From a virus: 64,000 nt of DNA. The translations under genes and the position numbers were made by a program. Shown here piece after piece: positions 1 to 64,000 of the stretch. The DNA lies in the IMG/VR virus record IMGVR_UViG_3300025466_000023, positions 17,519-81,518 of that record. One strand, 5' to 3'. Each line of letters opens with the position of its first letter. Position 1 is the stretch's first letter. The notes below the pieces were generated by a model. The model did not search any database, was not told the DNA's origin, and saw only the letters and a list, made by a program, of their open reading frames with translations.

Positions 1-628
1 TGAACTTGTAATCGTAGTTGCTGTTAATTTTGTTGTAATAATATCAGGTGCAGTTAAAATTCCTTGAACACCTAAATTGGTTCCATCAAATGTAATGTTT
101 GTACCAGTTACCGTAGTTGTGTTGTAATATACAGCAAGAGTTCCTTTGGTTCCATTGCCTACGTTACCAGATCCACCGCCACCTGATCCTCCACCGCCGC
201 CTGCACCACTACCATTAAAGGTAATAGTGTTAGCAACAGGATCAGCTGTAATAGTTAAACCGCCTTGTCCAATAAAAGATAATGCACTAGTTGTTTGAGT
301 CAACGCAACTGATCCAACGTTAATCTGTTGGAATCCGGGAACAGCACTTAAAGTTCCATCAATCGCAATAGATAGGTTAGCACCAACTTTGATACCGCCA
401 AGTAGGTTAGATTGAGCCGGTTGTAGAACAAACATTTCCGGAATGTTTAATAGATCGCTGTATTGTCCACTGACTGCAACTGCTGATAAATTATTTTCGA
501 TTACAGTACGTAACGAACCTACAGTTATGTTGTGTGTTCCCTGGTCCGTTTGGTTAACAATCGGCAATAGGTCATTTGATGTGACTTTTGCACTCGCTAA
601 CGACGGTAATTGTGAAATCTTTACGCCC
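1..628 (-). CDS. Tail-fibre-type virion protein (C-terminus beyond window)
   Basis: Reading leftwards from ATG at 626-628, preceded by AGGA, the frame stays open to the window edge (209 codons visible). It begins MGVKISQLPSLASAKVTSND, the common N-terminal motif of phage fibre and appendage proteins. It then shows an LGGIKVGANLSIAIDGTLSA repeat of the kind found several times in the next gene upstream, a Gly/Ser-rich linker near residues 145-160, and Thr/Asn-rich beta-repeat sequence. Low complexity, beta-rich composition and neighbours support a late structural role in the adsorption apparatus. The receptor-binding end is not visible. The gene follows the upstream fibre gene after about 28 nt and is probably co-transcribed. 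Confidence 0.75.
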
Positions 629-656
629 ATCTTATTTTCCTAATAATTTAATTTTT

Positions 657-2381
657 TTACCAAGCACCAGGTACATCGGCTGGAGTGATTGGTATTCTAA
701 TCCATGTATTAATGTCAACGCACATATAGAAGTAACTGCCGTCCCATGTTACTTGTCCAGGTTGTCCAGGATTAGTACTAGACGAAACTGTTGAAGGTCC
801 TAAATTGCTAATAGTACCTCCTGTTGTTCCTTGTGCTAGGCTTAATATGCCGCCTGCTGTTATTGCCAATCCATTACCAACAATAACGGATCCTAATTTT
901 GTAGTTGTGGCTGTTGTTTGTGCAACTGCTGTAGATTGAACAGATCCGTCTGGGAACGTAATACTAGTACCTGCACCTGCAAGACGTAAATTGCCCTGCA
1001 TGGTCAATGCGCCAGTTTTGTTAACTAAGAACTTACTAGACCATCCTGTTAATGCTGTAGGACTATTATAAACACCTGCATCAAATAATGTAGTACCGTT
1101 GTTGCTGTCGCCTACGATACGTAAACTGAAGTTAATGGAGTCTGTGGCTAGGCCTGCATTCAAGAATTGATTAGTGCGTAGCACACTTGAATTATTACCG
1201 CCTTCAGTTACTATGGTATAAAGAACTTTGACTAGTCCGCTTCCTGGTGCAAGGACTAAATCATTTGTTCCTGTTGTTGAAATTTCATTTGCTGTGAATA
1301 CGGCGTTACCTGTTCCGCTTACATTGGCAGTCAGTAAGCCATCTGAAGTAACACTTAATCCAGAACCAACTTTAATAACGCCCAGGGTTGATGTTGTTGC
1401 TGGAGTTACCGCTGTTGTATTAACGCTAATCGTTCCATCTGCCGCGGCAAATATACCGTTGCCTAATTTTATTGTACCTAATGCTAGGTTAGTTGCTGTT
1501 GATGTTAGGCTAAATGCTGTACGTGGAATGTTTCCACCGATATCACTGTAGCTCAATACCACATCGCCAGTTCGTCCTGCAACACTTGTAACTTCCGCTG
1601 TAATACCATCAAACTTGTCCCAACTAGCTCCGTTGAATACAATTAAATCACCCACGTTCCAAATTGCAATGCCATCTATGTTTGTAGTTCCTGCTACAGA
1701 TACTTTATAGTATGTACCTTTTGTACCAACACCGCTGGCCAGTGCAGGAATATTTGAATTTGCGTTCCATGTACCGGAATAATTTAAACTACCTACTATG
1801 TTTGCACCTATTAAGCTAGCAGGAATATGTCCTGAACTATCTAAAGTTGCCACACCGTTTGGTTGTCCTAACAATGAACTATCTATAGGAGTATATGATA
1901 ATGCTCCGGTAACATCATTGCTGGTCAACGTAATGTTGCCTGTACGGCCATCGAAGCTTAATACACCCGAGTTACTTAATTTGTAGCTGATTGGATCAAT
2001 TGCCAATCCTGTTCCAACTTTAATACCGCCTAGAGTAGATGTAGTTGCAACAGGTAATGTATATGTTGGTGGAACGCTGATAACACCATTGCCATCTACT
2101 AAGATACCAGCACCAATCTTAACACCGCCTAATGTAACATTAGTTGCACTCAACAATGACGAATGCATTTCGTGTGTTGATGAATTATAATAGTAGGTAA
2201 CTCCGTAATGATCAGATGGGTTTAACCAAGCCGCGGCGGCTTGATCTGTAACAGTTTCGTTACCTAATTTTAATGCGGTATAAACTTCGGAGAACATAGA
2301 GTTTACTTTTGTAAACGCTGTTCTTAAGTTATCGCCGTTGCCTTGATTAGCAGAAGTTCCTGTGTTAATGTAAAGTAGCAT
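657..2381 (-). CDS. Repeat-rich tail fibre / appendage protein, 574 aa
   Basis: The protein has at least five copies of a degenerate roughly 20-residue unit of the form LGxxKVGxGLxIxxxGxxS, for example near residues 83-103 and 116-137 and again in the second half and near the C-terminus. This beta-repeat type is common in T4-like virion appendages. The middle part (starting near IPASLIGANIVGSLNYSGTW) resembles a frequently exchanged phage fibre module with a YYKVSVAG core. The N-terminus (MLLYINTGTSANQGNGDNLR) is typical of T4-like cyanophage fibre proteins. There are no enzymatic motifs. It is followed by another fibre gene and preceded by a small late gene with a 1-nt gap. A structural role is confident; the exact position in the tail is not. 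Confidence 0.8.
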   Translation of the reverse strand: MLLYINTGTSANQGNGDNLRTAFTKVNSMFSEVYTALKLGNETVTDQAAAAWLNPSDHYGVTYYYNSSTHEMHSSLLSATNVTLGGVKIGAGILVDGNGVISVPPTYTLPVATTSTLGGIKVGTGLAIDPISYKLSNSGVLSFDGRTGNITLTSNDVTGALSYTPIDSSLLGQPNGVATLDSSGHIPASLIGANIVGSLNYSGTWNANSNIPALASGVGTKGTYYKVSVAGTTNIDGIAIWNVGDLIVFNGASWDKFDGITAEVTSVAGRTGDVVLSYSDIGGNIPRTAFSLTSTATNLALGTIKLGNGIFAAADGTISVNTTAVTPATTSTLGVIKVGSGLSVTSDGLLTANVSGTGNAVFTANEISTTGTNDLVLAPGSGLVKVLYTIVTEGGNNSSVLRTNQFLNAGLATDSINFSLRIVGDSNNGTTLFDAGVYNSPTALTGWSSKFLVNKTGALTMQGNLRLAGAGTSITFPDGSVQSTAVAQTTATTTKLGSVIVGNGLAITAGGILSLAQGTTGGTISNLGPSTVSSSTNPGQPGQVTWDGSYFYMCVDINTWIRIPITPADVPGAW

Positions 2382-2382
2382 A

Positions 2383-2892
2383 TTATTTTATTCCTGCCAA
2401 TGTTTTTAATGACGACAAACTATCGTCATCTTTATCTTTGGGCTCAGGAATCTGTCCTTCCTTATTTGGCCCTGCGATCTTTTCGTAATCTGTCATTGTT
2501 AGAACGCCATGACTTTTCATAGCCAAAATACGTTCAACAACCTTGTGTAATTCTACGTCTGTTTTTACGCCTTCTTTCATCAATTCGAATAGTCTAATTA
2601 GTAGAGGAATATCTAAACTAACATGATCCTGTGCATCTGGGCCTTCTTCTAATTTACGAGACTGAGCTTCTAGCTGTGCTTCTAGCATATCCTCTAGGCT
2701 TCTAGTTTCAACGATCTTTTTAGTTTCTGTGTCTATTTTTCCGCCAGTTTGCATGGGAATATCTAATGCTAGACTGCGCAGAAAGTGCATACCACGATCC
2801 ACTTGCTCCTGCGGAATGGGCACAGCACGAGCCTGCTTAATGGCTTTTGGGTCTGTTGAGACTTCGTTTAGTTTGGTCTTTGGGCGATTCAT
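2383..2892 (-). CDS. Conserved phage hypothetical, 169 aa
   Basis: A charged, helical, mostly soluble protein with an acidic C-terminal tail (KDKDDDSLSSLKTLAGIK) and no recognisable catalytic motif. It is first in a three-gene leftward operon with two fibre genes, so a small virion or assembly role is likely, though this is inference. The start codon lies only 6 nt from a TAAATA-type late box (2899-2905), leaving no room for a Shine-Dalgarno sequence if transcription starts at the usual distance. I do not recognise the family with certainty. Confidence 0.7.
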   Translation of the reverse strand: MNRPKTKLNEVSTDPKAIKQARAVPIPQEQVDRGMHFLRSLALDIPMQTGGKIDTETKKIVETRSLEDMLEAQLEAQSRKLEEGPDAQDHVSLDIPLLIRLFELMKEGVKTDVELHKVVERILAMKSHGVLTMTDYEKIAGPNKEGQIPEPKDKDDDSLSSLKTLAGIK

Positions 2893-2898
2893 ACAAGG

Positions 2899-2905
2899 TA
2901 TTTAT
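2899..2905 (-). promoter_or_regulatory. T4-type late promoter box (ATAAATA)
   Basis: On the minus strand the box reads ATAAATA followed by CCTTGT and then ATG. T4 late promoters use TATAAATA with initiation about 6 nt downstream, so the transcript would begin essentially at the start codon. Confidence 0.6.
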
Positions 2906-2917
2906 TGCTTTGAGCTC

Positions 2918-2946
2918 TTGATTTTATCAAGCTGTGATGTTATACT
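2918..2946 (+). promoter_or_regulatory. Sigma70-type promoter for the HNH gene
   Basis: TTGATT (2918-2923) and TATACT (2941-2946) are separated by 17 nt and point at the HNH gene. They lie in the divergent intergenic region, just upstream of a late-type box, giving apparent early plus late control. Confidence 0.55.
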
Positions 2947-2966
2947 AATGGTTGTTTTAAACCCTA

Positions 2967-2973
2967 ATAAATA
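2967..2973 (+). promoter_or_regulatory. Late-type box ATAAATA upstream of HNH gene
   Basis: ATAAATA lies 8 nt before the ATG at 2982, the same close spacing seen at many other genes in this window. Confidence 0.5.
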
Positions 2974-2981
2974 TTGATATC

Positions 2982-3497
2982 ATGTCCGATACTCTAGTCT
3001 TAAACGCAGACGGAGGACCAATCAGTTTGCTTCCATTAAGCGTAATCAACTGGCAAGAAGCCATCCGTTACATGGTCTTAGAAAAGGCCGATGTACTGGA
3101 ATGGCACGACGATTGGATCGTGCGCTCAGCTCGCTGGGAAACTCGTGTTCCATCGGTGATTATTATCCGCGAGTATATGAAAAAGAAGACAAACATTCGC
3201 TATTCTAAGCAAAATGTGTTTCTTCGTGACGGATATAGATGTCAATACTGCGGTGCTGACGTTAATAGACGCTCTGCTACCCTAGATCACGTACAACCCG
3301 TGAGCAAGGGCGGAAAATCAGTGTGGGAAAACTCTGTGACTGCTTGCGGACCATGCAACAGTCGTAAGGGACACGATAGCAAGATGAAGCCTAAAGTTAA
3401 GGCTTACAGGCCAACGTATTGGGAATTAGTTGAAAAACGCAAGAAATTGCCGTTTGATTTGAGACACCCAAATTGGGCAAATTATATCAGCTATTAA
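2982..3497 (+). CDS. HNH endonuclease, 171 aa
   Basis: The C-terminal half carries a complete HNH domain: CQYCG, then [17 protein letters not shown], then [10 protein letters not shown]. The two CxxC pairs bind structural zinc, and the DH and N residues form the beta-beta-alpha metal site. The N-terminal 70 residues ([20 protein letters not shown]) match the stand-alone HNH family found in many bacteria and phages. It could be a free-standing homing-type nuclease or function in DNA processing. It converges with IF-1 and overlaps it by 4 nt at the 3' end. Two promoter elements precede it. Confidence 0.9.
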
Positions 3498-3709
3498 CCT
3501 CTATAAACTATACGGCCTTTAGTTAGGTCGTATGGGCTAACTTCTATTTTGACTCGATCGCCAAGTAGGATCTGTATCCTATTTTGGCGCATCTTTCCAG
3601 ATATATGGCCAAGTAGTTTGTAACCGTCTGTGGTTATAATACGAAACATAGCATTTGGTAATACTTCTTCTACGATTCCTTCCAATCGTATGACATCTTC
3701 TTTTGACAC
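3494..3709 (-). CDS. infA: Translation initiation factor IF-1
   Basis: The 71-residue protein is a full-length S1/OB-fold IF-1 (E. coli IF-1 has 72). It carries the family signatures [24 protein letters not shown] and [15 protein letters not shown]-1 binds the 30S A site and modulates initiation with IF-2 and IF-3. Nothing is truncated, so the protein should be functional. It is the last gene of a leftward operon with a 2OG oxygenase, a small conserved gene and DNA ligase. Phage-encoded initiation factors are known mainly from very large phages and are rare. Here it sits in a genome whose late start codons mostly lack room for a Shine-Dalgarno sequence (see findings). Confidence 0.93.
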
Positions 3710-3726
3710 TTTAGTTCTTTTCTCCG

Positions 3727-4284
3727 TTATGTTGCACTAAAATTAGTAGAAAGTACGATTCTTTGTTTCCCAGCCGGTTTAGGTTCCGAACTGTGAATTA
3801 AAAATCCTGGCATTACTACCATCATGCCGGTGACTGGTGTAATAGGGATACTTGCTCTGCAATTTCCAAATCTACGCTTGTCATCAATGTTTTTCCAACT
3901 GTATGCAATCAAAGGATCTTGAATCAACAAATCGCCACCATCCTCGTCTATATATAGATACAGTATACCAATCATAAATGAAGACCCGTGATGATGCGGA
4001 GCAATGTATTCACCATCTTTATATCTATTAATCCACGCTCTTTCTAAATTAAGGGTAGATCTAGTATTTGAGTTTTGAGACATAAGCTCGTTGCCCATAC
4101 TTAAAAACTTTTCCTTTAATGTCTGAAAGGTTGGATCACCTAAAGTTTCGTCCCAAAGATTAAACTCATCAACGTTATCTCTTTTTTTAACTGATCTTAG
4201 TTTTACAATTAATTCTGCGATAGAATCTAAAGGAAAATGATCTATTAAAGCATCGACTTTGGTAATATTAACTAACTGTCCCAC
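3727..4284 (-). CDS. 2OG-Fe(II) oxygenase, phage type, 185 aa
   Basis: A double-stranded beta-helix oxygenase of the type common in T4-like cyanophages (2OG-FeII_Oxy_5-like). Visible motifs are [25 protein letters not shown], which supplies the proximal iron-binding histidines, the distal histidine in [11 protein letters not shown], and the 2OG-anchoring arginine in [10 protein letters not shown]. The substrate is unknown; relatives are proposed to hydroxylate proteins or small molecules. It follows the small gene 4286-4528 after 1 nt and precedes IF-1, within the ligase operon. It is one of eight oxygenase-like genes in this window. Confidence 0.82.
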
Positions 4285-4285
4285 G

Positions 4286-4528
4286 TTAAATCTTTTCCCC
4301 TTTTAAGCCTTTAACTACTAGATCTTTAGCTCTTTGGTCAAGCTCTGCTTCTTCAGCTTCTAGCATTTTAATAGCCATTAATGACATGTATTCGGCCAGG
4401 GCTTCTTTACCTTCTTCAGTCCAGCGGCTATAATGAGAACTGACTGAACTGTAGTAATAGAACTTACGATTCCGCATAAGTTCTTGTACGCCGCCAAACA
4501 TCAGTTCTTTTATAGCATCTTTATCCAT
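4286..4528 (-). CDS. Conserved T4-like small protein, 80 aa
   Basis: The frame is open further upstream inside the ligase gene, but I choose the ATG at 4526-4528 (MDKDAIKELMFGGVQELM), which lies 1 nt after the ligase stop and gives a compact helical 80-residue protein. Its Tyr-rich stretch (KFYYYSSVSSHYSRW) followed by an EEGKEALAEYM helix resembles small conserved proteins of T4-like cyanophages. The function is unknown. Position suggests DNA metabolism. Confidence 0.72.
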   Translation of the reverse strand: MDKDAIKELMFGGVQELMRNRKFYYYSSVSSHYSRWTEEGKEALAEYMSLMAIKMLEAEEAELDQRAKDLVVKGLKGEKI

Positions 4529-4529
4529 T

Positions 4530-5819
4530 TTAGATTTTTTCACCTTTTGCGAAACCACGGAATCGAAGGAACCTAGGAAACCGTAGCGAGTATATGTCTT
4601 CACTGTCTTGATTCCTAGTTGCCGCATCTGCTCGGACTTCGACCACCTGTCCAACAACAGTATCTTTGTTAATCCATATATCATCTCGGAGATCGTCAGT
4701 GAAGCCCGATCCAACATTGACTTTAATTGCTTTACCATCATCAATACCTTCGCAAATTAATGCTCCCAGTTTGCCTTCGTTTTTACCTGTACCTTCTTCT
4801 ACTGCCGTAACAGTTAAGCTAACTTCGATAAACGGCTTTTGTTTGAGCCAGCTGACGCTACGTTTGCACTCATATACAGCATTAGGATCCTTGATCATAA
4901 TACCTTCATAACCTGCTTCGATTGCGTCTTTATTGAACTGTTTGAACTGTAATTCACCTACAAATTCGTCAAGATTGACTTCTGTTTGAGGGATAATATC
5001 TATATTGCCGCATTTGTCAAAGAAAGGCTTAAATGTCTTTAATAGCGCACTACGACGCTTTTGTCCCATAATGCTTTTGCCTTTTTGGAATTCACTTAAA
5101 GGAAGCACATCGAATACCATTAGACGTGCATCAGTTGCCTGCACATCATCTTTACGATGCACCTGCTTCATTAAAGTTTGGAATGAACTAGATACTACTT
5201 CACCGTCGAAAACAAAACTTCGACCAAAGTCATCGATATTGGCTAAAAGTGCATCTGCGATATGACTAAAGTTCTCTAACACTTTGCCATTACGAGTGTA
5301 TTGAACAACTGTTTTAGTTTCATAATTTAGAATCGTAATACAGCGAACACCGTCGAGTTTTGGTTCGAGCAGTTTGGTTCCTATAATTTTCTTTTCGTGA
5401 TTGGCACCATCGTGTGCTAACATACATTCAAAAACAGGAATAGCGTTCTTAACAATCTTATTGATAGTCTTTTCGCTTACACCGCAACGCAAATCTTTAA
5501 TAAGAATGCGGCGATACCAATCATTCCATTGTGCATTTGTACTTGCACTTAGAGCTAACTCAATTGCATTACGAGCATCGTCACCTGTTAATTGTCGAGT
5601 AGCTAACAAATTACATAGTTCTTTGAAAGCGCCCCAAGGAAGACCTTGTCCATCAGGACCGCTAAACTTAGGAACTTTCTTAACTCCGTAAGTGATATAG
5701 GGGCTAAGGGCCATATGAAACCCTTCTAATAATTCTACGTTATCTTTCTCACGTTCAATGATCGCTTCTTTGGCGAGACGTGAATTATCTGCTTCTAGCT
5801 CTTGAATTATTTGATACAT
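4530..5819 (-). CDS. 30: ATP-dependent DNA ligase (T4 gp30-like)
   Basis: A 429-residue ATP-dependent ligase. The adenylated lysine is K154 in the motif I sequence EPKLDG. Motif III/IIIa (VFDGEVVS), motif IV (YEGIMIKDP) and motif V (SWLKQKP) follow in order, then an OB-type domain. The alpha-helical N-terminal part (about 130 residues) is as in T4 gp30. It seals nicks in phage replication and recombination intermediates. It has its own sigma70-type promoter inside the end of the preceding gene and heads an operon with 4286-4528, a 2OG oxygenase and IF-1. Confidence 0.95.
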   Translation of the reverse strand: MYQIIQELEADNSRLAKEAIIEREKDNVELLEGFHMALSPYITYGVKKVPKFSGPDGQGLPWGAFKELCNLLATRQLTGDDARNAIELALSASTNAQWNDWYRRILIKDLRCGVSEKTINKIVKNAIPVFECMLAHDGANHEKKIIGTKLLEPKLDGVRCITILNYETKTVVQYTRNGKVLENFSHIADALLANIDDFGRSFVFDGEVVSSSFQTLMKQVHRKDDVQATDARLMVFDVLPLSEFQKGKSIMGQKRRSALLKTFKPFFDKCGNIDIIPQTEVNLDEFVGELQFKQFNKDAIEAGYEGIMIKDPNAVYECKRSVSWLKQKPFIEVSLTVTAVEEGTGKNEGKLGALICEGIDDGKAIKVNVGSGFTDDLRDDIWINKDTVVGQVVEVRADAATRNQDSEDIYSLRFPRFLRFRGFAKGEKI

Positions 5820-5848
5820 GGAATACCTTTCTAATTGAACATAACAAT

Positions 5849-5877
5849 ATTATAGCAGATTTTTACCAATCTGTCAA
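5849..5877 (-). promoter_or_regulatory. Sigma70-type promoter for DNA ligase
   Basis: On the minus strand TTGACA (5872-5877) and TATAAT (5849-5854) are separated by exactly 17 nt, a consensus match. The spacer contains TGGTAAAAATC, a weak version of the GGTWWAACC element found in the early promoters at 28-35 kb. Confidence 0.8.
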
Positions 5878-6111
5878 GACCTGTATGTTTACTTGGGTAT
5901 CTTTTGCATTAGTTAGGCGCACTTTTCCGCTAACTTTGGTAGCGTAAGTCATTGTAAATGTTGATCTTATTGCGCCTTTATCCGTTAACCAATGTAGAAA
6001 TACTTTGGAATCTGGATTTGGGACTAGGATTGCGGCTTCTCCAAAATCGTAATCTACTACACTACGGCCGCCTAGCTGTATTGGTTTGGTGTTTAGCTGT
6101 TTGTATAGCAT
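5863..6111 (-). CDS. Hypothetical protein, 82 aa
   Basis: The start is taken at ATG 6109-6111, one nucleotide after the ErpA-like stop codon, rather than the in-frame ATG at 6156 that would overlap that gene by 44 nt. The protein looks like a small beta-rich domain (GGRSVVDYDFGEAAILVPN, then KVSGKVRLTNAKD). No family is recognised. Tight coupling to the A-type carrier suggests co-expression. Its 3' end contains the ligase promoter. Confidence 0.6.
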   Translation of the reverse strand: MLYKQLNTKPIQLGGRSVVDYDFGEAAILVPNPDSKVFLHWLTDKGAIRSTFTMTYATKVSGKVRLTNAKDTQVNIQVLTDW

Positions 6112-6112
6112 C

Positions 6113-6442
6113 TTACACGGAGAATGAACTACCACATCCACAAGTTGTTTGGGCATTGGGATTTTGGATTACAAACTGACTGCCGCGAATATCTTCTTTA
6201 TAGTCTAATGTTGCTCCAACAAGATATTGATGGCTCATAGAATCTATTAGAACAGTAATAGAACCTTTTGTGATTTCAAAATCATCTTCGTTTACTTCGC
6301 TGTCAAAAGTAAAGCCATATTGAAATCCTGAGCAACCGCCGCCCTGCACAAAACATCGAAGTTTTAAATTAGGATCATTTTCTTCTGCCAACAGATCGGC
6401 TATTTTATCTATACACGATTGAGTTACTGTTATTTGTTCCAT
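6113..6442 (-). CDS. erpA: A-type iron-sulfur carrier, ErpA-like
   Basis: A 109-residue A-type carrier with all three cluster-binding cysteines: C37 in [13 protein letters not shown], and C101 and C103 in [25 protein letters not shown] is closer to ErpA than to IscA. It should accept clusters from IscU and deliver them to apo-enzymes. It overlaps the 2OG oxygenase gene by 1 nt in an operon with IscU. The canonical IscA type is encoded at 7813-8139, so the window has both A-type branches. Confidence 0.92.
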
Positions 6443-7035
6443 TATATTTTTATTACTAAAGATTCATCCCAACCAACTTTTGCAACTTTTTCATATTCTA
6501 AATTCCAACTTATTGCAAGTCTAAGCCGTTGTTGATCTTTATTCGTATTTATGGGCAAAACCATATGCATCAAATAACCTGGGAATAGAACTGCATGCAT
6601 TTTTTGAGGAGTGTAATAAAAATCCGTGCAATTTCCATGCACTTCTCCTCTGTAATCCGTTACTGTACCTCTATAAAAATCTTGGGAACCCCTTGGATCT
6701 ATAAAACATATATCGCCCCCACCTTCAGTTACGTAGAATGTTCCGACCATCCATGCTCCTGGATGACAATGATTAGGTATAAAATGAGTAGGCTCGGATA
6801 TAACTCTTGCCCACGCTCTATTAAACACTATATAACCATCTGTGTATCCAACTGATATAGCATATTCTCTAGCAGAAGATAATATTCTTCTTAAAAATAT
6901 TTGACTTTCATTAGAAGTCAAAGCCATCGGATCTAAATTAACTTTCATCAATTGGTAAGACATTTCTACTATAACAGTTTCTATGTCAGCCCAATCGTCG
7001 ATCCAAATATCTGTAGGGAAAAGGGTTTTTTTCAA
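6442..7035 (-). CDS. 2OG-Fe(II) oxygenase between IscU and ErpA, 197 aa
   Basis: A double-stranded beta-helix oxygenase with [20 protein letters not shown] (HxH iron site), FIDPRG, the distal His in [12 protein letters not shown] and the arginine-containing [12 protein letters not shown]. This architecture fits the phage 2OG-FeII_Oxy_5 type. It overlaps the IscU gene by 4 nt and the ErpA-like gene by 1 nt, so it is translated as part of the Fe-S operon. The substrate is unknown. Placement suggests it either consumes the same iron pool or acts on an Fe-S pathway client. Confidence 0.82.
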
Positions 7036-7412
7036 TTATTTTTGTTTTTATAATCTGCTACTGCGGCTTTGATTGCGTCCTCTGCGAGGATTGAGCAGTG
7101 GATTTTAACAGGTGGAAGAGCCAGCTCTTCGGCGATGTCACTGTTTTTAAGAAGTCCCGCTTGGTCGATGTGCATTCCTTTGATCCATTCAGTAACCAAT
7201 GAGCTGGAGGCAATTGCTGATCCGCATCCATAAGTCTTGAATCGTGCATCTTCTATAATTCCTTCTTTGTTTACTTTGATCTGTAATTTCATTACATCGC
7301 CACAAGCAGGTGCTCCTACCATTCCTGTGCCAACTCCCTCTTCGTCTTTAGGGAATGAACCCACGTTGCGTGGGTTTTCGTAATGATCAATTACCTTGTC
7401 TGAATAAGCCAT
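7032..7412 (-). CDS. iscU: Iron-sulfur cluster scaffold IscU
   Basis: A full-length 126-residue IscU/NifU_N scaffold. Residues align one-to-one with bacterial IscU: C37 and D39 in APACGDV, C63 in TYGCGSA, H105 and C106 in KIHCSIL, plus the chaperone-binding LPPVK motif at 99-103. It assembles [2Fe-2S]/[4Fe-4S] clusters from sulfur delivered by a cysteine desulfurase. No IscS, HscA or HscB gene is seen in this window, so it presumably docks with host partners. It is next to a 2OG oxygenase, two A-type carriers and four radical-SAM genes. Confidence 0.96.
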   Translation of the reverse strand: MAYSDKVIDHYENPRNVGSFPKDEEGVGTGMVGAPACGDVMKLQIKVNKEGIIEDARFKTYGCGSAIASSSLVTEWIKGMHIDQAGLLKNSDIAEELALPPVKIHCSILAEDAIKAAVADYKNKNN

Positions 7413-7413
7413 A

Positions 7414-7731
7414 TTAGTTTGGTACTAGTACAGTTTTGTAACAATTACAACTAGCATCAAGGATAGCTTCCCAATGATAGCCCGCAGGCTGTGGCATCAC
7501 CGGAGCGGCTGGGGGAGGATAAACAGGCTGTGGTTGTACGTAAACAACGTTTGGCTGGACCGGACGAGCTATCTCGTATCCAATTACACCTCCGATTACA
7601 GTAGGCACTACCCACCCATAATTTGGACGATAAACATAGTGTCCGCCACCGTGGTGCCAACCTTCAGCATATGATGTCATGCACATGCTTAACCCTGCAG
7701 ATAAAATAATTGGTAACAATAGTTTTTTCAT
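7414..7731 (-). CDS. Small exported Gly/Pro/Tyr-rich protein, 105 aa
   Basis: The N-terminus is a Sec signal peptide (MKKLLLPIILSAGLSM, cleavage probably after SYA). It is followed by WHHGGGHYVYRPNYGW, a short hydrophobic glycine-containing stretch (VVPTVIGGVIGYEIA) and a Pro/Gln-rich segment ending in a conserved-looking CNCYKTVLVPN. It resembles small bacterial periplasmic or surface proteins with glycine-zipper segments. It starts the operon that continues into IscU and has a good SD (AAGGAG). Function unknown; membrane interaction is inferred. Confidence 0.72.
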   Translation of the reverse strand: MKKLLLPIILSAGLSMCMTSYAEGWHHGGGHYVYRPNYGWVVPTVIGGVIGYEIARPVQPNVVYVQPQPVYPPPAAPVMPQPAGYHWEAILDASCNCYKTVLVPN

Positions 7732-7778
7732 AATAAGTACTCCTTCGTACTAATATAACGTTTGAACAACTCAAATAG

Positions 7779-7807
7779 TTGACTTGCATCAGTATTTATA
7801 TTAAATA
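7779..7807 (+). promoter_or_regulatory. Promoter elements for IscA gene (sigma70-like plus late box)
   Basis: TTGACT (7779-7784) is 17 nt from TAAATA (7802-7807), which is also a late-type TTAAATA box (7801-7807) placed 5 nt before the ATG at 7813. Confidence 0.5.
7793..7800 (-). promoter_or_regulatory. Late promoter TATAAATA for the IscU operon
   Basis: A perfect TATAAATA on the minus strand, about 61 nt upstream of the ATG at 7731. It overlaps the plus-strand promoter elements of the divergent IscA gene. Confidence 0.6.
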
Positions 7808-7812
7808 ATAGC

Positions 7813-8139
7813 ATGATTACACTAACAGAGCAAGCCCAAAAGAAAGTTTTATCGCTATTATCACAACGTGGTAAGGGGGCAGGTATCCGTTTAGGAGTTA
7901 AAACAACCGGTTGCTCTGGACTAGCTTATGTGTTAGAATATGTAGACGAGTACACTCCGGAAACAGGTGTTACCAACTTTGCCCATAACGAGTTTTGTGT
8001 GTTAGTTGACCACAAGAGCCTAGCTTATATGGACGGAATGGTTGTAGATTGGGTTCGCAACGGACTCAACGAGGGTTTTGAATTCCAAAACCCCAATGAA
8101 CGTGACAAGTGTGGTTGCGGAGAAAGTTTTAGAGTCTAA
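7813..8139 (+). CDS. iscA: A-type iron-sulfur carrier IscA
   Basis: A 108-residue IscA with C34 in KTTGCSGLAYVLEYVDE and C100/C102 in DKCGCGESFRV, plus the GLNEGFEFQNPN signature. It closely follows E. coli IscA in length and motif order. It is divergent from the IscU operon and converges on the radical-SAM operon, overlapping the PhyH stop by 4 nt. With the ErpA-like gene this gives the phage two cluster carriers. Confidence 0.95.
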   Translation: MITLTEQAQKKVLSLLSQRGKGAGIRLGVKTTGCSGLAYVLEYVDEYTPETGVTNFAHNEFCVLVDHKSLAYMDGMVVDWVRNGLNEGFEFQNPNERDKCGCGESFRV

Positions 8140-8942
8140 CTATCGAACGTGTACCACTCGTACAAATTCATTTCGTTTTTACCAATCTTAGTAAATCTAT
8201 TTTTGAATCCATCAATTAGCTCTTTATTGATTTTATAGATTTCTTCTTTGGCCTCAGTGTCCGGGATAAAGTTTTCTATAGAGATTTTAATATTACCATC
8301 TAGTGAATGTAATGCTATTGCTACTCTGTGCGTATCGACATCTTGTGTTCGATGTATTATATCGCCCCTGCATAACAATAGATCTCCTGCTTTGATTTTA
8401 GGAGAGATTTTAATATCTTCAATATTGACATTTAGATACCATTCTTGATTGATATCATCTTCTATTACTTTTGTACGATTTCCCTCTGGAAAGAAACGTG
8501 TAGCTCCTTTACCTTTAAGTCTTTCGGCGCCAGCAGAATCATATTCAGCCAAGGTCTTATAACTTAAAACACTCAGTCCAGATTTTTCAACGTCGGGTTT
8601 GACAATAGGGATATAAAATTTTAATACACTATTATGATTCTTAAAGAATAGATAAGTTCCGTGATCCTGATGCCAATCTAAGTTCATCATAGTAGTATCT
8701 GAAAACAACCCGCCCGGAACAATCGTATCTGTATAAACAGGAGATTGCTTGATAATATCTCTTAACTTTGGCTCAAGTTGTTTGACTACAAATTCTGGAA
8801 CATCGTGAAATACTACCGTATCTGGACTTAAAGTAAGGGTAGACTTGCTTTTCATGTATTCTTTGATCAAAAAGATCAAATCATGTGTATTAAAAAAATC
8901 TGGGATAACAACAAATCCATGTTCTGTCAGTTCATTATACAT
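8136..8942 (-). CDS. PhyH-like 2OG-Fe(II) dioxygenase, 268 aa
   Basis: A phytanoyl-CoA dioxygenase-type protein. DWHQDHGTYLFF provides the HxD iron motif, KFYIPIV follows as in PhyH, the distal histidine is in GDIIHRTQDVDTHRVAIALHS, and R in the same stretch fits the 2OG anchor. Family members hydroxylate acyl-CoAs, peptide-carrier-bound amino acids and natural products. It is the last gene of the long leftward operon, 1 nt after the DUF3050 stop. It probably tailors the product of that operon (inference). Confidence 0.82.
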   Translation of the reverse strand: MYNELTEHGFVVIPDFFNTHDLIFLIKEYMKSKSTLTLSPDTVVFHDVPEFVVKQLEPKLRDIIKQSPVYTDTIVPGGLFSDTTMMNLDWHQDHGTYLFFKNHNSVLKFYIPIVKPDVEKSGLSVLSYKTLAEYDSAGAERLKGKGATRFFPEGNRTKVIEDDINQEWYLNVNIEDIKISPKIKAGDLLLCRGDIIHRTQDVDTHRVAIALHSLDGNIKISIENFIPDTEAKEEIYKINKELIDGFKNRFTKIGKNEMNLYEWYTFDS

Positions 8943-8943
8943 A

Positions 8944-9711
8944 TCAGTCTCTTGTTAATATTTTTTCTTCAACCTTATCCCAAAAAGCTATTCTAGATTT
9001 TATAGCTGTAATTGCGGTATGTTCTGCTTCAATTATTTTTAAAGGATGATTCTCGCATAGTTCTTCTACTAAGTTGATAGAAGCTGGCCCGTGACTATCT
9101 CCATCTACTTCAATGTGTCTTTCTAGATAAAATGCAAATCGACTAGCTTCTATAGAATTAAGATCTAACTGAGCAATTAATCTTTGAAACATAGCAGGTA
9201 TTACTGTTTCTCTACCGTAAGTAAAGGCCGCCGCTATTTCGTGTACCTTTCCTCTTTGTATGATATCAAAAGTAGTCCTCATAAATTCTTGACTAGGGTC
9301 CGGAATAAAAGAATCTATCAAAGCAAAATCTATTCCTTCTTTTTCAACAGATTCTAAAAATTTCATTATGGGTCTAGTATCAGCGCCAATTTCTGCCATT
9401 GTTTGGCAGTATAGGTCAAAGTGACTAATGTGAGAATTACGAAAAGGATCTATATCGCTTTCTTCTGATAATATTATTTCGTTAATCAACCTGCCTAGTT
9501 TACGTTGTCTTGCTGAAGGTAACCACAGATCTCCGCTAGGACATATACGATGCTGTAGTGCCTTAGCCAAGCTCATAAAATCCCAAACGGCAAACACATG
9601 ATGCTCCATAAAGATTTTAAGGTCGTCGATAGACTGTATGGTATTAGTAACCAATAGAGAATGGTTTTCTAATAGGTGTTTATGCTGGTTGACTTTGGAT
9701 ATCTTTAGCAT
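8944..9711 (-). CDS. DUF3050 protein, heme-oxygenase-like fold, 255 aa
   Basis: Signatures HHVFAVWDFMSLAKALQ and FYLERHIEVDGDSHGPAS match the DUF3050 family, which belongs to the heme-oxygenase-like superfamily that includes TenA-type proteins and several diiron oxidases. Conserved His/Glu residues on the expected helices (HHVFAVWDF, FTYGRETVIPAMF, FYLERHIEVDGDSHGP) could bind two irons. The biochemical role of DUF3050 is not established to my knowledge. It overlaps the radical-SAM gene upstream by 32 nt. Presence in a phage is unusual. Confidence 0.78.
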   Translation of the reverse strand: MLKISKVNQHKHLLENHSLLVTNTIQSIDDLKIFMEHHVFAVWDFMSLAKALQHRICPSGDLWLPSARQRKLGRLINEIILSEESDIDPFRNSHISHFDLYCQTMAEIGADTRPIMKFLESVEKEGIDFALIDSFIPDPSQEFMRTTFDIIQRGKVHEIAAAFTYGRETVIPAMFQRLIAQLDLNSIEASRFAFYLERHIEVDGDSHGPASINLVEELCENHPLKIIEAEHTAITAIKSRIAFWDKVEEKILTRD

Positions 9712-11011
9712 CTTGTATCCCTGTTTCTACTAATTCAACGTCTTCGCCAAACAACAGTTTCAGTGCGGCATTTTGAACAGCACCGTAATAGACTTTTTCA
9801 TTTCTACAGTTTTTTAAAAAAACCTCGTCTGGAAATTCAATAGGACAACTAGATTTGCACAATCTTCTTACGTTACAATCTGCACAATGAGTTTTTTTTC
9901 TATTTAGATCCAACTGTACGATACGTATGCCTTTGAGATTATTAATAGTTCCTGCAATATACTTTTCATTTGTATGAGGACAAAGTCTCACGTTTCCTTG
10001 TACATCTATACTGAGCACGTCGCCCGCATCGGCTCCGCAGTTGGTAGTCATAGTAACCGGTATTTGATTCCTCATACTTAATCCGTATTGTACGGCTCCA
10101 GTCCTACTATCAAAAAGATTAGACTCCATTAGAGGAAAGTTTTTGCCTTTGCCTAGTTTGTGTAATTGCTCTATGCGAGCATCTAAGTATCTATTGATGA
10201 TCTTCTTAAATTCTAAAGTATCGTCACCGGTCATTACGTGATTGGTGCTGTTTTGACTATCTGTTTCATCATACGTCCGTCCTAATGTAAAACTTAAACT
10301 AGGAAATTTTAATTCTAAGCGATCACTAACAACTTTAAACCAATTGTTTATTGCAAACAGATCATAATTTTGTTTACTGATCACACAATTAAAACTATAC
10401 TGTACTTTAGGATATAGTGCATCGATGGCTTTAATTGCACCAGCAACAGATTCTTTATCAAATATATCATCACCTCGAATAAACTGTCCAGGTCCGTCAT
10501 GACTAATACCTATGTTTACTACAGCAGATAGGCTTTGGAAAAAGTCTACATGTTTTTGTCTTAGTGGGCTTCCATTAGTGCTGATAAAGAAATGTCTTTT
10601 AGGACCATCTAAATGTTTCATTACTGGTTGTATGTCGTTCCAGTACAAAAATGGTTCGCCACCCCATAGTTCTATTCTTTCTAAGTTTTCTAAATCCAAA
10701 TATGTATCTATAGACTCTATGAACTTATCTAACGCAGTATTCTTACTGCGTTCGTCGGGGTTTCCAATATCTTTCTGCATGCAATAATCGCAAGAATAGT
10801 TACAGGCATGTCCAAATAAAATACGCAACGCAACAGGTTTATTATGTTTCTTTCTAGTCCCGTGTGTCTTTTTGGCTTCTTCATAAAACTCTAACGGTTT
10901 TTCGGCAGGAAGGCTTACAGTTTCTCCTGCATCGTTTATGAGAGTGTTATTGTCTACATCATAGTAAACAACTCTGCCGCTTTGTTTTAGTTTAAATTTG
11001 CTTAGACTCAT
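9680..11011 (-). CDS. Radical SAM protein with SPASM domain, 443 aa
   Basis: The start is placed at ATG 11009-11011 (MSLSKFKLKQSGRVVYYDVD), giving an ATGA overlap with the gene upstream. An N-terminal small domain (about 60 residues) precedes the radical-SAM core with C70, C74 and C77 (HACNYSCDYC) and LWGGEPFLYW near 117, the SAM-binding GGEP. The C-terminus has a SPASM-type cysteine set: TTNCGADAG, VRLCPH, HCADCNVRRLCKSSCP and a final NC. It therefore probably binds one or two auxiliary [4Fe-4S] clusters. SPASM enzymes modify ribosomal peptides or proteins (for example thioether or C-C crosslinks, or formylglycine). It is the most downstream of four consecutive radical-SAM genes. Confidence 0.9.
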   Translation of the reverse strand: MSLSKFKLKQSGRVVYYDVDNNTLINDAGETVSLPAEKPLEFYEEAKKTHGTRKKHNKPVALRILFGHACNYSCDYCMQKDIGNPDERSKNTALDKFIESIDTYLDLENLERIELWGGEPFLYWNDIQPVMKHLDGPKRHFFISTNGSPLRQKHVDFFQSLSAVVNIGISHDGPGQFIRGDDIFDKESVAGAIKAIDALYPKVQYSFNCVISKQNYDLFAINNWFKVVSDRLELKFPSLSFTLGRTYDETDSQNSTNHVMTGDDTLEFKKIINRYLDARIEQLHKLGKGKNFPLMESNLFDSRTGAVQYGLSMRNQIPVTMTTNCGADAGDVLSIDVQGNVRLCPHTNEKYIAGTINNLKGIRIVQLDLNRKKTHCADCNVRRLCKSSCPIEFPDEVFLKNCRNEKVYYGAVQNAALKLLFGEDVELVETGIQDAKDIQSQPA

Positions 11012-12078
11012 TTTTTCTCTATTATTGGAATTGCGTTGACTTGATCCGGTTTGATCAGACCAAATTTGCATTTAATCCAACCGCTTTCTATAAGACTGTT
11101 ACAGTATCTAGTGTATGGTTTTAACATTATTCCCGGAATAAAGTTATAGTCATAGTTTACTTTATATGTATCAGTTAATTTGAAATATTCTCGAAACTTT
11201 GGATTATTTGTTTTTTCAATCCAATTTAAATAACGGCGCTGTTTGCCTTCTATCAACTTTATTAGCAACAGATCTTTATTAAATGGCTGTGATAAATCGT
11301 CTACGATCCACCAAGGCTCTTCACTTATATCGCTAGCATCATCGCTAGAAAAATAGAATCTATCATAAAACAAATGCGGGGCTTCCCGCTGTATTTGAAT
11401 TAATCCGTCATCTGTGCTATCAACCCATGTGTTTTGTTCTTCTGCCCATTGATGTTCTAGTATTCGTCTTTCGGCACTAAAATCATGATGTACCATATTG
11501 CGCATGCCATTTTTATTAGCATACTCAATAACGGGTTTTAGAGATTCTATATCTCCACAATCAACAAATTTGATTTTTCTAATAGGACTTGCATCGTTTA
11601 GTTTAGATAGTGCATCAAACAATTTATTTTGATTAACACTTTCTGCAAACTTAGAACTAATACTAATACTGGCTATGTTTTTAAACTTTATATCTTTAAT
11701 CATTCTAGCTGATCTAAAGATAGCATTGTCTGTAAAACTATATTCCATATTGTGAGCATGTGCTTGATACCAAGCAAATTGTTTTGGATAGTTTAGTTTA
11801 AGGAACATCATGTCGTCGGCTGTGCTAACAACTAGAAAATTGCTAAAAGCATCTTGCCAAAAATGTTCAGCTTTGCTGGTTATTTCTGGAAAATAACTAG
11901 GTAGGTTGTTTTTAAGATGTTTAAAATTTTTATCTATGTAACAGATTTTACAACCTGCATCACAATAATATCTAGTTCCCAAACTAAAATAGATATCATA
12001 ATTAATTGAACATAGAGAATCCTGAGATAGCCAATACTCATTGAGATCTATTGCTGTTTCAAAATTCCCATCTATCAT
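11008..12078 (-). CDS. Divergent radical-SAM-like protein, 356 aa
   Basis: The N-terminus has CDAGCKICYIDKNF with C39, C43 and C46 in exact CxxxCxxC spacing, preceded by GTRYY as in many radical-SAM proteins. No GGEP motif or clear SPASM cluster is visible. The middle contains SISISSKFAESV and KIKFVDCGD, plausible strands of the partial TIM barrel. It may be a catalytically distinct or substrate-binding partner of its neighbours. ATGA overlaps at both ends make it the central gene of the radical-SAM set. Confidence 0.7.
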   Translation of the reverse strand: MIDGNFETAIDLNEYWLSQDSLCSINYDIYFSLGTRYYCDAGCKICYIDKNFKHLKNNLPSYFPEITSKAEHFWQDAFSNFLVVSTADDMMFLKLNYPKQFAWYQAHAHNMEYSFTDNAIFRSARMIKDIKFKNIASISISSKFAESVNQNKLFDALSKLNDASPIRKIKFVDCGDIESLKPVIEYANKNGMRNMVHHDFSAERRILEHQWAEEQNTWVDSTDDGLIQIQREAPHLFYDRFYFSSDDASDISEEPWWIVDDLSQPFNKDLLLIKLIEGKQRRYLNWIEKTNNPKFREYFKLTDTYKVNYDYNFIPGIMLKPYTRYCNSLIESGWIKCKFGLIKPDQVNAIPIIEKK

Positions 12079-13184
12079 TGTTTAATTTCAAATCCTTCTG
12101 TAATACCTACCCAGTCGACTAAATTCTTTTGTTGTTTAAGTTTATCCGTATGCATGATTGCAAAGTTCATTATCTGATAAAAATACTTGCAATTGCCTTT
12201 AGGTTCCTCGTTAAACATTTTATACATATACTTCAATCCACAACTAGCACGACTAGGACAAGTTACGCATGAAGGCAATATCTTATCATCGTCGCCTATG
12301 TCTTTCCAAACCACAGGAGTATCTGTGTCCCACTGTCCTGTTCTAGCTTCGTCTCTGCGATATTCTAACCATTCAAATTCTGGATAGATATAACCGTCTG
12401 GCCCTAATATTAATTTACTATGTTCTGCAAAATAGGCCTTGTCTATAAACTGATAATTTCCATCTATGAACACATTAATTTTTTTAATATAGAGTATTTG
12501 TAAGAACTCTAAAAATGCTTCAAAGAACTGTTTTAAATCAATGTTGTCAACTATCACATCGAATTTCTGTTTTCCTCGTTTATGTCTTAGCGGAATTATG
12601 TTTACACTAGTACATCTAGTAGTATAACAGGTATTGACAAAATTAGCAATATTATTAAAACTAAAACTTCTACGATCATCTATTGGTAAAACCCATTGCC
12701 ATTTCCATTGTTCGCAATTTTCATTTAGCACCTTGGCCATAGCTTCAACATCAAATGATTCTCTGTTTTGCTCTTGGAACATGAAATCATAACTAACTGT
12801 TGCGGCCAGTATACCTTTATATTTTTCAAAGAACTCTTTGTTTTCCACTACCAAAGATCCATTTGTAGTCATGCTAACTAGCCAGTTATTCCTACGTGCA
12901 ATAGGTTCTAGCCATTCCATTATCTCATACATCCGCTTAATAAACAGCAGAGGTTCACCTCCATGAAAGGAGATTCTAGTTATACTATTTGTTTGTTTTT
13001 CTGCCCAAAGAAAGAAATTCTTTAGTTTGTCAACTTGCCGAGGCCCTACTGATTGTCCACCAAGGTCCTCGATATAATCTCTATCGCAATAAACACAATC
13101 AAAGTTACATTTATTACCTAGGTATATTGTAACTATGCGTATTTTATCTAAGGGATTAGGATTTACTAGATTTATTCTTGACAT
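12075..13184 (-). CDS. Radical SAM protein, 369 aa
   Basis: C26, C30 and C33 in LGNKCNFDCVYCDRDYI form the radical-SAM cluster site, and ISFHGGEPLLF at about 72-80 is the SAM-binding motif. VSMTTNGSLV is another typical core strand. The C-terminal CVTCPSRASCGLKYMY and a later NCKYF look like a twitch/SPASM-type auxiliary cluster site. It starts 29 nt inside the preceding gene and overlaps the following gene by ATGA. Predicted to be a peptide- or protein-modifying enzyme (inference from family). Confidence 0.88.
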   Translation of the reverse strand: MSRINLVNPNPLDKIRIVTIYLGNKCNFDCVYCDRDYIEDLGGQSVGPRQVDKLKNFFLWAEKQTNSITRISFHGGEPLLFIKRMYEIMEWLEPIARRNNWLVSMTTNGSLVVENKEFFEKYKGILAATVSYDFMFQEQNRESFDVEAMAKVLNENCEQWKWQWVLPIDDRRSFSFNNIANFVNTCYTTRCTSVNIIPLRHKRGKQKFDVIVDNIDLKQFFEAFLEFLQILYIKKINVFIDGNYQFIDKAYFAEHSKLILGPDGYIYPEFEWLEYRRDEARTGQWDTDTPVVWKDIGDDDKILPSCVTCPSRASCGLKYMYKMFNEEPKGNCKYFYQIMNFAIMHTDKLKQQKNLVDWVGITEGFEIKQ

Positions 13185-14916
13185 TTTTAATCAACCTGTG
13201 ATTAAATGTTTCTGTAAGAGCTTTAGTTTCAGACTGTAATATTATTAAATGCAACAATCCTAAGAAAAATGCTCGTTGAGCAGGATCTAGTGTTTGACTA
13301 TCCATTTTGTTATCTGTTGGTGCTATGCTTCCTTTATCTAAAATAAAGTAATAGAAATCACTAATTTCCATAATACTGTCATCAACTAAACTTACAATTT
13401 CTTTAACAAAATTATTAGCACCTTGGGTAAGATTTATTTCTAGATTCATTATTTTACGCCACAGTGATAATAGTTTTCTATAATCATCAATTTCATCTAT
13501 TCCGTTATGGACTTTATCTAAAGAAGGATGGTAATTATAAAAATAATAAAATAACAAATAACTTAATCCTCTAACAAATGCAGGATGTTCGCCCATTGTT
13601 TGTTGTGCAGAAACAATCTTTTCAAACTTCAATTTAAACTGTTTTTTAGCAACGTCTTCTTGCAGATCAACAAACAACTTAACAATTTTTTGACACATGT
13701 CGTCCGGACGAAACATTTTTGTTCCTGTGTCCAAATTGCCAGCAGGACATTGATAGCAGGCATTTTTGTAATCACAAGTTTGACATTGTTCTTCTTCCTC
13801 AAACATCTTAGCATATTCTTTTTGGAAGTTTCTATATCTATCAATATAGATTTTGTCTTGCCAAAGGTTACCTAATATTGTTTCGCCTGTAGGGCCTGCC
13901 TTTTGATTAGTAAAGAAATAGCATCCGCTAAAGTCACCTGATCCATCAATAGCAATCATGTCTGCACCAATCATGCAGTTTTCTTCGCCCTTCTGTCCTA
14001 CCCCTTCTGAAAAGTGTATGGTCATATCTTCGTGTTCTTCTAGTACTGCTACTATATCATCGTGCAGTTTTTGCCATTCTTCTTCTCGCCATTGAACGAA
14101 TCCTCTAGCACTATCTAATACTAATGGATGAACGACTATTCTGCGTATACCTCTAGAATATAAATTGTCAACAAAGTCTCTAAAATAAGGAGCATTTTCT
14201 CTAGCAAGAGTAATCCTCATTGTAACACGTTTTGCGGCTTTAACATCTGCGGGCATACGACTTATGCAGTCCATTACTTTATCGATATCCTTCTGCCCGA
14301 TTTCTCTATGGTCAACTTCAGAGCGATTTGTATCAAGACTGATTAATACTCCTGTAAAGTCGTATGAAAAATATTCATTTATAAATTCATCTGTTAACAA
14401 AATACCGTTTGTTACCAGACCAATTACTGTATTTGTTTCTCCTGTACAGGTTAGAGATATTTCTTGTTCATTGGTCTTTAAGAATTGAAGTATTAGCTCT
14501 TTGTGTATCAAAGGCTCACCGCCAAAGAACTGAAACACTTTACGTTGTCTTTGGTTGCTGTCTCTAAGGAATCTAAATGCCGTTAGTAGACTTTCATTTG
14601 TAAATCTACCAAAGTCTTTGTTATGCTGTTCGTAACAGTACGTACAACTTAGATTACAAGCATTGGTTAATATTAAATTCATCTGCTTCAAATCTTGAAA
14701 CAAAAATTTACTATCTTTAAAACTTAATATTTGTTCAGTCGGCTTAGGTAGTACGCTTACAAGTCTGTTGGTTTTTTCTAACCCTTTAGGGGTTATAATA
14801 TTTGAGCTATGATATGCAAAGGATCCGTCTTCTGAAACACTAACACTAGATTTATGATCTAGGAATCTTTTCTTTTGTGCTTCAGTTTTGATCCAGGCAA
14901 TTGGATGTTCTGCCAT
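13156..14916 (-). CDS. Radical SAM/SPASM protein with C-terminal helical domain, 586 aa
   Basis: I choose ATG 14914-14916 (MAEHPIAWIKTEAQKKRF), which overlaps the TAA of the cysteine-tail gene as TAATG. The radical-SAM cysteines are C87, C91 and C94 (NACNLSCTYCYEQHN), and GGEP lies at about 132. SPASM cysteines are in EENCMIGAD, GCYFF, CQTCDYKNACYQCP and DDMCQ, resembling anaerobic sulfatase maturases and peptide maturases. After residue about 400 there is an extra helical domain of about 180 residues with no recognised family. It is the first enzyme translated after the putative substrate, the classical order for peptide maturation operons. Confidence 0.9.
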   Translation of the reverse strand: MAEHPIAWIKTEAQKKRFLDHKSSVSVSEDGSFAYHSSNIITPKGLEKTNRLVSVLPKPTEQILSFKDSKFLFQDLKQMNLILTNACNLSCTYCYEQHNKDFGRFTNESLLTAFRFLRDSNQRQRKVFQFFGGEPLIHKELILQFLKTNEQEISLTCTGETNTVIGLVTNGILLTDEFINEYFSYDFTGVLISLDTNRSEVDHREIGQKDIDKVMDCISRMPADVKAAKRVTMRITLARENAPYFRDFVDNLYSRGIRRIVVHPLVLDSARGFVQWREEEWQKLHDDIVAVLEEHEDMTIHFSEGVGQKGEENCMIGADMIAIDGSGDFSGCYFFTNQKAGPTGETILGNLWQDKIYIDRYRNFQKEYAKMFEEEEQCQTCDYKNACYQCPAGNLDTGTKMFRPDDMCQKIVKLFVDLQEDVAKKQFKLKFEKIVSAQQTMGEHPAFVRGLSYLLFYYFYNYHPSLDKVHNGIDEIDDYRKLLSLWRKIMNLEINLTQGANNFVKEIVSLVDDSIMEISDFYYFILDKGSIAPTDNKMDSQTLDPAQRAFFLGLLHLIILQSETKALTETFNHRLIKNVKNKSSKS

Positions 14917-15185
14917 TACAATGTACCACGAGTGCAATCACATTGACATTGACAATCGCAAACAGTAGTAAAATCATCATAATAAGTGTGAGTATGATTT
15001 ACAAGATTATTAAGAACGTTTGCCATTGCGGCAAATGTTGAAGCCGAAATACGTTGTCCAGACCCCACAGTTCCAGGTACGCTTACGCCTTGATTAGGTG
15101 CGGAAGTATAGTTAGCGTCCACGTTTCCGTCGGTTACGATCTGTGCATCTACTGTTGCGGTATTTGTTGAAGTTGTATCAGCCAT
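14916..15185 (-). CDS. Small HxH-module protein with alternating-cysteine tail, 89 aa (candidate modification substrate)
   Basis: The N-terminal 40 residues are Thr/Asn/Val-rich. Residues about 42-68 (GSGQRISASTFAAMANVLNN, then LVNHTHTYY) form a module also found twice in the virion-like protein at 19051-19428. The C-terminus reads TTVCDCQCQCDCTRGTL, with Cys at 76, 78, 80, 82 and 84. HxH motifs in trimeric phage fibre tips such as T4 gp37 bind iron. Immediately downstream, coupled by TAATG, comes a radical-SAM/SPASM gene. It could be a virion tip protein whose cysteine tail binds metal, a ribosomally made substrate of the radical-SAM enzymes, or both. A TATAAATA late promoter and GGAG SD precede it. 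Confidence 0.75.
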   Translation of the reverse strand: MADTTSTNTATVDAQIVTDGNVDANYTSAPNQGVSVPGTVGSGQRISASTFAAMANVLNNLVNHTHTYYDDFTTVCDCQCQCDCTRGTL

Positions 15186-15187
15186 AA

Positions 15188-16225
15188 TTAATCTCCAGTG
15201 TATTTATAACTGCTATTTCGATAAACATCTAAAGTGACTACGCATTTGTTTTCTAGTCCACCTAGACTTCTAGCTGTCTGTGAAAGACCCATAACAGTAT
15301 TTTCATTCCATCTAATGTGTATATACCCTTGTTCTTGTCCATCTTTAAACTCAAAATATACCTTATTACTGTCCGGATCTCTAGTCCAATTTAGGTTAGA
15401 TATTACTTTAATGTTTACTTTTGGAACTTCTTCTTGATAGCGCCACTGAAAAATGCTGTTTCCGAATGGTTTTAACCAAAACTTATCACCCGCAACAATT
15501 TTAGAATTACCTAAATAGGCAATATTCTTGCTCATTGAGGGTCTAAAGATTATGTCTCCTATAGACCCAAAATGTGCCTCCGTAGTCCAAAACCTAACTT
15601 CTTCATCTTCCTCTGTATCAAAATACGGAGAAATAGCTGTTAAGTCTGGATTAGGCACTAGATAATAGATAGGCAGTTCTCCTGTTCTATATAAGAAAAA
15701 CCATACAATACTTAAAACTTTGCTAGAGCCCGATTTGACCAAAGAACGATCGGGTAAGTAGACAAATTCTGATTTCAAATGACCTTCTATTGTCTCTTCA
15801 TTTTGTGCTAACCTATTTTCACTATCGAGCAATCGAGTAATCCATCTACTGTTGTTAGTAATATATTGATTATCAACATTAGTATTTTCATCAAATACTG
15901 TAGCAAAGGCAACACTTCTGCTAGCAGGATCTTCATCTAAGTAATCAAATGCAGTCTGCATATCTATGTCAATCGAAAGTCTTTCTCTATTAGGCAGATG
16001 TTGTTTAAAGAAGTGATACAACGTTAGCGTAGATTCTTTAGTTTTATTTCTACCTATAGTGATATTAAAATTATTCTTTGAAAAACAAGATAATCTTTGA
16101 TAATAATCCCTTGCTTCCCATATACCTAATCCCTTGTAAAATCCCCCTACATTCCACGCATTTTGTATATCTCCCCAAGGAGTTGGATAATGAGGCAACT
16201 GTTGCACTATTACTGTTTTTTTCAT
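15188..16225 (-). CDS. Unknown protein, 345 aa
   Basis: No family recognised. The sequence is mixed alpha/beta and aromatic-rich, with a YYLVPNPDLTAIS segment that recalls IYYLVPQGGDQTIY in the virion-like protein 19430-19990. The C-terminus (NKCVVTLDVYRNSSYKYTGD) is beta-like. It could be a structural component or an accessory of the biosynthetic operon. Start by ATGA overlap with the MaoC-like gene. The late promoter for the cysteine-tail gene lies inside its last codons. Confidence 0.65.
   Translation of the reverse strand: MKKTVIVQQLPHYPTPWGDIQNAWNVGGFYKGLGIWEARDYYQRLSCFSKNNFNITIGRNKTKESTLTLYHFFKQHLPNRERLSIDIDMQTAFDYLDEDPASRSVAFATVFDENTNVDNQYITNNSRWITRLLDSENRLAQNEETIEGHLKSEFVYLPDRSLVKSGSSKVLSIVWFFLYRTGELPIYYLVPNPDLTAISPYFDTEEDEEVRFWTTEAHFGSIGDIIFRPSMSKNIAYLGNSKIVAGDKFWLKPFGNSIFQWRYQEEVPKVNIKVISNLNWTRDPDSNKVYFEFKDGQEQGYIHIRWNENTVMGLSQTARSLGGLENKCVVTLDVYRNSSYKYTGD
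15201..15208 (-). promoter_or_regulatory. Late promoter TATAAATA before the cysteine-tail gene
   Basis: Perfect TATAAATA on the minus strand, followed by CACTGGAGATTAATT and the ATG at 15185. One of the few late boxes here that leaves a proper leader with an SD. It separates substrate plus radical-SAM genes from the upstream half of the operon. Confidence 0.65.
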
Positions 16226-16590
16226 TTTATTGATACCTTTAATATCTTCATACTACCTGTAAATCTAATATCTTCATGTACTTTAACATCGATATTAATA
16301 TATTGTATTATACCTTTGTTGGTATTACGTTCTTTCATTAATGTATGCCTTACTGTTATTGGTTCGTCTAAGTATATAGATTTTTTAAAACGAAACTGTT
16401 GTTCAATTAACCAAACAGTAAAATAATTAATATCTGTTTCACCCAATGCCTTGGCCGCGGTTAATAAACCAGGCACTACTACTCTATCAGAATCTGCTCG
16501 ATGCTGTGGGTTTCTATCGTTTCCCATCGCACAAAATGCAGTTATTTCTTCTTGAGTTACTTTAATAGGAAATTCAACATAGCCTATCAA
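16222..16590 (-). CDS. MaoC-like hot-dog (R-specific hydratase/dehydratase) protein, 122 aa
   Basis: The motif GNDRNPQHRADSD followed by VVPGLL matches the active-site Asp/His segment of MaoC-type enoyl hydratases (xDxNPxHxD), and YLDEPITVRHTLMKE fits the later hot-dog strands. Such proteins hydrate or dehydrate acyl-CoA or acyl-ACP. The in-frame start is TTG at 16588-16590, with GGAG correctly placed upstream; there is no usable ATG. The gene overlaps the upstream gene by 17 nt. Together with the beta-ketoacyl synthase it suggests acyl-chain chemistry. Confidence 0.8.
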   Translation of the reverse strand: MIGYVEFPIKVTQEEITAFCAMGNDRNPQHRADSDRVVVPGLLTAAKALGETDINYFTVWLIEQQFRFKKSIYLDEPITVRHTLMKERNTNKGIIQYINIDVKVHEDIRFTGSMKILKVSIK

Positions 16591-17401
16591 TTACATCTCC
16601 ATAGGTCATTGTTATTCCTAATGCAGACAAAGATAATTTGATCATATCAAGTTCTCCATCTGTTACTTGATTACAATAATCCGCATCGATAAATTCTAAA
16701 GTGTATGTTCTAGTAGTTGACTCTTCTGTGTCAACATCAGATGCTGAGCCGCTGAACATGAAACCGCTGTGTTCTACTTTAGAAACCCACTTGACCATAA
16801 ATGCTTGTTCGATGCTATCACCTGGACTAATCTTGGGCGGATACTTAATTGTTTTTGGAATCTCAATACTAATATCTCGACTCCACAATTTGTTTGGATT
16901 GCTGTCTATACAATGATATTCAGCGATAGCCAAGTGCGTTCTATCAAAACAACTAGAATTAAAAGCAGAATGAAAACGACCCGCTGTGTTATATCTATAA
17001 CCATACCCGTCAGCCCGTGTTGGAAAAACTTCTGTTTCTTCAAAATCAAAAAAGAAACAACCGGGATTATCATTAATGTGTAAATGATATTTGTTATCAG
17101 GATCCCTATGCCAACGAAGGCACTGATTAGGAATTAGATTTAGAAATGTTCCTCGACTGACTTTAATTGGTAAAGACCTAATAAACTTTTCAAATACAGT
17201 TCCTTGTATCTCAGGCACAACATTTGGGTTTTCGATATAAAAATACTTAAGGCGATCGACTCCCTCTTTTGGTAAACAAGCATTCAGCATGCCCATTCTA
17301 CTCATGTTATGTTTGATAGCGTTCCATTCTTCTAACACCTGCTGGGGATCGACACGTACGGCAGTACGTTCGATAATATTACGCATAAACTGTCTACTCA
17401 T
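16574..17401 (-). CDS. Aspartyl/asparaginyl beta-hydroxylase-like 2OG oxygenase, 275 aa
   Basis: The segment LRWHRDPDNKYHLHINDNPG carries the HxD iron ligands, AGRFHSAFNSSCFDRTHLAI carries the distal histidine, and the following R-H is in the place of the 2OG-binding arginine. This is the arrangement of Asp/Asn hydroxylase-like phage proteins. A roughly 100-residue C-terminal extension is not recognised. TAATG coupling to the small gene upstream. The likely substrate is a protein or carrier-bound amino acid (inference). Confidence 0.78.
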   Translation of the reverse strand: MSRQFMRNIIERTAVRVDPQQVLEEWNAIKHNMSRMGMLNACLPKEGVDRLKYFYIENPNVVPEIQGTVFEKFIRSLPIKVSRGTFLNLIPNQCLRWHRDPDNKYHLHINDNPGCFFFDFEETEVFPTRADGYGYRYNTAGRFHSAFNSSCFDRTHLAIAEYHCIDSNPNKLWSRDISIEIPKTIKYPPKISPGDSIEQAFMVKWVSKVEHSGFMFSGSASDVDTEESTTRTYTLEFIDADYCNQVTDGELDMIKLSLSALGITMTYGDVIDRLC

Positions 17402-17727
17402 TATGCTCGTGTCCTAATGCTAGTGTTGTGTATTGAAATGTAGGTTTCTAAATCAAAGTGTCCAAATGGATTATTATCAATTTGTTCAGCTATTTCGTAT
17501 TCTAAATCACCGTACCAATTATTTTCCTTGGCAAACTGTTCCGGGTCACAATGCAGTTTTTCAGCTTGTTTATAGGCACTATAAGTTCCTACAACATGTT
17601 GATGTTCATCATATTTTAAACATACAGCAACTAACACGGCTAGATCACGTGAAGATTTTGTCCATGTATATTCTATTTTTTCTAAGTTGCCCGTTCTATG
17701 TCTAGAAGGTCTTTCACGTGAAAACAT
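17401..17727 (-). CDS. Unknown small protein, 108 aa
   Basis: A soluble, charged protein without a recognised domain. It is first in the coupled operon, behind a TATAAATA late promoter and a GGGG-type SD (AAGGGGTTAAACAATG). The stop overlaps the next start as TAATG, so it is very likely translated and co-regulated with the oxygenase downstream. Confidence 0.65.
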   Translation of the reverse strand: MFSRERPSRHRTGNLEKIEYTWTKSSRDLAVLVAVCLKYDEHQHVVGTYSAYKQAEKLHCDPEQFAKENNWYGDLEYEIAEQIDNNPFGHFDLETYISIHNTSIRTRA

Positions 17728-17751
17728 TGTTTAACCCCTTATTATTAGCGG

Positions 17752-17759
17752 TATTTATA
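17752..17759 (-). promoter_or_regulatory. Late promoter TATAAATA heading the redox operon
   Basis: TATAAATA followed by CCGC on the minus strand, 24 nt upstream of the ATG at 17727. It lies between the ketosynthase stop and the start of the overlapping ten-gene operon. Confidence 0.65.
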
Positions 17760-17777
17760 AGTGCTACTTTAATGATT

Positions 17778-19004
17778 TTAAAATGCTGGTATACCGACAA
17801 CAACAGACGAACATTTACCACCAAAACCGTAGGAGTTTTTAACAAAATGAGATTTAGTTATTGTTTTAGTAGACTTTACGATTGTAATGTCTTTTTCGAA
17901 TTCACAACTGGTAAAATTAGCCACGGGTGGCACTTGTTTAGTTTCTAAACTTTTAATTCCATATATAAGTTCTATAAGACCACTAGCACTCATTGTATGA
18001 CCTATATGGCCTTTATTGCTAGTAATATATGCATTGGGAAATAATTTGTTCATAGCATCGTATTCTATTACATCTCCGGCAGGTGTAGATGTTGCATGAG
18101 CCGACACAAATGCAATGTCATCTTCAATAACTCCACTTCTAGTTAATGCCTGAACTGTGGCACTGGTTGCTCCCATACCATCTTCAGTTGGACTTGTAGG
18201 ATGTGCGGTTTCTGTATAAAATCCTATGCCACATATTTCAGCAAGAATAGTAGCACCTCTAGCCTGTGCATGTTCTAAAGTTTCTACCACAACAACTCCT
18301 GCACCTTCTCCTAAAATAAATCCATCACGTGTATCGCTAAAGGGTTGGCTAATATAATCTTCATCGCGCTTGCTCAATGCACGTAAAACTTGGAAGAAGT
18401 ACATATCGTATTTTTCAACCATAGCATCAGTACCACCAACAACTGCTATGTCACAATCCCCTGCGGCTAAGCATTTAATGCCATAATCTAAAGTGTAGAT
18501 TCCCGTAGCACATGCACTAACCATTACTGTGCTAGGACCATGCCACCCGTATTTGGCCGCAACTGCACCCGTAGTAAAGTCATAGCTAATGCCTAATGTT
18601 TGAAATGGGTTGGCTTTAGTTTTGCCAGAATTGTAAGCTATTTCGACTATGTTTCTAGCATCGTTGCCGCCACTGATACTAGATATTAATGTAGCTACAT
18701 TGGTAGTAGTAAATCCACTTTGTCTAACTGCTTCGTCTACGGCCAACATTGCGGCCTTGGTCAATAAGGGCCAATTGCGTGACTCGTGTTCTGTATAAAC
18801 TGTTTGTTCTAATTGGTCTAGATCGGGAAGCTCAAAGGCTCTATGGACTAGCATGGCGGGATCTGTACGAGTATCCCAACTATCGACCTTAGGGGTGGGC
18901 TGTTTACTGTTGAACAATTTGGTAAAGGTATTATCAACACCAGAACCTAGTGAATTTACTAGGCCCATGCCTGTGATAACAAATCGTGTGCTGGGAAGTT
19001 TCAT
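17778..19004 (-). CDS. Beta-ketoacyl-[ACP] synthase (FabF/KAS II-like), 408 aa
   Basis: A complete thiolase-fold ketosynthase with the nucleophile C165 in VSACATG, H303 in SAHATSTPAGD, K331 and H336 in NKGHIGHTMSASG, and the C-terminal NSYGFGGKCSSVVVG. Length and motif order match bacterial FabF. It would catalyse decarboxylative condensation of malonyl-ACP with an acyl chain. No acyl carrier protein, ketoreductase or acyltransferase is seen nearby, so it must use host ones if it elongates chains. Its ATG is 8 nt from a TTAAATA box. A ketosynthase in a T4-like phage is unexpected. Sequence features look intact and catalytic. Confidence 0.94.
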   Translation of the reverse strand: MKLPSTRFVITGMGLVNSLGSGVDNTFTKLFNSKQPTPKVDSWDTRTDPAMLVHRAFELPDLDQLEQTVYTEHESRNWPLLTKAAMLAVDEAVRQSGFTTTNVATLISSISGGNDARNIVEIAYNSGKTKANPFQTLGISYDFTTGAVAAKYGWHGPSTVMVSACATGIYTLDYGIKCLAAGDCDIAVVGGTDAMVEKYDMYFFQVLRALSKRDEDYISQPFSDTRDGFILGEGAGVVVVETLEHAQARGATILAEICGIGFYTETAHPTSPTEDGMGATSATVQALTRSGVIEDDIAFVSAHATSTPAGDVIEYDAMNKLFPNAYITSNKGHIGHTMSASGLIELIYGIKSLETKQVPPVANFTSCEFEKDITIVKSTKTITKSHFVKNSYGFGGKCSSVVVGIPAF

Positions 19005-19012
19005 ATCAGCTG

Positions 19013-19019
19013 TATTTAA
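19013..19019 (-). promoter_or_regulatory. Late-type box before ketosynthase
   Basis: TTAAATA on the minus strand, followed by 8 nt and the ATG at 19004. Confidence 0.45.
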
Positions 19020-19050
19020 AGCTGATATTTTTTTAAATCACTAATAGTGA

Positions 19051-19428
19051 TTATCTAGTTGTATTATCGTTTTCGTAGTGTGTATGACCAGCAATAGTGT
19101 TTAATACACTGATTGCGGCATTTACTCCGGCCGCAGAAATTTGTTGCCCTGAGCTAGCAGTTCCTATACTTATTGACTGTGCGGGGCCATTAGTGTTGTT
19201 TGCAACACTATAAGTGTTCCTATCACCATTACTACCAAATGTAGCTTCTTGCTCGATATCAGTCCAGCTATGATAATGGCTCGCAAACTGATTAATAGCA
19301 TTGCAAATACTGTTAATGTCCGAGGCATTAATTCTGTTTCCCGAATAAAAAGCGCCTGTGTTAGGGCTCGGAGTACCTGCTTGCCAATTTGGACCGCCTG
19401 TAGTTCCCGTTCCTGAACCTGTTCCCAT
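19051..19428 (-). CDS. Virion-like protein with two HxH modules, 125 aa
   Basis: Gly/Thr/Ser-rich N-terminus, then two copies of a roughly 30-residue module. The first is YSGNRINASDINSICNAINQ ending in HYHSW. The second is SSGQQISAAGVNAAISVLNT ending in HTHYE. The same module occurs once in the cysteine-tail protein 14916-15185. Small fibre or needle proteins often have this composition, and HxH pairs in trimers can bind iron. It follows 19430-19990 by 1 nt and probably belongs to the virion. Confidence 0.68.
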   Translation of the reverse strand: MGTGSGTGTTGGPNWQAGTPSPNTGAFYSGNRINASDINSICNAINQFASHYHSWTDIEQEATFGSNGDRNTYSVANNTNGPAQSISIGTASSGQQISAAGVNAAISVLNTIAGHTHYENDNTTR

Positions 19429-19429
19429 A

Positions 19430-19990
19430 TTATGCTCCTAGTGTGATTACCTTAGTATATATCGTTTGATCTCCGCCTTGTGGAACTAGATAATATATGT
19501 TCCTTGCTTGAATATTATATTCTGTTAATAGCGGTCGAATAAAGATATTTTCAAATAGTGTAGTTAATTGCGCAGTATTACTGTTACAACTGTTTACTTG
19601 GTTCTCTAACCATTCTACAGATTTGGCACTATTGTTAATCCAATCTTGTGCAACAAAGTCACTATAGATATTTTCGTACCCTGGATCTAGAAAAATATCT
19701 TGGCTAGCATCGTACCCTTGGGCAACAAGGCTAGTAGTTAACCAATCAGCTAATTTCATTTGTCTAGTAGAGCCCATTTTCAGCACATCAAAAAAGTCTT
19801 GATTAGATGTGTTATTAATTACTCCAATAATCTGTTGTCCTGAAACGGGAGATCCGTTTAGTGTCAATGCTTGCATGCAGGGATGACTTAATGCAAATTG
19901 AATAAAGATGCTAGAAGTGGAATAAGTGTTAGTAGCTGTATTGATTGCTACGGCAGTCCATGAAAACGTAGATGAAGTTGTGTCTGACAT
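19430..19990 (-). CDS. Probable virion protein, 186 aa
   Basis: Begins MSDTTSSTFSWTAVAINTAT, like the Thr/Ser-rich N-terminus of the cysteine-tail protein (MADTTSTNTATV). It contains SPVSGQQIIGVINN, resembling the SGQ-I element of the HxH modules, and ends ARNIYYLVPQGGDQTIYTKV. No enzyme motif. It sits between two small genes in the same operon and overlaps the gene upstream by 1 nt. Structural role inferred from composition and neighbours. Confidence 0.62.
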   Translation of the reverse strand: MSDTTSSTFSWTAVAINTATNTYSTSSIFIQFALSHPCMQALTLNGSPVSGQQIIGVINNTSNQDFFDVLKMGSTRQMKLADWLTTSLVAQGYDASQDIFLDPGYENIYSDFVAQDWINNSAKSVEWLENQVNSCNSNTAQLTTLFENIFIRPLLTEYNIQARNIYYLVPQGGDQTIYTKVITLGA

Positions 19991-20244
19991 TAGCTGTGAT
20001 CTCCACCATAGTTTTTAACAGGACCATTTGGCGCTGTTTTAACTTTCTTGCCACGTAAGGGCTTTCCAGAACCTTTCTTACCCTGTGTACCCGATCCGTC
20101 TGTGTGATCGGAGTCATGGGCAACATAGCCCCTGCTAACGCATTGTGCATAACGCACATTGGATAAGCGTGAATGCCCCACCGAGCATTGGCTACGAGTG
20201 GGGGCTTTGAGTTTCTTTTCAGTTAATAGTTCGGTGATGCGCAT
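19990..20244 (-). CDS. Small basic protein, 84 aa
   Basis: Starts MRITELLTEKKLKAPTRSQC, an N-terminus often seen in T4-like cyanophage small proteins. It continues with Lys/Gly-rich low-complexity sequence (SGTQGKKGSGKPLRGKKVK). Possibly nucleic-acid or virion associated; no family recognised. The ATG is 5 nt from a CTAAATA box. Confidence 0.6.
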   Translation of the reverse strand: MRITELLTEKKLKAPTRSQCSVGHSRLSNVRYAQCVSRGYVAHDSDHTDGSGTQGKKGSGKPLRGKKVKTAPNGPVKNYGGDHS

Positions 20245-20249
20245 ACAGT

Positions 20250-20256
20250 TATTTAG
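20250..20256 (-). promoter_or_regulatory. Late-type box CTAAATA
   Basis: CTAAATA on the minus strand, 5 nt before the ATG at 20244. It overlaps the stop region of the wall hydrolase gene. Confidence 0.4.
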
Positions 20257-20963
20257 TTTGCCTGGGCTGTACGTGCTCCGTCCCTTTCACCGTAAAAGAA
20301 ATGTCCACCTATACGGCCTAGCCTGTGCTTCTGACCAGCCCATGAAGGGTGAATTCGTGTTGCATGAAAGTAAAGTGCATCCGAATACTTGTCACGCATA
20401 TCGGAATACGAGTCTTCGTTAGCTAATAGATTCATAGCCACTTCTTGACTTTCGATCCAACGTTCATCCGAGCTCTTGGGTTTGCTGACTGTCATGCAGT
20501 TCCATGAGAATTGACATACTGCCAGTTTGTTCCAAACAGTCATGCGTTCGGTTTTCTGTTCAGTTTTTCCAAACCAACCTACCTTTACATCTCGGGTCAC
20601 GGTTTGTGTCTTGGGAACATCGACGACTAACTTCTGATTTACTACACCACATATAGTAGGTGAGAATCTTCCATCTTGAGCTCGATTTAGAGTAACTAGG
20701 CCTACGGCTATCTTGCCCTCTTTGGGCTCGCTACCTGCTTCATAGAATATATTCCTTGCTAGACAGGCTAGTTCTTTTGGATTAACAATGGGACTCACTA
20801 GAGTGTCCACTGTTGAGTGTAGCTTATCCTTTGCTTCATCAACAAAGTTGTATGCTACTGTGAATTGACCCTCTTGTGTCGGGGCCTCGGCATGACCGGG
20901 TGCCATTACGGTCAGGGCCGATACTGCTACTAACGCCATTACGACTGAGCGTGTTATAGACAT
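20253..20963 (-). CDS. Cell wall hydrolase, SleB/Hydrolase_2 type, 236 aa
   Basis: An N-terminal signal peptide (SVVMALVAVSALTVMAPGHA) directs export. The catalytic domain has ELACLARNIFYEAGSEPKEG with the catalytic Glu, AVGLVTLNRAQDGRFSPTIC, CQFSWNC and LYFHATRIHPSW, all signatures of SleB-like lytic enzymes. It should cleave peptidoglycan for host lysis or during infection. A strong SD (AGGAGG) precedes ATG. No holin is recognised nearby. Confidence 0.88.
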   Translation of the reverse strand: MSITRSVVMALVAVSALTVMAPGHAEAPTQEGQFTVAYNFVDEAKDKLHSTVDTLVSPIVNPKELACLARNIFYEAGSEPKEGKIAVGLVTLNRAQDGRFSPTICGVVNQKLVVDVPKTQTVTRDVKVGWFGKTEQKTERMTVWNKLAVCQFSWNCMTVSKPKSSDERWIESQEVAMNLLANEDSYSDMRDKYSDALYFHATRIHPSWAGQKHRLGRIGGHFFYGERDGARTAQAN

Positions 20964-21098
20964 ATATCTGTCCTCCTTTGGTTGTTTACTGCTGTCTGTG
21001 TGTCAAATCCTTTTAAGGGTAAGTTTAGTTAATGCAATATTCTAATACTAAGGTAAGAATAGGCCAAAAATGACCTATTTTTACTATTATAGCGGGTT

Positions 21099-21299
21099 TT
21101 AACTGTTTTCGCTATCGTTTTGAACATCTGGAGTATTACCGCGAGGCTTACGCTCTTTCTTTGGTACTATGAGTGAGTGTAGATCTGCTTGTATGGTCAT
21201 TCGCTTGACATGTCCACGCATTTCTTTATCTGTAATAGATGCTAGGAAACATTTGTTCTGTCTGCTCATTTTGTAGTTTGGTCCTGGTTTTAAGTACAT
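21099..21299 (-). CDS. Conserved small basic protein, 66 aa
   Basis: I take ATG 21297-21299 (MYLKPGPNYKMSRQNKCFLA), preceded by AAAGGAG. The longer frame would start inside the promoter region. NYKMSRQNKCFLASITDKEMRGHVKRM resembles small conserved proteins of T4-like cyanophages. Lys/Arg-rich; function unknown. Confidence 0.62.
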   Translation of the reverse strand: MYLKPGPNYKMSRQNKCFLASITDKEMRGHVKRMTIQADLHSLIVPKKERKPRGNTPDVQNDSENS

Positions 21300-21344
21300 G
21301 TTGTCTATTGACTCCTTTTGTATAGTTATGTTATACTCAAGACT

Positions 21345-21373
21345 AGTATAACACAAATTGACGGAGCCGTAAA
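21345..21373 (-). promoter_or_regulatory. Probable promoter for 66-aa gene
   Basis: Minus-strand TATACT (21345-21350) with TTTACG 17 nt upstream. A plus-strand pair, TTGACT (21308) and TATACT (21332), lies face to face, so the region is divergent. Confidence 0.4.
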
Positions 21374-21375
21374 TA
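21369..21375 (+). promoter_or_regulatory. Late-type box GTAAATA
   Basis: GTAAATA followed by CCTAT and the ATG at 21381. The spacing of 5 nt is the same as at 23772 and 26196. Confidence 0.45.
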
Positions 21376-21380
21376 CCTAT

Positions 21381-22196
21381 ATGGAACAATACAAACACGA
21401 AAACAACCCCTTCTTCAACGACACCTATTCGGATGTCAACACATTTAAAATATCGGGCACCCCTTTAGAAGTAATCCAAAGTCTGGCTTATGTTAGAGCC
21501 ATGGGCGGGGGCCACGTTAGGATTGGTATGGGCTTGCTCAATGCCAAAAGCATCTACTATGCAGGAGTAGCGGCCAAACCAGAATGGCGAGGACGTCTAA
21601 ACCAAGAAGACCTAGAGATCATCCAGAAGCTGACCCAGAATCAAAAATGGATCAAAAGCGTCGAGCCCTGGGCGGGCGAGATCGTTACCTACGACCTGGA
21701 CAAGGTTGACTATACTGTGGACAAGGACAATGTGTTTAACATGCACCCTATGGACCGCTTTGGTAAAGTTCTAAAGATACATTGGACCCAATGGCAACAG
21801 GCTCGCTTTAAAAGCTGGCTAGACATTCCTGCTAACGTGGGGCGCCCACAGGGCAAGGCCATAGTATTGTGTGGCGGCAACTGGAATTCCAATCCTCAGT
21901 ATGCGCTATGGGCACAGCAAAACATAGGGCAAGTATCAACATTCGTGGGTACCCAATCAGAATTCGACAGCTTTACCAAAACCACAGGCATCAAGTGCTC
22001 CAAGGTCATTACCAAAGACGTATGGACCCTGGCCACATGGGTTTCGGGCGCACAACAGGTCATTGGTACTCCAGGTTGGGGTATCGCAGTAGCACAGGCC
22101 TGCAACAAACCCTATGCTGTACAAAAGATCGACAACGTAGACACATGGAATGATCCATGGCTACTAGCTGAGCGCGGCAACAACTCAGCATTTTAA
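21381..22196 (+). CDS. GT-B-like glycosyltransferase paralogue A, 271 aa
   Basis: Start at ATG 21381 (MEQYKHENNPFF) next to a late box. The C-terminal half (STFVGTQSEFDSF, VSGAQQVIGTPGWGIAVAQA) has the nucleotide-sugar-binding layout of GT9/GT-B enzymes. It is clearly paralogous to the protein at 40730-41554: LAYVRAMGGGHVRIG matches IPIRLLGGGDFYLR, LNQEDLEIIQKL matches MTKKDFDLLAPL, and the FVGT segment is shared. It heads a plus-strand operon with a small helical protein and two 2OG oxygenases. Acceptor unknown. Confidence 0.68.
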   Translation: MEQYKHENNPFFNDTYSDVNTFKISGTPLEVIQSLAYVRAMGGGHVRIGMGLLNAKSIYYAGVAAKPEWRGRLNQEDLEIIQKLTQNQKWIKSVEPWAGEIVTYDLDKVDYTVDKDNVFNMHPMDRFGKVLKIHWTQWQQARFKSWLDIPANVGRPQGKAIVLCGGNWNSNPQYALWAQQNIGQVSTFVGTQSEFDSFTKTTGIKCSKVITKDVWTLATWVSGAQQVIGTPGWGIAVAQACNKPYAVQKIDNVDTWNDPWLLAERGNNSAF

Positions 22197-22207
22197 AGGA
22201 GCCTACT

Positions 22208-22435
22208 ATGGCATCAGGACTACAAAAACTCAAGCATCACGTGTTGTTGTTAAAAAACAAGCATGAAAAGCTGGGCAAAGAATTGGCTCGTGAATCAAGC
22301 GAGCTAGCACCCGACGACCACAAGATCGATTTGATCAAACAGGCCCAGGGTCGCATTGAACAGCAGATCGTCATGCTGGAAAGTCGTATCAACAACGCAG
22401 TCAATGTCAAGAAACCAGATATCATGCAACCATGA
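22208..22435 (+). CDS. Small coiled-coil protein, 75 aa
   Basis: Almost entirely helical, with heptad-like LKHHVLLLKNKHEKLGKELA and IEQQIVMLESRINNAV, giving a helical hairpin reminiscent of DUF465/YdcH proteins. SD AAAGGAG upstream. Overlaps the following oxygenase gene by 4 nt. Function unknown. Confidence 0.65.
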   Translation: MASGLQKLKHHVLLLKNKHEKLGKELARESSELAPDDHKIDLIKQAQGRIEQQIVMLESRINNAVNVKKPDIMQP

Positions 22436-23022
22436 TCATCAATATTCGACGAGAGCCCATACGCTATATCGAAATCAATGACTTCCTAGACCAGCCCACT
22501 CTGGATCGTTGGTTAGCAACGCTAGATCGCATGACTTGCCAAGCAGGTGACGTCACTGACCCACAGGGCCAAAGCAGAGTTAATTCTATCAAGAAAAACA
22601 AAAATGCTTGGCTAACTCCGCCAAATGATCTAGGGCTAGAGTTTAGAGATCGCTGTTGGTCACAGGCCATCAAGCAGGCCCTAATAGATATGGATGACTA
22701 CCTGTTTCTAGCACACAGGCTAGTGGATGAAGGTAGCATGATGTATTCAGTTTACGATCAGGGCGACTACTATCAATGGCACAGAGATCGTACTCCCTAT
22801 TTGACCTACAATTTGGTTCTAGAAGCCGCTAAACAGGGTGGTGAATTTGAGCTTAGTACCAGTATTCAAGAACCCCATTCAGCTACAGAAACTCTAGCCA
22901 ATACGTCAAACACACTGATAATATTTCCCAGCTTCCTAGTGCATCAAGTCAAGCCCGTAGTTGAGGGACAGCGCAAGACACTACAGTACTTTCAAAACTC
23001 CACTAGAACTTTTAGTCAATGA
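22432..23022 (+). CDS. Prolyl-hydroxylase-type 2OG-Fe(II) oxygenase, 196 aa
   Basis: YDQGDYYQWHRDRTPYLTYN carries the HxD iron motif, GGEFEL follows, and IIFPSFLVHQVKPVVEGQRK supplies the distal His and the 2OG-binding basic residue. This is the PKHD/P4H arrangement. Coupled by an ATGA overlap to the preceding gene and followed after 1 nt by another oxygenase-like gene. Neighbouring glycosyltransferase suggests hydroxylate-then-glycosylate modification of a protein (inference). Confidence 0.8.
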   Translation: MIINIRREPIRYIEINDFLDQPTLDRWLATLDRMTCQAGDVTDPQGQSRVNSIKKNKNAWLTPPNDLGLEFRDRCWSQAIKQALIDMDDYLFLAHRLVDEGSMMYSVYDQGDYYQWHRDRTPYLTYNLVLEAAKQGGEFELSTSIQEPHSATETLANTSNTLIIFPSFLVHQVKPVVEGQRKTLQYFQNSTRTFSQ

Positions 23023-23023
23023 A

Positions 23024-23545
23024 ATGTTGCCCTATTTTAAAAAGCTATCACCGGGCTGGTTAAATCTCAGAGGATTTGAGTGGGAACAGCGCAAGGGCGA
23101 AATGGCAATAGAACTGGGCAAGGATCCGGTTTATCTACGCTACTATCGAATCAAAGACTATCCAGAATTTTGGACTAGATTCCGTTTTCAAGGGCCCAAA
23201 CCAGCTAGCATATATCTATGCGAAACCACGGGCACGGGCTATCAGGGCATACATCAAGACATAAACACAGGCACTACCCTAAACTATTATATTGACTGTG
23301 CGGGGGATCCCACACGTTTTTATCGATACACGGGCCAACTGCCCGAAGAGCCCACTGAACACAATATTGACCCCGAATTGATACAGCAGGTAGCTGAATT
23401 CATAGCACAGCCTAAAGACAGCTATTTGTTAAATGTGCAAGAGTGGCATGATGTAGTCAAGGCCAGCATCTTACCCAGAAAATTCATACAGTGGAATTGG
23501 ACCGAACAGTTTGATCTAGTTAGACTTACTCTACTGAATAACTAG
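23024..23545 (+). CDS. Divergent 2OG oxygenase-like protein, 173 aa
   Basis: Start at ATG 23024 (MLPYFKKLSPGWL), 1 nt after the previous stop; an upstream in-frame ATG would overlap by 60 nt. GIHQDINTGTTLNYYIDC provides an HxD-like motif, and LLNVQEWHDVVKASILPRKF could supply the second His and Arg. The fold assignment rests on this spacing only. Tight linkage to 22432-23022 supports a related role. Confidence 0.6.
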   Translation: MLPYFKKLSPGWLNLRGFEWEQRKGEMAIELGKDPVYLRYYRIKDYPEFWTRFRFQGPKPASIYLCETTGTGYQGIHQDINTGTTLNYYIDCAGDPTRFYRYTGQLPEEPTEHNIDPELIQQVAEFIAQPKDSYLLNVQEWHDVVKASILPRKFIQWNWTEQFDLVRLTLLNN

Positions 23546-23550
23546 AACTT

Positions 23551-23772
23551 TTAGTCAACCCAAGCTTCTCGCTTGACCCGCCCTACCCAATCCATCCAAC
23601 GCAGTGCAAACATGGTGTTGTAAGGCCAACGGCTGTCTAAGACCACTGTAACATCACCAAAAGCATTGAACTTGATATAGCCTCCTTCGGCCTGTACTTC
23701 GGCCCAGATATCTTCTGAAGGCGCATCAGGCCATAGTGTATACTCTATGATATAGTGAGTTGGTTTTACCAT
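23551..23772 (-). CDS. Hypothetical protein, 73 aa
   Basis: Start chosen at ATG 23770-23772 (MVKPTHYIIEYTLWPDAPSE) because it sits 5 nt from a GTAAATA late box; the longer frame runs through that box. Trp-rich small alpha/beta sequence (MFALRWMDWVGRVKREAW). No family recognised. Convergent with the oxygenase operon. Confidence 0.58.
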   Translation of the reverse strand: MVKPTHYIIEYTLWPDAPSEDIWAEVQAEGGYIKFNAFGDVTVVLDSRWPYNTMFALRWMDWVGRVKREAWVD

Positions 23773-23777
23773 ACAGG

Positions 23778-23784
23778 TATTTAC
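23778..23784 (-). promoter_or_regulatory. Late-type box GTAAATA
   Basis: GTAAATA then CCTGT then ATG (minus strand). Confidence 0.42.
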
Positions 23785-23843
23785 TGTTGTTTTTATTTCG
23801 ATTTGTGTTATAATAGCAGTTAAGTATAAAAAGGAATTGAGCA

Positions 23844-24575
23844 ATGACAGCAGTAAAAGGAAGAAAACAATTAACCTATTTGGAAAGAACCAAACTGTTT
23901 AGATCTCAGCCACGCGAAATTAGGTTCTATGACTGTGAGCTGATCAACAAATACATCAATTTAATAGAAAGTTTCAGCAAAGACGACTATCAGCTTTACG
24001 AACGTCTACTGCACAGTTACAAACGTGTACAACCCATGTTGAAATACTGTGGTCATAGAGGTATACAGGGTCCAGCACTAGAACTAGCCAATATCAGAAG
24101 CCAAGATCTAAAACTACATCAAAAACTACTACAAGTCTTGAGAAACAGATGGACTGATACCTATAGAGTGCAACAACAAAAGGTCAACGCAACTCCGCAT
24201 ATTTTTTGGAACAAAATGGCATCGAATATACAACGTCGATGTCAAGTGGAAAATATAGCATTATACCCAGGATGGCAAGGACCTACAGGCAAAGAAGTCT
24301 TGATAGACTTTTTGATTGAGCAGTTTGAACGTCAAAAAGGTCTTTGTGCTATATCTTGCGATAATATGACTTTAACCATTGGACAAAAGCAAAAAAATCA
24401 AAACAAGTGCAGTCCTGATAGAAAGAACAGCAACCTAGGCTATACACCTGATAATCTTTGGCTGGTCACTTGGTGGGTAAACTGCATGAAGATGGACATG
24501 AGTATGTTGACGTTTTGGCGTAGAGTTGATACCCTAGCTGAAAGCAGGCGTCAAAGACTGGGTTTTAAAGAATAG
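23844..24575 (+). CDS. HNH-like phage endonuclease, 243 aa
   Basis: The C-terminal third has GLCAISCDNMTL followed by CSPDRKNSNLGYTPDNLWLV and WWVNCMKMDMS, matching the SxDRxNxxxGYxxxNxxLVxxxxN pattern of phage HNH/homing endonucleases. The N-terminal 120 residues are helical and unassigned. A TATAAT (23819-23824) and SD AAGGAATTG precede the ATG. Probably a mobile free-standing nuclease. Confidence 0.72.
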   Translation: MTAVKGRKQLTYLERTKLFRSQPREIRFYDCELINKYINLIESFSKDDYQLYERLLHSYKRVQPMLKYCGHRGIQGPALELANIRSQDLKLHQKLLQVLRNRWTDTYRVQQQKVNATPHIFWNKMASNIQRRCQVENIALYPGWQGPTGKEVLIDFLIEQFERQKGLCAISCDNMTLTIGQKQKNQNKCSPDRKNSNLGYTPDNLWLVTWWVNCMKMDMSMLTFWRRVDTLAESRRQRLGFKE

Positions 24576-24702
24576 GTTTTACCATGTGTATATTCCAACG
24601 ATCTTACGCGAAGCGTCGGTTAGCAAATTTTTTGCTCGATAGAGAAGCAGGAACCAAAAAAAGACCTGCTATACACTAGGATATAGTCAGGCCCTTCTGT
24701 CT

Positions 24703-24728
24703 CTTCAGCGAGCAGAGTCGCTGAAAAG
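24703..24728. repeat. Inverted repeat between convergent genes
   Basis: TTCAGCGA (24704-24711), a 6-nt loop and TCGCTGAA (24718-24725) form an 8-bp hairpin between the convergent ends of the HNH-like gene and the oxygenase fusion. The U-tract is weak in both directions, so terminator function is only possible. Confidence 0.4.
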
Positions 24729-24750
24729 ACCGACTGCTATTAAAAACCCT

Positions 24751-26196
24751 TTAAAAATGCACGGGTCCTTGGAACCAACCCACTAGACTCTTGCGCACAC
24801 CACGAGTCACGGGAGTAACTGCATGCAACATCCAACTAGGAAACACAGTAATAGATCCCCGAGTTTTGGGTGCTGAGATGGGCTCAGGTTCTCCACTATA
24901 TAGCACTAGATCTCCACCTTCATATTCACTAGGATCACTAAGTTGTATAGTAAAGCTGAGCTTGCGCATGCCCGCATCTCCTGCTCCCCAATCATAGTGC
25001 GGAGTATAGTGCCCACCCCGATCTTCAGTATAGATGCTGTACTGCAGGGGTTCAAGATGCTGTATATCATAATGGAACATGTTGTTGTTAGCTATAGCTA
25101 CTGCTTCCCACAAGCGTCGATACAACCAAGCACTAGCTTCTGTGCCCTGTATCCAGCCCACATCTGTTACTCGTATTTGGGGATTGACAAATCCTTCTAC
25201 TGCTGTGGATATTTTGGCGGGCGTTATGCCTCTAGAGTCTATGAGCCCAGGTAAGCTAGCTATTTCTTCAGGTGTAAGGAAATCATCTAAGGCCGCCCAT
25301 ACACGATCCATTACCAACAGAGCGTGATCACAGGGCTCACGATGCCCACAACTAGTGCAAGCGGGCATGTGTAGTACAGGTGTTGCAGGAGAGGCCAAGT
25401 CAACAGGCGCTGATCCAGCACCTACTGTATATCTATTGCGAGCTTCGGGCGGTGCATGGGTAGTGGCTTCAACTGCTCTATCAATGGTCAGCAAGCTGGG
25501 TTTACTATTATTAGTAGGTGTATTGGGTATTTCGGGTATACCGCGTGAATGATGAGCACGAGTGGGTGCTATGGGCTTGTCATAATCAATACTATCGGGC
25601 GTACGATTACCAAAGGATGACGCATAAAATCCCACAGGTAGTCGTGATTCGGCCATGGTGTAGATAGCTGACGCTTTAGGTGATGTTGTCAGCTGGCTAG
25701 GATCAAATTCAGAGTCTATACGTGCCGCGGCTGATTGAAACCAACTGTCAGTAAAGCTGATGCCATAGTCTAGTGGGCCAATACCGGGCGAATACTTAGA
25801 GTTAGCTGATGCAAGACTCCAGTCAACTGAGTATGGCTTAACAACATGTCCACGTGCTTGAGTAGCTTCTCTATGAGTTCTAGTGGTATACAAGGGATTG
25901 GGCGGTGTAAACTGAGTAAAGTTAAATTTGGGTTTCCAATCTGCGGTAAACTCATAGTTGTCAAATCCCTGCTCAACTAGTTCAGGATTAGAGTATTTGA
26001 AACTCTTGATAGGATGGAATTCATCTTGTACTGGACGCTCTAGCCCTGTAGAATGATCTATAGCAGGAGGAACATGCGAGTCAGGTATAGTGCTAGAAAC
26101 AAAGGAGTCATACTTATCGGAGTGCTTGAAATAGGGCACTGACTCAGTTAATGCTGGCTGTGTTGCGTAGGGTTTATTATTAGTCTGTTTAGTCAT
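24751..26196 (-). CDS. 2OG-Fe(II) oxygenase with long unrecognised N-terminus, 481 aa
   Basis: Residues from about 360 form a P4H-type domain: GGHYTPHYDWGAGDAGMRKL (HxD), YEGGDLVLYSG, and SITVFPSWMLHAVTPVTRGV (distal His, then basic residue). The first 260 residues are Pro/Ser/Tyr-rich and look extended or virion-like (for example PPNPLYTTRTHREATQARG). Between them lies CTSCGHREPCDH, a possible zinc knuckle. The fusion could anchor the hydroxylase to a phage particle or a partner. The start is 5 nt from a GTAAATA box. Confidence 0.78.
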   Translation of the reverse strand: MTKQTNNKPYATQPALTESVPYFKHSDKYDSFVSSTIPDSHVPPAIDHSTGLERPVQDEFHPIKSFKYSNPELVEQGFDNYEFTADWKPKFNFTQFTPPNPLYTTRTHREATQARGHVVKPYSVDWSLASANSKYSPGIGPLDYGISFTDSWFQSAAARIDSEFDPSQLTTSPKASAIYTMAESRLPVGFYASSFGNRTPDSIDYDKPIAPTRAHHSRGIPEIPNTPTNNSKPSLLTIDRAVEATTHAPPEARNRYTVGAGSAPVDLASPATPVLHMPACTSCGHREPCDHALLVMDRVWAALDDFLTPEEIASLPGLIDSRGITPAKISTAVEGFVNPQIRVTDVGWIQGTEASAWLYRRLWEAVAIANNNMFHYDIQHLEPLQYSIYTEDRGGHYTPHYDWGAGDAGMRKLSFTIQLSDPSEYEGGDLVLYSGEPEPISAPKTRGSITVFPSWMLHAVTPVTRGVRKSLVGWFQGPVHF

Positions 26197-26201
26197 AGTA
26201 A

Positions 26202-26208
26202 TATTTAC
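26202..26208 (-). promoter_or_regulatory. Late-type box GTAAATA
   Basis: GTAAATA, TTACT, ATG on the minus strand (start 26196). Confidence 0.42.
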
Positions 26209-26338
26209 GCCAGCAGAAGCCGGATGAGAATTATTGTGACTATATTGCGACTACATGAGTACTGTATAAGCGACTGTGATCCCTAGGGCGACTGCTCAGT
26301 AAACCTGCGTCCAACAACTAACAAGTATAGTATATAAT

Positions 26339-26350
26339 ACCCCGCTGTAG
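26339..26350. repeat. 12-bp dispersed repeat ACCCCGCTGTAG (copy 1 of 4)
   Basis: The same word occurs at 26684-26695 (one mismatch), 27042-27053 and 27873-27884. The last two are in frame in one gene and encode N-P-A-V. The first two are outside it or in another gene. Confidence 0.55.
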
Positions 26351-26376
26351 AGGTCAACCTAATAGAGCAGAAAGCA

Positions 26377-26480
26377 AAATTTACTTTGTTATTGGCTAGA
26401 AATTTACTTTGTTATTGTGGGAGATCGTGTGGGGGGCATTGTGGGAAGAACTGTGGGAGCACTATGGGAGCACTATGGGA
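26377..26480. repeat. Tandem direct repeats in a 470-bp gene-poor gap
   Basis: An 18-bp unit AAATTTACTTTGTTATTG occurs at 26377-26394 and 26400-26417. It is followed by several GTGGGA words and an 11-bp unit TGGGAGCACTA repeated head to tail at 26454-26464 and 26465-26475. The surrounding gap 26209-26628 shows no open frame with coding character. Iteron-like or packaging/regulatory function is possible but unproven. Confidence 0.65.
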
Positions 26481-26628
26481 AGAGTAGAAAAAGTATTTCT
26501 TGCATAGCCTGTCACCCCAACCACCCCTAGAAAATTTTTAGCCTATATTTTCAAATTTTTACCAATTTTCCCCACCCATTTGGCCAGAATTGGCACCGTT
26601 TTGGCCACCAAATCCACCGTTTCTGTGG

Positions 26629-26657
26629 TTGACAAAACCACTCTACGGCAGTATAAT
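26629..26657 (+). promoter_or_regulatory. Early promoter for lipoprotein gene
   Basis: TTGACA (26629-26634), 17-nt spacer ending GGCAG, TATAAT (26652-26657). The ATG at 26665 is 7 nt beyond the -10 box, so the transcript should be leaderless. Confidence 0.8.
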
Positions 26658-26664
26658 AAATGCT

Positions 26665-26832
26665 ATGAAACAGATAACTCTATACCCCGCTGTAATGGTT
26701 CTGATAGTATGCTCGGTGTCACTTTTATCAGGATGCGCTCAAGTGACTCCGGGTGCGGAGCCTGTTCAATATATAAACACGCCCTGGGGATGGGGAGGTA
26801 AGTACTGTCATGACAATCCCCAACGGTGCTAA
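26665..26832 (+). CDS. Small lipoprotein, 55 aa
   Basis: MKQITLYPAVMVLIVCSV is a lipoprotein signal peptide with lipobox LLSGC. The mature part is about 33 residues with WGWGGKYC and a C-terminal Cys. Outer-membrane anchoring is expected in a Gram-negative host. It could act in superinfection exclusion or as a small o-spanin. Neither is demonstrated, and no i-spanin partner is seen. Very close to a strong early promoter, suggesting leaderless early expression. Confidence 0.7.
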   Translation: MKQITLYPAVMVLIVCSVSLLSGCAQVTPGAEPVQYINTPWGWGGKYCHDNPQRC

Positions 26833-26869
26833 AATCAATCAAACTTATATAGTAGGAGTCACGGATATT

Positions 26870-27007
26870 ATGCAAACATATGATCTTTGGGTAGTGATAG
26901 ATGGCAGAGATACTCACATCACTATACAGGCCAAGGACAGCCTACAGGCTCGCAGTATAGGGGAACAGTTGTATGGTCGCGTATATGGATGTACGCTACT
27001 GAGTTAA
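26870..27007 (+). CDS. Small protein, 45 aa
   Basis: MQTYDLWVVIDGRDTHITIQ followed by AKDSLQARSIGEQLYGRV looks like a compact beta-beta-alpha phage protein that operates on its own. AGGAG lies 11 nt upstream. A longer in-frame start at 26810 (65 aa) is also possible and has GGAGG upstream. Function unknown. Followed after 12 nt by a glycosyltransferase-like gene. Confidence 0.55.
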   Translation: MQTYDLWVVIDGRDTHITIQAKDSLQARSIGEQLYGRVYGCTLLS

Positions 27008-27019
27008 TAAAGGACTATT

Positions 27020-28090
27020 ATGAGTGAACAAGAGCAAATAAACCCCGCTGTAGAGCCCCAATCAAAAGGTAAGATTGGCATTATACAGAGCCGTGGCATT
27101 GGTGATATCGTGATCGCCCTGCCCATAGCACGTGAATACTATCGGGAAGGCTATGCCGTATACTGGCCCATCTGTGAGGAATTCGTAAGCCATTTTGAGG
27201 ACACAGTGCCTTGGATCACGTGGATGGCCGTGGAAACTGACCCGCAGGGCTTGTTCTTCCTAGACACTCCCTTACAAGCACTTGAATCAGTTGGCATTAC
27301 CAGCGAGGACGATATACTGTATCTCTATCAGTACTTGAGTAGTGTACCCGAGCGCACTGATCCCGACTTGTTTGCCATGATGAAGTTTGATCAGTACAAG
27401 TATGCCAAAGCTGGGGTAGCCTTCGCTAAGAAGTGGGAGTTATCAGAGTGTATAACTCGTGATCCTGCTCGTGAACAAGCTCTATACGATCGGTTGGTTA
27501 AGAGTGATCGCTACATGGTCTATCAGCAAAAGGCCTCGGATGTAGAGTATCAGATCGATTTAAGCAATATCGAGCCGGGAGTACAATGCATCGAGATCAC
27601 CGAAATCACTGACTCGATCTTTGATTGGCTCAAGATCCTAGAAGGGGCCGAAACGGTTGTCCTAATCGATTCAGTGTTTGCTAACCTGATCGATCAGCTG
27701 AAGATCTGTGGGAATGCTAGCTTGAACTATATGCGCAAATGGAATCGCCGAGTAGATGGCAATCCGGTACTGTTAGGCGATTGGTCATATATACCAGTGG
27801 AAACTCCGCCCGGGGTACAGGTACAGAGCCTAGCTGATGTGGCCAACACAGTACAGCAACAGCAGTCCAGAAACCCCGCTGTAGGGGCCCCAGCACAGCC
27901 CGCACAGCCACCTGCAGGTCCAGGTTATGGATCAGCCGCGACCTATAGCCCATTTGGAGCTACCAAGGGCGGTGTTCCTACCAGTTTCCTAGGTGCTACT
28001 CGCCAGGGACAACAGCAACTGCAGACCAAGGCCGCTCCCAAGCTGAATTCAGCACAGAGTCTGCTGGCAGGACTAGGATTGCGCCAATAA
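27020..28090 (+). CDS. GT9/GT-B-like glycosyltransferase with Pro/Gln-rich tail, 356 aa
   Basis: KIGIIQSRGIGDIVIALPIA is the GT9 (heptosyltransferase-like) N-terminal GxGDxxxxLP signature, and a Rossmann-like C-terminal domain with VVLIDSVFANLIDQL follows. After about residue 270 comes a Pro/Ala/Gln-rich extension (PAVGAPAQPAQPPAGPGYG) ending in a helical LNSAQSLLAGLGLRQ, which may be a docking tail. It likely transfers a sugar, but donor and acceptor are unknown. SD AAAGG precedes ATG. One of three GT-B-like genes in the window. Confidence 0.75.
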   Translation: MSEQEQINPAVEPQSKGKIGIIQSRGIGDIVIALPIAREYYREGYAVYWPICEEFVSHFEDTVPWITWMAVETDPQGLFFLDTPLQALESVGITSEDDILYLYQYLSSVPERTDPDLFAMMKFDQYKYAKAGVAFAKKWELSECITRDPAREQALYDRLVKSDRYMVYQQKASDVEYQIDLSNIEPGVQCIEITEITDSIFDWLKILEGAETVVLIDSVFANLIDQLKICGNASLNYMRKWNRRVDGNPVLLGDWSYIPVETPPGVQVQSLADVANTVQQQQSRNPAVGAPAQPAQPPAGPGYGSAATYSPFGATKGGVPTSFLGATRQGQQQLQTKAAPKLNSAQSLLAGLGLRQ

Positions 28091-28096
28091 AGGCAG

Positions 28097-28102
28097 TATA
28101 AT
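28097..28102 (+). promoter_or_regulatory. -10 element upstream of tRNA
   Basis: GGCAGTATAATAG, the same extended -10 context seen at several early promoters (GGCAGTATAATA), 9 nt before the tRNA. A good -35 is not visible. Confidence 0.5.
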
Positions 28103-28111
28103 AGTTACTAA

Positions 28112-28188
28112 GGGCCGTTAGCTCATTTGGTTAGAGCAGAGGACTCATAATCCTTTGGTGGTGTGTTCGAATCACACACGGCCCACCA
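28112..28188 (+). tRNA. tRNA with CAU anticodon (Met or Ile2)
   Basis: A 77-nt cloverleaf with acceptor GGGCCGT/ACGGCCC, D arm GCTC/GAGC, anticodon stem GAGGA/TCCTT with loop CTCATAA, T arm GTGTG/CACAC with TTCGAAT, and encoded CCA. CAU reads AUG in elongator tRNA-Met, or AUA if C34 becomes lysidine. The U-U-G-G-U variable region leaves Ile2 possible. No initiator features (three G-C pairs in the anticodon stem) are present. Confidence 0.92.
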
Positions 28189-28392
28189 GTAAACCGTAAC
28201 GTGAGTTGAAATGGAGTTCCGGGATCACCGGCTGACACGGGGGATCTTTGGCAACGCCAATAAGTTGGTAAATGAGCCTAGCTCGAGAACATGTTGTGAA
28301 ACATCTAACCTAACACACGTGAAGGGTCCGCCGACGTCAGCGGATGCAGACTCTGCATAGCACATGGGGCTATGTGAGGAGTGACCCACGGT
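28189..28392 (+). ncRNA. Possible structured RNA downstream of tRNA
   Basis: No coding frame of note. Local hairpins are visible, such as CCGCCGACGTCAGCGG, GCAGACTCTGC and CACATGGGGCTATGTG near 28328-28378, ending in a terminator. It is likely co-transcribed with the tRNA. No known RNA family is recognised. Confidence 0.4.
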
Positions 28393-28426
28393 GCCCAGCC
28401 AAACATGCTAGAGCTGGGCGACTTTT
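28393..28426 (+). terminator. Intrinsic terminator after the tRNA transcript
   Basis: GCCCAGC (28393-28399) pairs with GCTGGGC (28413-28419), followed by GACTTTTCC. It lies at the junction with a convergent small gene. Confidence 0.6.
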
Positions 28427-28428
28427 CC

Positions 28429-28605
28429 CTATGCGTCTACAGTTATTACGTCCACGTCCACATCCACATCCTCTCCCTCATAGTCCGTTTGTATTTGCAC
28501 AATATGTGCATCGGCTAGCTCGCGTGTGCTAAAAGCGGCTACATTGTACATAGCGTCCTCGTCATCACCCCATCCGCGTACTTGTACTATATAAACTTTT
28601 TGCAT
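28429..28605 (-). CDS. Small acidic protein, 58 aa
   Basis: ATG at 28603-28605 (MQKVYIVQVRGWGDDEDAMY) with AAAGGAG upstream. The C-terminus is a striking alternation of Asp and Val (EDVDVDVDVITVDA). Own early promoter on the minus strand, the only leftward gene in the early block. Function unknown. Confidence 0.68.
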   Translation of the reverse strand: MQKVYIVQVRGWGDDEDAMYNVAAFSTRELADAHIVQIQTDYEGEDVDVDVDVITVDA

Positions 28606-28632
28606 GTCTGCTCCTTTAGTGTTTAAGCGTGT

Positions 28633-28661
28633 AGTATAACACAAAACAAAAGCCCTGTCAA
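28633..28661 (-). promoter_or_regulatory. Early promoter, minus strand
   Basis: TTGACA (28656-28661) and TATACT (28633-28638), 17-nt spacer without the GGTWWAACC element, followed by AAACACTAAAGGAGCAGAC as in the plus-strand leaders. Confidence 0.82.
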
Positions 28662-28707
28662 GTGTAGGGTCTTTGTGGCGTCTTTACACAACTTTACAAT
28701 TAAACTG

Positions 28708-28736
28708 TTGACAAACGGTAAAACCGGCAGTATAAT
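28708..28736 (+). promoter_or_regulatory. Early promoter with spacer operator
   Basis: TTGACA-AACGGTAAAACCGGCAG-TATAAT. The spacer carries GGTAAAACC. Confidence 0.85.
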
Positions 28737-28761
28737 AGAGACATAGTAAGAAGGAAAACAA

Positions 28762-28944
28762 ATGAAAATGACACTAAAAGAATTCGAAGCAAAGATGGAC
28801 AACTATGAGCTGGAAGATGCTTATGCAGAGTATATAATGGACAACTGTGGGGGACGTTATGTTGTATGTAACGGAGACACACTAATCAACGCAATGGAAA
28901 GTGGAATCTTTTACGAGGAGTTTATGGAAACAATGGTTGAGTAA
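28762..28944 (+). CDS. Small acidic early protein, 60 aa
   Basis: MKMTLKEFEAKMDNYELEDA and following residues form a Glu/Asp-rich helical protein with two cysteines. SD AGAAGGA and its own promoter 26 nt upstream support expression. No family recognised. Such short acidic early proteins often target host factors (inference). Confidence 0.68.
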   Translation: MKMTLKEFEAKMDNYELEDAYAEYIMDNCGGRYVVCNGDTLINAMESGIFYEEFMETMVE

Positions 28945-28969
28945 ACTGTAGGGTTATTATAGCAAGCGG

Positions 28970-28998
28970 TTGACAAATGGTTTAACCGATCGTATAAT
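28970..28998 (+). promoter_or_regulatory. Early promoter with spacer operator
   Basis: TTGACA-AATGGTTTAACCGATCG-TATAAT. The spacer has the perfect palindrome GGTTTAACC. Confidence 0.85.
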
Positions 28999-29024
28999 AA
29001 AGACTTAGCAACAAAGGAGCACAT

Positions 29025-29096
29025 ATGGAATGTACACATTGTCGCAAGTGGCGCTGGAATGGATTTAAGAGCTGTCCTACAGCACCAAAGTCCTAG
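29025..29096 (+). CDS. Cys-containing microprotein, 23 aa
   Basis: Encodes MECTHCRKWRWNGFKSCPTA plus PKS. It has a dedicated consensus promoter, the standard early leader and a strong SD (AAAGGAGC) 6 nt before ATG, so it is very probably translated. CxxC plus a third Cys suggests metal binding. Not recognised. Confidence 0.62.
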   Translation: MECTHCRKWRWNGFKSCPTAPKS

Positions 29097-29124
29097 TAAA
29101 AAGAAAGGGTATTATAGCCCGGGG

Positions 29125-29153
29125 TTGACAAATGGTTAAACCGGTGCTATAAT
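29125..29153 (+). promoter_or_regulatory. Early promoter with spacer operator
   Basis: TTGACA-AATGGTTAAACCGGTGC-TATAAT. No coding frame follows; it drives the non-coding/tRNA-Asp transcript. Confidence 0.85.
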
Positions 29154-29159
29154 AAAGAC

Positions 29160-29430
29160 ATAGACAGTTAGAAAAGCATTAAAGGTTACCTACACCACTA
29201 GGCGCCTAGAGAGATGGAAGCGTACCGACGGGTACCTGGTATCTAGGGCATGAAGGCTTCGAGCAACGGTGGATAAGGCAGGCAGTAATGACGAAGGCAC
29301 TAGCACTATAGACGGTATAGAGCAAGTAGTCCGGAGTTCCTTTAGTTCTTTTCTAACTAGCTAGTTACAGGGTGTTGGCCTGAGGGCTGAACATTAAACG
29401 AGGTGCTCGCTCAGCCCGCCCAATCTAATT
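29160..29430 (+). ncRNA. Candidate structured non-coding RNA preceding tRNA-Asp
   Basis: About 270 nt between a strong promoter and tRNA-Asp with no credible coding frame. Hairpins include GTACC/GGTAC near 29222-29238, CTATAGACGGTATAG near 29308, AACTAGCTAGTT (29355-29366) and GGGCTGA (29384-29390) with TCAGCCC (29411-29417). No match to tmRNA, RNase P or 6S consensus elements that I can see. It could be a regulatory RNA or a leader processed from the tRNA. Confidence 0.5.
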
Positions 29431-29433
29431 CAA

Positions 29434-29508
29434 GCCGTGGTAGTCCTCGGGGAGGGCAACTGATTGTCTATCAGTATCAGGTGGGTTCGAGTCCCATCCA
29501 CGGCGCCA
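29434..29508 (+). tRNA. tRNA-Asp (GUC)
   Basis: Acceptor GCCGTGG/CCACGGC, D arm GTCC/GGGC, anticodon arm ACTGA-TTGTCTA-TCAGT with GUC, T arm GTGGG-TTCGAGT-CCCAT, encoded CCA. Eight T residues follow at 29511-29518 and may aid termination. Confidence 0.9.
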
Positions 29509-29520
29509 TGTTTTTTTTGG

Positions 29521-29549
29521 TTGACAAGTGGTAAAACCTGTGTTATACT
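29521..29549 (+). promoter_or_regulatory. Early promoter with spacer operator
   Basis: TTGACA-AGTGGTAAAACCTGTGT-TATACT, directly after the tRNA T-tract. Confidence 0.85.
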
Positions 29550-29578
29550 AATAGCACATTAACACTAAAGGAGCGAAG

Positions 29579-29785
29579 ATGTCAGGTATATACGATGCAG
29601 TTCAAAACCCGATCCCACGCAGTGGATTCTATGCAACTCCAGACAGTCTAGAGGACTTGATGGCTTACATTGGTTCAATGTCAGGTCCAGAGAGGGCAGT
29701 GGCAATGACCGTAGCAATGATGGCTCTCAACCTAAGCTACGAGTTGGTCGAGTCTAAGATCCTAAGCAAGGAGGTATTTGTATGA
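29579..29785 (+). CDS. Small early protein, 68 aa
   Basis: MSGIYDAVQNPIPRSGFYAT then a Met-rich amphipathic helix (MAYIGSMSGPERAVAMTVAM). SD AAAGGAGC. Overlaps the next gene by ATGA. Unknown function. Confidence 0.65.
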   Translation: MSGIYDAVQNPIPRSGFYATPDSLEDLMAYIGSMSGPERAVAMTVAMMALNLSYELVESKILSKEVFV

Positions 29786-30006
29786 AAACAATAACAACGC
29801 TACGCAATGGCAACTTATACGAGATGTCTATCACAGAAGCTATAGAGATCGTAGAAACCTACAAACGAGTTAACGGTCATCCTGGGGTCTTAGAAGCGGT
29901 CATAGAGATGGGCGACTTGGTTGCCTTAGACGAGCTCCCCACCATCCAGAAGGTGGCCTATCGTAGATTTATGAAGGATATGCAGGCTTTGTTTGCTCCG
30001 GCCTAA
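29782..30006 (+). CDS. Small early protein, 74 aa
   Basis: A helical protein (MSITEAIEIVETYKRVNGHP). SD AAGGAGG inside the preceding gene. Followed by an intrinsic terminator. No recognised family. Confidence 0.65.
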   Translation: MKTITTLRNGNLYEMSITEAIEIVETYKRVNGHPGVLEAVIEMGDLVALDELPTIQKVAYRRFMKDMQALFAPA

Positions 30007-30015
30007 GGGCCTTTA

Positions 30016-30054
30016 ATCCAGGCAGGGAATCAACCGTAAGACCTGGATCTTTTT
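30016..30054 (+). terminator. Intrinsic terminator
   Basis: ATCCAGG (30016-30022) pairs with CCTGGAT (30042-30048), then CTTTTT. Confidence 0.75.
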
Positions 30055-30064
30055 ACACACACAT

Positions 30065-30262
30065 ATGATTAGAATCGATCCCACACTGAATCCACTCGAG
30101 GTCATCATCGTGACCGAACACATGCGAGAGCGGGGCAAAGAGCACTATCAACTCCTACCCGGCAACCGTTGTATTTGGGCCACATCAGGCTCAAGTTCTT
30201 GCCCTATCAACGAATATTTTATCTTTAGAGATGGAAAACTGGTTGACATACAGATAGACTGA
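30065..30262 (+). CDS. Small early protein, 65 aa
   Basis: Begins MIRIDPTLNPLEVIIVTEHM; contains two Cys and a beta-rich C-terminus (FIFRDGKLVDIQID). No clear SD upstream, so expression is less certain. The last codons contain the -35 of the next promoter. Confidence 0.5.
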   Translation: MIRIDPTLNPLEVIIVTEHMRERGKEHYQLLPGNRCIWATSGSSSCPINEYFIFRDGKLVDIQID

Positions 30263-30271
30263 TGTTATACT
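30243..30271 (+). promoter_or_regulatory. Early promoter overlapping a gene end
   Basis: TTGACA and TATACT separated by 17 nt. The spacer lacks the GGTWWAACC element, possibly because it is coding. Confidence 0.78.
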
Positions 30272-30301
30272 ACACATACACTGAAACTAAAGGAGCATGA
30301 T

Positions 30302-30526
30302 ATGGAACTAGCAACACGCGAACTATACGATCAACGCCACGGCGGACCTTTTGATAGGGGTTCAGCTGATTCATGGTATGGTCGTGCATTTGATCCGCAC
30401 TACTACGTCGAAGGCACAGCCACTAGCACTAGAGTCGGACTTGCTGGGATGACAGCTGAAGAAATCACAGCCTATTCCGCTGGTTACAGCTGGAACGAGA
30501 AGTTTGGCGGTAAAAAAGAATACTAA
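30302..30526 (+). CDS. Conserved phage hypothetical, 74 aa
   Basis: LYDQRHGGPFDRGSADSWYG, then PHYY and GMTAEEITAYSAGYSWNE, a sequence family I recognise from many phages, without known function. SD AAAGGAGC behind its own promoter. Confidence 0.75.
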   Translation: MELATRELYDQRHGGPFDRGSADSWYGRAFDPHYYVEGTATSTRVGLAGMTAEEITAYSAGYSWNEKFGGKKEY

Positions 30527-30530
30527 ATGG

Positions 30531-30559
30531 TTGACAAATGGTTTAACCGGCAGTATAAT
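30531..30559 (+). promoter_or_regulatory. Early promoter with spacer operator
   Basis: TTGACA-AATGGTTTAACCGGCAG-TATAAT, the best match to the local consensus. Confidence 0.88.
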
Positions 30560-30585
30560 ATACACATACACTAAGAAGGAGCGAT

Positions 30586-30849
30586 ATGAACATTAGCACA
30601 CTAGAATCCTATGTAGAACAGCAAAATCGCTGGGGTTCGATCTTTGGTCAGGCGCAACTGAGTCTGCTGTCCGCAGAAGATCGCCAGCGTATCGCAGATC
30701 GCATCGAAGCAGATCTTTCACCCGAGAACCTCACATGCGATGGTGAGTTAAGCAGGTCTGCTGTAACAGCTCGTTACAACTTGTTGACGAGGGCCGCTCA
30801 AGAGCTGGCTAGCATTGACCCTAATGTAGTTTTCTGTGACTTTATCTAA
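30586..30849 (+). CDS. Small early protein, 87 aa
   Basis: A helical, acidic protein (MNISTLESYVEQQNRWGSIF). SD AAGGAGC. Nine nt before the Api92-like gene, so probably co-transcribed. No family recognised. Confidence 0.65.
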   Translation: MNISTLESYVEQQNRWGSIFGQAQLSLLSAEDRQRIADRIEADLSPENLTCDGELSRSAVTARYNLLTRAAQELASIDPNVVFCDFI

Positions 30850-30858
30850 GGAGATATT

Positions 30859-31443
30859 ATGCCAAATTGGTGCAACAACGTCATCGAAGTAAGCCATATC
30901 GATCGATCAAAGATGGAGGCTCTTGTGGCCGCAGTTAATGATCACAACTTCTTCAAGCATGTGATTCCTATTCCTGAGGGTCTGGATATCGTAGCAGGTC
31001 GAGTAGGGGCCGATGACAATGCAGAGCAGATCGCCCTAGAGGCCCAAGAGAAACTCAACGAAGAACGTCACGGTTACAAGAACTGGTATGACTTTTGCGT
31101 TAATGAGTGGGGAACCAAGTGGGATACAGACGCTTATGATACTGTGATACTCCCAGAGGACAGTAACAAGGTTACCTTTGGCTTTGACACAGCGTGGGGA
31201 CCGGCTACAGGTGTCTATGATGCCTTGATGGATCAAGGGTTCGCAGTTCGTGCCTATTACTATGAGCCTGGCATGGCTTTCTGCGGAATACACGATGAGA
31301 ACGGTGATGAGACCTATGACATCGGTGGCTATACATCGGAGACCATCAAGGATGCGATCCCTGAAGAATTAGACGAGATGTTCGCTATCTCAGAGGTTAT
31401 GGCTGAATACGAAGCCGAAGAGGAAGTTAATGAAGACGAATGA
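30859..31443 (+). CDS. Api92-like/DUF1281-type protein, 194 aa
   Basis: MPNWCNNVIEVSHIDRSKME, then NEWGTKWDTDAYDTV, TFGFDTAWGPATGVYDAL and YYEPGMAFCGIHDENG match the ferredoxin-like Api92/YubB family carried by plasmids and phages. The molecular role of the family is not established. Strong SD (AAGGAG). The C-terminal 40 residues are acidic. Confidence 0.82.
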   Translation: MPNWCNNVIEVSHIDRSKMEALVAAVNDHNFFKHVIPIPEGLDIVAGRVGADDNAEQIALEAQEKLNEERHGYKNWYDFCVNEWGTKWDTDAYDTVILPEDSNKVTFGFDTAWGPATGVYDALMDQGFAVRAYYYEPGMAFCGIHDENGDETYDIGGYTSETIKDAIPEELDEMFAISEVMAEYEAEEEVNEDE

Positions 31444-31657
31444 AGTCATTCAATGGTTGGGTGCCCTTGGGATCATAGGAGGGCACCTCCTTAACTCGAT
31501 GGGCCCAGAGTACTATCCGTGGAACATAGTCAGCTTCTTTACGGGCACGTGCTTGTTCATGGTTTGGTGTATACGTGTGGGAAATAAGCCACAGTTAGCT
31601 GTCAACGTTGTGGCTTTTTTGCTAGGCGTAATAGGATTAATCCGCGCATTTGGTTGA
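31430..31657 (+). CDS. Small membrane protein, 75 aa
   Basis: Two to three hydrophobic helices (VIQWLGALGIIGGHLL, VSFFTGTCLFMVWCI, VAFLLGVIGLI). Overlaps the previous gene by 14 nt. Conserved-looking phage inner-membrane protein; function unknown. Confidence 0.68.
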   Translation: MKTNEVIQWLGALGIIGGHLLNSMGPEYYPWNIVSFFTGTCLFMVWCIRVGNKPQLAVNVVAFLLGVIGLIRAFG

Positions 31658-31682
31658 CAACTGGTAAAACCTGTAGTATACT
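31654..31682 (+). promoter_or_regulatory. Early promoter with spacer operator
   Basis: TTGACA-ACTGGTAAAACCTGTAG-TATACT, the same spacer as at 34984. Confidence 0.87.
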
Positions 31683-31712
31683 ATAGACATATTAACACAG
31701 TAAGGAGCTGAA

Positions 31713-32198
31713 ATGGGAACACGCAGTCGTATCGCAGTAATGCATGGTGATGTTTGCAAAAGCGTTTATTGTCATTGGGATGGCTATCTCGAACACAACG
31801 GAGAGATCCTCGCACAGCACTATGATTCAACAAAGGCCAACAACTTGGTCGCGCTGGGGGATCTCAGTAGCCTACGAGCTGAGATTGGTGAGAAGCACGC
31901 CTTTAGTCGACTTGAAACACCAATGGATGACGAGGCCTACGAAAAGCTCTACGGCAACATGACCACGTTCTACGGACGTGATCGTGGCGAAGAAAACACT
32001 AGCTGGAAAGTAGCACATTCATTTGAAGAGTTCCTCGAGCAGGTTCACAACTGTGGTGCTGAGTTCTACTACGTGATGAAGGATGAAGTATGGTACGCTG
32101 GCGCTGTATATGAAACAGCCGGCGTAATTAAGGAAGGTCTTGTACCTCTCACAGAGGCTCTCAAGACAGTTAACGTGGAGGAGACTGTAAATGGGTAA
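31713..32198 (+). CDS. Conserved phage protein, 161 aa
   Basis: MGTRSRIAVMHGDVCKSVYC followed by HWDGYLEHNG is a recurrent phage early protein family of unknown function. SD AAGGAGC. It overlaps the next small gene by 8 nt. Confidence 0.8.
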   Translation: MGTRSRIAVMHGDVCKSVYCHWDGYLEHNGEILAQHYDSTKANNLVALGDLSSLRAEIGEKHAFSRLETPMDDEAYEKLYGNMTTFYGRDRGEENTSWKVAHSFEEFLEQVHNCGAEFYYVMKDEVWYAGAVYETAGVIKEGLVPLTEALKTVNVEETVNG

Positions 32199-32325
32199 CT
32201 TTATTCTAGGAGTATTGATCACGCTGGCCATTCTTTACCCTGCGGTAACCAAAGAGTGGTTTGGCAAGGCTGTAGACACAACTAATTCAGTAGCAACTAG
32301 CGTAATTAAGGAGAACACAAAATGA
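32191..32325 (+). CDS. Single-TM small protein, 44 aa
   Basis: MGNFILGVLITLAILYPAVT then KEWFGKAVDTTNSVATSVIK. One membrane helix and an amphipathic tail, resembling small conserved cyanophage membrane proteins. SD GGAGGAG, overlaps both neighbours (ATGA with the next). Confidence 0.68.
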   Translation: MGNFILGVLITLAILYPAVTKEWFGKAVDTTNSVATSVIKENTK

Positions 32326-32504
32326 GTAGATTTGCACAGACGTACGAAGATCCCGAGTACGAATACGAGAGTTCAGACGATGAATCCACGTGGCAGGATG
32401 TTGATACAGCGCCATTGGGTGAGATCGTCGACAACTGGGTACGCTTGACTGTGGCAGAAAAGCAACAGGAAGCATACAGTCCGTTCCAAACAAGCAACTC
32501 ATAG
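32322..32504 (+). CDS. Small acidic protein, 60 aa
   Basis: MSRFAQTYEDPEYEYESSDD, strongly acidic N-terminal half. SD AAGGAG. Last gene of its operon. No family. Confidence 0.62.
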   Translation: MSRFAQTYEDPEYEYESSDDESTWQDVDTAPLGEIVDNWVRLTVAEKQQEAYSPFQTSNS

Positions 32505-32507
32505 GGG

Positions 32508-32536
32508 TTGACATTTGGGCATTTTGGTAGTATACT
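32508..32536 (+). promoter_or_regulatory. Early promoter, no operator
   Basis: TTGACA (32508-32513), TATACT (32531-32536), 17-nt spacer without GGTWWAACC. Confidence 0.8.
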
Positions 32537-32591
32537 ATTAATAGTTAGAAATAGTTCTAACGTTTTTTAATCACACACACAGGAGTTTTAT

Positions 32592-32933
32592 ATGAGTAAT
32601 TTGTATTCACATGCAGGCGTTTCGTCTTACAATGGCGAGACCAAGGTTCGTTTCGCGAATGATGCGTTACGTGTCAAAGTACTTGCCAAGAACGGTCACA
32701 AGGACATCGATATCGTTGAGTTACGTGAGCCTATGACCAAGGAAGCCGCTGTAGCGTTCCTCTTGTCGATCAACTTCGACAATGGTAACAAGGTTGTACG
32801 TGCGGCCTTAGAAGCCGCGGCTGATAAGCGTGGCGTTGCTATTCCTGCAACTAAGCCAGCTAAAGCTGTCAAGGCCAAGGCAACTGCTGTTGCTGAAGCT
32901 GTTGTTGCTGAAGCAGAACCTGCATTGATGTAA
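32592..32933 (+). CDS. Ala/Lys-rich small protein, 113 aa
   Basis: N-terminal globular part (MSNLYSHAGVSSYNGETKVR) and a C-terminal AKAVKAKATAVAEAVVAEAE low-complexity tail resembling basic DNA-binding tails, although overall balanced by Glu. AGGAGT SD. TAATG coupling to the next gene. Function unknown. Confidence 0.65.
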   Translation: MSNLYSHAGVSSYNGETKVRFANDALRVKVLAKNGHKDIDIVELREPMTKEAAVAFLLSINFDNGNKVVRAALEAAADKRGVAIPATKPAKAVKAKATAVAEAVVAEAEPALM

Positions 32934-33136
32934 TGGAAGCGGTACGTGAAACTACCGATTGGGGCTCTAACAAGTGCGCTAATCACACGTACCTCCTGGA
33001 CGGTACAGCACTAGTCGGCTATATTAAAGCCAATGAAACTGTACCGTTCTTCTTCAAACAACCACTCAAGGGTTTCGATAAACGGTACAGAACCTTTGAA
33101 AAGCTAAAGACTAACCCGTTTAAGGAATATCTATGA
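32933..33136 (+). CDS. Small protein, 67 aa
   Basis: MEAVRETTDWGSNKCANHTY, basic C-terminus. Coupled to neighbours by TAATG and ATGA overlaps. No family. Confidence 0.6.
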   Translation: MEAVRETTDWGSNKCANHTYLLDGTALVGYIKANETVPFFFKQPLKGFDKRYRTFEKLKTNPFKEYL

Positions 33137-33330
33137 AAACCATTTTATCAATCATCGGGATCATTGCATTCGTCATCCTGATTATCATCATCGGGCCGCT
33201 GTTGACGATCTGGGCGTTTGATACCCTGTTCCCAGCACTAGCTATCCCATACACTATCTCTAATTGGTTCGCTGTCATCATCTTAGGAGCATTCTTCCGT
33301 GCAAATGTTTCGATCAAAAAGAAAGACTGA
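33133..33330 (+). CDS. Small membrane protein, 65 aa
   Basis: Two hydrophobic segments (ILSIIGIIAFVILIIIIGPL and WFAVIILGAFF), short Lys-rich C-terminus. Inner-membrane location expected. Confidence 0.66.
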   Translation: MKTILSIIGIIAFVILIIIIGPLLTIWAFDTLFPALAIPYTISNWFAVIILGAFFRANVSIKKKD

Positions 33331-33757
33331 ATACGTAACCCCAGAGATCTTCAAGGACTGGTCTAATTCGGGCCACGAGCTGGAGAATATAGGTTGCCGA
33401 CTTGATGCTGTCAGAGAAACGCTCGATAGGCTCTCAAAGAAAGATCTACCTGATGATCACTGGGCGATCAATCGCTGGAAGACCGTCGAATCCATCCTGA
33501 CACGCAAGTGGCAACACACAGTCAAGATGAAAGACGTCGGTCTCAGGCAGATCAAGCTCGCAGGCCGTGATTCGGGTCCCAAGATCCGATACGATTGGTG
33601 GGAACCTTCAGAAGAAGTAGCGGTCACGCTACCACTATTTGATGCATTCTACAGACTGATCACTGAAAGTTTTGGAATTCAGCAGGGTAGCCTAGAACGA
33701 GCTTGGCAAATGGCAAAACAAGAGCAATTGGAGAAAGCACGCCGCGGTTTGGCATAA
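33299..33757 (+). CDS. Hypothetical protein, 150-152 aa
   Basis: Either GTG at 33299 (AGGAG 9 nt upstream) or ATG at 33305 (MFRSKRKTEYVTPEIFKDWS). The basic helical protein ends in KQEQLEKARRGLA. Overlaps the membrane-protein gene. No recognised domain. Confidence 0.65.
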   Translation: MQMFRSKRKTEYVTPEIFKDWSNSGHELENIGCRLDAVRETLDRLSKKDLPDDHWAINRWKTVESILTRKWQHTVKMKDVGLRQIKLAGRDSGPKIRYDWWEPSEEVAVTLPLFDAFYRLITESFGIQQGSLERAWQMAKQEQLEKARRGLA

Positions 33758-33764
33758 TTAACCG

Positions 33765-33793
33765 TTGACATTTAGAATGTGTTCATTTACAAT
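33765..33793 (+). promoter_or_regulatory. Early promoter for HTH gene
   Basis: TTGACA (33765-33770) and TACAAT (33788-33793), 17 nt apart, no operator. Confidence 0.7.
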
Positions 33794-33842
33794 AGTACTA
33801 CGTTGGTAGTAACCAACAATACACATTAAGAGGATTATAATA

Positions 33843-34112
33843 ATGAAACGTATTAACTTAGAAACTAAAACAGGTAAGGTTTTTTCAATGTTGCAAGCTG
33901 GTCAAAAGTTGACAGCTAGCCAAGCTAAGAAGCATGGTATTGGTAATTTGGCCGCAGAAGCATCACGTCTTCGCCAAGCTGGTTACGCAGTCTACGCTAA
34001 CTCACGCAAGGCTAACAACGGCGTTGAAGTTACAGAATATGAGTTGGGTAAGCCATCACGTGAGATCGTAGCCTTGGGTTACAAAGCTCGCGCAATGGGC
34101 ATCACGCTCTAA
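33843..34112 (+). CDS. Helix-turn-helix DNA-binding protein, 89 aa
   Basis: TGKVFSMLQAGQKLTASQAK, then HGIGNLAAEASRLRQAGYAV fits the phage winged HTH type (HTH_39-like), followed by a wing-like EVTEYELGKPSRE. Likely a transcriptional regulator. It is the only clear HTH protein among the early genes, and its own promoter lacks the GGTWWAACC element, making it a candidate ligand for that operator (inference). Confidence 0.75.
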   Translation: MKRINLETKTGKVFSMLQAGQKLTASQAKKHGIGNLAAEASRLRQAGYAVYANSRKANNGVEVTEYELGKPSREIVALGYKARAMGITL

Positions 34113-34166
34113 ACGAGTCGCGACAGCGACATTCGCTCCAAGTCCGGGGGTAGTGTCCCGGCATCC

Positions 34167-34205
34167 GAACCCTAGCCTATCGTGAGATAGGCCGGGGTTC
34201 ACCTT
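34167..34205 (+). terminator. Intrinsic terminator
   Basis: GAACCC-TA-GCCTATC, GTGA loop, GATAGGC-CG-GGGTTC, then ACCTTTTG. Stable stem after the HTH gene. An additional CCGGGG/CCCCGG-like hairpin lies just upstream near 34145-34160. Confidence 0.65.
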
Positions 34206-34234
34206 TTGTGGCTAAAATACAACACCAAAAGAGG

Positions 34235-34263
34235 TTGACATTTGGTTAAACCGAAGGTATAAT
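34235..34263 (+). promoter_or_regulatory. Early promoter with spacer operator
   Basis: TTGACA-TTTGGTTAAACCGAAGG-TATAAT. Confidence 0.86.
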
Positions 34264-34293
34264 GTACACATACACTAACAAAACGGAGCAGAA

Positions 34294-34635
34294 ATGAAAT
34301 TACACATCGTAACGCAGTACATGGAGAACTATGGTGCCCACGATTGGGATGGCGAGGGTGAGTGCCCACAACGTTGGAAGTTCAAGGGCGGTGAGGACTA
34401 TTTCTATCAGTTGGGCGCAGTAGAACCATCCGCTGAACACGTCGAAGAACTAGTCTTCGCTCTACGTGGTCAGATCGAGTGGGATGACCTGGGATCTCGT
34501 CAGTACATCACCGGCTACGGCCTTGTGGAAGATTCATTCATGACCGAGTTCGAGAAGAGCCAGCTGGAGTATGAAGGGGAGATCACCTACCCTGCCAAGC
34601 GATTAACCCTAGAGGTTGACAGGGCTTTGATTTGA
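34294..34635 (+). CDS. Conserved phage hypothetical, 113 aa
   Basis: MKLHIVTQYMENYGAHDWDG with ECPQRWKFKGG resembles an early protein family common in cyanophages. Acidic. SD CGGAGC. Its end contains the next promoter's -35. Confidence 0.72.
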   Translation: MKLHIVTQYMENYGAHDWDGEGECPQRWKFKGGEDYFYQLGAVEPSAEHVEELVFALRGQIEWDDLGSRQYITGYGLVEDSFMTEFEKSQLEYEGEITYPAKRLTLEVDRALI

Positions 34636-34644
34636 AGCTATACT
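34616..34644 (+). promoter_or_regulatory. Early promoter overlapping gene end
   Basis: TTGACA (34616-34621), TATACT (34639-34644), 17 nt, no operator. Confidence 0.78.
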
Positions 34645-34674
34645 ACACAGACACTAACAACTTAGGAGCAACAG

Positions 34675-34758
34675 ATGTCAACAACAGCGATCATAATAGC
34701 AACATTCGTAGTTACAGCGATCTTCGCATTCAAATGCTGGTTAATCACTAAACTCTAA
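34675..34758 (+). CDS. Single-TM microprotein, 27 aa
   Basis: Encodes MSTTAIIIATFVVTAIFAFK then CWLITKL. One membrane helix with a short basic end. SD TTAGGAGC and a dedicated promoter support expression. Confidence 0.6.
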   Translation: MSTTAIIIATFVVTAIFAFKCWLITKL

Positions 34759-34767
34759 GGAGCACAT

Positions 34768-34980
34768 ATGAAAGTTATCGTTACTACCACCCTAAACCAA
34801 GAGTTGGAAGTACCTGACAACTGGGATCGATTGGATGTGTTTGATTTCCTAGCTGAATGCCAGAGTTTTCGCACAGCGTTCCAGGGAGTTTCTAACGAAG
34901 ATCAAACAGCTCGTATCGTCGACCTCCACGTGGTAACCGAAGAAGTCCTAGAGCTGGGAGAAGAAGCATTTGACGATTAG
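34768..34980 (+). CDS. Small acidic protein, 70 aa
   Basis: MKVIVTTTLNQELEVPDNWD, ending EEVLELGEEAFDD. SD AAGGAGC. Same leader type; function unknown. Confidence 0.65.
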   Translation: MKVIVTTTLNQELEVPDNWDRLDVFDFLAECQSFRTAFQGVSNEDQTARIVDLHVVTEEVLELGEEAFDD

Positions 34981-34983
34981 GGG

Positions 34984-35012
34984 TTGACAACTGGTAAAAC
35001 CTGTAGTATACT
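34984..35012 (+). promoter_or_regulatory. Early promoter with spacer operator
   Basis: TTGACA-ACTGGTAAAACCTGTAG-TATACT. Confidence 0.87.
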
Positions 35013-35041
35013 ACACAAACACTGAAACTAAAGGAGCAGAA

Positions 35042-35359
35042 ATGAAAGAACTAGAAACTAAATCAGCAGGCTATTTCGCAGTAGCCGCGGCAATTGATGC
35101 ACAGCGCCGCAATTCAAACAACAAGAGCTCATACACGCAAGAACAGATTCGCCAGGCTGTTACAGCTCGCGACTTGTTAGACACAGCGTTTTCTTACTCA
35201 AAGCTCTACATTAACTATCGCAAGAAGTTTATCGCTATCAAAGCAGAAGGTGCCCGTGCTAAAGATGCACTAGCTCGTGAGGTTGTTAAACTGTTTGAGA
35301 GCAACGGCTACGGTGTTGTATCTACGCCACAGGGCATGATCGTCCGTATTGACAAGTAA
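35042..35359 (+). CDS. Small basic early protein, 105 aa
   Basis: MKELETKSAGYFAVAAAIDA with a basic helical middle (YTQEQIRQAVTARDLL, YINYRKKFIAIKAEGARAKD). SD AAAGGAGC. Possible nucleic-acid binding by charge only. Confidence 0.65.
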   Translation: MKELETKSAGYFAVAAAIDAQRRNSNNKSSYTQEQIRQAVTARDLLDTAFSYSKLYINYRKKFIAIKAEGARAKDALAREVVKLFESNGYGVVSTPQGMIVRIDK

Positions 35360-35377
35360 GGTAAAACCTGTTATACT
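35349..35377 (+). promoter_or_regulatory. Early promoter with shifted operator
   Basis: TTGACA-AGTAAGGTAAAACCTGT-TATACT. The -35 is formed by the last codons and stop of the preceding gene, and GGTAAAACC sits 2 nt nearer the -10 than elsewhere. Confidence 0.8.
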
Positions 35378-35406
35378 ACACAAACACTGAAACTAAAGGA
35401 GCAACT

Positions 35407-35502
35407 ATGCAAGACGTTTTATACTTTCTTTATATGACACAAGAGCTTTGGATCTTCCTAGCTATTCTTTTAACAGCAATCATCATCGTCGAAGGAGTTT
35501 GA
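35407..35502 (+). CDS. Single-TM microprotein, 31 aa
   Basis: Encodes MQDVLYFLYMTQELWIFLAI then LLTAIIIVEGV. SD AAAGGAGC and its own promoter. Membrane helix predicted by eye. Confidence 0.6.
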   Translation: MQDVLYFLYMTQELWIFLAILLTAIIIVEGV

Positions 35503-35503
35503 T

Positions 35504-35848
35504 ATGAAGGGTTTCTCTAAAGAGCAGATCATTTCTGCAGTTCAAGGTGCTATCCAAGAGGCTCAGATCGCGGCACGCCAGGTCTATGCCCAGGTGGGTG
35601 AACGTGATGCCTGTGGCTTTGGTTGGGTTGAGATCTATGTGGGTCGCACCAACTCTAAAGAAGCTAAGGCACTGATCGAAGCTGGCTTCCGCAAGGACTA
35701 CAAGCCTAAGTGCCTTACATTCTGGGATCCAGCGGGTCTTGGCACACAGAGCGTGAGCGTCAAAGAAGCGGGAGCAGAAGCCTTTGCTCGTTACTTTAAG
35801 GCCATGTTCCCCGAGGCCAAGATCTACGGTTGTAGCAGATTGGATTGA
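35504..35848 (+). CDS. Conserved phage hypothetical, 114 aa
   Basis: MKGFSKEQIISAVQGAIQEA, then CGFGWVEIYVGRTNSKEAKA. Alpha/beta fold likely. SD GAAGGAG in the previous gene. Function unknown. Confidence 0.7.
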   Translation: MKGFSKEQIISAVQGAIQEAQIAARQVYAQVGERDACGFGWVEIYVGRTNSKEAKALIEAGFRKDYKPKCLTFWDPAGLGTQSVSVKEAGAEAFARYFKAMFPEAKIYGCSRLD

Positions 35849-35875
35849 TGTTGTAAAAATACAACGGGGAGTTGG

Positions 35876-35904
35876 TTGACAAGGCCAACTTTCCCCAGTA
35901 TAAT
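35876..35904 (+). promoter_or_regulatory. Early promoter, no operator
   Basis: TTGACA (35876-35881), spacer ending CCCAG, TATAAT (35899-35904). Confidence 0.82.
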
Positions 35905-35931
35905 ACACACATACACTACAAAGGAGCGACA

Positions 35932-36636
35932 ATGTTCAAGTTACTGTCTACAGCAAATCCCAAGATCCAAAAGGGTACAGCAAAAGGTTATCTGTCATTT
36001 ATTCTGCACCTTGCGCCAGCAGACTTGAGCGGTCGTGAAGTATGCCCTAAGCGTACAGCTGGTTGCACGGCGGCCTGTCTCAATACAGCGGGCAGAGGTG
36101 GTATGTTCAAGCGCGGTGAAACAACTAACGTGATACAGCAGGCTCGTATACGCAAGACCCAATTGTTCTTCGCAGACAGAACCACATTCTTTAACTATCT
36201 CACGCAAGATATCCAAAAGGCTCTATCAATGGCCAAGAAGCTGGGACTCAAGCCCGTGTTCCGCTTGAATGGAACTAGTGACTTGAGCTGGGAGAAATAT
36301 ACCATAGCAGACACTGGCTTGAACATCTTTGAAATGTTCCCAGAAGTACAGTTCTATGACTATACCAAAGTACTTGGGCGCAAGGTCAAGGACATTAATA
36401 ACTATCACCTTACATTCAGCAGAGCAGACGGCAATGCCGCAGATGTTCCCAAAGCGGTTGCTCAGGGCATGAACGTAGCAGTGGTCTACGACGAGATCCC
36501 CGAGAATGTATTCTCAGCGGACGAAGATGACTTGCGCTTCTTGGATCCCAAGGTAGGCGTCATCGGACTCAAAGCCAAAGGTCGTGCCAAGAAGGACACT
36601 ACAGGTTTCGTAATCCGCATCAAGGTCTTAGCATGA
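35932..36636 (+). CDS. GP88-family phage protein, 234 aa
   Basis: ATG 35932 (MFKLLSTANPKIQKGTAKGY) behind SD AAAGGAGC. Motifs VCPKRTAGCTAACLNTAGRG, RIRKTQLFF, VFRLNGTSDLSWEKY and VQFYDYTKVLGRK are typical of the gp88-like family found in many phages. The cysteine cluster suggests metal binding. Biochemical function is unknown. ATGA overlap with the next gene. Confidence 0.82.
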   Translation: MFKLLSTANPKIQKGTAKGYLSFILHLAPADLSGREVCPKRTAGCTAACLNTAGRGGMFKRGETTNVIQQARIRKTQLFFADRTTFFNYLTQDIQKALSMAKKLGLKPVFRLNGTSDLSWEKYTIADTGLNIFEMFPEVQFYDYTKVLGRKVKDINNYHLTFSRADGNAADVPKAVAQGMNVAVVYDEIPENVFSADEDDLRFLDPKVGVIGLKAKGRAKKDTTGFVIRIKVLA

Positions 36637-36854
36637 TAGAGATCAACGGACTAACCCAACGGCAACGCAAGATCGCAGACGTGCTTTGGATGATGAATGG
36701 CCGGGAGGCCGTTCTCAGCTTTATCAACAGTCTAGAAGCTGATACCAAGCGAGATGCTGAAGTAGTGCTCAACATGATGGTCGCGGCCGTCATGGATGAG
36801 ATCGAAACTGTGGAGCCAGAAACACAAGAACTCATTGACAAATTCCGAAACTGA
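36633..36854 (+). CDS. Conserved small phage protein, 73 aa
   Basis: MIEINGLTQRQRKIADVLWM, helical; resembles small proteins found beside phage AAA genes. Coupled to GP88-like gene. The next promoter's -35 lies inside its C-terminus. Confidence 0.7.
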   Translation: MIEINGLTQRQRKIADVLWMMNGREAVLSFINSLEADTKRDAEVVLNMMVAAVMDEIETVEPETQELIDKFRN

Positions 36855-36863
36855 CAGTATAAT
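36835..36863 (+). promoter_or_regulatory. Early promoter for AAA gene
   Basis: TTGACA (36835-36840), TATAAT (36858-36863), 17 nt. Confidence 0.8.
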
Positions 36864-36893
36864 ACACATTTACACACTAAGAAAGGTAATTTA

Positions 36894-37760
36894 ATGGCCA
36901 AGGCAAAACCCTCGCTAGTTTCTAGTTTACTAGAGTTCGATCAAGAAGCTATCCGTGCCAACGAAATGGCTGTAGCACAGGAGTCAGACGAAGAGATCGT
37001 AGAGCGTCTCAGAGAACGTTTCCAGATCCTAACAGACATGACCCGCGCTGTTCGCAAAGGTGATGTACGTGCTATGATCGTATCAGGCCCCCCAGGAGTT
37101 GGTAAAAGCTTCGGAGTCGAAGAAGTACTGCAGAAGGACGGTATCTTCGATGTACTAGGTGAACGCAAGCCCAAGTATGAGATCGTCAAAGGCGCTATGA
37201 GTGCCATTGGACTTTACGCCAAACTCTACGAGTTCTCAGATGCTAACCACGTGCTAGTGTTCGATGACTGTGACTCAATCCTGATGGAAGATCTTAGCCT
37301 GAACATTCTCAAGGGCGCATTAGACAGCAGTAAGAAGCGTTTCATCTCATGGAACACTGACTCACGTTTACTACGTAGTGAAGGCATTCCAGATCGTTTC
37401 GAGTTCAAGGGTGCGGCTATCTTTATTACCAATATCAAGTTCGAGCACGTCAAGAGCAAGCGACTGAGAGATCACTTGGATGCATTGGAAAGCCGTTGCC
37501 ACTATATCGATCTGCAGATGGATACCACACGTGAGAAGATACTCAGGATCAAGCAGATCGTCAACGACGGCATGTTGGATGCACACGAGTTCGAAGAGCC
37601 AGAGATCGCCAAGGATGACATCGTCAAGTTCATCACAGACAACAAGGACAAGTTACGTGAGCTGAGCCTGCGCATGGTGCTCAAGCTAGCAGACTTGAAG
37701 AAGAGCTTTCCAGCCAACTGGACAGCTATGGCACGTACAACCTGCATGCGGAGAACATAA
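36894..37760 (+). CDS. AAA+ ATPase, 288 aa
   Basis: Walker A GPPGVGKS at 65-72, Walker B VLVFDDCDS at 119-127, sensor-like AAIFITNIKF, then a helical C-terminal region. A short helical N-terminus precedes it. Similar stand-alone AAA proteins are common in phages. It probably remodels a protein complex, target unknown. SD AAAGG; TAATG coupling to the next gene. Confidence 0.85.
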   Translation: MAKAKPSLVSSLLEFDQEAIRANEMAVAQESDEEIVERLRERFQILTDMTRAVRKGDVRAMIVSGPPGVGKSFGVEEVLQKDGIFDVLGERKPKYEIVKGAMSAIGLYAKLYEFSDANHVLVFDDCDSILMEDLSLNILKGALDSSKKRFISWNTDSRLLRSEGIPDRFEFKGAAIFITNIKFEHVKSKRLRDHLDALESRCHYIDLQMDTTREKILRIKQIVNDGMLDAHEFEEPEIAKDDIVKFITDNKDKLRELSLRMVLKLADLKKSFPANWTAMARTTCMRRT

Positions 37761-38053
37761 TGGCACGCTCGGATGCAGACTACATCACGCTCAAGGCCCT
37801 AGGCTGTCATTGGCTAGGCCCTGAGTACGATAGCCGTAGGCACATGGGCCCTACACCCTACTGTGGATGCAAGACTCTAGTGCCAGGCACGCTCTACTGC
37901 ACAGAGCATTACCCGCAGATGTATCAAAAGGGTAGCGCACTACGCAAGCGCCACAAGGACATACGCAGGGCAGAAGCTGTATGGGACATCGAAAGCCTAT
38001 TCCATGAAGCTGTAGCCGAGCTGGAAGCAGAAGGTGAAAACATCCTAGATTGA
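37760..38053 (+). CDS. Zinc-site protein, GcrA-like C-terminus pattern, 97 aa
   Basis: LGCHWLGPEY, then YCGCKTLVPGTLYCTEHYPQ resembles the Cys/His pattern of GcrA-type regulators (CxW, CG, YCxxH). The remainder is a basic helix and an acidic tail. May bind DNA or RNA polymerase, but this rests on a short motif. Followed by a terminator. Confidence 0.6.
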   Translation: MARSDADYITLKALGCHWLGPEYDSRRHMGPTPYCGCKTLVPGTLYCTEHYPQMYQKGSALRKRHKDIRRAEAVWDIESLFHEAVAELEAEGENILD

Positions 38054-38060
38054 CAGCTCA

Positions 38061-38130
38061 AAAGCATGCTTAGGAGGCCGGTGGTACTACCAGGGGGTGG
38101 CCGGTCATGTAAGCATGCTTTGTTGTTTTT
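38061..38130 (+). terminator. Long hairpin terminator of the early block
   Basis: AAAGCATGCTTA (38061-38072) is perfectly complementary to TAAGCATGCTTT (38110-38121), with a nested GGCCGG/CCGG-rich inner part, then GTTGTTTTT. Confidence 0.72.
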
Positions 38131-38277
38131 GCGCAACAGCGCATGCCAAAAATACCCCACCAGTTAGATGGGATCACCAGGGGTTTGGTTCTCCAGGACC
38201 TGGATTTTTTGCACCCAATTTTTTTTACCACTAGCCTTGAAATCTTCAAATTAAAAAATTTGCGCAGAAAATTTTTA

Positions 38278-38306
38278 TTGACTGCGCATGCGGTCTCTGT
38301 TATAAT
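38278..38306 (+). promoter_or_regulatory. Early promoter
   Basis: TTGACT (38278-38283), TATAAT (38301-38306), 17 nt. The ATG at 38313 coincides with the expected +1. Confidence 0.78.
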
Positions 38307-38312
38307 ATAGCT

Positions 38313-38390
38313 ATGATCAATCCCTTACCCGAACGGCCCATTACACCCGAAGAGCTAGAAGCTTTTCTACAGTGGCTTATGAGTCATTAG
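38313..38390 (+). CDS. Leaderless microprotein, 25 aa
   Basis: Encodes MINPLPERPITPEELEAFLQ then WLMSH. No SD; the ATG sits where transcription should start. Expression depends on leaderless initiation. Next gene begins right after its stop. Confidence 0.48.
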   Translation: MINPLPERPITPEELEAFLQWLMSH

Positions 38391-38391
38391 C

Positions 38392-38601
38392 GTGGATCAT
38401 CACACTATACTAGCTAGGATCATCGGTTGTTTACTCAGCTTACTAGATGCGGCCAATCTACGCAATCGTGCTTATCTAGCTGAACAGCGAGTAGCCACTC
38501 TAGAACTAGCCATAGAAGACATAGCTCGTATCAATAGTCGCAGTCCCACGCCCAATCCCTTGATCACTCAAATAGCTTCCCGCATACAATCTAGTAAATA
38601 A
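38392..38601 (+). CDS. Small helical protein, 69 aa
   Basis: GTG start directly after the TAG of the 25-aa gene. A coiled-coil-like stretch (LLDAANLRNRAYLAEQRVAT). Unknown. Confidence 0.5.
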   Translation: MDHHTILARIIGCLLSLLDAANLRNRAYLAEQRVATLELAIEDIARINSRSPTPNPLITQIASRIQSSK

Positions 38602-38605
38602 CTGC

Positions 38606-38791
38606 ATGTCTGCAGAATCACTAGTATCAAGACTCATGCAATACAGCCATCAGCTACATCCACAGTACTCGCGTGAACAGCACTGGGCTTGGATATCTAG
38701 TGTTCTTGCCAGTCTAGTACTAGAAAAGAATCATATGGACAACATAGTCTTAGCTAGGCTTAATGCTAGACTTGACAGCTTGTTGAGTTAA
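38606..38791 (+). CDS. Small helical protein, 61 aa
   Basis: MSAESLVSRLMQYSHQLHPQ; helical, no SD obvious. Follows the previous stop by 4 nt, so translation may be coupled. Confidence 0.5.
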   Translation: MSAESLVSRLMQYSHQLHPQYSREQHWAWISSVLASLVLEKNHMDNIVLARLNARLDSLLS

Positions 38792-38803
38792 ATTAGTTAA
38801 ATT

Positions 38804-39022
38804 ATGCTACAGTACTATATACTAACACTATCACCTAGAGCCAGAGAAGTCTTTGCTTGGATACATGATAACAGTATCACGTGTGAAGTGCATCTCAATC
38901 GCACACGTTTTTGGCTCGATCCTGATACCAAGCTATACACAGAGTTTGCCATTCGTTTTGCTGACTCTTGTCCTGAAGTTTTAGAATCTCCAGATGACTA
39001 CGGTTTAGGCCATTATCCCTAG
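38804..39022 (+). CDS. Small protein, 72 aa
   Basis: MLQYYILTLSPRAREVFAWI, followed by CEVHLNRTRFWLDPDTK. Alpha/beta composition looks real, but no family is recognised. Confidence 0.5.
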   Translation: MLQYYILTLSPRAREVFAWIHDNSITCEVHLNRTRFWLDPDTKLYTEFAIRFADSCPEVLESPDDYGLGHYP

Positions 39023-39054
39023 CGTTTTTGTTATTGATTTTAAATATCTATACT

Positions 39055-39315
39055 GTGCGCACTAGATATCTACCTGATCTACACCCATTTGAACACATAG
39101 CTTCAGCACCATGGCCCTTGTCGCGGGATCAGGCACAGCAGTTGGATTGGGTCAACAGCGTTACTATACTAGAAGCTTGGCTGACTCAGTATGTGGGCGC
39201 ACACTACTCACATTGGGCCTATCACAATGCTGGTTGGGGACTACAACCAGGATACTGTAGCATAGCATTCCGTCGAGCACCAGATCGTACCTTGTTCCTA
39301 CTGCGCTGGACATAA
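39055..39315 (+). CDS. Small Trp-rich protein, 86 aa
   Basis: I take GTG 39055 (RTRYLPDLHPFEHIAS), 8 nt after a TTAAATA box (39040-39046). An upstream in-frame TTG at 39028 is less likely. Rich in Trp, His and Tyr (YSHWAYHNAGWGLQPGYC). Unknown. Confidence 0.48.
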   Translation: MRTRYLPDLHPFEHIASAPWPLSRDQAQQLDWVNSVTILEAWLTQYVGAHYSHWAYHNAGWGLQPGYCSIAFRRAPDRTLFLLRWT

Positions 39316-39323
39316 GTACCTGC

Positions 39324-39500
39324 ATGGAAACACATGCTCGCACACTTGCTCGTACTATCTTATACAGAATCGTTGCACTATTGATCACTGCCATTTGGAC
39401 TGGATTGAGTGACGCTGTGATAATTCACCTTATACTGACTGCTGTACACTATCTTATGGAGAGACTATGGATCAAGATCACTTGGGGCAGGACTGGGTAG
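39324..39500 (+). CDS. DUF2061-like small membrane protein, 58 aa
   Basis: METHARTLARTILYRIVALL then ITAIWTGLSDAVIIHLILTA and ERLWIKITWG resemble the DUF2061 pattern: basic helix, two membrane segments, and a Y/H-ERLWxxIxWG end. Overlaps the next gene by 34 nt in another frame. Confidence 0.58.
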   Translation: METHARTLARTILYRIVALLITAIWTGLSDAVIIHLILTAVHYLMERLWIKITWGRTG

Positions 39501-39628
39501 AACCCGCACCAGAGCCCCTGACAGGCCGCGAGTGGCTGTTCTACTGTGTGGCATTCTTTGTCTTGTTCTTGGAGTTCCGTTATATGTGGACGTGGTGTCA
39601 ATGGTTTACCAATTGTCCCAAAACCTAG
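39467..39628 (+). CDS. Single-TM protein, 53 aa
   Basis: Starts MDQDHLGQDWVEPAPEPLTG, with a central helix LFYCVAFFVLFLEFRYMW and Trp/Cys-rich end. GAGA before ATG is a weak SD. Unknown. Confidence 0.48.
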   Translation: MDQDHLGQDWVEPAPEPLTGREWLFYCVAFFVLFLEFRYMWTWCQWFTNCPKT

Positions 39629-39722
39629 TGATCTGTTCTGATAAATCTTCGCTACAAAAAATTTTTTTACGACCGCTTCGCGGGGGTGCTTGTAAGGATG
39701 CCCGCTTGGTTTTACCAAATCT

Positions 39723-40298
39723 ATGACTCAAGTACACCTTATACCCGAACTAGTTGGTCCTGCTACTAGGATCTTATTATCCACTACACTGGACCTAGCT
39801 AGACTGTCACAGTATGCACAGGACGGCACGGACCCCTCTGATCACGAACGGTACAATCCCGGACGCATGGTCAACAGGTGTTGGGACTGCTATGGTCATC
39901 ATGTTACAGAAGCACTATTGAGTCTGTGGACGCCTTACTTTAGCAACATATGGAGTGTAGAGCTCGCGCCCACGTATTCCTATGCTCGTTATCATTGGCC
40001 AGGCGCAGAACTCAAAAGGCATGTGGATAGACCCAGCTGTGAGTATTCGGCAACAGTACTGCTAGCTTGTGAACCTGATCCTTGGCCCATTTATATGGCG
40101 GGTCAAGAGTATGTGTTGAATCCCGGGGATTGTATAACTTATAAGGGCGCAGAAGTTGAACATTGGCGTGAACCTTTTAGGGGCGAACGTTGCTTGATTG
40201 CCACTTTCCATTGGGTCGACAGCCGGGGCCCGTATGCACACGAACGTTGGGATGGCCGCACAGGCCTGGGTATGAAGCCAGTTAAATACAACAGATGA
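39723..40298 (+). CDS. 2OG-Fe(II) oxygenase-like protein, 191 aa
   Basis: YHWPGAELKRHVDRPSCEYS gives the HxD motif after the typical substrate-strand, LNPGDCITYKGAEVEHWREP gives the distal His, and R in FRGERCLIATFHW fits the 2OG anchor. A P4H-like fold is likely. It is isolated among very small genes and close to a glycosyltransferase paralogue on the other strand. Overlaps the next ORF by ATGA. Substrate unknown. Confidence 0.74.
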   Translation: MTQVHLIPELVGPATRILLSTTLDLARLSQYAQDGTDPSDHERYNPGRMVNRCWDCYGHHVTEALLSLWTPYFSNIWSVELAPTYSYARYHWPGAELKRHVDRPSCEYSATVLLACEPDPWPIYMAGQEYVLNPGDCITYKGAEVEHWREPFRGERCLIATFHWVDSRGPYAHERWDGRTGLGMKPVKYNR

Positions 40299-40516
40299 AA
40301 CGTTACCTAAACTTATTTTTTAGTCTTGCACCCGCACCCTTGTTCCTGCTGGGTGCTGTATGGAGTTGGTCAAATGGCGCCAGCATCTGCGGTGCAGTAT
40401 ATGAAATGCCCGTTATGTGGTTGGTCATGGCCTTTGCACACACTACACCCTGGCTAGCTTGGTGGAGTCAGCGAGATCTTCAAAAGTTCCAAACCCTGCC
40501 AGACAAACAGCAGTGA
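40295..40516 (+). CDS. Small membrane protein, 73 aa
   Basis: Two hydrophobic segments (FFSLAPAPLFLLGAVWSW and MPVMWLVMAFAHTTPWLAWW). TTAAATA (40282-40288) lies 6 nt before ATG. Unknown. Confidence 0.55.
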   Translation: MKRYLNLFFSLAPAPLFLLGAVWSWSNGASICGAVYEMPVMWLVMAFAHTTPWLAWWSQRDLQKFQTLPDKQQ

Positions 40517-40746
40517 TAATGCCCGTCTAGGGTATTAAGTATCAACCTATATACATCCCACAAGCGCCACGATTCTCGTTGATAAAATCCATCGGGCACA
40601 TAGCCAATATCATATGCTTTGACTGTGCCCTTGGGTCCTCTAATATAGACCCAACACTTGGGATTATCTGCCGGGCCCTCTACAGGCACCTGGCAGTAGT
40701 CTAGACCGTCAATAGTTTGCCATTCTAGATTAGAAGTAGAATCCAT
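40480..40746 (-). CDS. Hypothetical protein, 88 aa
   Basis: Start chosen at ATG 40744-40746 (MDSTSNLEWQTIDGLDYCQV), overlapping the glycosyltransferase stop by 17 nt. Beta-rich (CWVYIRGPKGTVKAYDIGYV). Convergent with the membrane-protein gene and overlapping its end by 37 nt. Confidence 0.58.
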   Translation of the reverse strand: MDSTSNLEWQTIDGLDYCQVPVEGPADNPKCWVYIRGPKGTVKAYDIGYVPDGFYQRESWRLWDVYRLILNTLDGHYHCCLSGRVWNF

Positions 40747-41554
40747 TGGGTCTGCGGAAGTAGGTTTCACAACCTTCTAGTGTGCAGTTGTCCTTGCGAT
40801 GATCACACCAAAAGTTAACACCCAAGCCCTGTGCTATGGCCATGCCCACTGATTGGTTGGCTATGTACAGCTCTGAACCCTGGATTACTTCTGCTAGTTC
40901 CAGTAGGTCAGCTGTTTTGTAGTGCTCTATCTTGAGTTGGAAATCTTTTTCAAAGTTGGCATGCTCTTCAGCTGTGCCCACGAACCAAGCACGATCGGCC
41001 CAGTTTTCCTGTTTGAATCTTTGCCATACAGGTGCTACTTGTCCGTTGCCATAGCGATCGGTTTTGCTGACTACGATTTTCTTACTGCCCAAATCACGCG
41101 GCTTTACATTGGTCAACCAAGGAGCTGTAATTTCGGGTTCCCATTGATCTGGATCCAAGCCCACAGCATGAGCATAGATACGACCATAGTGGCCCTTGTC
41201 ATAAACGTTGCCATAGAACCAGCAACAGATATTGTCTAGAGGATGTGTAATAGCTTCACCGTTATAGGGTGCCCATTTAGTAATATAGGGCTGTGCTTCG
41301 ATTAGGGGTGCTAGGAGATCAAAGTCCTTTTTGGTCATGCGTCCCGAGTGTGTGCCACCGTTGGGCCAACCAATGACGTCTCTGCACAAGGTGTCTAGGT
41401 TTTCTAGTCTTAGATAAAAATCACCACCACCTAGCAAGCGAATTGGGATCATTGAATATATGATGTCGCCAAAAGTCCATGTTTGGCTGAATGAAGGTTT
41501 CTCACCTGGTTTCCAAGGTGCGGGCGTATAAGGCCCTAAAGGCTGTAATTCCAT
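40730..41554 (-). CDS. GT-B-like glycosyltransferase paralogue B, 274 aa
   Basis: TWTFGDIIYSMIPIRLLGGG is the GT9-like N-terminus. RAWFVGTAEEHANF and IQGSELYIANQSVGMAIAQG form the donor-binding half. It aligns by eye along its length with 21381-22196, so they are paralogues. SD AGAGGAC. A TAAATA-type box lies 27 nt upstream at 41582-41588. Acceptor unknown. Confidence 0.7.
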   Translation of the reverse strand: MELQPLGPYTPAPWKPGEKPSFSQTWTFGDIIYSMIPIRLLGGGDFYLRLENLDTLCRDVIGWPNGGTHSGRMTKKDFDLLAPLIEAQPYITKWAPYNGEAITHPLDNICCWFYGNVYDKGHYGRIYAHAVGLDPDQWEPEITAPWLTNVKPRDLGSKKIVVSKTDRYGNGQVAPVWQRFKQENWADRAWFVGTAEEHANFEKDFQLKIEHYKTADLLELAEVIQGSELYIANQSVGMAIAQGLGVNFWCDHRKDNCTLEGCETYFRRPNGFYF

Positions 41555-41581
41555 AATGTCCTCTAGTTAATTAAGTGCGTA

Positions 41582-41588
41582 TATTTAC
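41582..41588 (-). promoter_or_regulatory. Late-type box GTAAATA
   Basis: Minus strand, 27 nt upstream of the ATG at 41554, overlapping the end of the preceding gene. Confidence 0.4.
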
Positions 41589-42016
41589 TCTGTGTACCAA
41601 CGCTGGCAACGTTGATATGAGCATAACACGTTATGAGAACCTGCGTCAACCAAACTGCAATCCCACCATACGTTAAAACAACCCAGGGCGGGTTCGTAAC
41701 GGCTGGCATCAAATCGAACATAGACCATTTGATCCACCATGGCATGACCTGCCCAATGATAACGGCGAAGCTGTAGTTCGTGTATGTCTTTGAAGTGAGC
41801 AAAGCTGATTAATTGTGGCCAAGTGGCCTGTAGTACTGCCATTTCAGTTACACCCTGTATGATCAACTTACCAGTGCGGCTATCACTTGGTAAATTTTTG
41901 CTGTTGATGGTTATACCTAATGATCCCAACACTTCCTCTGATAAGGGAAACGGATCGGATTGTATCAGCAGGTTAGCATTGTTATTAAAAGCTGAAATGA
42001 TAGTTGTAGTGAACAT
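41585..42016 (-). CDS. Hypothetical protein, 143 aa
   Basis: Begins MFTTTIISAFNNNANLLIQS. Contains RRYHWAGHAMVDQMVYVRFD, reminiscent of a beta-helix strand but without a full iron motif. ATG is 5 nt from TTAAATA (42022-42028). No family assigned. Confidence 0.6.
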   Translation of the reverse strand: MFTTTIISAFNNNANLLIQSDPFPLSEEVLGSLGITINSKNLPSDSRTGKLIIQGVTEMAVLQATWPQLISFAHFKDIHELQLRRYHWAGHAMVDQMVYVRFDASRYEPALGCFNVWWDCSLVDAGSHNVLCSYQRCQRWYTE

Positions 42017-42021
42017 GTGTG

Positions 42022-42035
42022 TATTTAACTAAATA
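42022..42035. promoter_or_regulatory. Back-to-back late-type boxes
   Basis: Minus-strand TTAAATA (42022-42028) serves 42016; plus-strand CTAAATA (42029-42035) serves 42053. The two boxes abut and lie within 36 nt between start codons. Confidence 0.45.
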
Positions 42036-42052
42036 TTGGGCGAGGACATATT

Positions 42053-42403
42053 ATGGAAAAACAATACACATTTGAATGGGTTATCGAACGTTTTGAACGT
42101 GCCGAAAAACTCAACGGTTTAGACAATGTAGTAACTAAGGCATTTTTTACTATCATTGGAAAAGACAATCTAGGTAACTCTGCACCCTTTTACGGTTATG
42201 TAGATATTCCCGAACCAAACCCTGCAGACTTTACTCCTTTTGAATCTATTACTCCTCAACAGGCATTGGCTTGGGTAGAAAACTGTTTGGATGAAGAAGC
42301 AATTACTACTATTACAGATCGATTGATAGTACAGCTAAATCAAGACGATATGATCAATCCCGGCAATAAGACCGTAGCAACACCCTGGTCTCATTCAGCT
42401 TAA
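42053..42403 (+). CDS. Conserved phage hypothetical, 116 aa
   Basis: MEKQYTFEWVIERFERAEKL, then SITPQQALAWVENCLDEEAI and a C-terminal PWSHSA fit a small phage protein type that has an FxxxxxITxxxxxxWV core and ends in PW. Possibly virion associated. SD CGAGGA. Followed by a strong bidirectional terminator. Confidence 0.68.
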   Translation: MEKQYTFEWVIERFERAEKLNGLDNVVTKAFFTIIGKDNLGNSAPFYGYVDIPEPNPADFTPFESITPQQALAWVENCLDEEAITTITDRLIVQLNQDDMINPGNKTVATPWSHSA

Positions 42404-42510
42404 AACTGAACCGTTTAGGATCAAAAACAAGCAAAAATTGAACCTAAATGACGTCAAAAACTTCAAAAACGCCCCTGTAGAAATCTAGCTAGGTCTACGT
42501 ATACAAAGCA

Positions 42511-42540
42511 AAAAGCACTGACGAATCAGTGCTTTTCTTT
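42511..42540. terminator. Bidirectional terminator
   Basis: AAAAGCACTGA, CGAA loop, TCAGTGCTTTT, then CTTTT, between convergent genes. Confidence 0.85.
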
Positions 42541-42581
42541 TGAGTGAAATCCGGGCTATGCCCTTCTGAGCCGCCTCGGAA

Positions 42582-42764
42582 TTACTGAGGTTTTGGTGCT
42601 TTTGGCATTGGGCTTGTATCCTTTGCAGGAACGGCTTTCTTAGGAGCCTTTTTGTGTACGTACTGTGGATGTGCTTTTTCTGGTGCTGGCTTAACTTTCT
42701 TGGCCGCAAACGCAGGACTTGCTACTAGTACAGCTGATAATAAAATTGCTGATAATTTTTTCAT
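42582..42764 (-). CDS. Small exported Lys/Pro-rich protein, 60 aa
   Basis: A signal peptide MKKLSAILLSAVLVASPAFA followed by a mature 40 residues almost only of Lys, Pro, Ala and His. Periplasmic; perhaps binds envelope polymers or DNA by charge. SD AAGGAAAA. Confidence 0.68.
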   Translation of the reverse strand: MKKLSAILLSAVLVASPAFAAKKVKPAPEKAHPQYVHKKAPKKAVPAKDTSPMPKAPKPQ

Positions 42765-42774
42765 ATTTTTTCCT

Positions 42775-43461
42775 TTATATGCTCAATCGTTTGTCATCAT
42801 AGTGACGGATTGCGCTCATTAGTTTATCAATATACCCAGAATTTCTTAGGGCTTTGAATGCAAGATTGCCCTCGTCATATTCCCCTCCTTTGGCAAGGCT
42901 TTTGACTCTAAACTTTTTAAGATCCATTCGAGTTTTACGGCACTTGCTCAAGCTACCTGTTTCGATAGCTTGATCAATTTTGGACTGCCAATGATCGGCC
43001 ATGGACTTGATTAGATCTTCGTCAAAATCTTGTTCGGGTTCTGGAGGTTCTTCTTTCCACCGATTGTGTAGCAGGCTATAAGAAGCACTAACGGTTTTAT
43101 CGCTAACGTCTTCTACATAACATTCTACATCAATTCCGTGTATGGTAATTTCGTGATCTTGATGCCAGATTGCTCGTTTGGTATTGAACAATTCTCTAGC
43201 ACCACCATCACAATCTACGTCTTTAAAATCTATTACTAGATGTAGATCTAAGTCCGAATCTGGACTGTAATTGTAATTTACTTGACTGCCCGTAATTAAA
43301 ATATCTACAAGTTTAGCAGGAACATTTAGGCTTTTATAAAACTCGCCCGCGATGCGCATTAGGGCTTTGTACACATCTTTATGTAAGCGATTGCCCTTCC
43401 ATAATTTAGGGTTAAGTCTAGAGTGTACTGCAACAGGTTGCTGAAATTCAAAGATGTTCAT
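42775..43461 (-). CDS. Nucleotidyltransferase-fold protein, 228 aa
   Basis: ILITGSQVNYNYSPDSDLDL is the GSxxxxxxxxxSDxDL nucleotidyltransferase signature, with a third acidic residue likely in HGIDVECYVEDV. Similar predicted nucleotidyltransferases occur in T4-like cyanophages. Could modify a tRNA, protein or antibiotic-like substrate. The start is 7 nt from an ATAAATA box. Confidence 0.78.
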   Translation of the reverse strand: MNIFEFQQPVAVHSRLNPKLWKGNRLHKDVYKALMRIAGEFYKSLNVPAKLVDILITGSQVNYNYSPDSDLDLHLVIDFKDVDCDGGARELFNTKRAIWHQDHEITIHGIDVECYVEDVSDKTVSASYSLLHNRWKEEPPEPEQDFDEDLIKSMADHWQSKIDQAIETGSLSKCRKTRMDLKKFRVKSLAKGGEYDEGNLAFKALRNSGYIDKLMSAIRHYDDKRLSI

Positions 43462-43468
43462 AGTATTG

Positions 43469-43485
43469 TATTTATGGGTTAAATA
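43469..43485. promoter_or_regulatory. Divergent late-type boxes
   Basis: Minus ATAAATA (43469-43475) and plus TTAAATA (43479-43485) drive the two divergent genes from a 29-bp intergenic space. Confidence 0.55.
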
Positions 43486-43490
43486 TTAGT

Positions 43491-44075
43491 ATGAGCACAT
43501 TTAAAAGTTTAGCTGGGCAATTACTTATAGCCCAGCCCCGCAACAATATTGGACACTTCCAGAAATCCGCAATCATCCTAGCACAACATGGCCCTGCAGG
43601 AGCATGGGGTGTTGTTGTCAACAAAGAAGCACCCAACGTTAATATTAAAAATGTCATGAGCGCGGCCGGTATTGATTACCCCGAAAGGCTAATGACTATA
43701 CCAGGAAAGAATGGCCCTATATACATGGGCGGTCCTGTAGAACAAACAAGAGTTCACGTAGTACACACTATGGATTGGTTTGCTAGTTCTACTATACAAA
43801 TTACCGACCGTTTAGGCATCACAGGCGAGATGAGTGTGTTGGCCGCAATTAGCCAAGAAGAAGGTCCTGAAATGTGGCGAATTGGAGTAGGACTTGCGGC
43901 ATGGTCAGCAGGACAACTAGATGGAGAACAAAGTGGAATATTACCCTGGACTCCAGACCATCAATGGCTTACTACTCCAGCAACTGAAGATCTAGTATTA
44001 ACAGGCTCCGGCGATGAACAATGGCAACGCTGTATCGAAGCCTGTGTCAGCAACAAAGTCGCTGAACTGTTTTAA
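43491..44075 (+). CDS. YqgE/AlgH family (DUF179) protein, 194 aa
   Basis: LAGQLLIAQPRNNIGHFQKS, GAWGVVVNKEAPNVNI, YMGGPVEQTRVHVVHTMDW and AAWSAGQLDGEQ are DUF179/AlgH signatures. The family is widespread in bacteria without a settled biochemical function and is occasionally found in cyanophages. Full length. ATG is 5 nt from TTAAATA. Overlaps the convergent gp41 stop by 4 nt. Confidence 0.86.
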   Translation: MSTFKSLAGQLLIAQPRNNIGHFQKSAIILAQHGPAGAWGVVVNKEAPNVNIKNVMSAAGIDYPERLMTIPGKNGPIYMGGPVEQTRVHVVHTMDWFASSTIQITDRLGITGEMSVLAAISQEEGPEMWRIGVGLAAWSAGQLDGEQSGILPWTPDHQWLTTPATEDLVLTGSGDEQWQRCIEACVSNKVAELF

Positions 44076-45499
44076 TCTTTCTCAGAATTCAATCCAGCCA
44101 AGATAGCATGGATTCCTGCTTGACCATTTTTGGTCTTGATCTTACTAACACTAACACCTTCGTTAGGATCTTTAATCTCCCCAGTTCCTTGATCAATAAC
44201 TGTTGAAGTTTTCTTTAGACTTTGATATATTGTCGCACCCTGTGGCTTGAAGGATCCTTCATCCTCATCGCCCAAGTCTTTAATCCTTAGAGTATCTACG
44301 TCAAATTCTAAGTCAACCTTTTGACCTACACCAGAACTGTTACGTGTCTTCATAAACTGGATTTGATAACGTCCACGTTCCTTCATAGCACGACTTGTAA
44401 AAATACCAATCACGTTATCAGCTGTTTGAATCTTAGATAAGCCGCCTGAAATATGACTGTGGTCAAACTCAATTTCTTCAACTGCTGAACGATTCAACTG
44501 TGATGCAGTACACACGATGGCTTGTGTTTCCATCGCCAAGTTACGCAGTTCTTCTGACACATATTTGTCTTTGACAAACAAGTCGCTTGGACTAACCTTG
44601 ACACTCATTGGCATCATAAGATCTAAATAGTCGATTAAAATTACGTCAGGAGCGTATCCTTTTTTGACCTGATATTCTTTCAAGTAGGCTCTAATGTCGT
44701 TTGCGTTCTTACCACTCGGCATATATTTGATTTGTACACTACCAGACTTCTTACCTAACATCTTGACCTTGAGTTCAACATCATCGAGACTCTTAAAAAT
44801 CTCACGTGTTGGAATGTCAGTAAGCATACTATCCATACGCATAGCCACTAAATTCTCTGCCAACTCAAATGTTAGATATAAAACATTTAAACCATTGACT
44901 GCCCAGTTACAACCTAAGTTTGCAAGGAATAATGATTTACCACCACCTGATGCCGCACACCAAATGTTCAATTCACCTCTGTTAAAACCACCATACAATT
45001 TCTTGTCAATCGATGGCCAACCTGTCGAAATTTGACCGTTTGAGTTCTTCAATGATTCTAGTCGCTGTCTTGGATCTTCAAAGTAGTTTGTACCCATATC
45101 CTTGTTCAAACTAATTTGTATCGCATCCTTAATCAGTTTTTCAACTGGAAAGTACTCTCCCTTTTCAAGTAAGTCAGCTGACTGCAAAATCGCTCTTTCT
45201 AGCCCCTTATGACGTGAAAAATTCTCAAATTCATTCATCAGCCATTCATAGTTTTCTTTGGGTAACACAGCCGGATTCAAGTCTGTTCCACAGCTGGCAT
45301 TGACGATCTGCGGCTCTGGCATTACCTTGTATTCATCTACATATTTTTTGATAAAACTTGCGGACTCCTGCAGTTTTCTGTCGAAATTTTCGGGGTCAAA
45401 TATGTTTGCACAACGCATAAATGTGTCTGCATCGCTCATAAACATTTCTATGTAAAGTTTTTGAACGTCGTGTGTATAGTTTGTAATTTGGTCAGCCAT
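44072..45499 (-). CDS. 41: Replicative DNA helicase gp41 (DnaB-like)
   Basis: 475 residues. RecA-type motor domain with Walker A ASGGGKSL at 183-190, Walker B in DVILIDYLDLM, and ASQLNRSAVEE as in DnaB helicases. The N-terminal domain of about 150 residues fits hexamer formation and primase contact. It unwinds duplex DNA at the phage fork with gp61. It overlaps the primase gene by 8 nt. Confidence 0.94.
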   Translation of the reverse strand: MADQITNYTHDVQKLYIEMFMSDADTFMRCANIFDPENFDRKLQESASFIKKYVDEYKVMPEPQIVNASCGTDLNPAVLPKENYEWLMNEFENFSRHKGLERAILQSADLLEKGEYFPVEKLIKDAIQISLNKDMGTNYFEDPRQRLESLKNSNGQISTGWPSIDKKLYGGFNRGELNIWCAASGGGKSLFLANLGCNWAVNGLNVLYLTFELAENLVAMRMDSMLTDIPTREIFKSLDDVELKVKMLGKKSGSVQIKYMPSGKNANDIRAYLKEYQVKKGYAPDVILIDYLDLMMPMSVKVSPSDLFVKDKYVSEELRNLAMETQAIVCTASQLNRSAVEEIEFDHSHISGGLSKIQTADNVIGIFTSRAMKERGRYQIQFMKTRNSSGVGQKVDLEFDVDTLRIKDLGDEDEGSFKPQGATIYQSLKKTSTVIDQGTGEIKDPNEGVSVSKIKTKNGQAGIHAILAGLNSEKD

Positions 45500-46484
45500 C
45501 TGTTTTCTCTAGTTTCTTTTTAAGTAGTTTAATTTTTATCTCGTTTGTCTCACGGTACTGCAAAATCGTGAAAAGTGTGTAAATTCTACCATATTTTTTC
45601 ACTGCATCGGCAACGTCTTTTATGTCCTCTCCCCACTCGGGTAGACTCACAGTCCAACCTTCTTTGAGTGCGGTCTGTATCATCTTTGCCCCGGGCTTGT
45701 CTTGATCAGGTACGACTATGACTGTCTTGCCTAGTTGGTTAATTCTGGCAATTTGAGCATCATTTGGCTCATTATGACCTATCGCCACCCCATCTATGGC
45801 AATAGCATCAAACTGTCCTTCGACTACTATTACATACTGTCTATCGTCATGTTGATTGTCTACGTTGAAGACATATCCTGGACTCACATGGGTTAGATAT
45901 TTTGGTGATCCTTCACGTATTTTTCTGCCTGTATAGCCAACAACCTTACCTTCTAGGTAAAAAGGCACAATAACTCTGTCTTTGAATCCAGGCTCATCTG
46001 TCCAATAGAAATCAAACCAGTCAAGGTCGATCTTCCTACTCAAGATATATTCAACAGCGTCTAAAAAATCTGTGTCAGTGCAACCAGCTTCTAATAATTC
46101 CATCATAGGAACTGCTCCCGTAGGCAATTCTCTTGGTTCTATCACAAAGTTTTTTGGAACTGGTGCTTGTTGTATCTCGTCACGACTTTTGAGTGCTTCC
46201 ATAGCACATCTAGTGACATCCTCGTCACTAACACCTAACCATCTGAATAAGTCTCTTGTGTTTTTGCTCAGTAGTTTTCCAGGAGTCCATCCTGCTTTGA
46301 ATCCACAGTTGAAACAGTGATATTGGAAACCGTCATCGTTGGTAAGTATACCACCTCGTTTTCTTTTATCTATCTTTTCTCCGCGGTGATGGCAACAAGG
46401 CGCATTGAAACTAGTCCAGCCGCTTGGTGTAGACTTTCGCTTCGGAGGTAAGGACGCTGTTAAAGTTGCCTGTATGAGGTTCAT
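45492..46484 (-). CDS. 61: DNA primase gp61
   Basis: 330 residues. The N-terminal zinc-binding region has APCCHHRGEKIDKRKR and FQYHCFNCGFKAGW as in T4-type primases. The TOPRIM domain shows VIVVEGQFDAIAIDG and VPDQDKPG. It synthesises RNA primers in complex with gp41. The ATG is preceded at 5 nt by AAAATAA, a weak late-type box. Confidence 0.92.
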   Translation of the reverse strand: MNLIQATLTASLPPKRKSTPSGWTSFNAPCCHHRGEKIDKRKRGGILTNDDGFQYHCFNCGFKAGWTPGKLLSKNTRDLFRWLGVSDEDVTRCAMEALKSRDEIQQAPVPKNFVIEPRELPTGAVPMMELLEAGCTDTDFLDAVEYILSRKIDLDWFDFYWTDEPGFKDRVIVPFYLEGKVVGYTGRKIREGSPKYLTHVSPGYVFNVDNQHDDRQYVIVVEGQFDAIAIDGVAIGHNEPNDAQIARINQLGKTVIVVPDQDKPGAKMIQTALKEGWTVSLPEWGEDIKDVADAVKKYGRIYTLFTILQYRETNEIKIKLLKKKLEKTDG

Positions 46485-46493
46485 ACAGTTATT

Positions 46494-47435
46494 TTAGCTT
46501 CTATATAGGATCTTGTCAATTTTTCCGGTTGGATAGAATGGCTCATTGATCAATGGATTATTGATTCCACCGGGTGGGATAAAGTTGTTTAAATTACCAA
46601 ATTCAGTAGTCGGCATAGGAATCCATTTGAACTGGACATAGGTCCAATTTCCTGTCCAATTGACATAATCGATGCCAGTAAAGTTGTCATAGCTTAGTGA
46701 GTTGACAGTAACAAAATCATTGTTAACTGCACCAGAGTCTAAATTTTGAACGCTGATAAAATTGTTGTTGGCATTTCCTGGATTTGCAGGACTATTGGCT
46801 AAACTTACTTGGATTTCTAACGTTCCAGAAAATCCATCCATATAAACTGCGGCTGTATGTAACCCTTCGTTACTTTTGAAACCTGCGTTAGCTGGAATGT
46901 CTCCGCTGTAGAATTCATATCTCAATGCATCTGGGTTAGGATTTCTATAGACCTGGAAATCTGTAATTTCTACTGAGGGTTTCAATACAGGATTTACATC
47001 ATTTCTAACTTCTGCTGTACCAGCTATTCCGTAATATGTATTTGAGTAAGTGGGAGTGTATGCACCATCTGAATCTAATGCCGTTACGCTAAAACTGTAT
47101 GAAGATACTGCTAAATCTAATGTATCGCTTTCTGTTATGGACAACAAAGCTAGTCCAACAGTACTAGTCGTCACACCGTCGTCTAATATCTGTAGATTCT
47201 TGCTTAATAATTGAGTGTTGTTGATCGAGTCAAACATATTGAACGTAAACATCATTCCGTTGATTGGAACAGGCTTCTGATCGCTGTTCTTAACTTGGAT
47301 TTGAATGTTGTTTTTCAAGCCCTTCTGGATTATTAAATTTCTTTGATACATAACGGTGTGAACTCCTTGATTTGCATCCAAATCTAGTAATATGGGGTAA
47401 CGGTTGGTATATAAATAGACTGGTAGTTTTAACAT
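46494..47435 (-). CDS. Probable virion structural protein, 313 aa
   Basis: ATG 47433-47435 (MLKLPVYLYTNRYPILLDLD) is preferred because it is 5 nt from an ATAAATA box. GVHTVMYQRNLIIQKGLKNN and IQIQVKNSDQKPVPINGMMF resemble structural proteins of T4-like marine phages. Beta-rich throughout, with WTYVQFKWIPMP near the end. Late and structural by context, position in the particle unknown. Confidence 0.68.
   Translation of the reverse strand: MLKLPVYLYTNRYPILLDLDANQGVHTVMYQRNLIIQKGLKNNIQIQVKNSDQKPVPINGMMFTFNMFDSINNTQLLSKNLQILDDGVTTSTVGLALLSITESDTLDLAVSSYSFSVTALDSDGAYTPTYSNTYYGIAGTAEVRNDVNPVLKPSVEITDFQVYRNPNPDALRYEFYSGDIPANAGFKSNEGLHTAAVYMDGFSGTLEIQVSLANSPANPGNANNNFISVQNLDSGAVNNDFVTVNSLSYDNFTGIDYVNWTGNWTYVQFKWIPMPTTEFGNLNNFIPPGGINNPLINEPFYPTGKIDKILYRS
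47410..47417 (+). promoter_or_regulatory. Late promoter TATAAATA, plus strand
   Basis: TATAAATA inside the 5' end of the minus-strand gene, pointing at 47446 with a leader of about 22 nt. Confidence 0.5.
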
Positions 47436-47440
47436 ATACG

Positions 47441-47447
47441 TATTTAT
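47441..47447 (-). promoter_or_regulatory. Late-type box ATAAATA
   Basis: Five nt from the ATG at 47435. It overlaps the plus-strand start codon at 47446-47448. Confidence 0.55.
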
Positions 47448-47841
47448 GGCGATCAATAAGAGCGACAAAGACCAAGAATTTCAGAAGAATTTTCCATTCA
47501 TTAGTTGTATAAAATGCAACGATGATGAATATATCGGAATCATCCTAAACCTAGACAATAACGTCACAAGCATCTACGACTATAGCATTATACGCTCGGA
47601 AATAGAAAAACAAGCATTCCTAGAACTAGGCGATGTTTGGTGGTGGGAAAGCAATCGCAAGATTCCTATCAATATATTCTTAAAGCTAGAAATGACTATG
47701 TTTAGGCCTTATATAAAAACATTTAATAGCAAGGATGTAACCTTAATGTTTGGGCCAAGTGTTAATTTGAGCGAAATCGCAGAAAAACGTATCAAACGCA
47801 AATCAATACAGCTAGTTCGTAATCCTAAGAAAAAGATCTAA
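47446..47841 (+). CDS. Conserved T4-like hypothetical, 131 aa
   Basis: ELGDVWWWESNRKIPINIFL, TLMFGPSVNLSEIAEKRIKR and SIQLVRN form a pattern I recognise from T4-like cyanophages. Function unknown. No SD. The start codon is separated from the divergent start by only 10 bp. Confidence 0.72.
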   Translation: MAINKSDKDQEFQKNFPFISCIKCNDDEYIGIILNLDNNVTSIYDYSIIRSEIEKQAFLELGDVWWWESNRKIPINIFLKLEMTMFRPYIKTFNSKDVTLMFGPSVNLSEIAEKRIKRKSIQLVRNPKKKI

Positions 47842-48410
47842 GAATACTCGTAGCTGATTCCTTCAACTATTAAATTCATCTGTACAACTATAGCCATCGC
47901 ATACGCAACTGCGTGAGCTTTCTTAAAGTAGTAGTCGTCAGTCGTTGGCTTCGTCCATACTTCTTTTAATATATCTTCCCAACTCTTTCCTAGCAAGTGT
48001 CGCTTTGCTGGACGAATGACCGCCAAGCATGCCGCGAGCTCTTCTACTTTTCTCGGTTTCATCTGCCTCAGCACGTTCCCGTGTCCGTTCACGTGAAACA
48101 ACAGATTTGTAAAATCGTCCTGTTCCAGTAGGTCCCATAGTGGTTCTGTCTCCATTAATTTTATTAGGTGTTCTTCATTTCGAACACCCGAGTATATGTT
48201 TACATTAAGAAAGTCTATTTTAAAATAGCCTCTTTCTTCTGCTTCCTCATAATTTATACTAGCAAGTCCGGTTAATGGATTAAATGGAATTCTAGTACAA
48301 TATACACCAGTATTGTGCTTTTTAAAAGTTCCATCTAGTGTTGCAGTAACGTGTTCAATTTTATCAAGTATTAAAGTTCTATCAGCAAAGTCAATATCAA
48401 TATCTGGCAT
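47838..48410 (-). CDS. DNA polymerase III alpha-like fragment, 190 aa
   Basis: MPDIDIDFADRTLILDKIEH resembles the PDxDxDF catalytic segment of DnaE. TGLASINYEEAEERGYFKID, FHVNGHGNVLRQMKPRKVEE, LAVIRPAKRHLLGKSW and YYFKKAHAVAYAMAIVVQMN follow in the order found in DnaE. Only a patchwork of the polymerase is present (DnaE exceeds 1000 residues), so it cannot be a complete polymerase. Comparable short proteins occur in T4-like cyanophages; role unknown. Confidence 0.72.
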   Translation of the reverse strand: MPDIDIDFADRTLILDKIEHVTATLDGTFKKHNTGVYCTRIPFNPLTGLASINYEEAEERGYFKIDFLNVNIYSGVRNEEHLIKLMETEPLWDLLEQDDFTNLLFHVNGHGNVLRQMKPRKVEELAACLAVIRPAKRHLLGKSWEDILKEVWTKPTTDDYYFKKAHAVAYAMAIVVQMNLIVEGISYEYS

Positions 48411-48738
48411 CGTAATCTCCTCCGCACATCTTTAATAACATTCGATAATGTTCGTATGCTAATTTAACCGCGGGCACTTGCATACGTATTTCCATTTCTC
48501 GGTATTGGTGTTCTGGTATAGATGCCAGAAACTCTTCTAGTTTATAAACTGGAATGTGTAGTGCCACAGCCTCAACTTCTTCGTATTTTGCAGATCCGTA
48601 GGGAACGTTGATGTCTTGTTCCCAATTGATTGGATTAGAGACCATTCGGCGAAATCTTCTTTGGCTAATCTCAACATGACCTTCGAATGTCTTTATAAAA
48701 TTTTGTAAAGGTTTAGAATGAGGTAACGGGGCGCTCAT
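48397..48738 (-). CDS. Conserved T4-like hypothetical, 113 aa
   Basis: Start at ATG 48736-48738 (MSAPLPHSKPLQNFIKTFEG), giving an ATGA overlap with the upstream gene. Helical and aromatic; no family named. Part of the replication/repair operon. Confidence 0.68.
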   Translation of the reverse strand: MSAPLPHSKPLQNFIKTFEGHVEISQRRFRRMVSNPINWEQDINVPYGSAKYEEVEAVALHIPVYKLEEFLASIPEHQYREMEIRMQVPAVKLAYEHYRMLLKMCGGDYDARY

Positions 48739-49430
48739 GGAATTCCTGCCTCTCTGCAAACTTCTTTGACAACATTTGAATCTGTTTTGCTCTTGTTAAT
48801 CTTACTAACCCACCATTGAAAATCAATAGCAGGTGTTATCATTTCTAATTGGTCATTATTAAGACTTTTGAGAAACTCTTTGCCTGATTCACAATTGAAT
48901 AACAACCATGGACTAACTTTTCCATCTTTAAGATGTTGAATAATTCTACTTTGGCTGGCATACAAGAAATAATGTGTCCATACTGTTTCGTTAGCATCAC
49001 CCCATTCCATCATAGAACTGAGCGATCTTTGTATGGCGCTTTCAACTGGCTCTATTTTAATCATCTCATATAGGTATGTCTCGTACAGCTCATCTCTGCA
49101 CCAATGATCTAATTTTACACCGGACTTGATAACGTAATCAACAAACTTATCTGGATAGAGAGGATTAACATTATTGACAAAACTTCCAAACTTAACAAAG
49201 GCATTGTAGTAGGCACTCTTACAAAATTCTTCATATGTTTTATCCTTTTTAGCACCTTGTACTAGTCTATAATATCTATTAAAAGCAAAGAAACCTGCTT
49301 GTACACGTTTCTCATCTCGTTGCATGAACCTGCGTTTTGGCTCGCACATGTGCGCATACAGAGTCTTTTCCTGCATGAATTTCTTACCACAATGTGTACA
49401 GTTAAACGGTTGTTCTGCTAATTGCATCAT
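48735..49430 (-). CDS. Zinc-finger-containing conserved phage protein, 231 aa
   Basis: N-terminal FNCTHCGKKFMQEKTLYAHM followed by C is a C2H2/C2HC-type finger. The remaining 200 residues are helical (RYYRLVQGAKKDKTYEEFCK). Probable DNA-associated protein of T4-like phages, function unknown. Overlaps both neighbours by 4 nt. Confidence 0.75.
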   Translation of the reverse strand: MMQLAEQPFNCTHCGKKFMQEKTLYAHMCEPKRRFMQRDEKRVQAGFFAFNRYYRLVQGAKKDKTYEEFCKSAYYNAFVKFGSFVNNVNPLYPDKFVDYVIKSGVKLDHWCRDELYETYLYEMIKIEPVESAIQRSLSSMMEWGDANETVWTHYFLYASQSRIIQHLKDGKVSPWLLFNCESGKEFLKSLNNDQLEMITPAIDFQWWVSKINKSKTDSNVVKEVCREAGIP

Positions 49431-49831
49431 TCAACTTCTTCTAAATATCTCTTTAATTCTTTATCTGTGGGCTCTACATGATAATTCTGTTTGAAGAATA
49501 TCTCATAACTATCACTGCCGTACTTACCTATACCATACAAGTCGGTGGCATCATTGCCGTCCCACATTAGGTAATCTTGACTCATACCAACAAGTCTTTT
49601 ATATCGAACATTGACCATGCCCAATGGTTGGATGATACTCTTAACAAATTCTTCGTCTGCGTTTAACAAAGCGTGTGGAGTAGGAAACCAATATAGGAAT
49701 TCCGGCAATGTTGTTTTAACAGGTTTACGGCCAGTTTGATTTAACATGATTACACCAACCATATGTTCCCACGAATTATTGATCTGTTGCTGTACCATTA
49801 GGTCATCACGCAAAGGTTCAAAAAATTTCAT
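49427..49831 (-). CDS. HhH-GPD-like DNA repair glycosylase/nuclease, 134 aa
   Basis: SWEHMVGVIMLNQTGRKPVK, WFPTPHALLNADEEFVKSII and LYGIGKYGSDSYEIFFK match EndoIII/MBD4-type HhH-GPD proteins; the last contains the helix-hairpin-helix GIGxYxxD. It lacks the C-terminal FeS-loop cysteines of classical EndoIII. Predicted to excise damaged or modified bases. Confidence 0.78.
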   Translation of the reverse strand: MKFFEPLRDDLMVQQQINNSWEHMVGVIMLNQTGRKPVKTTLPEFLYWFPTPHALLNADEEFVKSIIQPLGMVNVRYKRLVGMSQDYLMWDGNDATDLYGIGKYGSDSYEIFFKQNYHVEPTDKELKRYLEEVE

Positions 49832-50283
49832 TCGTATTCCTTTCGTTGCTTTTTATCAAATCCCATCTTGTCAAACAGTTCATCTTTGTCTGCTTTGGTC
49901 ATCATTTTAGCCATTAGTTTGATATCTTCCATCTTGTATGCTGGGTACAATTCAGCCAACAATTTTTCAATCTTAACTGCTTTTTCTTTTGAACCTGCTT
50001 TGAGATATGGATGATAACACGGAACCCCTGCACCGCATGCCGCAAATAATTTCCACAATAACCCTTTATGATTCTTGCTTAGGTCCCAATGATTCTTGTT
50101 TACTAGTTCATTGGTCATTTCTAAAAACCATGCCTGAATATCTGGATCACCTTGTACGTTGGCAACATAACGCATCAAGACATAAGGACTAAATTCCTTT
50201 TGTTCTTCTGGAGTTAGTTTGTCATAAAAGTCGTAGACTTTTTTATCTACTGCGTTTAGTTCACGTTTAATATCAAGAGCCAT
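49828..50283 (-). CDS. 62: Probable clamp-loader small subunit gp62
   Basis: 151 residues. EEQKEFSPYVLMRYVANVQG, then WFLEMTNELVNKNHWDLSKN and LLWKLFAACGAG resemble gp62 of T4-like marine phages (FSPYxxxRxxS and LxN-HxWxL segments). C-terminal helices with MMTKADKDELFDKMG. It would work with gp44 and gp45, which are not in this window. Identity is moderate because gp62 is poorly conserved. Confidence 0.6.
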   Translation of the reverse strand: MALDIKRELNAVDKKVYDFYDKLTPEEQKEFSPYVLMRYVANVQGDPDIQAWFLEMTNELVNKNHWDLSKNHKGLLWKLFAACGAGVPCYHPYLKAGSKEKAVKIEKLLAELYPAYKMEDIKLMAKMMTKADKDELFDKMGFDKKQRKEYE

Positions 50284-50536
50284 TATCTTTGCCTAAGTGA
50301 TACAACATTATAACTTGACTTACGGCAGTTGTCAATGCAGGATTTTCTCCGCTTTGCGCACTACGTCTTATATCTCCCCACAACTTATCTTCTTTAAGTT
50401 GTTCCATGAGAGATTTTTTGTCATAGTCTACTCCTATGATTTTTCTAGTAACCGGTTCCGCACCAAATTCTCTGGAATATGTTATGCCATCGGCCTTTTC
50501 ATAAATGTATGTTGCACCTTCTTTTAGTTTGCCCAC
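50273..50536 (-). CDS. Conserved T4-like small protein, 87 aa
   Basis: GTG start at 50534-50536 with AAGGAG 6 nt upstream. KLKEGATYIYEKADGITYSR is a recurring T4-like small protein. Overlaps the gp62-like start by 11 nt. Function unknown. Confidence 0.7.
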   Translation of the reverse strand: MGKLKEGATYIYEKADGITYSREFGAEPVTRKIIGVDYDKKSLMEQLKEDKLWGDIRRSAQSGENPALTTAVSQVIMLYHLGKDNGS

Positions 50537-50546
50537 ATCGTTCTCC

Positions 50547-51050
50547 TTACCAACATTTAGTATAATCTATGATCTCACTTTGTCTGCTGACTTCTTTGAC
50601 GAAATAAGAACAAATAGGTTTTTCTCCTGAATGCAAAGGCGTGGCTAATAACTGCCCCGGCTTCATCTTTGGGAAATACCATTTGACATCTTGATACACA
50701 TCGACGATGTCAATATCAAAAAACTCTGGTCTAAAACTGCTCAACGGATTGAATGTAAAGGTCTTAAATCCTCTGTCATTTAGACTAGTAAGCGGTAACA
50801 CTTCCATCTCTGGTCCTGTAGGATCTCCTACGATTGTGCACCAATCTAGTGGCATCGTAATCTCATTTTTCCCGATTCTCAGTACCGCGGCTGGTCCGGT
50901 GAAACTTTCTAAAAATACCAAAGGTAAGTAGAAAAAGTCAGGATTTTGTGGATCGCTATTATCCATGACAGCGAATCGCATGTCCTCGTCTATCTCTTCC
51001 GGCAAGTCATTCAAATAAAATGTCTTGTTGTCTAGCGTTAATATTTGCAT
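50547..51050 (-). CDS. Conserved T4-like hypothetical, 167 aa
   Basis: Beta-rich sequence (FKTFTFNPLSSFRPEFFDID, VKWYFPKMKPGQLLATPLHS). Known as a conserved uncharacterised gene near UvsW in related phages (recollection). TGATG coupling to UvsW. Confidence 0.7.
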   Translation of the reverse strand: MQILTLDNKTFYLNDLPEEIDEDMRFAVMDNSDPQNPDFFYLPLVFLESFTGPAAVLRIGKNEITMPLDWCTIVGDPTGPEMEVLPLTSLNDRGFKTFTFNPLSSFRPEFFDIDIVDVYQDVKWYFPKMKPGQLLATPLHSGEKPICSYFVKEVSRQSEIIDYTKCW

Positions 51051-52510
51051 CAGTATTTCACCTTTTCAATTGTAAATGGGTACTTGGCTTCTTTGTAGTA
51101 TTTTTTTCGTTCAGTCAAGTGTCTTTTCGCATATTTTGAGTTTGCAGTTATATCCCAGATTTGGACGAAGTCTTTGTCGTCTGCTTTTCGAATGCCGCGT
51201 CCAATAGATTGGATAACGCGGACAAAGCTCTTTCCGGGTTCCAAAAGCACCATATTGAAAATCCGAGGAATATTAATACCCACAGCGGCCACACCGTAAG
51301 TCGCCACAATAATCTTATTATCAGCAGTTTTAATTTCATCGTACTCTTCTTTTCGATCTTTAGTTTTTACGGCACCACTAATAAAAACTGCTTCGGGTAA
51401 TTCGTTTATTAAAAACTTTCCTGATTCAATTCTATCAACTAATACCAATGTATTTCCTGATTCGGAAATTTTGTTAATCAGCTTGGCTATCCAGCTCATT
51501 CTGTCCTCGTCAGTGACAAGATATTTTAATTCTGCCGGGTAGCTTTCAAATTCTTTCCACTCCTGTGTTTGTACAATGTTTACGTGACATGTACTCAACA
51601 CCCCTGCTTCTTGTAATTCATGTGCCTTGACTTGATGCACTACTTCACCTAGGCTTGCACGGATATTTTCGAAGTCAATATCCTCTTTTGGAATGGTTCC
51701 GGTTAGTCCCCAACGAATCGGTGTATGTGCTAGATTGTGTGTCAACAGATTTTTTAACACCTCTGCCTTGGCCATATGAACTTCGTCAACCATGACAGTT
51801 TTTACATTATCCAGCAATTCAGCGACAGTTAAAATTTCCTCATTTTCTGAGGAATTTTTGCCTTTTTTGTCCAAAATATTCAAACTTTGCCAAGTGCAAA
51901 TTGTATGCGTTTTGTCTAGGTCTTTTCTGTCGCCGTAGTAAACGCCAACGTCTAAACCACAGTTGATAAAGTCTTCTTCAGTTTGCTCAACTAAACTCTT
52001 GTTTGGAACAATGGTCACTGTTCGACCGTATTTTTCACAGATTTTTGCCAAAGTTGCGGTGGTAATTGTCTTACCAAAGCCAGTGGCAATTTCTTGGATG
52101 CATTGCGGATTCTCAAGGAACTTGTTTACAACCTCAACTTGGTCTTCACGCAATCGAATAGGATCTCCTGCAAATCTGTGCCCTTCTGGCCAAGTTGCAT
52201 CACCCCAAAAATCTGACTCAACTTTGTCAAAATTCAGCTCAACTGGTGACCTTAGGTCTTCCACCTCGATGTAGTATCCCCATTGATCTAACAGTGGCAA
52301 CACTCTATCTAACAGGCTTACATAAGTGGTACCACCCAGTCCAAAAAACGGAGTGCAACCATCCCAACGTCCCAACTTGTAAGCAGGCATGTACCTTGCT
52401 TTTTGGTCAAAATACTTGAATTTTTTAACCAAGTCTTTTCTTGTGTCGAGATCCAGTCCTTCAATCTTTACATTGACTTCGTCTTTAATGATAACTTTAG
52501 CGGTAGCCAT
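51050..52510 (-). CDS. uvsW: Recombination helicase UvsW
   Basis: 486-residue SF2 helicase. Walker A ATGFGKT at 142-148, DEVH at 242-245, GLTGTIP (motif III) and QSIGRGIRK (motif VI). An N-terminal domain of about 100 residues with VKIEGLDLDTRKDLVKKF is characteristic of UvsW. It unwinds branched and R-loop structures in T4-type recombination-dependent replication. It overlaps the gene upstream by 14 nt. Confidence 0.94.
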   Translation of the reverse strand: MATAKVIIKDEVNVKIEGLDLDTRKDLVKKFKYFDQKARYMPAYKLGRWDGCTPFFGLGGTTYVSLLDRVLPLLDQWGYYIEVEDLRSPVELNFDKVESDFWGDATWPEGHRFAGDPIRLREDQVEVVNKFLENPQCIQEIATGFGKTITTATLAKICEKYGRTVTIVPNKSLVEQTEEDFINCGLDVGVYYGDRKDLDKTHTICTWQSLNILDKKGKNSSENEEILTVAELLDNVKTVMVDEVHMAKAEVLKNLLTHNLAHTPIRWGLTGTIPKEDIDFENIRASLGEVVHQVKAHELQEAGVLSTCHVNIVQTQEWKEFESYPAELKYLVTDEDRMSWIAKLINKISESGNTLVLVDRIESGKFLINELPEAVFISGAVKTKDRKEEYDEIKTADNKIIVATYGVAAVGINIPRIFNMVLLEPGKSFVRVIQSIGRGIRKADDKDFVQIWDITANSKYAKRHLTERKKYYKEAKYPFTIEKVKY

Positions 52511-53705
52511 ATCTTTTTTGAGTTGGCTTCGTGTCCGTATAGAAAATCAATGTAGGACTTGAACGAAGCAGGGTATCCATAGTATAGTGGGTATTCAAAT
52601 GATACCCTAAGTTTATTATAGCATTAAATTTGATGTTTGTCTTCACTAATGGCTTCGGAATTTTCACACTAACAAAAACTACTTTGGTGCTGGCTGTAAT
52701 TTCATTGTTCAGCTGATTCTCTTTTACATAGATATTGAAATCTCCCTTGCCTTCGTTTGGTAAACGAAACATAACACTAATGTCTTTGCTGTTTATACCA
52801 CGGGACAACAGAAATTCGTGCCAATCTTTGAGATTTTTGTATTCGCTTCCGCCAGGCACAACTATCAATAGAGGTTGATCGTAATCGACTATGTCGTTGA
52901 AATCAGTTATCGATATGATCTTTGAATCAATCCATATTCCATCAATACCTAAGTCAGCTTTGATAATAGATTTTGTCACTGTATTGGTGATTTTATTCTC
53001 AATGTAATCAGAAATTTCGTCACTGTAGGTCGTAATGCCATATTGTCTTGCTAGGAACAATGAATGAGTGATATCATTGCCGTACGGTTGTGGTACGTTA
53101 TCAAACACGTTGATAAATTTTGGTTTTTCTTGATCAAGTGTAACCATAGGAATATGCTGTTCTAGATTTTTTTCAATATTTTCAATCTGTTTAACATATT
53201 CTATGAATTCTTCATCAACTTTGAATCCTTTTGGTACTAGGGTGTTTTGAATAAACTGGATGCAGTCTTCTCTTAGACTGAATATCCAAGCCTTTTGATC
53301 TGGAGACCACTCTGCCGTATTATGTCTTTTATGTAATTTGAAATCTTTGATATCTTTGATGACAGATTCGATAAATGGGAAGCGTACAACTATCCTACCT
53401 GGCACGGATGACCGATCGATTGTAACAGTCAGTTCAGATGACAATGACCTAAACGGTCTTTTGAAATTAGGATTATTTAGGTCCCAAGTTTTTGTCTTAA
53501 AATGGTTGATTAATTCTGGTTCAACCTTGGCTAATATCTTGATAGCAAGGCTAGCCTGCTTTTCTGTCAATGATTCACCGGTATCTACCTGATTGGCGAC
53601 ACTTTGTATGAAGTTTGACTCAAAGGCCGTTGAAAGGGTAATGGGTTGATCCCATATCCACTGACCATGCCCGGCAGTTCTTAGAATTAAATCTTCTATA
53701 TACAT
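52497..53705 (-). CDS. Conserved UvsW-neighbour protein, 402 aa
   Basis: VVRFPFIESVIKDIKDFKLH then RRHNTAEWSPDQKAWIFSL-like sequence resembles the HARP-type annealing-helicase accessory fold, followed by a second domain resembling a degenerate helicase half (LLIVVPGGSEYKN, FNAIINLGYHLNTHY). No Walker motifs. A DNA repair or annealing role is inferred from location and this resemblance. Confidence 0.58.
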   Translation of the reverse strand: MYIEDLILRTAGHGQWIWDQPITLSTAFESNFIQSVANQVDTGESLTEKQASLAIKILAKVEPELINHFKTKTWDLNNPNFKRPFRSLSSELTVTIDRSSVPGRIVVRFPFIESVIKDIKDFKLHKRHNTAEWSPDQKAWIFSLREDCIQFIQNTLVPKGFKVDEEFIEYVKQIENIEKNLEQHIPMVTLDQEKPKFINVFDNVPQPYGNDITHSLFLARQYGITTYSDEISDYIENKITNTVTKSIIKADLGIDGIWIDSKIISITDFNDIVDYDQPLLIVVPGGSEYKNLKDWHEFLLSRGINSKDISVMFRLPNEGKGDFNIYVKENQLNNEITASTKVVFVSVKIPKPLVKTNIKFNAIINLGYHLNTHYTMDTLLRSSPTLIFYTDTKPTQKRYGYR

Positions 53706-53707
53706 GA

Positions 53708-54163
53708 TTAGATCTGCACATCTTCCATTCCGGCGGTTCTAAGTTTGATTATGTTAGAAAGTTGCCATTGTTTAATATCAAGACCCTTAATAATCCCTAG
53801 CCATTGATTGCGTAACAAGGCAAACTCGTTAACAATTTTTTCTAGATCGACTACGTCGGCCTCACCTTCGCAATACTTCTCACAGTCACGACTGCTCAAA
53901 GCACGTTGATAATTTTCTAGATACTTTTTAAATGCTTTACTGCGTGTACGACGCAATTCGATGTTCAAATACTCCAGGATTGCTTCTATTTCCTGGAGTT
54001 GATTGAAACGTTGTTCGACAATGCCAGGAAGCGAGGCACTGGCTTTTTCTAAATTGCCGTATACCTTGACTTCCTTCCTGGCCTCGTCTAATTGAGAATA
54101 ATAATACTCAATACAGTCGGGCAAGTGAGAAATATCTCTACTAACCTTACTGTACCACATCAA
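53708..54163 (-). CDS. Coiled-coil recombination-region protein, 151 aa
   Basis: Long helices (QLDEARKEVKVYGNLEKASA, QEIEAILEYLNIELRRTRSK) and a conserved-looking end (GLDIKQWQLSNIIKLRTAGM). Location between UvsX and UvsW suggests a mediator such as UvsY, but the sequence does not let me claim that. Overlaps the next gene upstream by 4 nt. Confidence 0.66.
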   Translation of the reverse strand: MMWYSKVSRDISHLPDCIEYYYSQLDEARKEVKVYGNLEKASASLPGIVEQRFNQLQEIEAILEYLNIELRRTRSKAFKKYLENYQRALSSRDCEKYCEGEADVVDLEKIVNEFALLRNQWLGIIKGLDIKQWQLSNIIKLRTAGMEDVQI

Positions 54164-54411
54164 TAATCCTCGTCTTCGTAGTCGCTATCATCACCGTAAC
54201 CGTTGTCTTCATCTTCCAAATCTTCATCGACTACTGTTTTGATAGCATCATCTAAGTGTGAATCATAGCCCATATAAGTGGCCAAAGTTTTTGAATCTAT
54301 ATCGTTGCCTAGCAGAAAATCAACGTAATGATTTGCGGCCATTTCACGATTTTTTTCAGGGATATATTCTTTAAAAGTATCCCAAACTGTAATAATTAGA
54401 TTTTCATCCAT
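54160..54411 (-). CDS. Small protein with acidic tail, 83 aa
   Basis: MDENLIITVWDTFKEYIPEK, then an Asp/Glu-rich C-terminus (EDLEDEDNGYGDDSDYEDED). Overlaps the UvsX stop by 1 nt. Conserved position beside UvsX; function unknown. Confidence 0.7.
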   Translation of the reverse strand: MDENLIITVWDTFKEYIPEKNREMAANHYVDFLLGNDIDSKTLATYMGYDSHLDDAIKTVVDEDLEDEDNGYGDDSDYEDEDY

Positions 54412-55469
54412 TATGCTTCTTCTTCCTCTGTTTCAATAGTTGTAGTTGTTGCAACTGCTGATGCATCCCACTCGTCCATGATAACACGTAACTTATCTTC
54501 GGTCCAGTTCTTGCGGAATTCTGCAACAATCTCACCAGTTTTTTTACTAGTGTATGCTAATTTATTCCCTACCTTAGATAATACACCCATTTTCTCGAAC
54601 ATGTCAACCAATCCGGATGTAGGTGCCATACCTGTCGAATATGGAATTTTTACTTGAACAGATTCGAAAGGTTTCGCATAACGAGTTTTCATAATCTTAC
54701 AGGCAGAACGAATACCTAATACGTCACTGACTTTATTACCGTCTTCATCTTCTTTTAACTTCAACTTCTTCATGGCAACCACGATAGAAGATGCGTAAAC
54801 GAAGCCTTGTCCGCCGCTAATTTTATCATCAGGATCGAACATGTCTTGCGAAGCGTATGTGTGATTAGTACATACCATGCCGACGTTGTAATTACCAAAC
54901 ATATTAACACAATTACGAACCAGCGCCGTAAGTGCTTTAGGCTTACGACCCATATCACCTTTAAGATCTCCTGCTTCAAATTGATTAACGTCTGTTGGTG
55001 TCAACAACATACCTAAACTGTCAATCACAAACAACACTTTAGGACGCTCTTCCAACGCCATTGACTTATATTCATTCATAAATTCATGAATGGTTTTTGC
55101 CACATCGTCGATCATTGCCATGTTTAATTTCAAAAGTTTTTCTTCTGAAATATCAACACCTAATGCTTCTAGCCATGCCTTATCCAACGCATTTTCTGTG
55201 TCAACTAAGACAACAAAAATACCTTGCTCTTGAGCATGTTTAATAATGTTACCAGAACAGATATATGATTTACCTGCACCAGATTCGCCTGCAAAAACTG
55301 TAACTTTTCCTAAAGGGACTCCCTTAAAGAAGTCCCCCGAGATAAGATAGTTTAGGGCGTAGTTACCGGTTGAAATCCAATCGGTTGGGTCGTTAAACCC
55401 GATTCCGAGTCCATCAATACTTTTAGTGATAGACTTACGGAACTTCGAAATATCGAAGGCCTTTCCCAT
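54411..55469 (-). CDS. uvsX: RecA-like recombinase UvsX
   Basis: 352 residues with Walker A GESGAGKS at 61-68, Walker B KVLFVIDSLGML, MVCTNHTYASQ and the L2-like ISGGQGFVYASS. It forms filaments on ssDNA for strand exchange. The C-terminal tail is acidic (ETEEEEA). 11 nt downstream of gp32 with SD AAGGAG, so the SSB and recombinase are co-expressed. Confidence 0.95.
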   Translation of the reverse strand: MGKAFDISKFRKSITKSIDGLGIGFNDPTDWISTGNYALNYLISGDFFKGVPLGKVTVFAGESGAGKSYICSGNIIKHAQEQGIFVVLVDTENALDKAWLEALGVDISEEKLLKLNMAMIDDVAKTIHEFMNEYKSMALEERPKVLFVIDSLGMLLTPTDVNQFEAGDLKGDMGRKPKALTALVRNCVNMFGNYNVGMVCTNHTYASQDMFDPDDKISGGQGFVYASSIVVAMKKLKLKEDEDGNKVSDVLGIRSACKIMKTRYAKPFESVQVKIPYSTGMAPTSGLVDMFEKMGVLSKVGNKLAYTSKKTGEIVAEFRKNWTEDKLRVIMDEWDASAVATTTTIETEEEEA

Positions 55470-55480
55470 AGTCTATCTCC

Positions 55481-56500
55481 TTATTGTTTCTGACGGTTAC
55501 GGATCATCGCAAGGATGTCTTGAGCTCTTGAACTTGCTTCTGCACCACTTGAGCTAGTTGCTTGTGGAGCCTGCGTTGCCACAGGAGCCTGTTCAGCAAC
55601 TTGACTTGCGGGTGCTGACGCCGCACTCTCAAAAGGGACATCTTCATCATCCACAGTTGAAGTTGCTACTTTAGCAGGTGCTGAATAACCAGAACCTGTA
55701 GCTTGACCACTTCCGCCCATACCTGCTGGTTTGAAATATTGTCCCCAACGTTCCATGTCAAATGCTTCACCGTCAACTGACGCTTCAAACATTTCTTTCA
55801 TAACTTTGAGTTCTACTTCACCCGGCTTCTTAGGTAGGAAGCTCTTCAAATCAAACAACCCATACTGATCAATAGCGGCTTGTTCTTCTGCGCTTAATGC
55901 ACGTTCACGACGAGCCCAGTTTGATGTAGAGTAGTCTGCGTAACCACCCTTGGATGTTTTAACGATTTTGAAATCTAGACCACGAACGTAGTCTGTTGGT
56001 AATTCTTCAATCTCACTATCCATCAATGCGTTCTTGATGATGTTGTGGATCTGACTGCCAATGATGAATCTACGAATTGGATTCTCTGGAGTCTTGTCTT
56101 CTTTTAGATCAGAAGTTGTTACAAAACCTTGGAACAAGTAACTACGCTTTTTCCAATACTTACGACCCATTTCTTCCAAGCTCTTGTCTTTAAACCAAGG
56201 ACGTACCTCAGCTAAAATTGGACAAGCTTCACCATACATTTCCATGCAAGGTACTTGTACTGTTACTGGTTTGGAATTTGTTTCACCCTTAACTCCCGCG
56301 AATGGAAGTTTGATCATTGCACGTTCAACCCAGAAAAATGTGTTGTTTGCGTCACCATCTGGAAGGAAGCGAACTGTTGTAGTTGTGCCTTCTGCGGCGT
56401 TCCAATGTGGGTAAATTGCGTTGTCACCACCTGTTGAGCTACCGGTGTTTTGTTGTGAACTTGCTTGAAGTTTCGCTCTGATTTCTGCCAAAGTTGCCAT
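55481..56500 (-). CDS. 32: Single-stranded DNA-binding protein gp32
   Basis: 339 residues. PHWNAAEGTTTTVRFLPDGD, then VPCMEMYGEACPILAEVRPW, KKRSYLFQGFV and RRFIIGSQIHNIIKNAL follow the T4-like gp32 core, with Cys residues in the expected zinc-site region. Ala/Gln/Ser-rich linker before the C-terminal helix (AQDILAMIRNRQ). Strong SD AAGGAG. Upstream lie tandem early and late promoters and a roughly 100-nt leader. Confidence 0.9.
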   Translation of the reverse strand: MATLAEIRAKLQASSQQNTGSSTGGDNAIYPHWNAAEGTTTTVRFLPDGDANNTFFWVERAMIKLPFAGVKGETNSKPVTVQVPCMEMYGEACPILAEVRPWFKDKSLEEMGRKYWKKRSYLFQGFVTTSDLKEDKTPENPIRRFIIGSQIHNIIKNALMDSEIEELPTDYVRGLDFKIVKTSKGGYADYSTSNWARRERALSAEEQAAIDQYGLFDLKSFLPKKPGEVELKVMKEMFEASVDGEAFDMERWGQYFKPAGMGGSGQATGSGYSAPAKVATSTVDDEDVPFESAASAPASQVAEQAPVATQAPQATSSSGAEASSRAQDILAMIRNRQKQ

Positions 56501-56570
56501 AATGTTTCTCCTTAAATTTTATGCCTTTGTTTGCTTTTATGCCTCTTTCTTCTATGCAACTACATAAAAG

Positions 56571-56605
56571 AAAAAACTAGCATACGTTTAATTGTATGCT
56601 AGTTT
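56571..56605 (-). terminator. Terminator after 56656 gene
   Basis: AAACTAGCATAC/GTATGCTAGTTT 12-bp stem with an 8-nt loop; on the minus strand it is followed by T residues (TTTTTTCTTTT). Confidence 0.72.
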
Positions 56606-56619
56606 ATTTATATTGTCAA
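56591..56619 (-). promoter_or_regulatory. Tandem promoters of gp32
   Basis: Minus strand: TTGACA (56614-56619), 17 nt, TACAAT (56591-56596); a perfect TATAAATA late box lies between them (56605-56612). Both overlap the terminator stem. Confidence 0.65.
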
Positions 56620-56655
56620 GTTTTACTTGACTGAAAATATGGTAATTTTAACCAA

Positions 56656-58602
56656 TTATTTTTTGTTTGCGATCTTACGTGCTGTCTTAGCTAAGGTTTT
56701 TTCTTTCTTAACAGTTGTGCTGTCACTCTTCTTGATTGCCAACTTGCTTGCTGGAATTTTCTCGCCTTGCTTAACACCTAGCTCTTTGTGTAGCTTGCCT
56801 TTGTTCTTGCTGAACGCATCTTTCATCCAGTTTTTCTTTTCCATTACTGGCAATCCGCTTAGTCTACGGATAGCTTCCATTTGTTTATTATCACCATGTT
56901 TTTGGATCAAATAGGTGCATAGTTTTTCTGCAAGCTCGCCTGCTGAGTCACCATACTTGACAGCGATATGAGTTTTTACGCCAGTTTCGCCTCTTGGAAA
57001 AGCTCCTGCGATTGGGTCAAACATTGACTTAACTACTTCTGCGATTTCTTTAATTGGAGGTTTACCAGTTGTGGCCATTTCGCCATCTTCTTCGCCTAGT
57101 TCTGCACCAAAATCATCAGTTCCTATACTACCGCGCTTGGCCATGCCTTGATATTTGGCAACATCTGGATCTGTTTCATCATCACCGTCATCACCGTGCA
57201 TGTCCATTGGAGGAGCAGACTTTCTAAATTTAGGATCTAGTTCAGCAGTCTTACTTTGACCTGTAACACGTTCCCATGCCTTTGTGATAGCTTCATAAGG
57301 CATACCTAGATAGTTTAATGTATTTTCAAATTCTGTTTCTAATTCTGGTGTAGGTTGTACTTCACCAGATTTGATTGCTTTGTTAAGTCCAACAATATAT
57401 TTCATTGTTTCGTGTTTTTCTTCTGGAGTTTGATCTCCGCTTTCACGAACTAATTTAGCAGGAGCAAATGGATCTAACTCATCTGTCCATGCTTCGAAGG
57501 CTTCGAACGCACCTTCTTTCTCAATTTCTTTATGCTCGTCGCCATGTACTGGGCAGTCTTCTTCACCAGTATCATCGCATGTACATTTTTCAGAATCTTC
57601 ACTAACAACGTCTGCTAAATCAACTACACTTGTTTCGTGCATAATGCTGTTTAGTAGTGGGAAGTATTGTGCTAGGTCATCTTTAAATGAGCTAACTGTA
57701 AACTTGGATTTAAAATCTGCTAGAGTCGTTTCATCTAGTTCTTCAATTTGTGATAATGGAGTAGCTTCTAATGATTCCATCCATGCTTCATAATTCTTTT
57801 GCTTGCTAATAGCTTCCATCGTGTGGCGAAGCTGACCCAACTTGCTACTTGCACGATCTAAAATGCCAACAGCTTCTGTTGTTAAGTTTTGTGCATTACC
57901 TACATGGCGTTTGAATGAACCTAATTTGATAATGTGTTCGCTCATTGTTGTAATCGCTTGTCCAGCTGTATCGAATGGATTACCACCGTTAGCTACGTGA
58001 CGTTGCATGGCCTTGGCACCGGCTAAATGTATGAATGGATACTTGAAACGCTCACCTGCTTCGTTTTCGATAAAGATTGCTTTAACATGACGACTGCGTC
58101 CGCCTACTACATTTTCATCCACTGCCTTAGAATGGCGCAAAATTAGTTTTGTGTTTTCTAGTTTGCGGTAACTGCTCATTGAGCTACCATAGTAATTTGA
58201 TTCTTGCATAGCGTTTTCCTGTGGTGATCCGTTTTGTGCTAAAAACTGGAAGTCATTTTGATCTAAGAAGTCTTTGCTAATGTCACGTGCATCAAAGCGT
58301 AGTAATCTACGTTTAGCAAAGCCTCGCATTTCTTTTAAGAAGTCATACCATAATCCTGCTGATACATGGTCTATGCCTTCTACTATTCCTTGGCTGTAAA
58401 ATACTTTTAAACTGCCGATATTGTTAATGCTGATACTAACACGACCTAGGTTGTTACCTTCTAGGACAAAGTCAAAATCAAACATTCTGGCTTCTTTAGG
58501 GTCTAAGGTTACGGCGCCGGTTTCGTCGCCCATTTCTAGGTTAGTGAAACGACTGCGTACTTTGTCGAATAAATCTTGGGCTATAATTTCTAAAGCGTTC
58601 AT
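56656..58602 (-). CDS. Large probable virion/prohead protein, 648 aa
   Basis: N-terminal 250 residues are globular (VLEGNNLGRVSISINNIGSL), followed by a helical middle, a Cys/His cluster (CTCDDTGEEDCPVH) around residue 340, acidic low-complexity regions, and a Lys-rich C-terminus (KKEKTLAKTARKIANKK). Located next to terminase. Size and composition suggest an internal head or scaffold-like protein. Start 6 nt from ATAAATA. Not assigned to a known T4 gene. Confidence 0.6.
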   Translation of the reverse strand: MNALEIIAQDLFDKVRSRFTNLEMGDETGAVTLDPKEARMFDFDFVLEGNNLGRVSISINNIGSLKVFYSQGIVEGIDHVSAGLWYDFLKEMRGFAKRRLLRFDARDISKDFLDQNDFQFLAQNGSPQENAMQESNYYGSSMSSYRKLENTKLILRHSKAVDENVVGGRSRHVKAIFIENEAGERFKYPFIHLAGAKAMQRHVANGGNPFDTAGQAITTMSEHIIKLGSFKRHVGNAQNLTTEAVGILDRASSKLGQLRHTMEAISKQKNYEAWMESLEATPLSQIEELDETTLADFKSKFTVSSFKDDLAQYFPLLNSIMHETSVVDLADVVSEDSEKCTCDDTGEEDCPVHGDEHKEIEKEGAFEAFEAWTDELDPFAPAKLVRESGDQTPEEKHETMKYIVGLNKAIKSGEVQPTPELETEFENTLNYLGMPYEAITKAWERVTGQSKTAELDPKFRKSAPPMDMHGDDGDDETDPDVAKYQGMAKRGSIGTDDFGAELGEEDGEMATTGKPPIKEIAEVVKSMFDPIAGAFPRGETGVKTHIAVKYGDSAGELAEKLCTYLIQKHGDNKQMEAIRRLSGLPVMEKKNWMKDAFSKNKGKLHKELGVKQGEKIPASKLAIKKSDSTTVKKEKTLAKTARKIANKK

Positions 58603-58608
58603 AATTTA

Positions 58609-58615
58609 TATTTAT
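58609..58615 (-). promoter_or_regulatory. Late-type box ATAAATA
   Basis: Six nt before the ATG at 58602, overlapping the end of the terminase gene. Confidence 0.5.
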
Positions 58616-60198
58616 GCTATTCCGCTAATGTAGATAGGCATGGGCATAACAATATCGTCATCTGGGTGTTCGTTAAATTTCTCATAAATCGCAGGATCCC
58701 AGTCTTGCAATAGCATAATCATACGTACATTTAGCAATAACGATGAAACTAAGTCGTCGTGTTGTCCTACTTTTGCTTCAAAACTAGACCCGCCCGCAAT
58801 AAATGCTTTTAATTCTGTAATTAAAGGTTTGCTATAAATTTTGAGAGTTTTATGTTCGATTAAATGTTTTAATTTAGCACAGGCCGCAATTTTAGCTTTT
58901 TCTGTTGTATTAAACCCTTTACGGAATCTGCGAACATGCCCTTTTTTAATTGGCTCACTTAAAAATAATCCGGGTATGCTTTCTTCGCCTATTTCGCTAA
59001 TTGCTACAAGTGCGGCTTCACCTAATGAGTTGTTTTCAACTGAATAGTATATGTTAGCAGTTGTTCCTACTGATTGGCATTCTGAATTAATAAACTTACA
59101 AATGTCACGTAAGATTCGTACTTGTGCTTGTACTGGTGTTAGGTTGTGTTGCCATTCGCCTACTTGTTCAAATGTAGGTATTTCTATAACTTGTATACCA
59201 GCATAGTCTCCACCCGTACCCATACTAGGATCAAGTGACACAATATATGTCATTCGAGGATTTATATCCTTGTACCAGCGGACTTGTCCCTGTCTAAACT
59301 TAGGTTCAACTCCAACCATCTCTGCCAAGTTTATACTGTTAATTAACGTTTCGTCATAGATCAAGAATTCGCAACCATACTCACGTCGGAACCTTTCTTC
59401 ACCGATACGTCCCATTTCAACTTTAGCCCATGCCTTATCTCTGTCTGGATGATCTGACCAGTGGCTAATATATGGATGGAATCCGTTTTCACCTACTGTT
59501 TGTTCATTACCAAATTCGTCAAACTTGCGATTGGCGCCAAACCAAATTTCAGCAAATTGATCTTCATCTGAGTTAGGTGTTGATGTAATAATTGCCTTAC
59601 CACCAGTTGCTAGTGTTGGTGATATTGAAGTCCAGAATTCTGTAGCAATGTTTGGCGGAACGAATGCAAACTCGTCACAGTATAGTAGTGATATAGACAT
59701 ACCACGACCTGTATTTTCTGTAGTTGTCTGCGCTACAATACGTGAACCATTGTCAAATTCAATCGACTGTTTGTTATAACTTGTAACGCCACAACGAATA
59801 TGATCTGGACACAATTCATATGCATACCGAATACGTTGCATAATTTCCTGTGCGCCTGTATATTTGTGAGCGGCAATTAGAATTGTTTGATCGGGATTAA
59901 ACATCGCATACCACAACAAATATCCAACCGCTGTAGTTGTCTTACCACTTTGACGTGGTAGCATGTTTACGTTGAATCGAAAGTTATGTAAACTATCTAC
60001 TAGGGCATCTTGATATTCGTATGCCTGATATTTTATCTTACCTCTCGTTGGGTGTTGTATTGAGAAAAAATTCTTTAAGAAATATTTGTGCCCATTGTTG
60101 GGATCAGTACATTCTTGTAAATCAAGCAGGTCTTGTTCACTAAACTTTACAGTTTTGTGAGCCGTCTTGATTAGTGTTGTATCTTTGTTTAATGACAT
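58612..60198 (-). CDS. 17: Terminase large subunit gp17
   Basis: 528 residues. ATPase Walker A PRQSGKTT at 81-88, Walker B LLYCDE at 171-176, coupling motif TSTPNS, and nuclease motif SLDPSMGTGGDYAGIQ with later acidic residues in SVENNSLGE. It translocates and cuts concatemeric DNA during packaging. A terminator and a GTAAATA box separate it from 60256. Confidence 0.96.
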   Translation of the reverse strand: MSLNKDTTLIKTAHKTVKFSEQDLLDLQECTDPNNGHKYFLKNFFSIQHPTRGKIKYQAYEYQDALVDSLHNFRFNVNMLPRQSGKTTTAVGYLLWYAMFNPDQTILIAAHKYTGAQEIMQRIRYAYELCPDHIRCGVTSYNKQSIEFDNGSRIVAQTTTENTGRGMSISLLYCDEFAFVPPNIATEFWTSISPTLATGGKAIITSTPNSDEDQFAEIWFGANRKFDEFGNEQTVGENGFHPYISHWSDHPDRDKAWAKVEMGRIGEERFRREYGCEFLIYDETLINSINLAEMVGVEPKFRQGQVRWYKDINPRMTYIVSLDPSMGTGGDYAGIQVIEIPTFEQVGEWQHNLTPVQAQVRILRDICKFINSECQSVGTTANIYYSVENNSLGEAALVAISEIGEESIPGLFLSEPIKKGHVRRFRKGFNTTEKAKIAACAKLKHLIEHKTLKIYSKPLITELKAFIAGGSSFEAKVGQHDDLVSSLLLNVRMIMLLQDWDPAIYEKFNEHPDDDIVMPMPIYISGIA

Positions 60199-60203
60199 GC
60201 TTT

Positions 60204-60210
60204 TATTTAC
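60204..60210 (-). promoter_or_regulatory. Late-type box GTAAATA for gp17
   Basis: GTAAATA, AAAGC, ATG on the minus strand. Confidence 0.48.
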
Positions 60211-60212
60211 TG

Positions 60213-60240
60213 AAAAAAATAGGCTCCGAAGAGCCTATTT
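60213..60240 (-). terminator. Intrinsic terminator with UUCG loop
   Basis: On the minus strand AAATAGGCTC-TTCG-GAGCCTATTT followed by seven T's in total, between gene 60256 and gp17. Confidence 0.9.
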
Positions 60241-60255
60241 GGTAGCTACTAATCA

Positions 60256-61365
60256 TTAATGATTAGGGTTCACGCCTTTTTTCATTTGAGCAGATTTTCT
60301 TCTTTCATTTCCTAGATGGCTAGCTACACTAGCTTTAGCATATTGTCTATCGGCTTCATCTTCGTCACCGCTCTGACTAGCATCATTACCTCTTGCTACT
60401 GCTCTTTTGTGTACTGCCGCATATTTTCCTGGGGACATTTCGGATATTTTGTCAACTTTTTGATTGCCTTCGTTAATAAATTGTTGATAGTCTGACATTA
60501 ATTTTTCTGCTAAAGAGCCTGTGTCGTCTGTTGATTCAACTGCCTCTGTTGCGTGTGCCTTCATTGGATTATCACCACTGCCATAAGGTTTATTATCAAA
60601 ATCACGTAGTCTATTGATCACATCTGCAAATGAGTTTGGATCATAAGCACGTGTATGTTCTTTAGGACTGTTATCAAAAATGCGTGAATCTTCTGCCTTA
60701 ACAAAATCTTCTGGATCTTTATCTTTCAACTGATTGGTCATGTCTTCAACGTCATTGACCATATCACCTACATCGCCTGTTGGAGATTTATCATCAACAT
60801 CGTGGCCTAGTTGACCTGAGAAGTCTGCTGGTTCATCACCGAACTCTGCCGAGCCTGCACCCATTTCAGCTTCTTCATCTTCAATACCGTCAATATGACC
60901 TAATGCTTTAGCAATATCGCTCATTGGTTCTTGGTGTCCCATTTGACCAGCAGGTTCAGCAGTTAATGCCTGACCGCCAAGTGCATCTGGAGTACCTAAA
61001 TGATGACCAGCATCTTTAACGCCTGCTAGGTTCATAATTTGTGTAAGCATGCTAGCTACTTCGTCGCCTGATGCGGCAGAAGCATTTAAACTAAAACTAG
61101 CTGATGGTTTTTGCATACCCATTGGGCTTGGACTGCTCATCATGCCCATCGGACCGCATTCTGCTAGACCTTCGTTTAAACCTGAAAGTTTTTGTAGTTC
61201 CGCGATACTGATTTGTTCAGTTACAACAGTTTCACCTGTGTAGTTGTTCAAAACAGTAACAGCATTAGTACCGTTGAACTCTTGTTTTTTTGATTCAGCC
61301 TTAACAACGTTAGAATTGTTTGAATCCAACTCTGCTAGGCGTTTCATTACGTCGATCATTTGCAT
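60256..61365 (-). CDS. Low-complexity acidic virion-region protein, 369 aa
   Basis: N-terminus MQMIDVMKRLAELDSNNSNV with ISIAELQKLSGL, a Met/Pro-rich patch (CGPMGMMSSPSPMGMQ), a long Asp/Glu-rich disordered part, and a basic C-terminus (GKYAAVHKRAVARGNDASQS). Probably an internal head or scaffold-type protein by location between small terminase-region genes and gp17. SD AAGGA. Confidence 0.6.
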   Translation of the reverse strand: MQMIDVMKRLAELDSNNSNVVKAESKKQEFNGTNAVTVLNNYTGETVVTEQISIAELQKLSGLNEGLAECGPMGMMSSPSPMGMQKPSASFSLNASAASGDEVASMLTQIMNLAGVKDAGHHLGTPDALGGQALTAEPAGQMGHQEPMSDIAKALGHIDGIEDEEAEMGAGSAEFGDEPADFSGQLGHDVDDKSPTGDVGDMVNDVEDMTNQLKDKDPEDFVKAEDSRIFDNSPKEHTRAYDPNSFADVINRLRDFDNKPYGSGDNPMKAHATEAVESTDDTGSLAEKLMSDYQQFINEGNQKVDKISEMSPGKYAAVHKRAVARGNDASQSGDEDEADRQYAKASVASHLGNERRKSAQMKKGVNPNH

Positions 61366-61367
61366 AA

Positions 61368-61958
61368 TTATTTCCTTGGATCATAGTCAGATTGTTGTAT
61401 CGGACTGGTTGTGTTTTCCTTAGAGTTAGTATTGTATTCTACTGTTTTCTCTTTGGGAATCTGTTGGCCTTGTTCTACACGTTGGGCCTTAATTGTATCA
61501 TTCAATGCTTTTACAAAGCTCATGTTGTATTCGGTGCCATAATATTTTGTACTGTCTACATTAGCCGCTTCTGTGTAGTTTGGATCTTGTAGCAATGTAC
61601 CTTCGTGCGCCTCTCTTGGAGCTTGGTATTCTTCTGTTGGTTCAAATGGATTACGTACTACTATTTGATCTCTGCCTAATCTTAGATTAGTTGAAATGTA
61701 CTCGTGTAATTCCCATTGTGTTGTTGGATAATCTAAACTTACTTCGTAGATGTTAACTTCTGCGTGTTTGATTAATGGAAAATCTAATGGTAAAGCCTGG
61801 ATAGGAGTTTTGCCTGTTTTTTTGAAACTAGACACTTGCCACTTGTTTAAAAGAGCTTCAAGCATCTTCTCGTTGTCAGCAGAAACGTCTCCTGCAATTT
61901 TGACCTTGAAGTCAAATGTGCGTTTGCTTTCTGTTAAGTATTCTTTGAATGATCTCAT
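61368..61958 (-). CDS. Head-region hypothetical, 196 aa
   Basis: MRSFKEYLTESKRTFDFKVK is a typical T4-like N-terminus. The middle has alternating strands (EVNIYEVSLDYPTTQWELHE). C-terminal 60 residues are polar and disordered. SD CAGGA. Likely structural; family not named. Confidence 0.65.
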   Translation of the reverse strand: MRSFKEYLTESKRTFDFKVKIAGDVSADNEKMLEALLNKWQVSSFKKTGKTPIQALPLDFPLIKHAEVNIYEVSLDYPTTQWELHEYISTNLRLGRDQIVVRNPFEPTEEYQAPREAHEGTLLQDPNYTEAANVDSTKYYGTEYNMSFVKALNDTIKAQRVEQGQQIPKEKTVEYNTNSKENTTSPIQQSDYDPRK

Positions 61959-61975
61959 GTTTGTTTCCTGGTATA

Positions 61976-62464
61976 TTATTTATTCATATTTTTAAGTTTT
62001 TCCAGGAGGCTATTACGGTCAGAAATGACATAACCCTCTCCCTCAACCATGCCATCTTCGCTTGGTCCATTTTTCTTATCTATAGCTAGCTTTTTAAGCT
62101 GTAGATCTATCATCTTTAGCTTTTTGTCGATTTTATTGGATTTAGCAGTAATAGCGGCATTAAGCATGTTGCCCGCTACTTCAAACATACGGGCTCCGTA
62201 TCGTGCTTCTACGTTCATTCCGAGTGCCATGAGATCGTCATATGCTTGTTCTGCTTTGTTTGCTAGGTTATCTAGCTCTGAATCGCTCATATCTCCCAAG
62301 CCTTTAACTTGGGGCAAAGCGGCTGAAATTTTATCAAACTGTTCCAGGTTTTGTTGTAGATCAACATGCTGTACAGCCGTTAAATCTATGTTATCCGGCT
62401 TGGTGACAGGTTCTGGCTTTTTAGTTGATTCTATGTTTAGTAGTTCTTCGAGCTTTTTAGTCAT
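61976..62464 (-). CDS. 16: Probable terminase small subunit gp16
   Basis: 162 residues. A central helical region (YDDLMALGMNVEARYGARMF, EVAGNMLNAAITAKSNKIDK, LKMIDLQLKKLAIDKK) matches the helical core of T4-type TerS, flanked by polar tails. Position just upstream of gp17 (with two structural genes between) supports it. It would regulate gp17 ATPase and packaging initiation. Confidence 0.7.
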   Translation of the reverse strand: MTKKLEELLNIESTKKPEPVTKPDNIDLTAVQHVDLQQNLEQFDKISAALPQVKGLGDMSDSELDNLANKAEQAYDDLMALGMNVEARYGARMFEVAGNMLNAAITAKSNKIDKKLKMIDLQLKKLAIDKKNGPSEDGMVEGEGYVISDRNSLLEKLKNMNK

Positions 62465-62472
62465 AACTTTAC

Positions 62473-62913
62473 TTATCGCTTTTTACTGCCATTATGGAAA
62501 ATATCAGCCTCTGTTAACACTCTAAAAGTAAGCCCGCGACCTCTAGCCCATTGTCTGGCCATTTCCCACTTGACTTGATTGCGCACAAACTGTCCCTGAT
62601 TGTAGGGATTTTTACCAACATTTTCTATCATAGTTTGATTCATGGGTTTTACTTCCCATATTTCGCTATGCTTTTTATTTTTCTTATCTGTATACACTAC
62701 TAAAAAATCAGGTACGTAAACTGTTTGTTTTCCTGTCAGGGGATCTCTGTATGGGATTTTAACTGCTTCACTAGCCCATTGCTCGATGGCCGCATTTTCG
62801 TCACACATCTTCATAACGGCCGCTTCCCAACTGCTTCTATAATAAGGGGTACCCCCACCGACGTATTTTTCTGGGTTCTTTAGAATATAAGGACCACGTG
62901 CTGTGTTTCTCAT
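62473..62913 (-). CDS. 4: Head-completion protein gp4-like
   Basis: 146 residues, T4 gp4 is 150. PYYRSSWEAAVMKMCDENAA, IEQWASEAVKIPYRDPLTGK, YVPDFLVVYTDK and RGLTFRVLTEADIF match gp4 of T4 (TYRSNWExxxxxWLDxN, WGSE, IPYxxxxxGK, RGIxFRILTE), a nuclease-like fold. Probably closes the filled head. Overlaps the upstream gene by 1 nt. Confidence 0.9.
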   Translation of the reverse strand: MRNTARGPYILKNPEKYVGGGTPYYRSSWEAAVMKMCDENAAIEQWASEAVKIPYRDPLTGKQTVYVPDFLVVYTDKKNKKHSEIWEVKPMNQTMIENVGKNPYNQGQFVRNQVKWEMARQWARGRGLTFRVLTEADIFHNGSKKR

Positions 62914-63290
62914 TAGGCTAATATATTACGTTGTACGCTGTCCACTGGAATAAAAGATTGTGCCATTCCAAGACTGCTGGATTTATATCTGTTGTAGTTG
63001 AGTAATTCTGTAACCAGCGCAGATATTTGAACATTGTCTAGACCCTGGAGGGTGTCGATGATTTGAAAAGGTTTATATCCGTCGATTCTAGCTTGCCTTA
63101 ATATTATATAGGTAATACTTTGTGCAGAGTGAGTATCAAATCCTCTACTAGTAAAGAAACCAACTGCGGCATCAACTGTGGCCGCATCTAGTGCTAATGT
63201 AGGTTTTCCATATTGGTCAAATACCTGTAGGGTAGAGGATGCACTATCAGTGATTTGTTCTTGTGGTATGTTATTATAGTATGTTGGCAT
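62913..63290 (-). CDS. Virion-associated protein, 125 aa
   Basis: MPTYYNNIPQEQITDSASST, then FFTSRGFDTHSAQSITYIIL and DGYKPFQIIDTLQGLDNVQI. Recurs beside gp4 in T4-like phages as a structural or assembly protein (recollection). A baseplate-wedge role analogous to gp53 is possible but not shown. Confidence 0.66.
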   Translation of the reverse strand: MPTYYNNIPQEQITDSASSTLQVFDQYGKPTLALDAATVDAAVGFFTSRGFDTHSAQSITYIILRQARIDGYKPFQIIDTLQGLDNVQISALVTELLNYNRYKSSSLGMAQSFIPVDSVQRNILA

Positions 63291-63301
63291 AATCTTATAT
63301 A

Positions 63302-64000
63302 TTAAACGTCATAAACATCGGCGGAGTTTTCGGATCCTGTTGTATTATTGTTAGGCTGTGGATTCGCATTATCGTCAGGACCACCTGCTTCTTGATCATT
63401 CGGTGCGGCGTTTGCTTGAGGATCCGCAGGACCATCTGTATCTTCATCGGATTGTAAATTGTCTGGTTGCTGTTCAGTTTTTTGTGCTGTAGTCAACGCA
63501 TTTTCTACTAGTGTTTGATTTGCCTGTAGTACGGAAAGATTAGCTTGAAGTTTTGCAGGATCTTGATAACCTTTTGATGCAAATTGAGCATTAACATCAT
63601 CAACCGCAGATTGCCCACCAGCGGCCGCGGCATTTGCTACAGCTTGTGTATAAACTGCTTGTTGAGATTGCGCTGTGGATATCTGTGATTGCAGGGTTGA
63701 TACTTGCGATTGATAATCTGCTGATAGAGAATTCAATGAATCGACATCAGCTGGCAATAGAGTAGGATCTAATGGAGTTATATCAGGAGTAACTGCTCCT
63801 GTGGTGCCGAGTTGGGTAGAAGTGCCGCCCGTACTATCAGTTCCAGCTCCGCCACCTATTACACCTTTTGGTGACGCAGTAGTTTGACCATTTGTGCTAG
63901 AGTTTCCGCCCTTGAATAAACTTAGTGCGCCACCGACTACACCGCCACCAATGCCAACCGGTGCTCCAGATGGTATGTTTCCTCTGTTACCTATCGTGCC
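63302..64000 (-). CDS. Virion protein, N-terminus beyond window
   Basis: The frame stays open from 63302 through the right edge (about 233 codons). The visible N-terminal side has a glycine zipper (GIGGGVVGGALSLFKGG). A coiled-coil region follows (SLSADYQSQVSTLQSQISTA), then a disordered Asn/Pro/Asp tail (DDNANPQPNNNTTGSENSAD). This suggests a membrane- or particle-associated structural protein. Not identified further. Confidence 0.68.
   Translation of the reverse strand, partial: GTIGNRGNIPSGAPVGIGGGVVGGALSLFKGGNSSTNGQTTASPKGVIGGGAGTDSTGGTSTQLGTTGAVTPDITPLDPTLLPADVDSLNSLSADYQSQVSTLQSQISTAQSQQAVYTQAVANAAAAGGQSAVDDVNAQFASKGYQDPAKLQANLSVLQANQTLVENALTTAQKTEQQPDNLQSDEDTDGPADPQANAAPNDQEAGGPDDNANPQPNNNTTGSENSADVYDV

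What the first reader, a model, noticed from the sequence alone, without database searches (positions are those of the whole stretch)
14916..15185. Candidate substrate: small virion-module protein ending in CxCxCxCxC
The 89-aa protein ends TTVCDCQCQCDCTRGTL: five cysteines at alternate positions followed by a short tail. It shares an SGQ-ISA...LN...HTH module with the virion-like protein 19051-19428, which lacks the cysteine tail. It is immediately followed by, and coupled to, a radical-SAM/SPASM gene. Precursor-then-maturase order is the usual layout for radical-SAM modified peptides. The tail could become crosslinked, or bind metal on the particle surface.
Basis: partly seen in the sequence, partly recalled or inferred. 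Interest (0 to 1): 0.9.

Follow-up and report, generated by a model that had tools for sequence, protein, structure and literature searches.

The report
Modified cysteine runs on phage tails
Many uncultured phages, and at least two cultured ones, put a short run of alternating cysteines at the very end of a tail or virion protein and keep radical-SAM enzyme genes beside it, which suggests, without yet proving, that they chemically remodel the tips of their own particles.

Summary
The 89-aa ORF ends CDCQCQCDCTRGTL, shares an HxH module with 19051-19428, and overlaps the next rSAM/SPASM gene (TAATG). It is not an oddity. Relatives ending H.H..YDDY.T-C.C(.C)n-RG occur in 46 other IMG/VR contigs (37 distinct proteins, 3-6 tail Cys, no other Cys), and every one of those records carries rSAM genes. 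Random viral records: 0 of 50.

A scan blind to rSAM for NCNC.C.C.C found 71 real ORFs on about nine unrelated scaffolds, several of them tail fibres; 67 records have rSAM, and the other four contigs end just past the run. The run is at the C-terminus, or directly before a self-cleaving S74 or Hint domain. Achromobacter phages JWF and 2-1 are cultured examples.

One correction: the enzyme lineage shared by these systems is the fourth cassette gene (9680-11071), not the adjacent one. The adjacent enzyme most resembles thioether-forming maturases (CteB, PapB).

Best explanation: a RiPP-like rSAM pathway modifies the cysteine tip of a virion protein. The genetic association is strong; the chemistry, virion location and role are inferred. 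Against a universal C-terminal tip: many family-B members carry an unknown ~170-aa domain after the run.

The parts
14916..15185 (-). Small HxH-module protein with CxCxCxCxC-xRGxx tail (presumed substrate)
   Evidence: 46 further contigs
14919..14960 (-). Coding stretch of the conserved tail CDCQCQCDCTRGTL
13156..14916 (-). rs1: radical SAM with seven invariant C-terminal Cys (SPASM-type), 586 aa, overlaps the substrate stop (TAATG)
   Evidence: PF04055 3.7e-17; best NCBIfam PapB 4.6e-34 (below its cut-off); CteB 5wgg 2e-21 by sequence, 5why 1.7e-14 by fold
12075..13184 (-). rs2: radical SAM, 369 aa
   Evidence: PF04055 1.4e-9; conserved in cassette
11008..12078 (-). rs3: rSAM-like ORF with near-invariant CxxxCxxC, no convincing Pfam match and no NCBIfam match
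9680..11071 (-). rs4: radical SAM/SPASM, phrog_1802; the lineage shared with the other CxC-run systems
8944..9711 (-). DUF3050 protein; only a sub-threshold match to haem-oxygenase-like iron enzymes
   Evidence: PF11251 5e-81, Haem_oxygenas_2 0.008; beside the cassette in other contigs
15188..16225 (-). Fast-evolving companion gene, 2 nt upstream of the substrate; often between substrate and rs1 in relatives
   Evidence: no confident fold
19051..19428 (-). HxH virion-like protein with two copies of the module and no Cys tail
6113..8139 (.). Fe-S assembly genes (IscA-like 6113-6442 -, NifU_N 7032-7412 -, IscA-like 7813-8139 +); possible support for the rSAM enzymes
   Evidence: also in L013

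Best explanation
The 89-aa protein is a small virion (tail or fibre) protein. Its N-terminal part, with a helix-HxH module, docks it on the particle and presents it to the enzymes. Its C-terminal CxCxCxCxC-xRG tip is the target of a phage-encoded radical-SAM pathway. The phage makes the protein, the rSAM/SPASM enzymes of the cassette (rs4 probably the core enzyme, with rs1-rs3 and DUF3050 adding steps) crosslink or otherwise remodel the cysteine tip, most likely as thioethers, and the modified tip is displayed on the virion, probably for receptor or metal contact. Shown: the tail, its conservation, the cassette, the co-occurrence with rSAM, and the placement of similar runs at the end of unrelated tail proteins or directly before self-cleaving domains. 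Inferred: the modification, its chemistry, the virion location and the role.
For: 46/46 tail-bearing contigs carry rSAM against 0/50 random records. 32 of 33 rs1 loci have the tail. An rSAM-blind NCNC.C.C.C scan gave 67/71 real ORFs with rSAM in the record, Fisher 1e-29; the four others are cut 161-1198 bp past the run, and 8 of 9 non-genuine matches have no rSAM. Reverse test: 74/80 rs4-type loci have an adjacent Cys-run ORF. The run ends within 9 aa of the C-terminus in 67/75 proteins; in the other 8 it stops at an S74 (S130 in L122) or Hint (C308 in JWF) start. Several scaffolds match tail-fibre PHROGs. rs1 resembles CteB and PapB. The cassette lies beside giant fibre genes.
Against: No biochemical or proteomic evidence. 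About 35 of 80 family-B loci have a ~170-aa domain of unknown processing after the run, so a C-terminal tip is not universal unless that domain is removed. The control using the HxH protein without a tail was inconclusive because those contigs are truncated. L037 has rs1 next to ribonucleotide reductase genes and no tail in view. Support for grouping rs4 with the other run enzymes is moderate (88/88). Contigs are related, so the counts are not independent events.
Confidence: 0.68

Rival explanations
1. The cysteine run is a plain metal-binding or disulfide-stabilised tip (HxH plus CxC) and is not modified; the rSAM genes act on something else that these phages need, such as a host RNA or metabolite.
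For: HxH motifs coordinate iron in T4 gp37 and are proposed for marine phages (PMC11705849). CxC motifs are ordinary metal ligands (own knowledge).
Against: Close linkage of run and rSAM in both directions on about nine unrelated scaffolds. SPASM enzymes nearest to peptide maturases. A metal tip alone does not need 3-4 rSAM enzymes.
Confidence: 0.14
2. The small protein is a free RiPP precursor (secreted or antibacterial), not a virion part; the HxH region is only a leader.
For: Precursor-sized gene, maturase order and short conserved tail. A bacterial 58-aa ORF ending NCNCDCNCDCSSDD sits 22 bp before an rSAM gene (L468).
Against: No protease or exporter was recognised in the cassette. The leader-like region is shared with a virion-like protein. 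Elsewhere the same kind of run sits on tail-fibre proteins with self-cleaving fibre chaperones.
Confidence: 0.1
3. The rSAM enzymes do modify the tip, but not as thioethers: for example epimerisation or methylation giving an unusual backbone. This is a variant of the best explanation, not exclusive of its other parts.
For: Strict alternation resembles the alternating pattern left by rSAM epimerases (own knowledge). Some loci also hold a further rSAM of about 675 aa that looks cobalamin-type (sequence impression only).
Against: The nearest relatives, CteB and PapB, make thioethers, and conserved cysteines are the expected thioether donors.
Confidence: 0.25

Closest known systems
Ranthipeptide/sactipeptide (RiPP) systems with CteB- or PapB-type rSAM/SPASM maturases
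   Same: Short Cys-rich C-terminal core next to an rSAM with seven SPASM-type Cys; CteB is the best solved relative by sequence and by fold
   Different: The core sits on a virion-like protein or tail fibre, alternates CxC, is encoded by phages, and lies in a cassette with several rSAM genes; no leader protease or exporter recognised; NCBIfam cut-offs not reached
Radical-SAM gene cassettes in the pelagimyophage host-recognition cluster (PMC7029224)
   Same: rSAM cassettes in the tail-fibre region of T4-like aquatic phages, already noted
   Different: The passages read gave no substrate or function; the cysteine-run partner is new here as far as I could find
HxH iron sites in tail fibres and the Ferrojan horse idea (PMC11705849)
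   Same: HxH motif in a fibre-like module
   Different: Adds a conserved cysteine run and an rSAM cassette
S74 and Hint self-cleaving domains at the ends of tail fibres
   Same: Some family-B and JWF-type proteins carry them directly after the run
   Different: Here the expected cleavage point coincides with the end of the cysteine run

Membership tests
rSAM-modified RiPP | Precursor gene encoded beside the modifying enzyme | tested here: met
   25 of 40 same-strand pairs within 60 bp, the rest within about 2.2 kb
rSAM-modified RiPP | Variable N-terminal part with a conserved modifiable C-terminal core | tested here: met
   37 distinct proteins; the HxH motif is also conserved
rSAM-modified RiPP | Leader removal and export | tested here: inconclusive
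   No protease or exporter recognised among the cassette genes, but several ORFs are unknown
rSAM-modified RiPP | Mass change on the core that depends on the enzyme | not testable with these tools
   needs mass spectrometry
CteB/PapB-type thioether maturase (rs1) | CxxxCxxC plus seven-Cys SPASM | tested here: met
   Invariant C87, C91, C94 and C314, C332, C378, C381, C387, C390, C408
PapB family (NF047865) | Score above the curated cut-off of 340 bits | tested here: not met
   118 bits: a relative, not a member
Tail-fibre protein (the 89-aa protein itself) | Match to a known virion family | tested here: inconclusive
   Only phrog_31780 and a weak phrog_35576, both of unknown function

The most novel reading that the evidence does not exclude
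Many tailed phages, across unrelated virion scaffolds, use radical-SAM chemistry to build a non-standard crosslinked or metal-holding tip at the mature C-terminus of receptor-binding proteins: a post-translational way to make receptor-binding chemistry that the genetic code cannot supply.
Probability: 0.5. Interest if true: 0.95.

Novelty: new variant of a known kind. Interest (0 to 1): 0.86.

Why it matters
If confirmed, phage particles would carry radical-SAM-made chemistry at their tips, which I did not find described in the papers searched. It would give a function to rSAM cassettes already noted in aquatic phages, add a large set of new maturases and peptide cores, and be directly testable in a cultured phage (JWF).

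Tried and rejected
A neutral seven-Cys DNA pattern scan was swamped by repeats and gave no genuine protein family; its records served as the random baseline. The genome-contig run scan was likewise mostly repeat DNA; useful exceptions were L401, L452, L459 and L468. INPHARED has no relative of the 89-aa protein, of the family-B protein L098 or of the L284 scaffold; PLSDB has no close JWF-type rSAM. The HxH protein as a tail-less control was inconclusive because the contigs are truncated. The fold of the companion gene gave no match with E below 0.001. Vibrio nt-1, Campylobacter CP220 and Thermus phiLo rSAM genes did not fall with the main run-associated (rs4-type) group, though their long branches make placement unsure. 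Paper searches found no report of rSAM modification of virion proteins, within an open-access library only.

Full report
What is there. The window is part of an 81.5-kb IMG/VR record. The ORF 14916-15185 (-) is as described: 89 aa, ending TTVCDCQCQCDCTRGTL, with the HxH module shared with 19051-19428 (25/51 identical). Its stop overlaps the next start as TAATG, and the upstream companion ORF ends 2 nt before its ATG. Downstream come rs1 (13156-14916), rs2 (12075-13184), a divergent CxxxCxxC ORF rs3 (11008-12078), rs4 (9680-11071) and a DUF3050 protein. Left of the window lie long fibre-like genes. The terminase is closest to jumbo Pseudomonas phages such as PA5oct, about 54%.

The tail is a conserved family. 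The rs1 search gave 33 loci; 32 have a small ORF with the tail, with 3, 5 or 6 cysteines. A search for the tail alone, blind to rSAM, returned 35 stretches: the same family plus one unrelated protein, L058. Together with later finds, 46 contigs besides the window carry the tail and all 46 records have PF04055, against 0 of 50 random records. The 37 distinct proteins have no cysteine outside the tail. In the 32 five-Cys members the residues between the cysteines are only E, D, N, Q or A, with G, S, T or N before RG.

It is wider than one family. L058 is a 'MTLPATG' tail-type protein ending YNCACACACACACDSGGGG with one rSAM beside it. JWF gp028, a tail fibre, has NCNCDCNCNCS directly before a Hint domain, with rSAM two genes on; Achromobacter phage 2-1 has the same layout. 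A scan with the JWF/L058 enzyme found 534 viral relatives; of the 80 loci kept, 74 have an adjacent Cys-run ORF. A scan for NCNC.C.C.C, blind to rSAM, gave 71 real ORFs; 67 records have rSAM and the other four contigs stop 161-1198 bp past the run; of nine non-genuine matches, eight records lack rSAM (Fisher tests). Counts are of related contigs, so the p-values describe association, not independent origins.

Where the run sits. Of 75 run proteins, 67 end within 9 residues of the run. The other eight continue either about 98 residues, which is an S74 chaperone where tested (L122, starting at S130; L299, L328 and L348 have the same sequence), or about 175 residues with a Hint-type start (JWF, L315, and L320 by its sequence), with the run ending where the self-cleaving domain begins. 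If those domains cut as their families do, the run becomes the mature C-terminus. Against this as a universal rule, about 35 of the 80 family-B loci have a ~170-aa domain of unknown function after the run. Run scaffolds fall into about nine similarity clusters, several matching tail-fibre PHROGs.

Which enzyme. In a tree of 76 rSAM sequences, rs1, rs2 and rs4 of the window family each form one clade; rs4 groups with JWF and most of the other run-associated enzymes (88/88, moderate), while rs1 and rs2 do not. rs1 has the CxxxCxxC motif and seven further invariant cysteines of SPASM type. Its best NCBIfam relative is PapB, well below cut-off, and its best solved relative is the thioether-forming CteB by sequence (2e-21) and by fold (1.7e-14, model pLDDT 78.9).

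Mechanism. I commit to a RiPP-like modification of a virion tip, most likely thioether crosslinking, displayed on the particle. Steps shown: sequence, conservation, co-occurrence, position of the run. Steps inferred: modification, its chemistry, virion location, role. The HxH motif makes a metal-linked role plausible, since HxH sites bind iron in T4 fibres (PMC11705849), but nothing here tests it. The phage also carries NifU-type and two IscA-type Fe-S assembly genes, which would fit a load of several Fe-S enzymes; in the loci read these were seen in only one other distinct relative (L013; L007 is a near-identical copy of the window).

Prior knowledge. Radical-SAM cassettes in the host-recognition cluster of pelagimyophages were noted in PMC7029224, without a function in the passages read. 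I found no report of rSAM modification of virion proteins, within an open-access library only.

Noticed in passing
window 6113-8139: Phage-encoded Fe-S assembly set (NifU_N and two IscA-like proteins) next to the rSAM cassette; also in L013.
   Followed up: partly
window 16222-19004: FabF-like ketoacyl synthase, a weak MaoC-like ORF and two conserved unknown ORFs between the HxH protein and the peptide; L012 has the same set plus a desaturase-like ORF.
   Followed up: partly
L468:221-1465: Bacterial (Erysipelotrichaceae MAG) 58-aa ORF ending NCNCDCNCDCSSDD, 22 bp before a 348-aa rSAM: a possible non-phage RiPP with the same kind of core.
   Followed up: no
L138:5206-6108 and similar loci: Cys-run tail protein with a ~170-aa C-terminal domain of unknown function, no Pfam or PHROG match.
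   Followed up: partly
L030, L033, L034, L036: Extra rSAM of about 675 aa upstream of the cassette, apparently cobalamin-type, in loci with three-Cys tails.
   Followed up: no
L031 and L032, 15084-15290: The tail peptide lies on the opposite strand to the rSAM genes but is still adjacent to the end of rs4.
   Followed up: no
L297:758-2084: Three successive ORFs with Cys runs (one with a Hint domain) before one rSAM gene.
   Followed up: no
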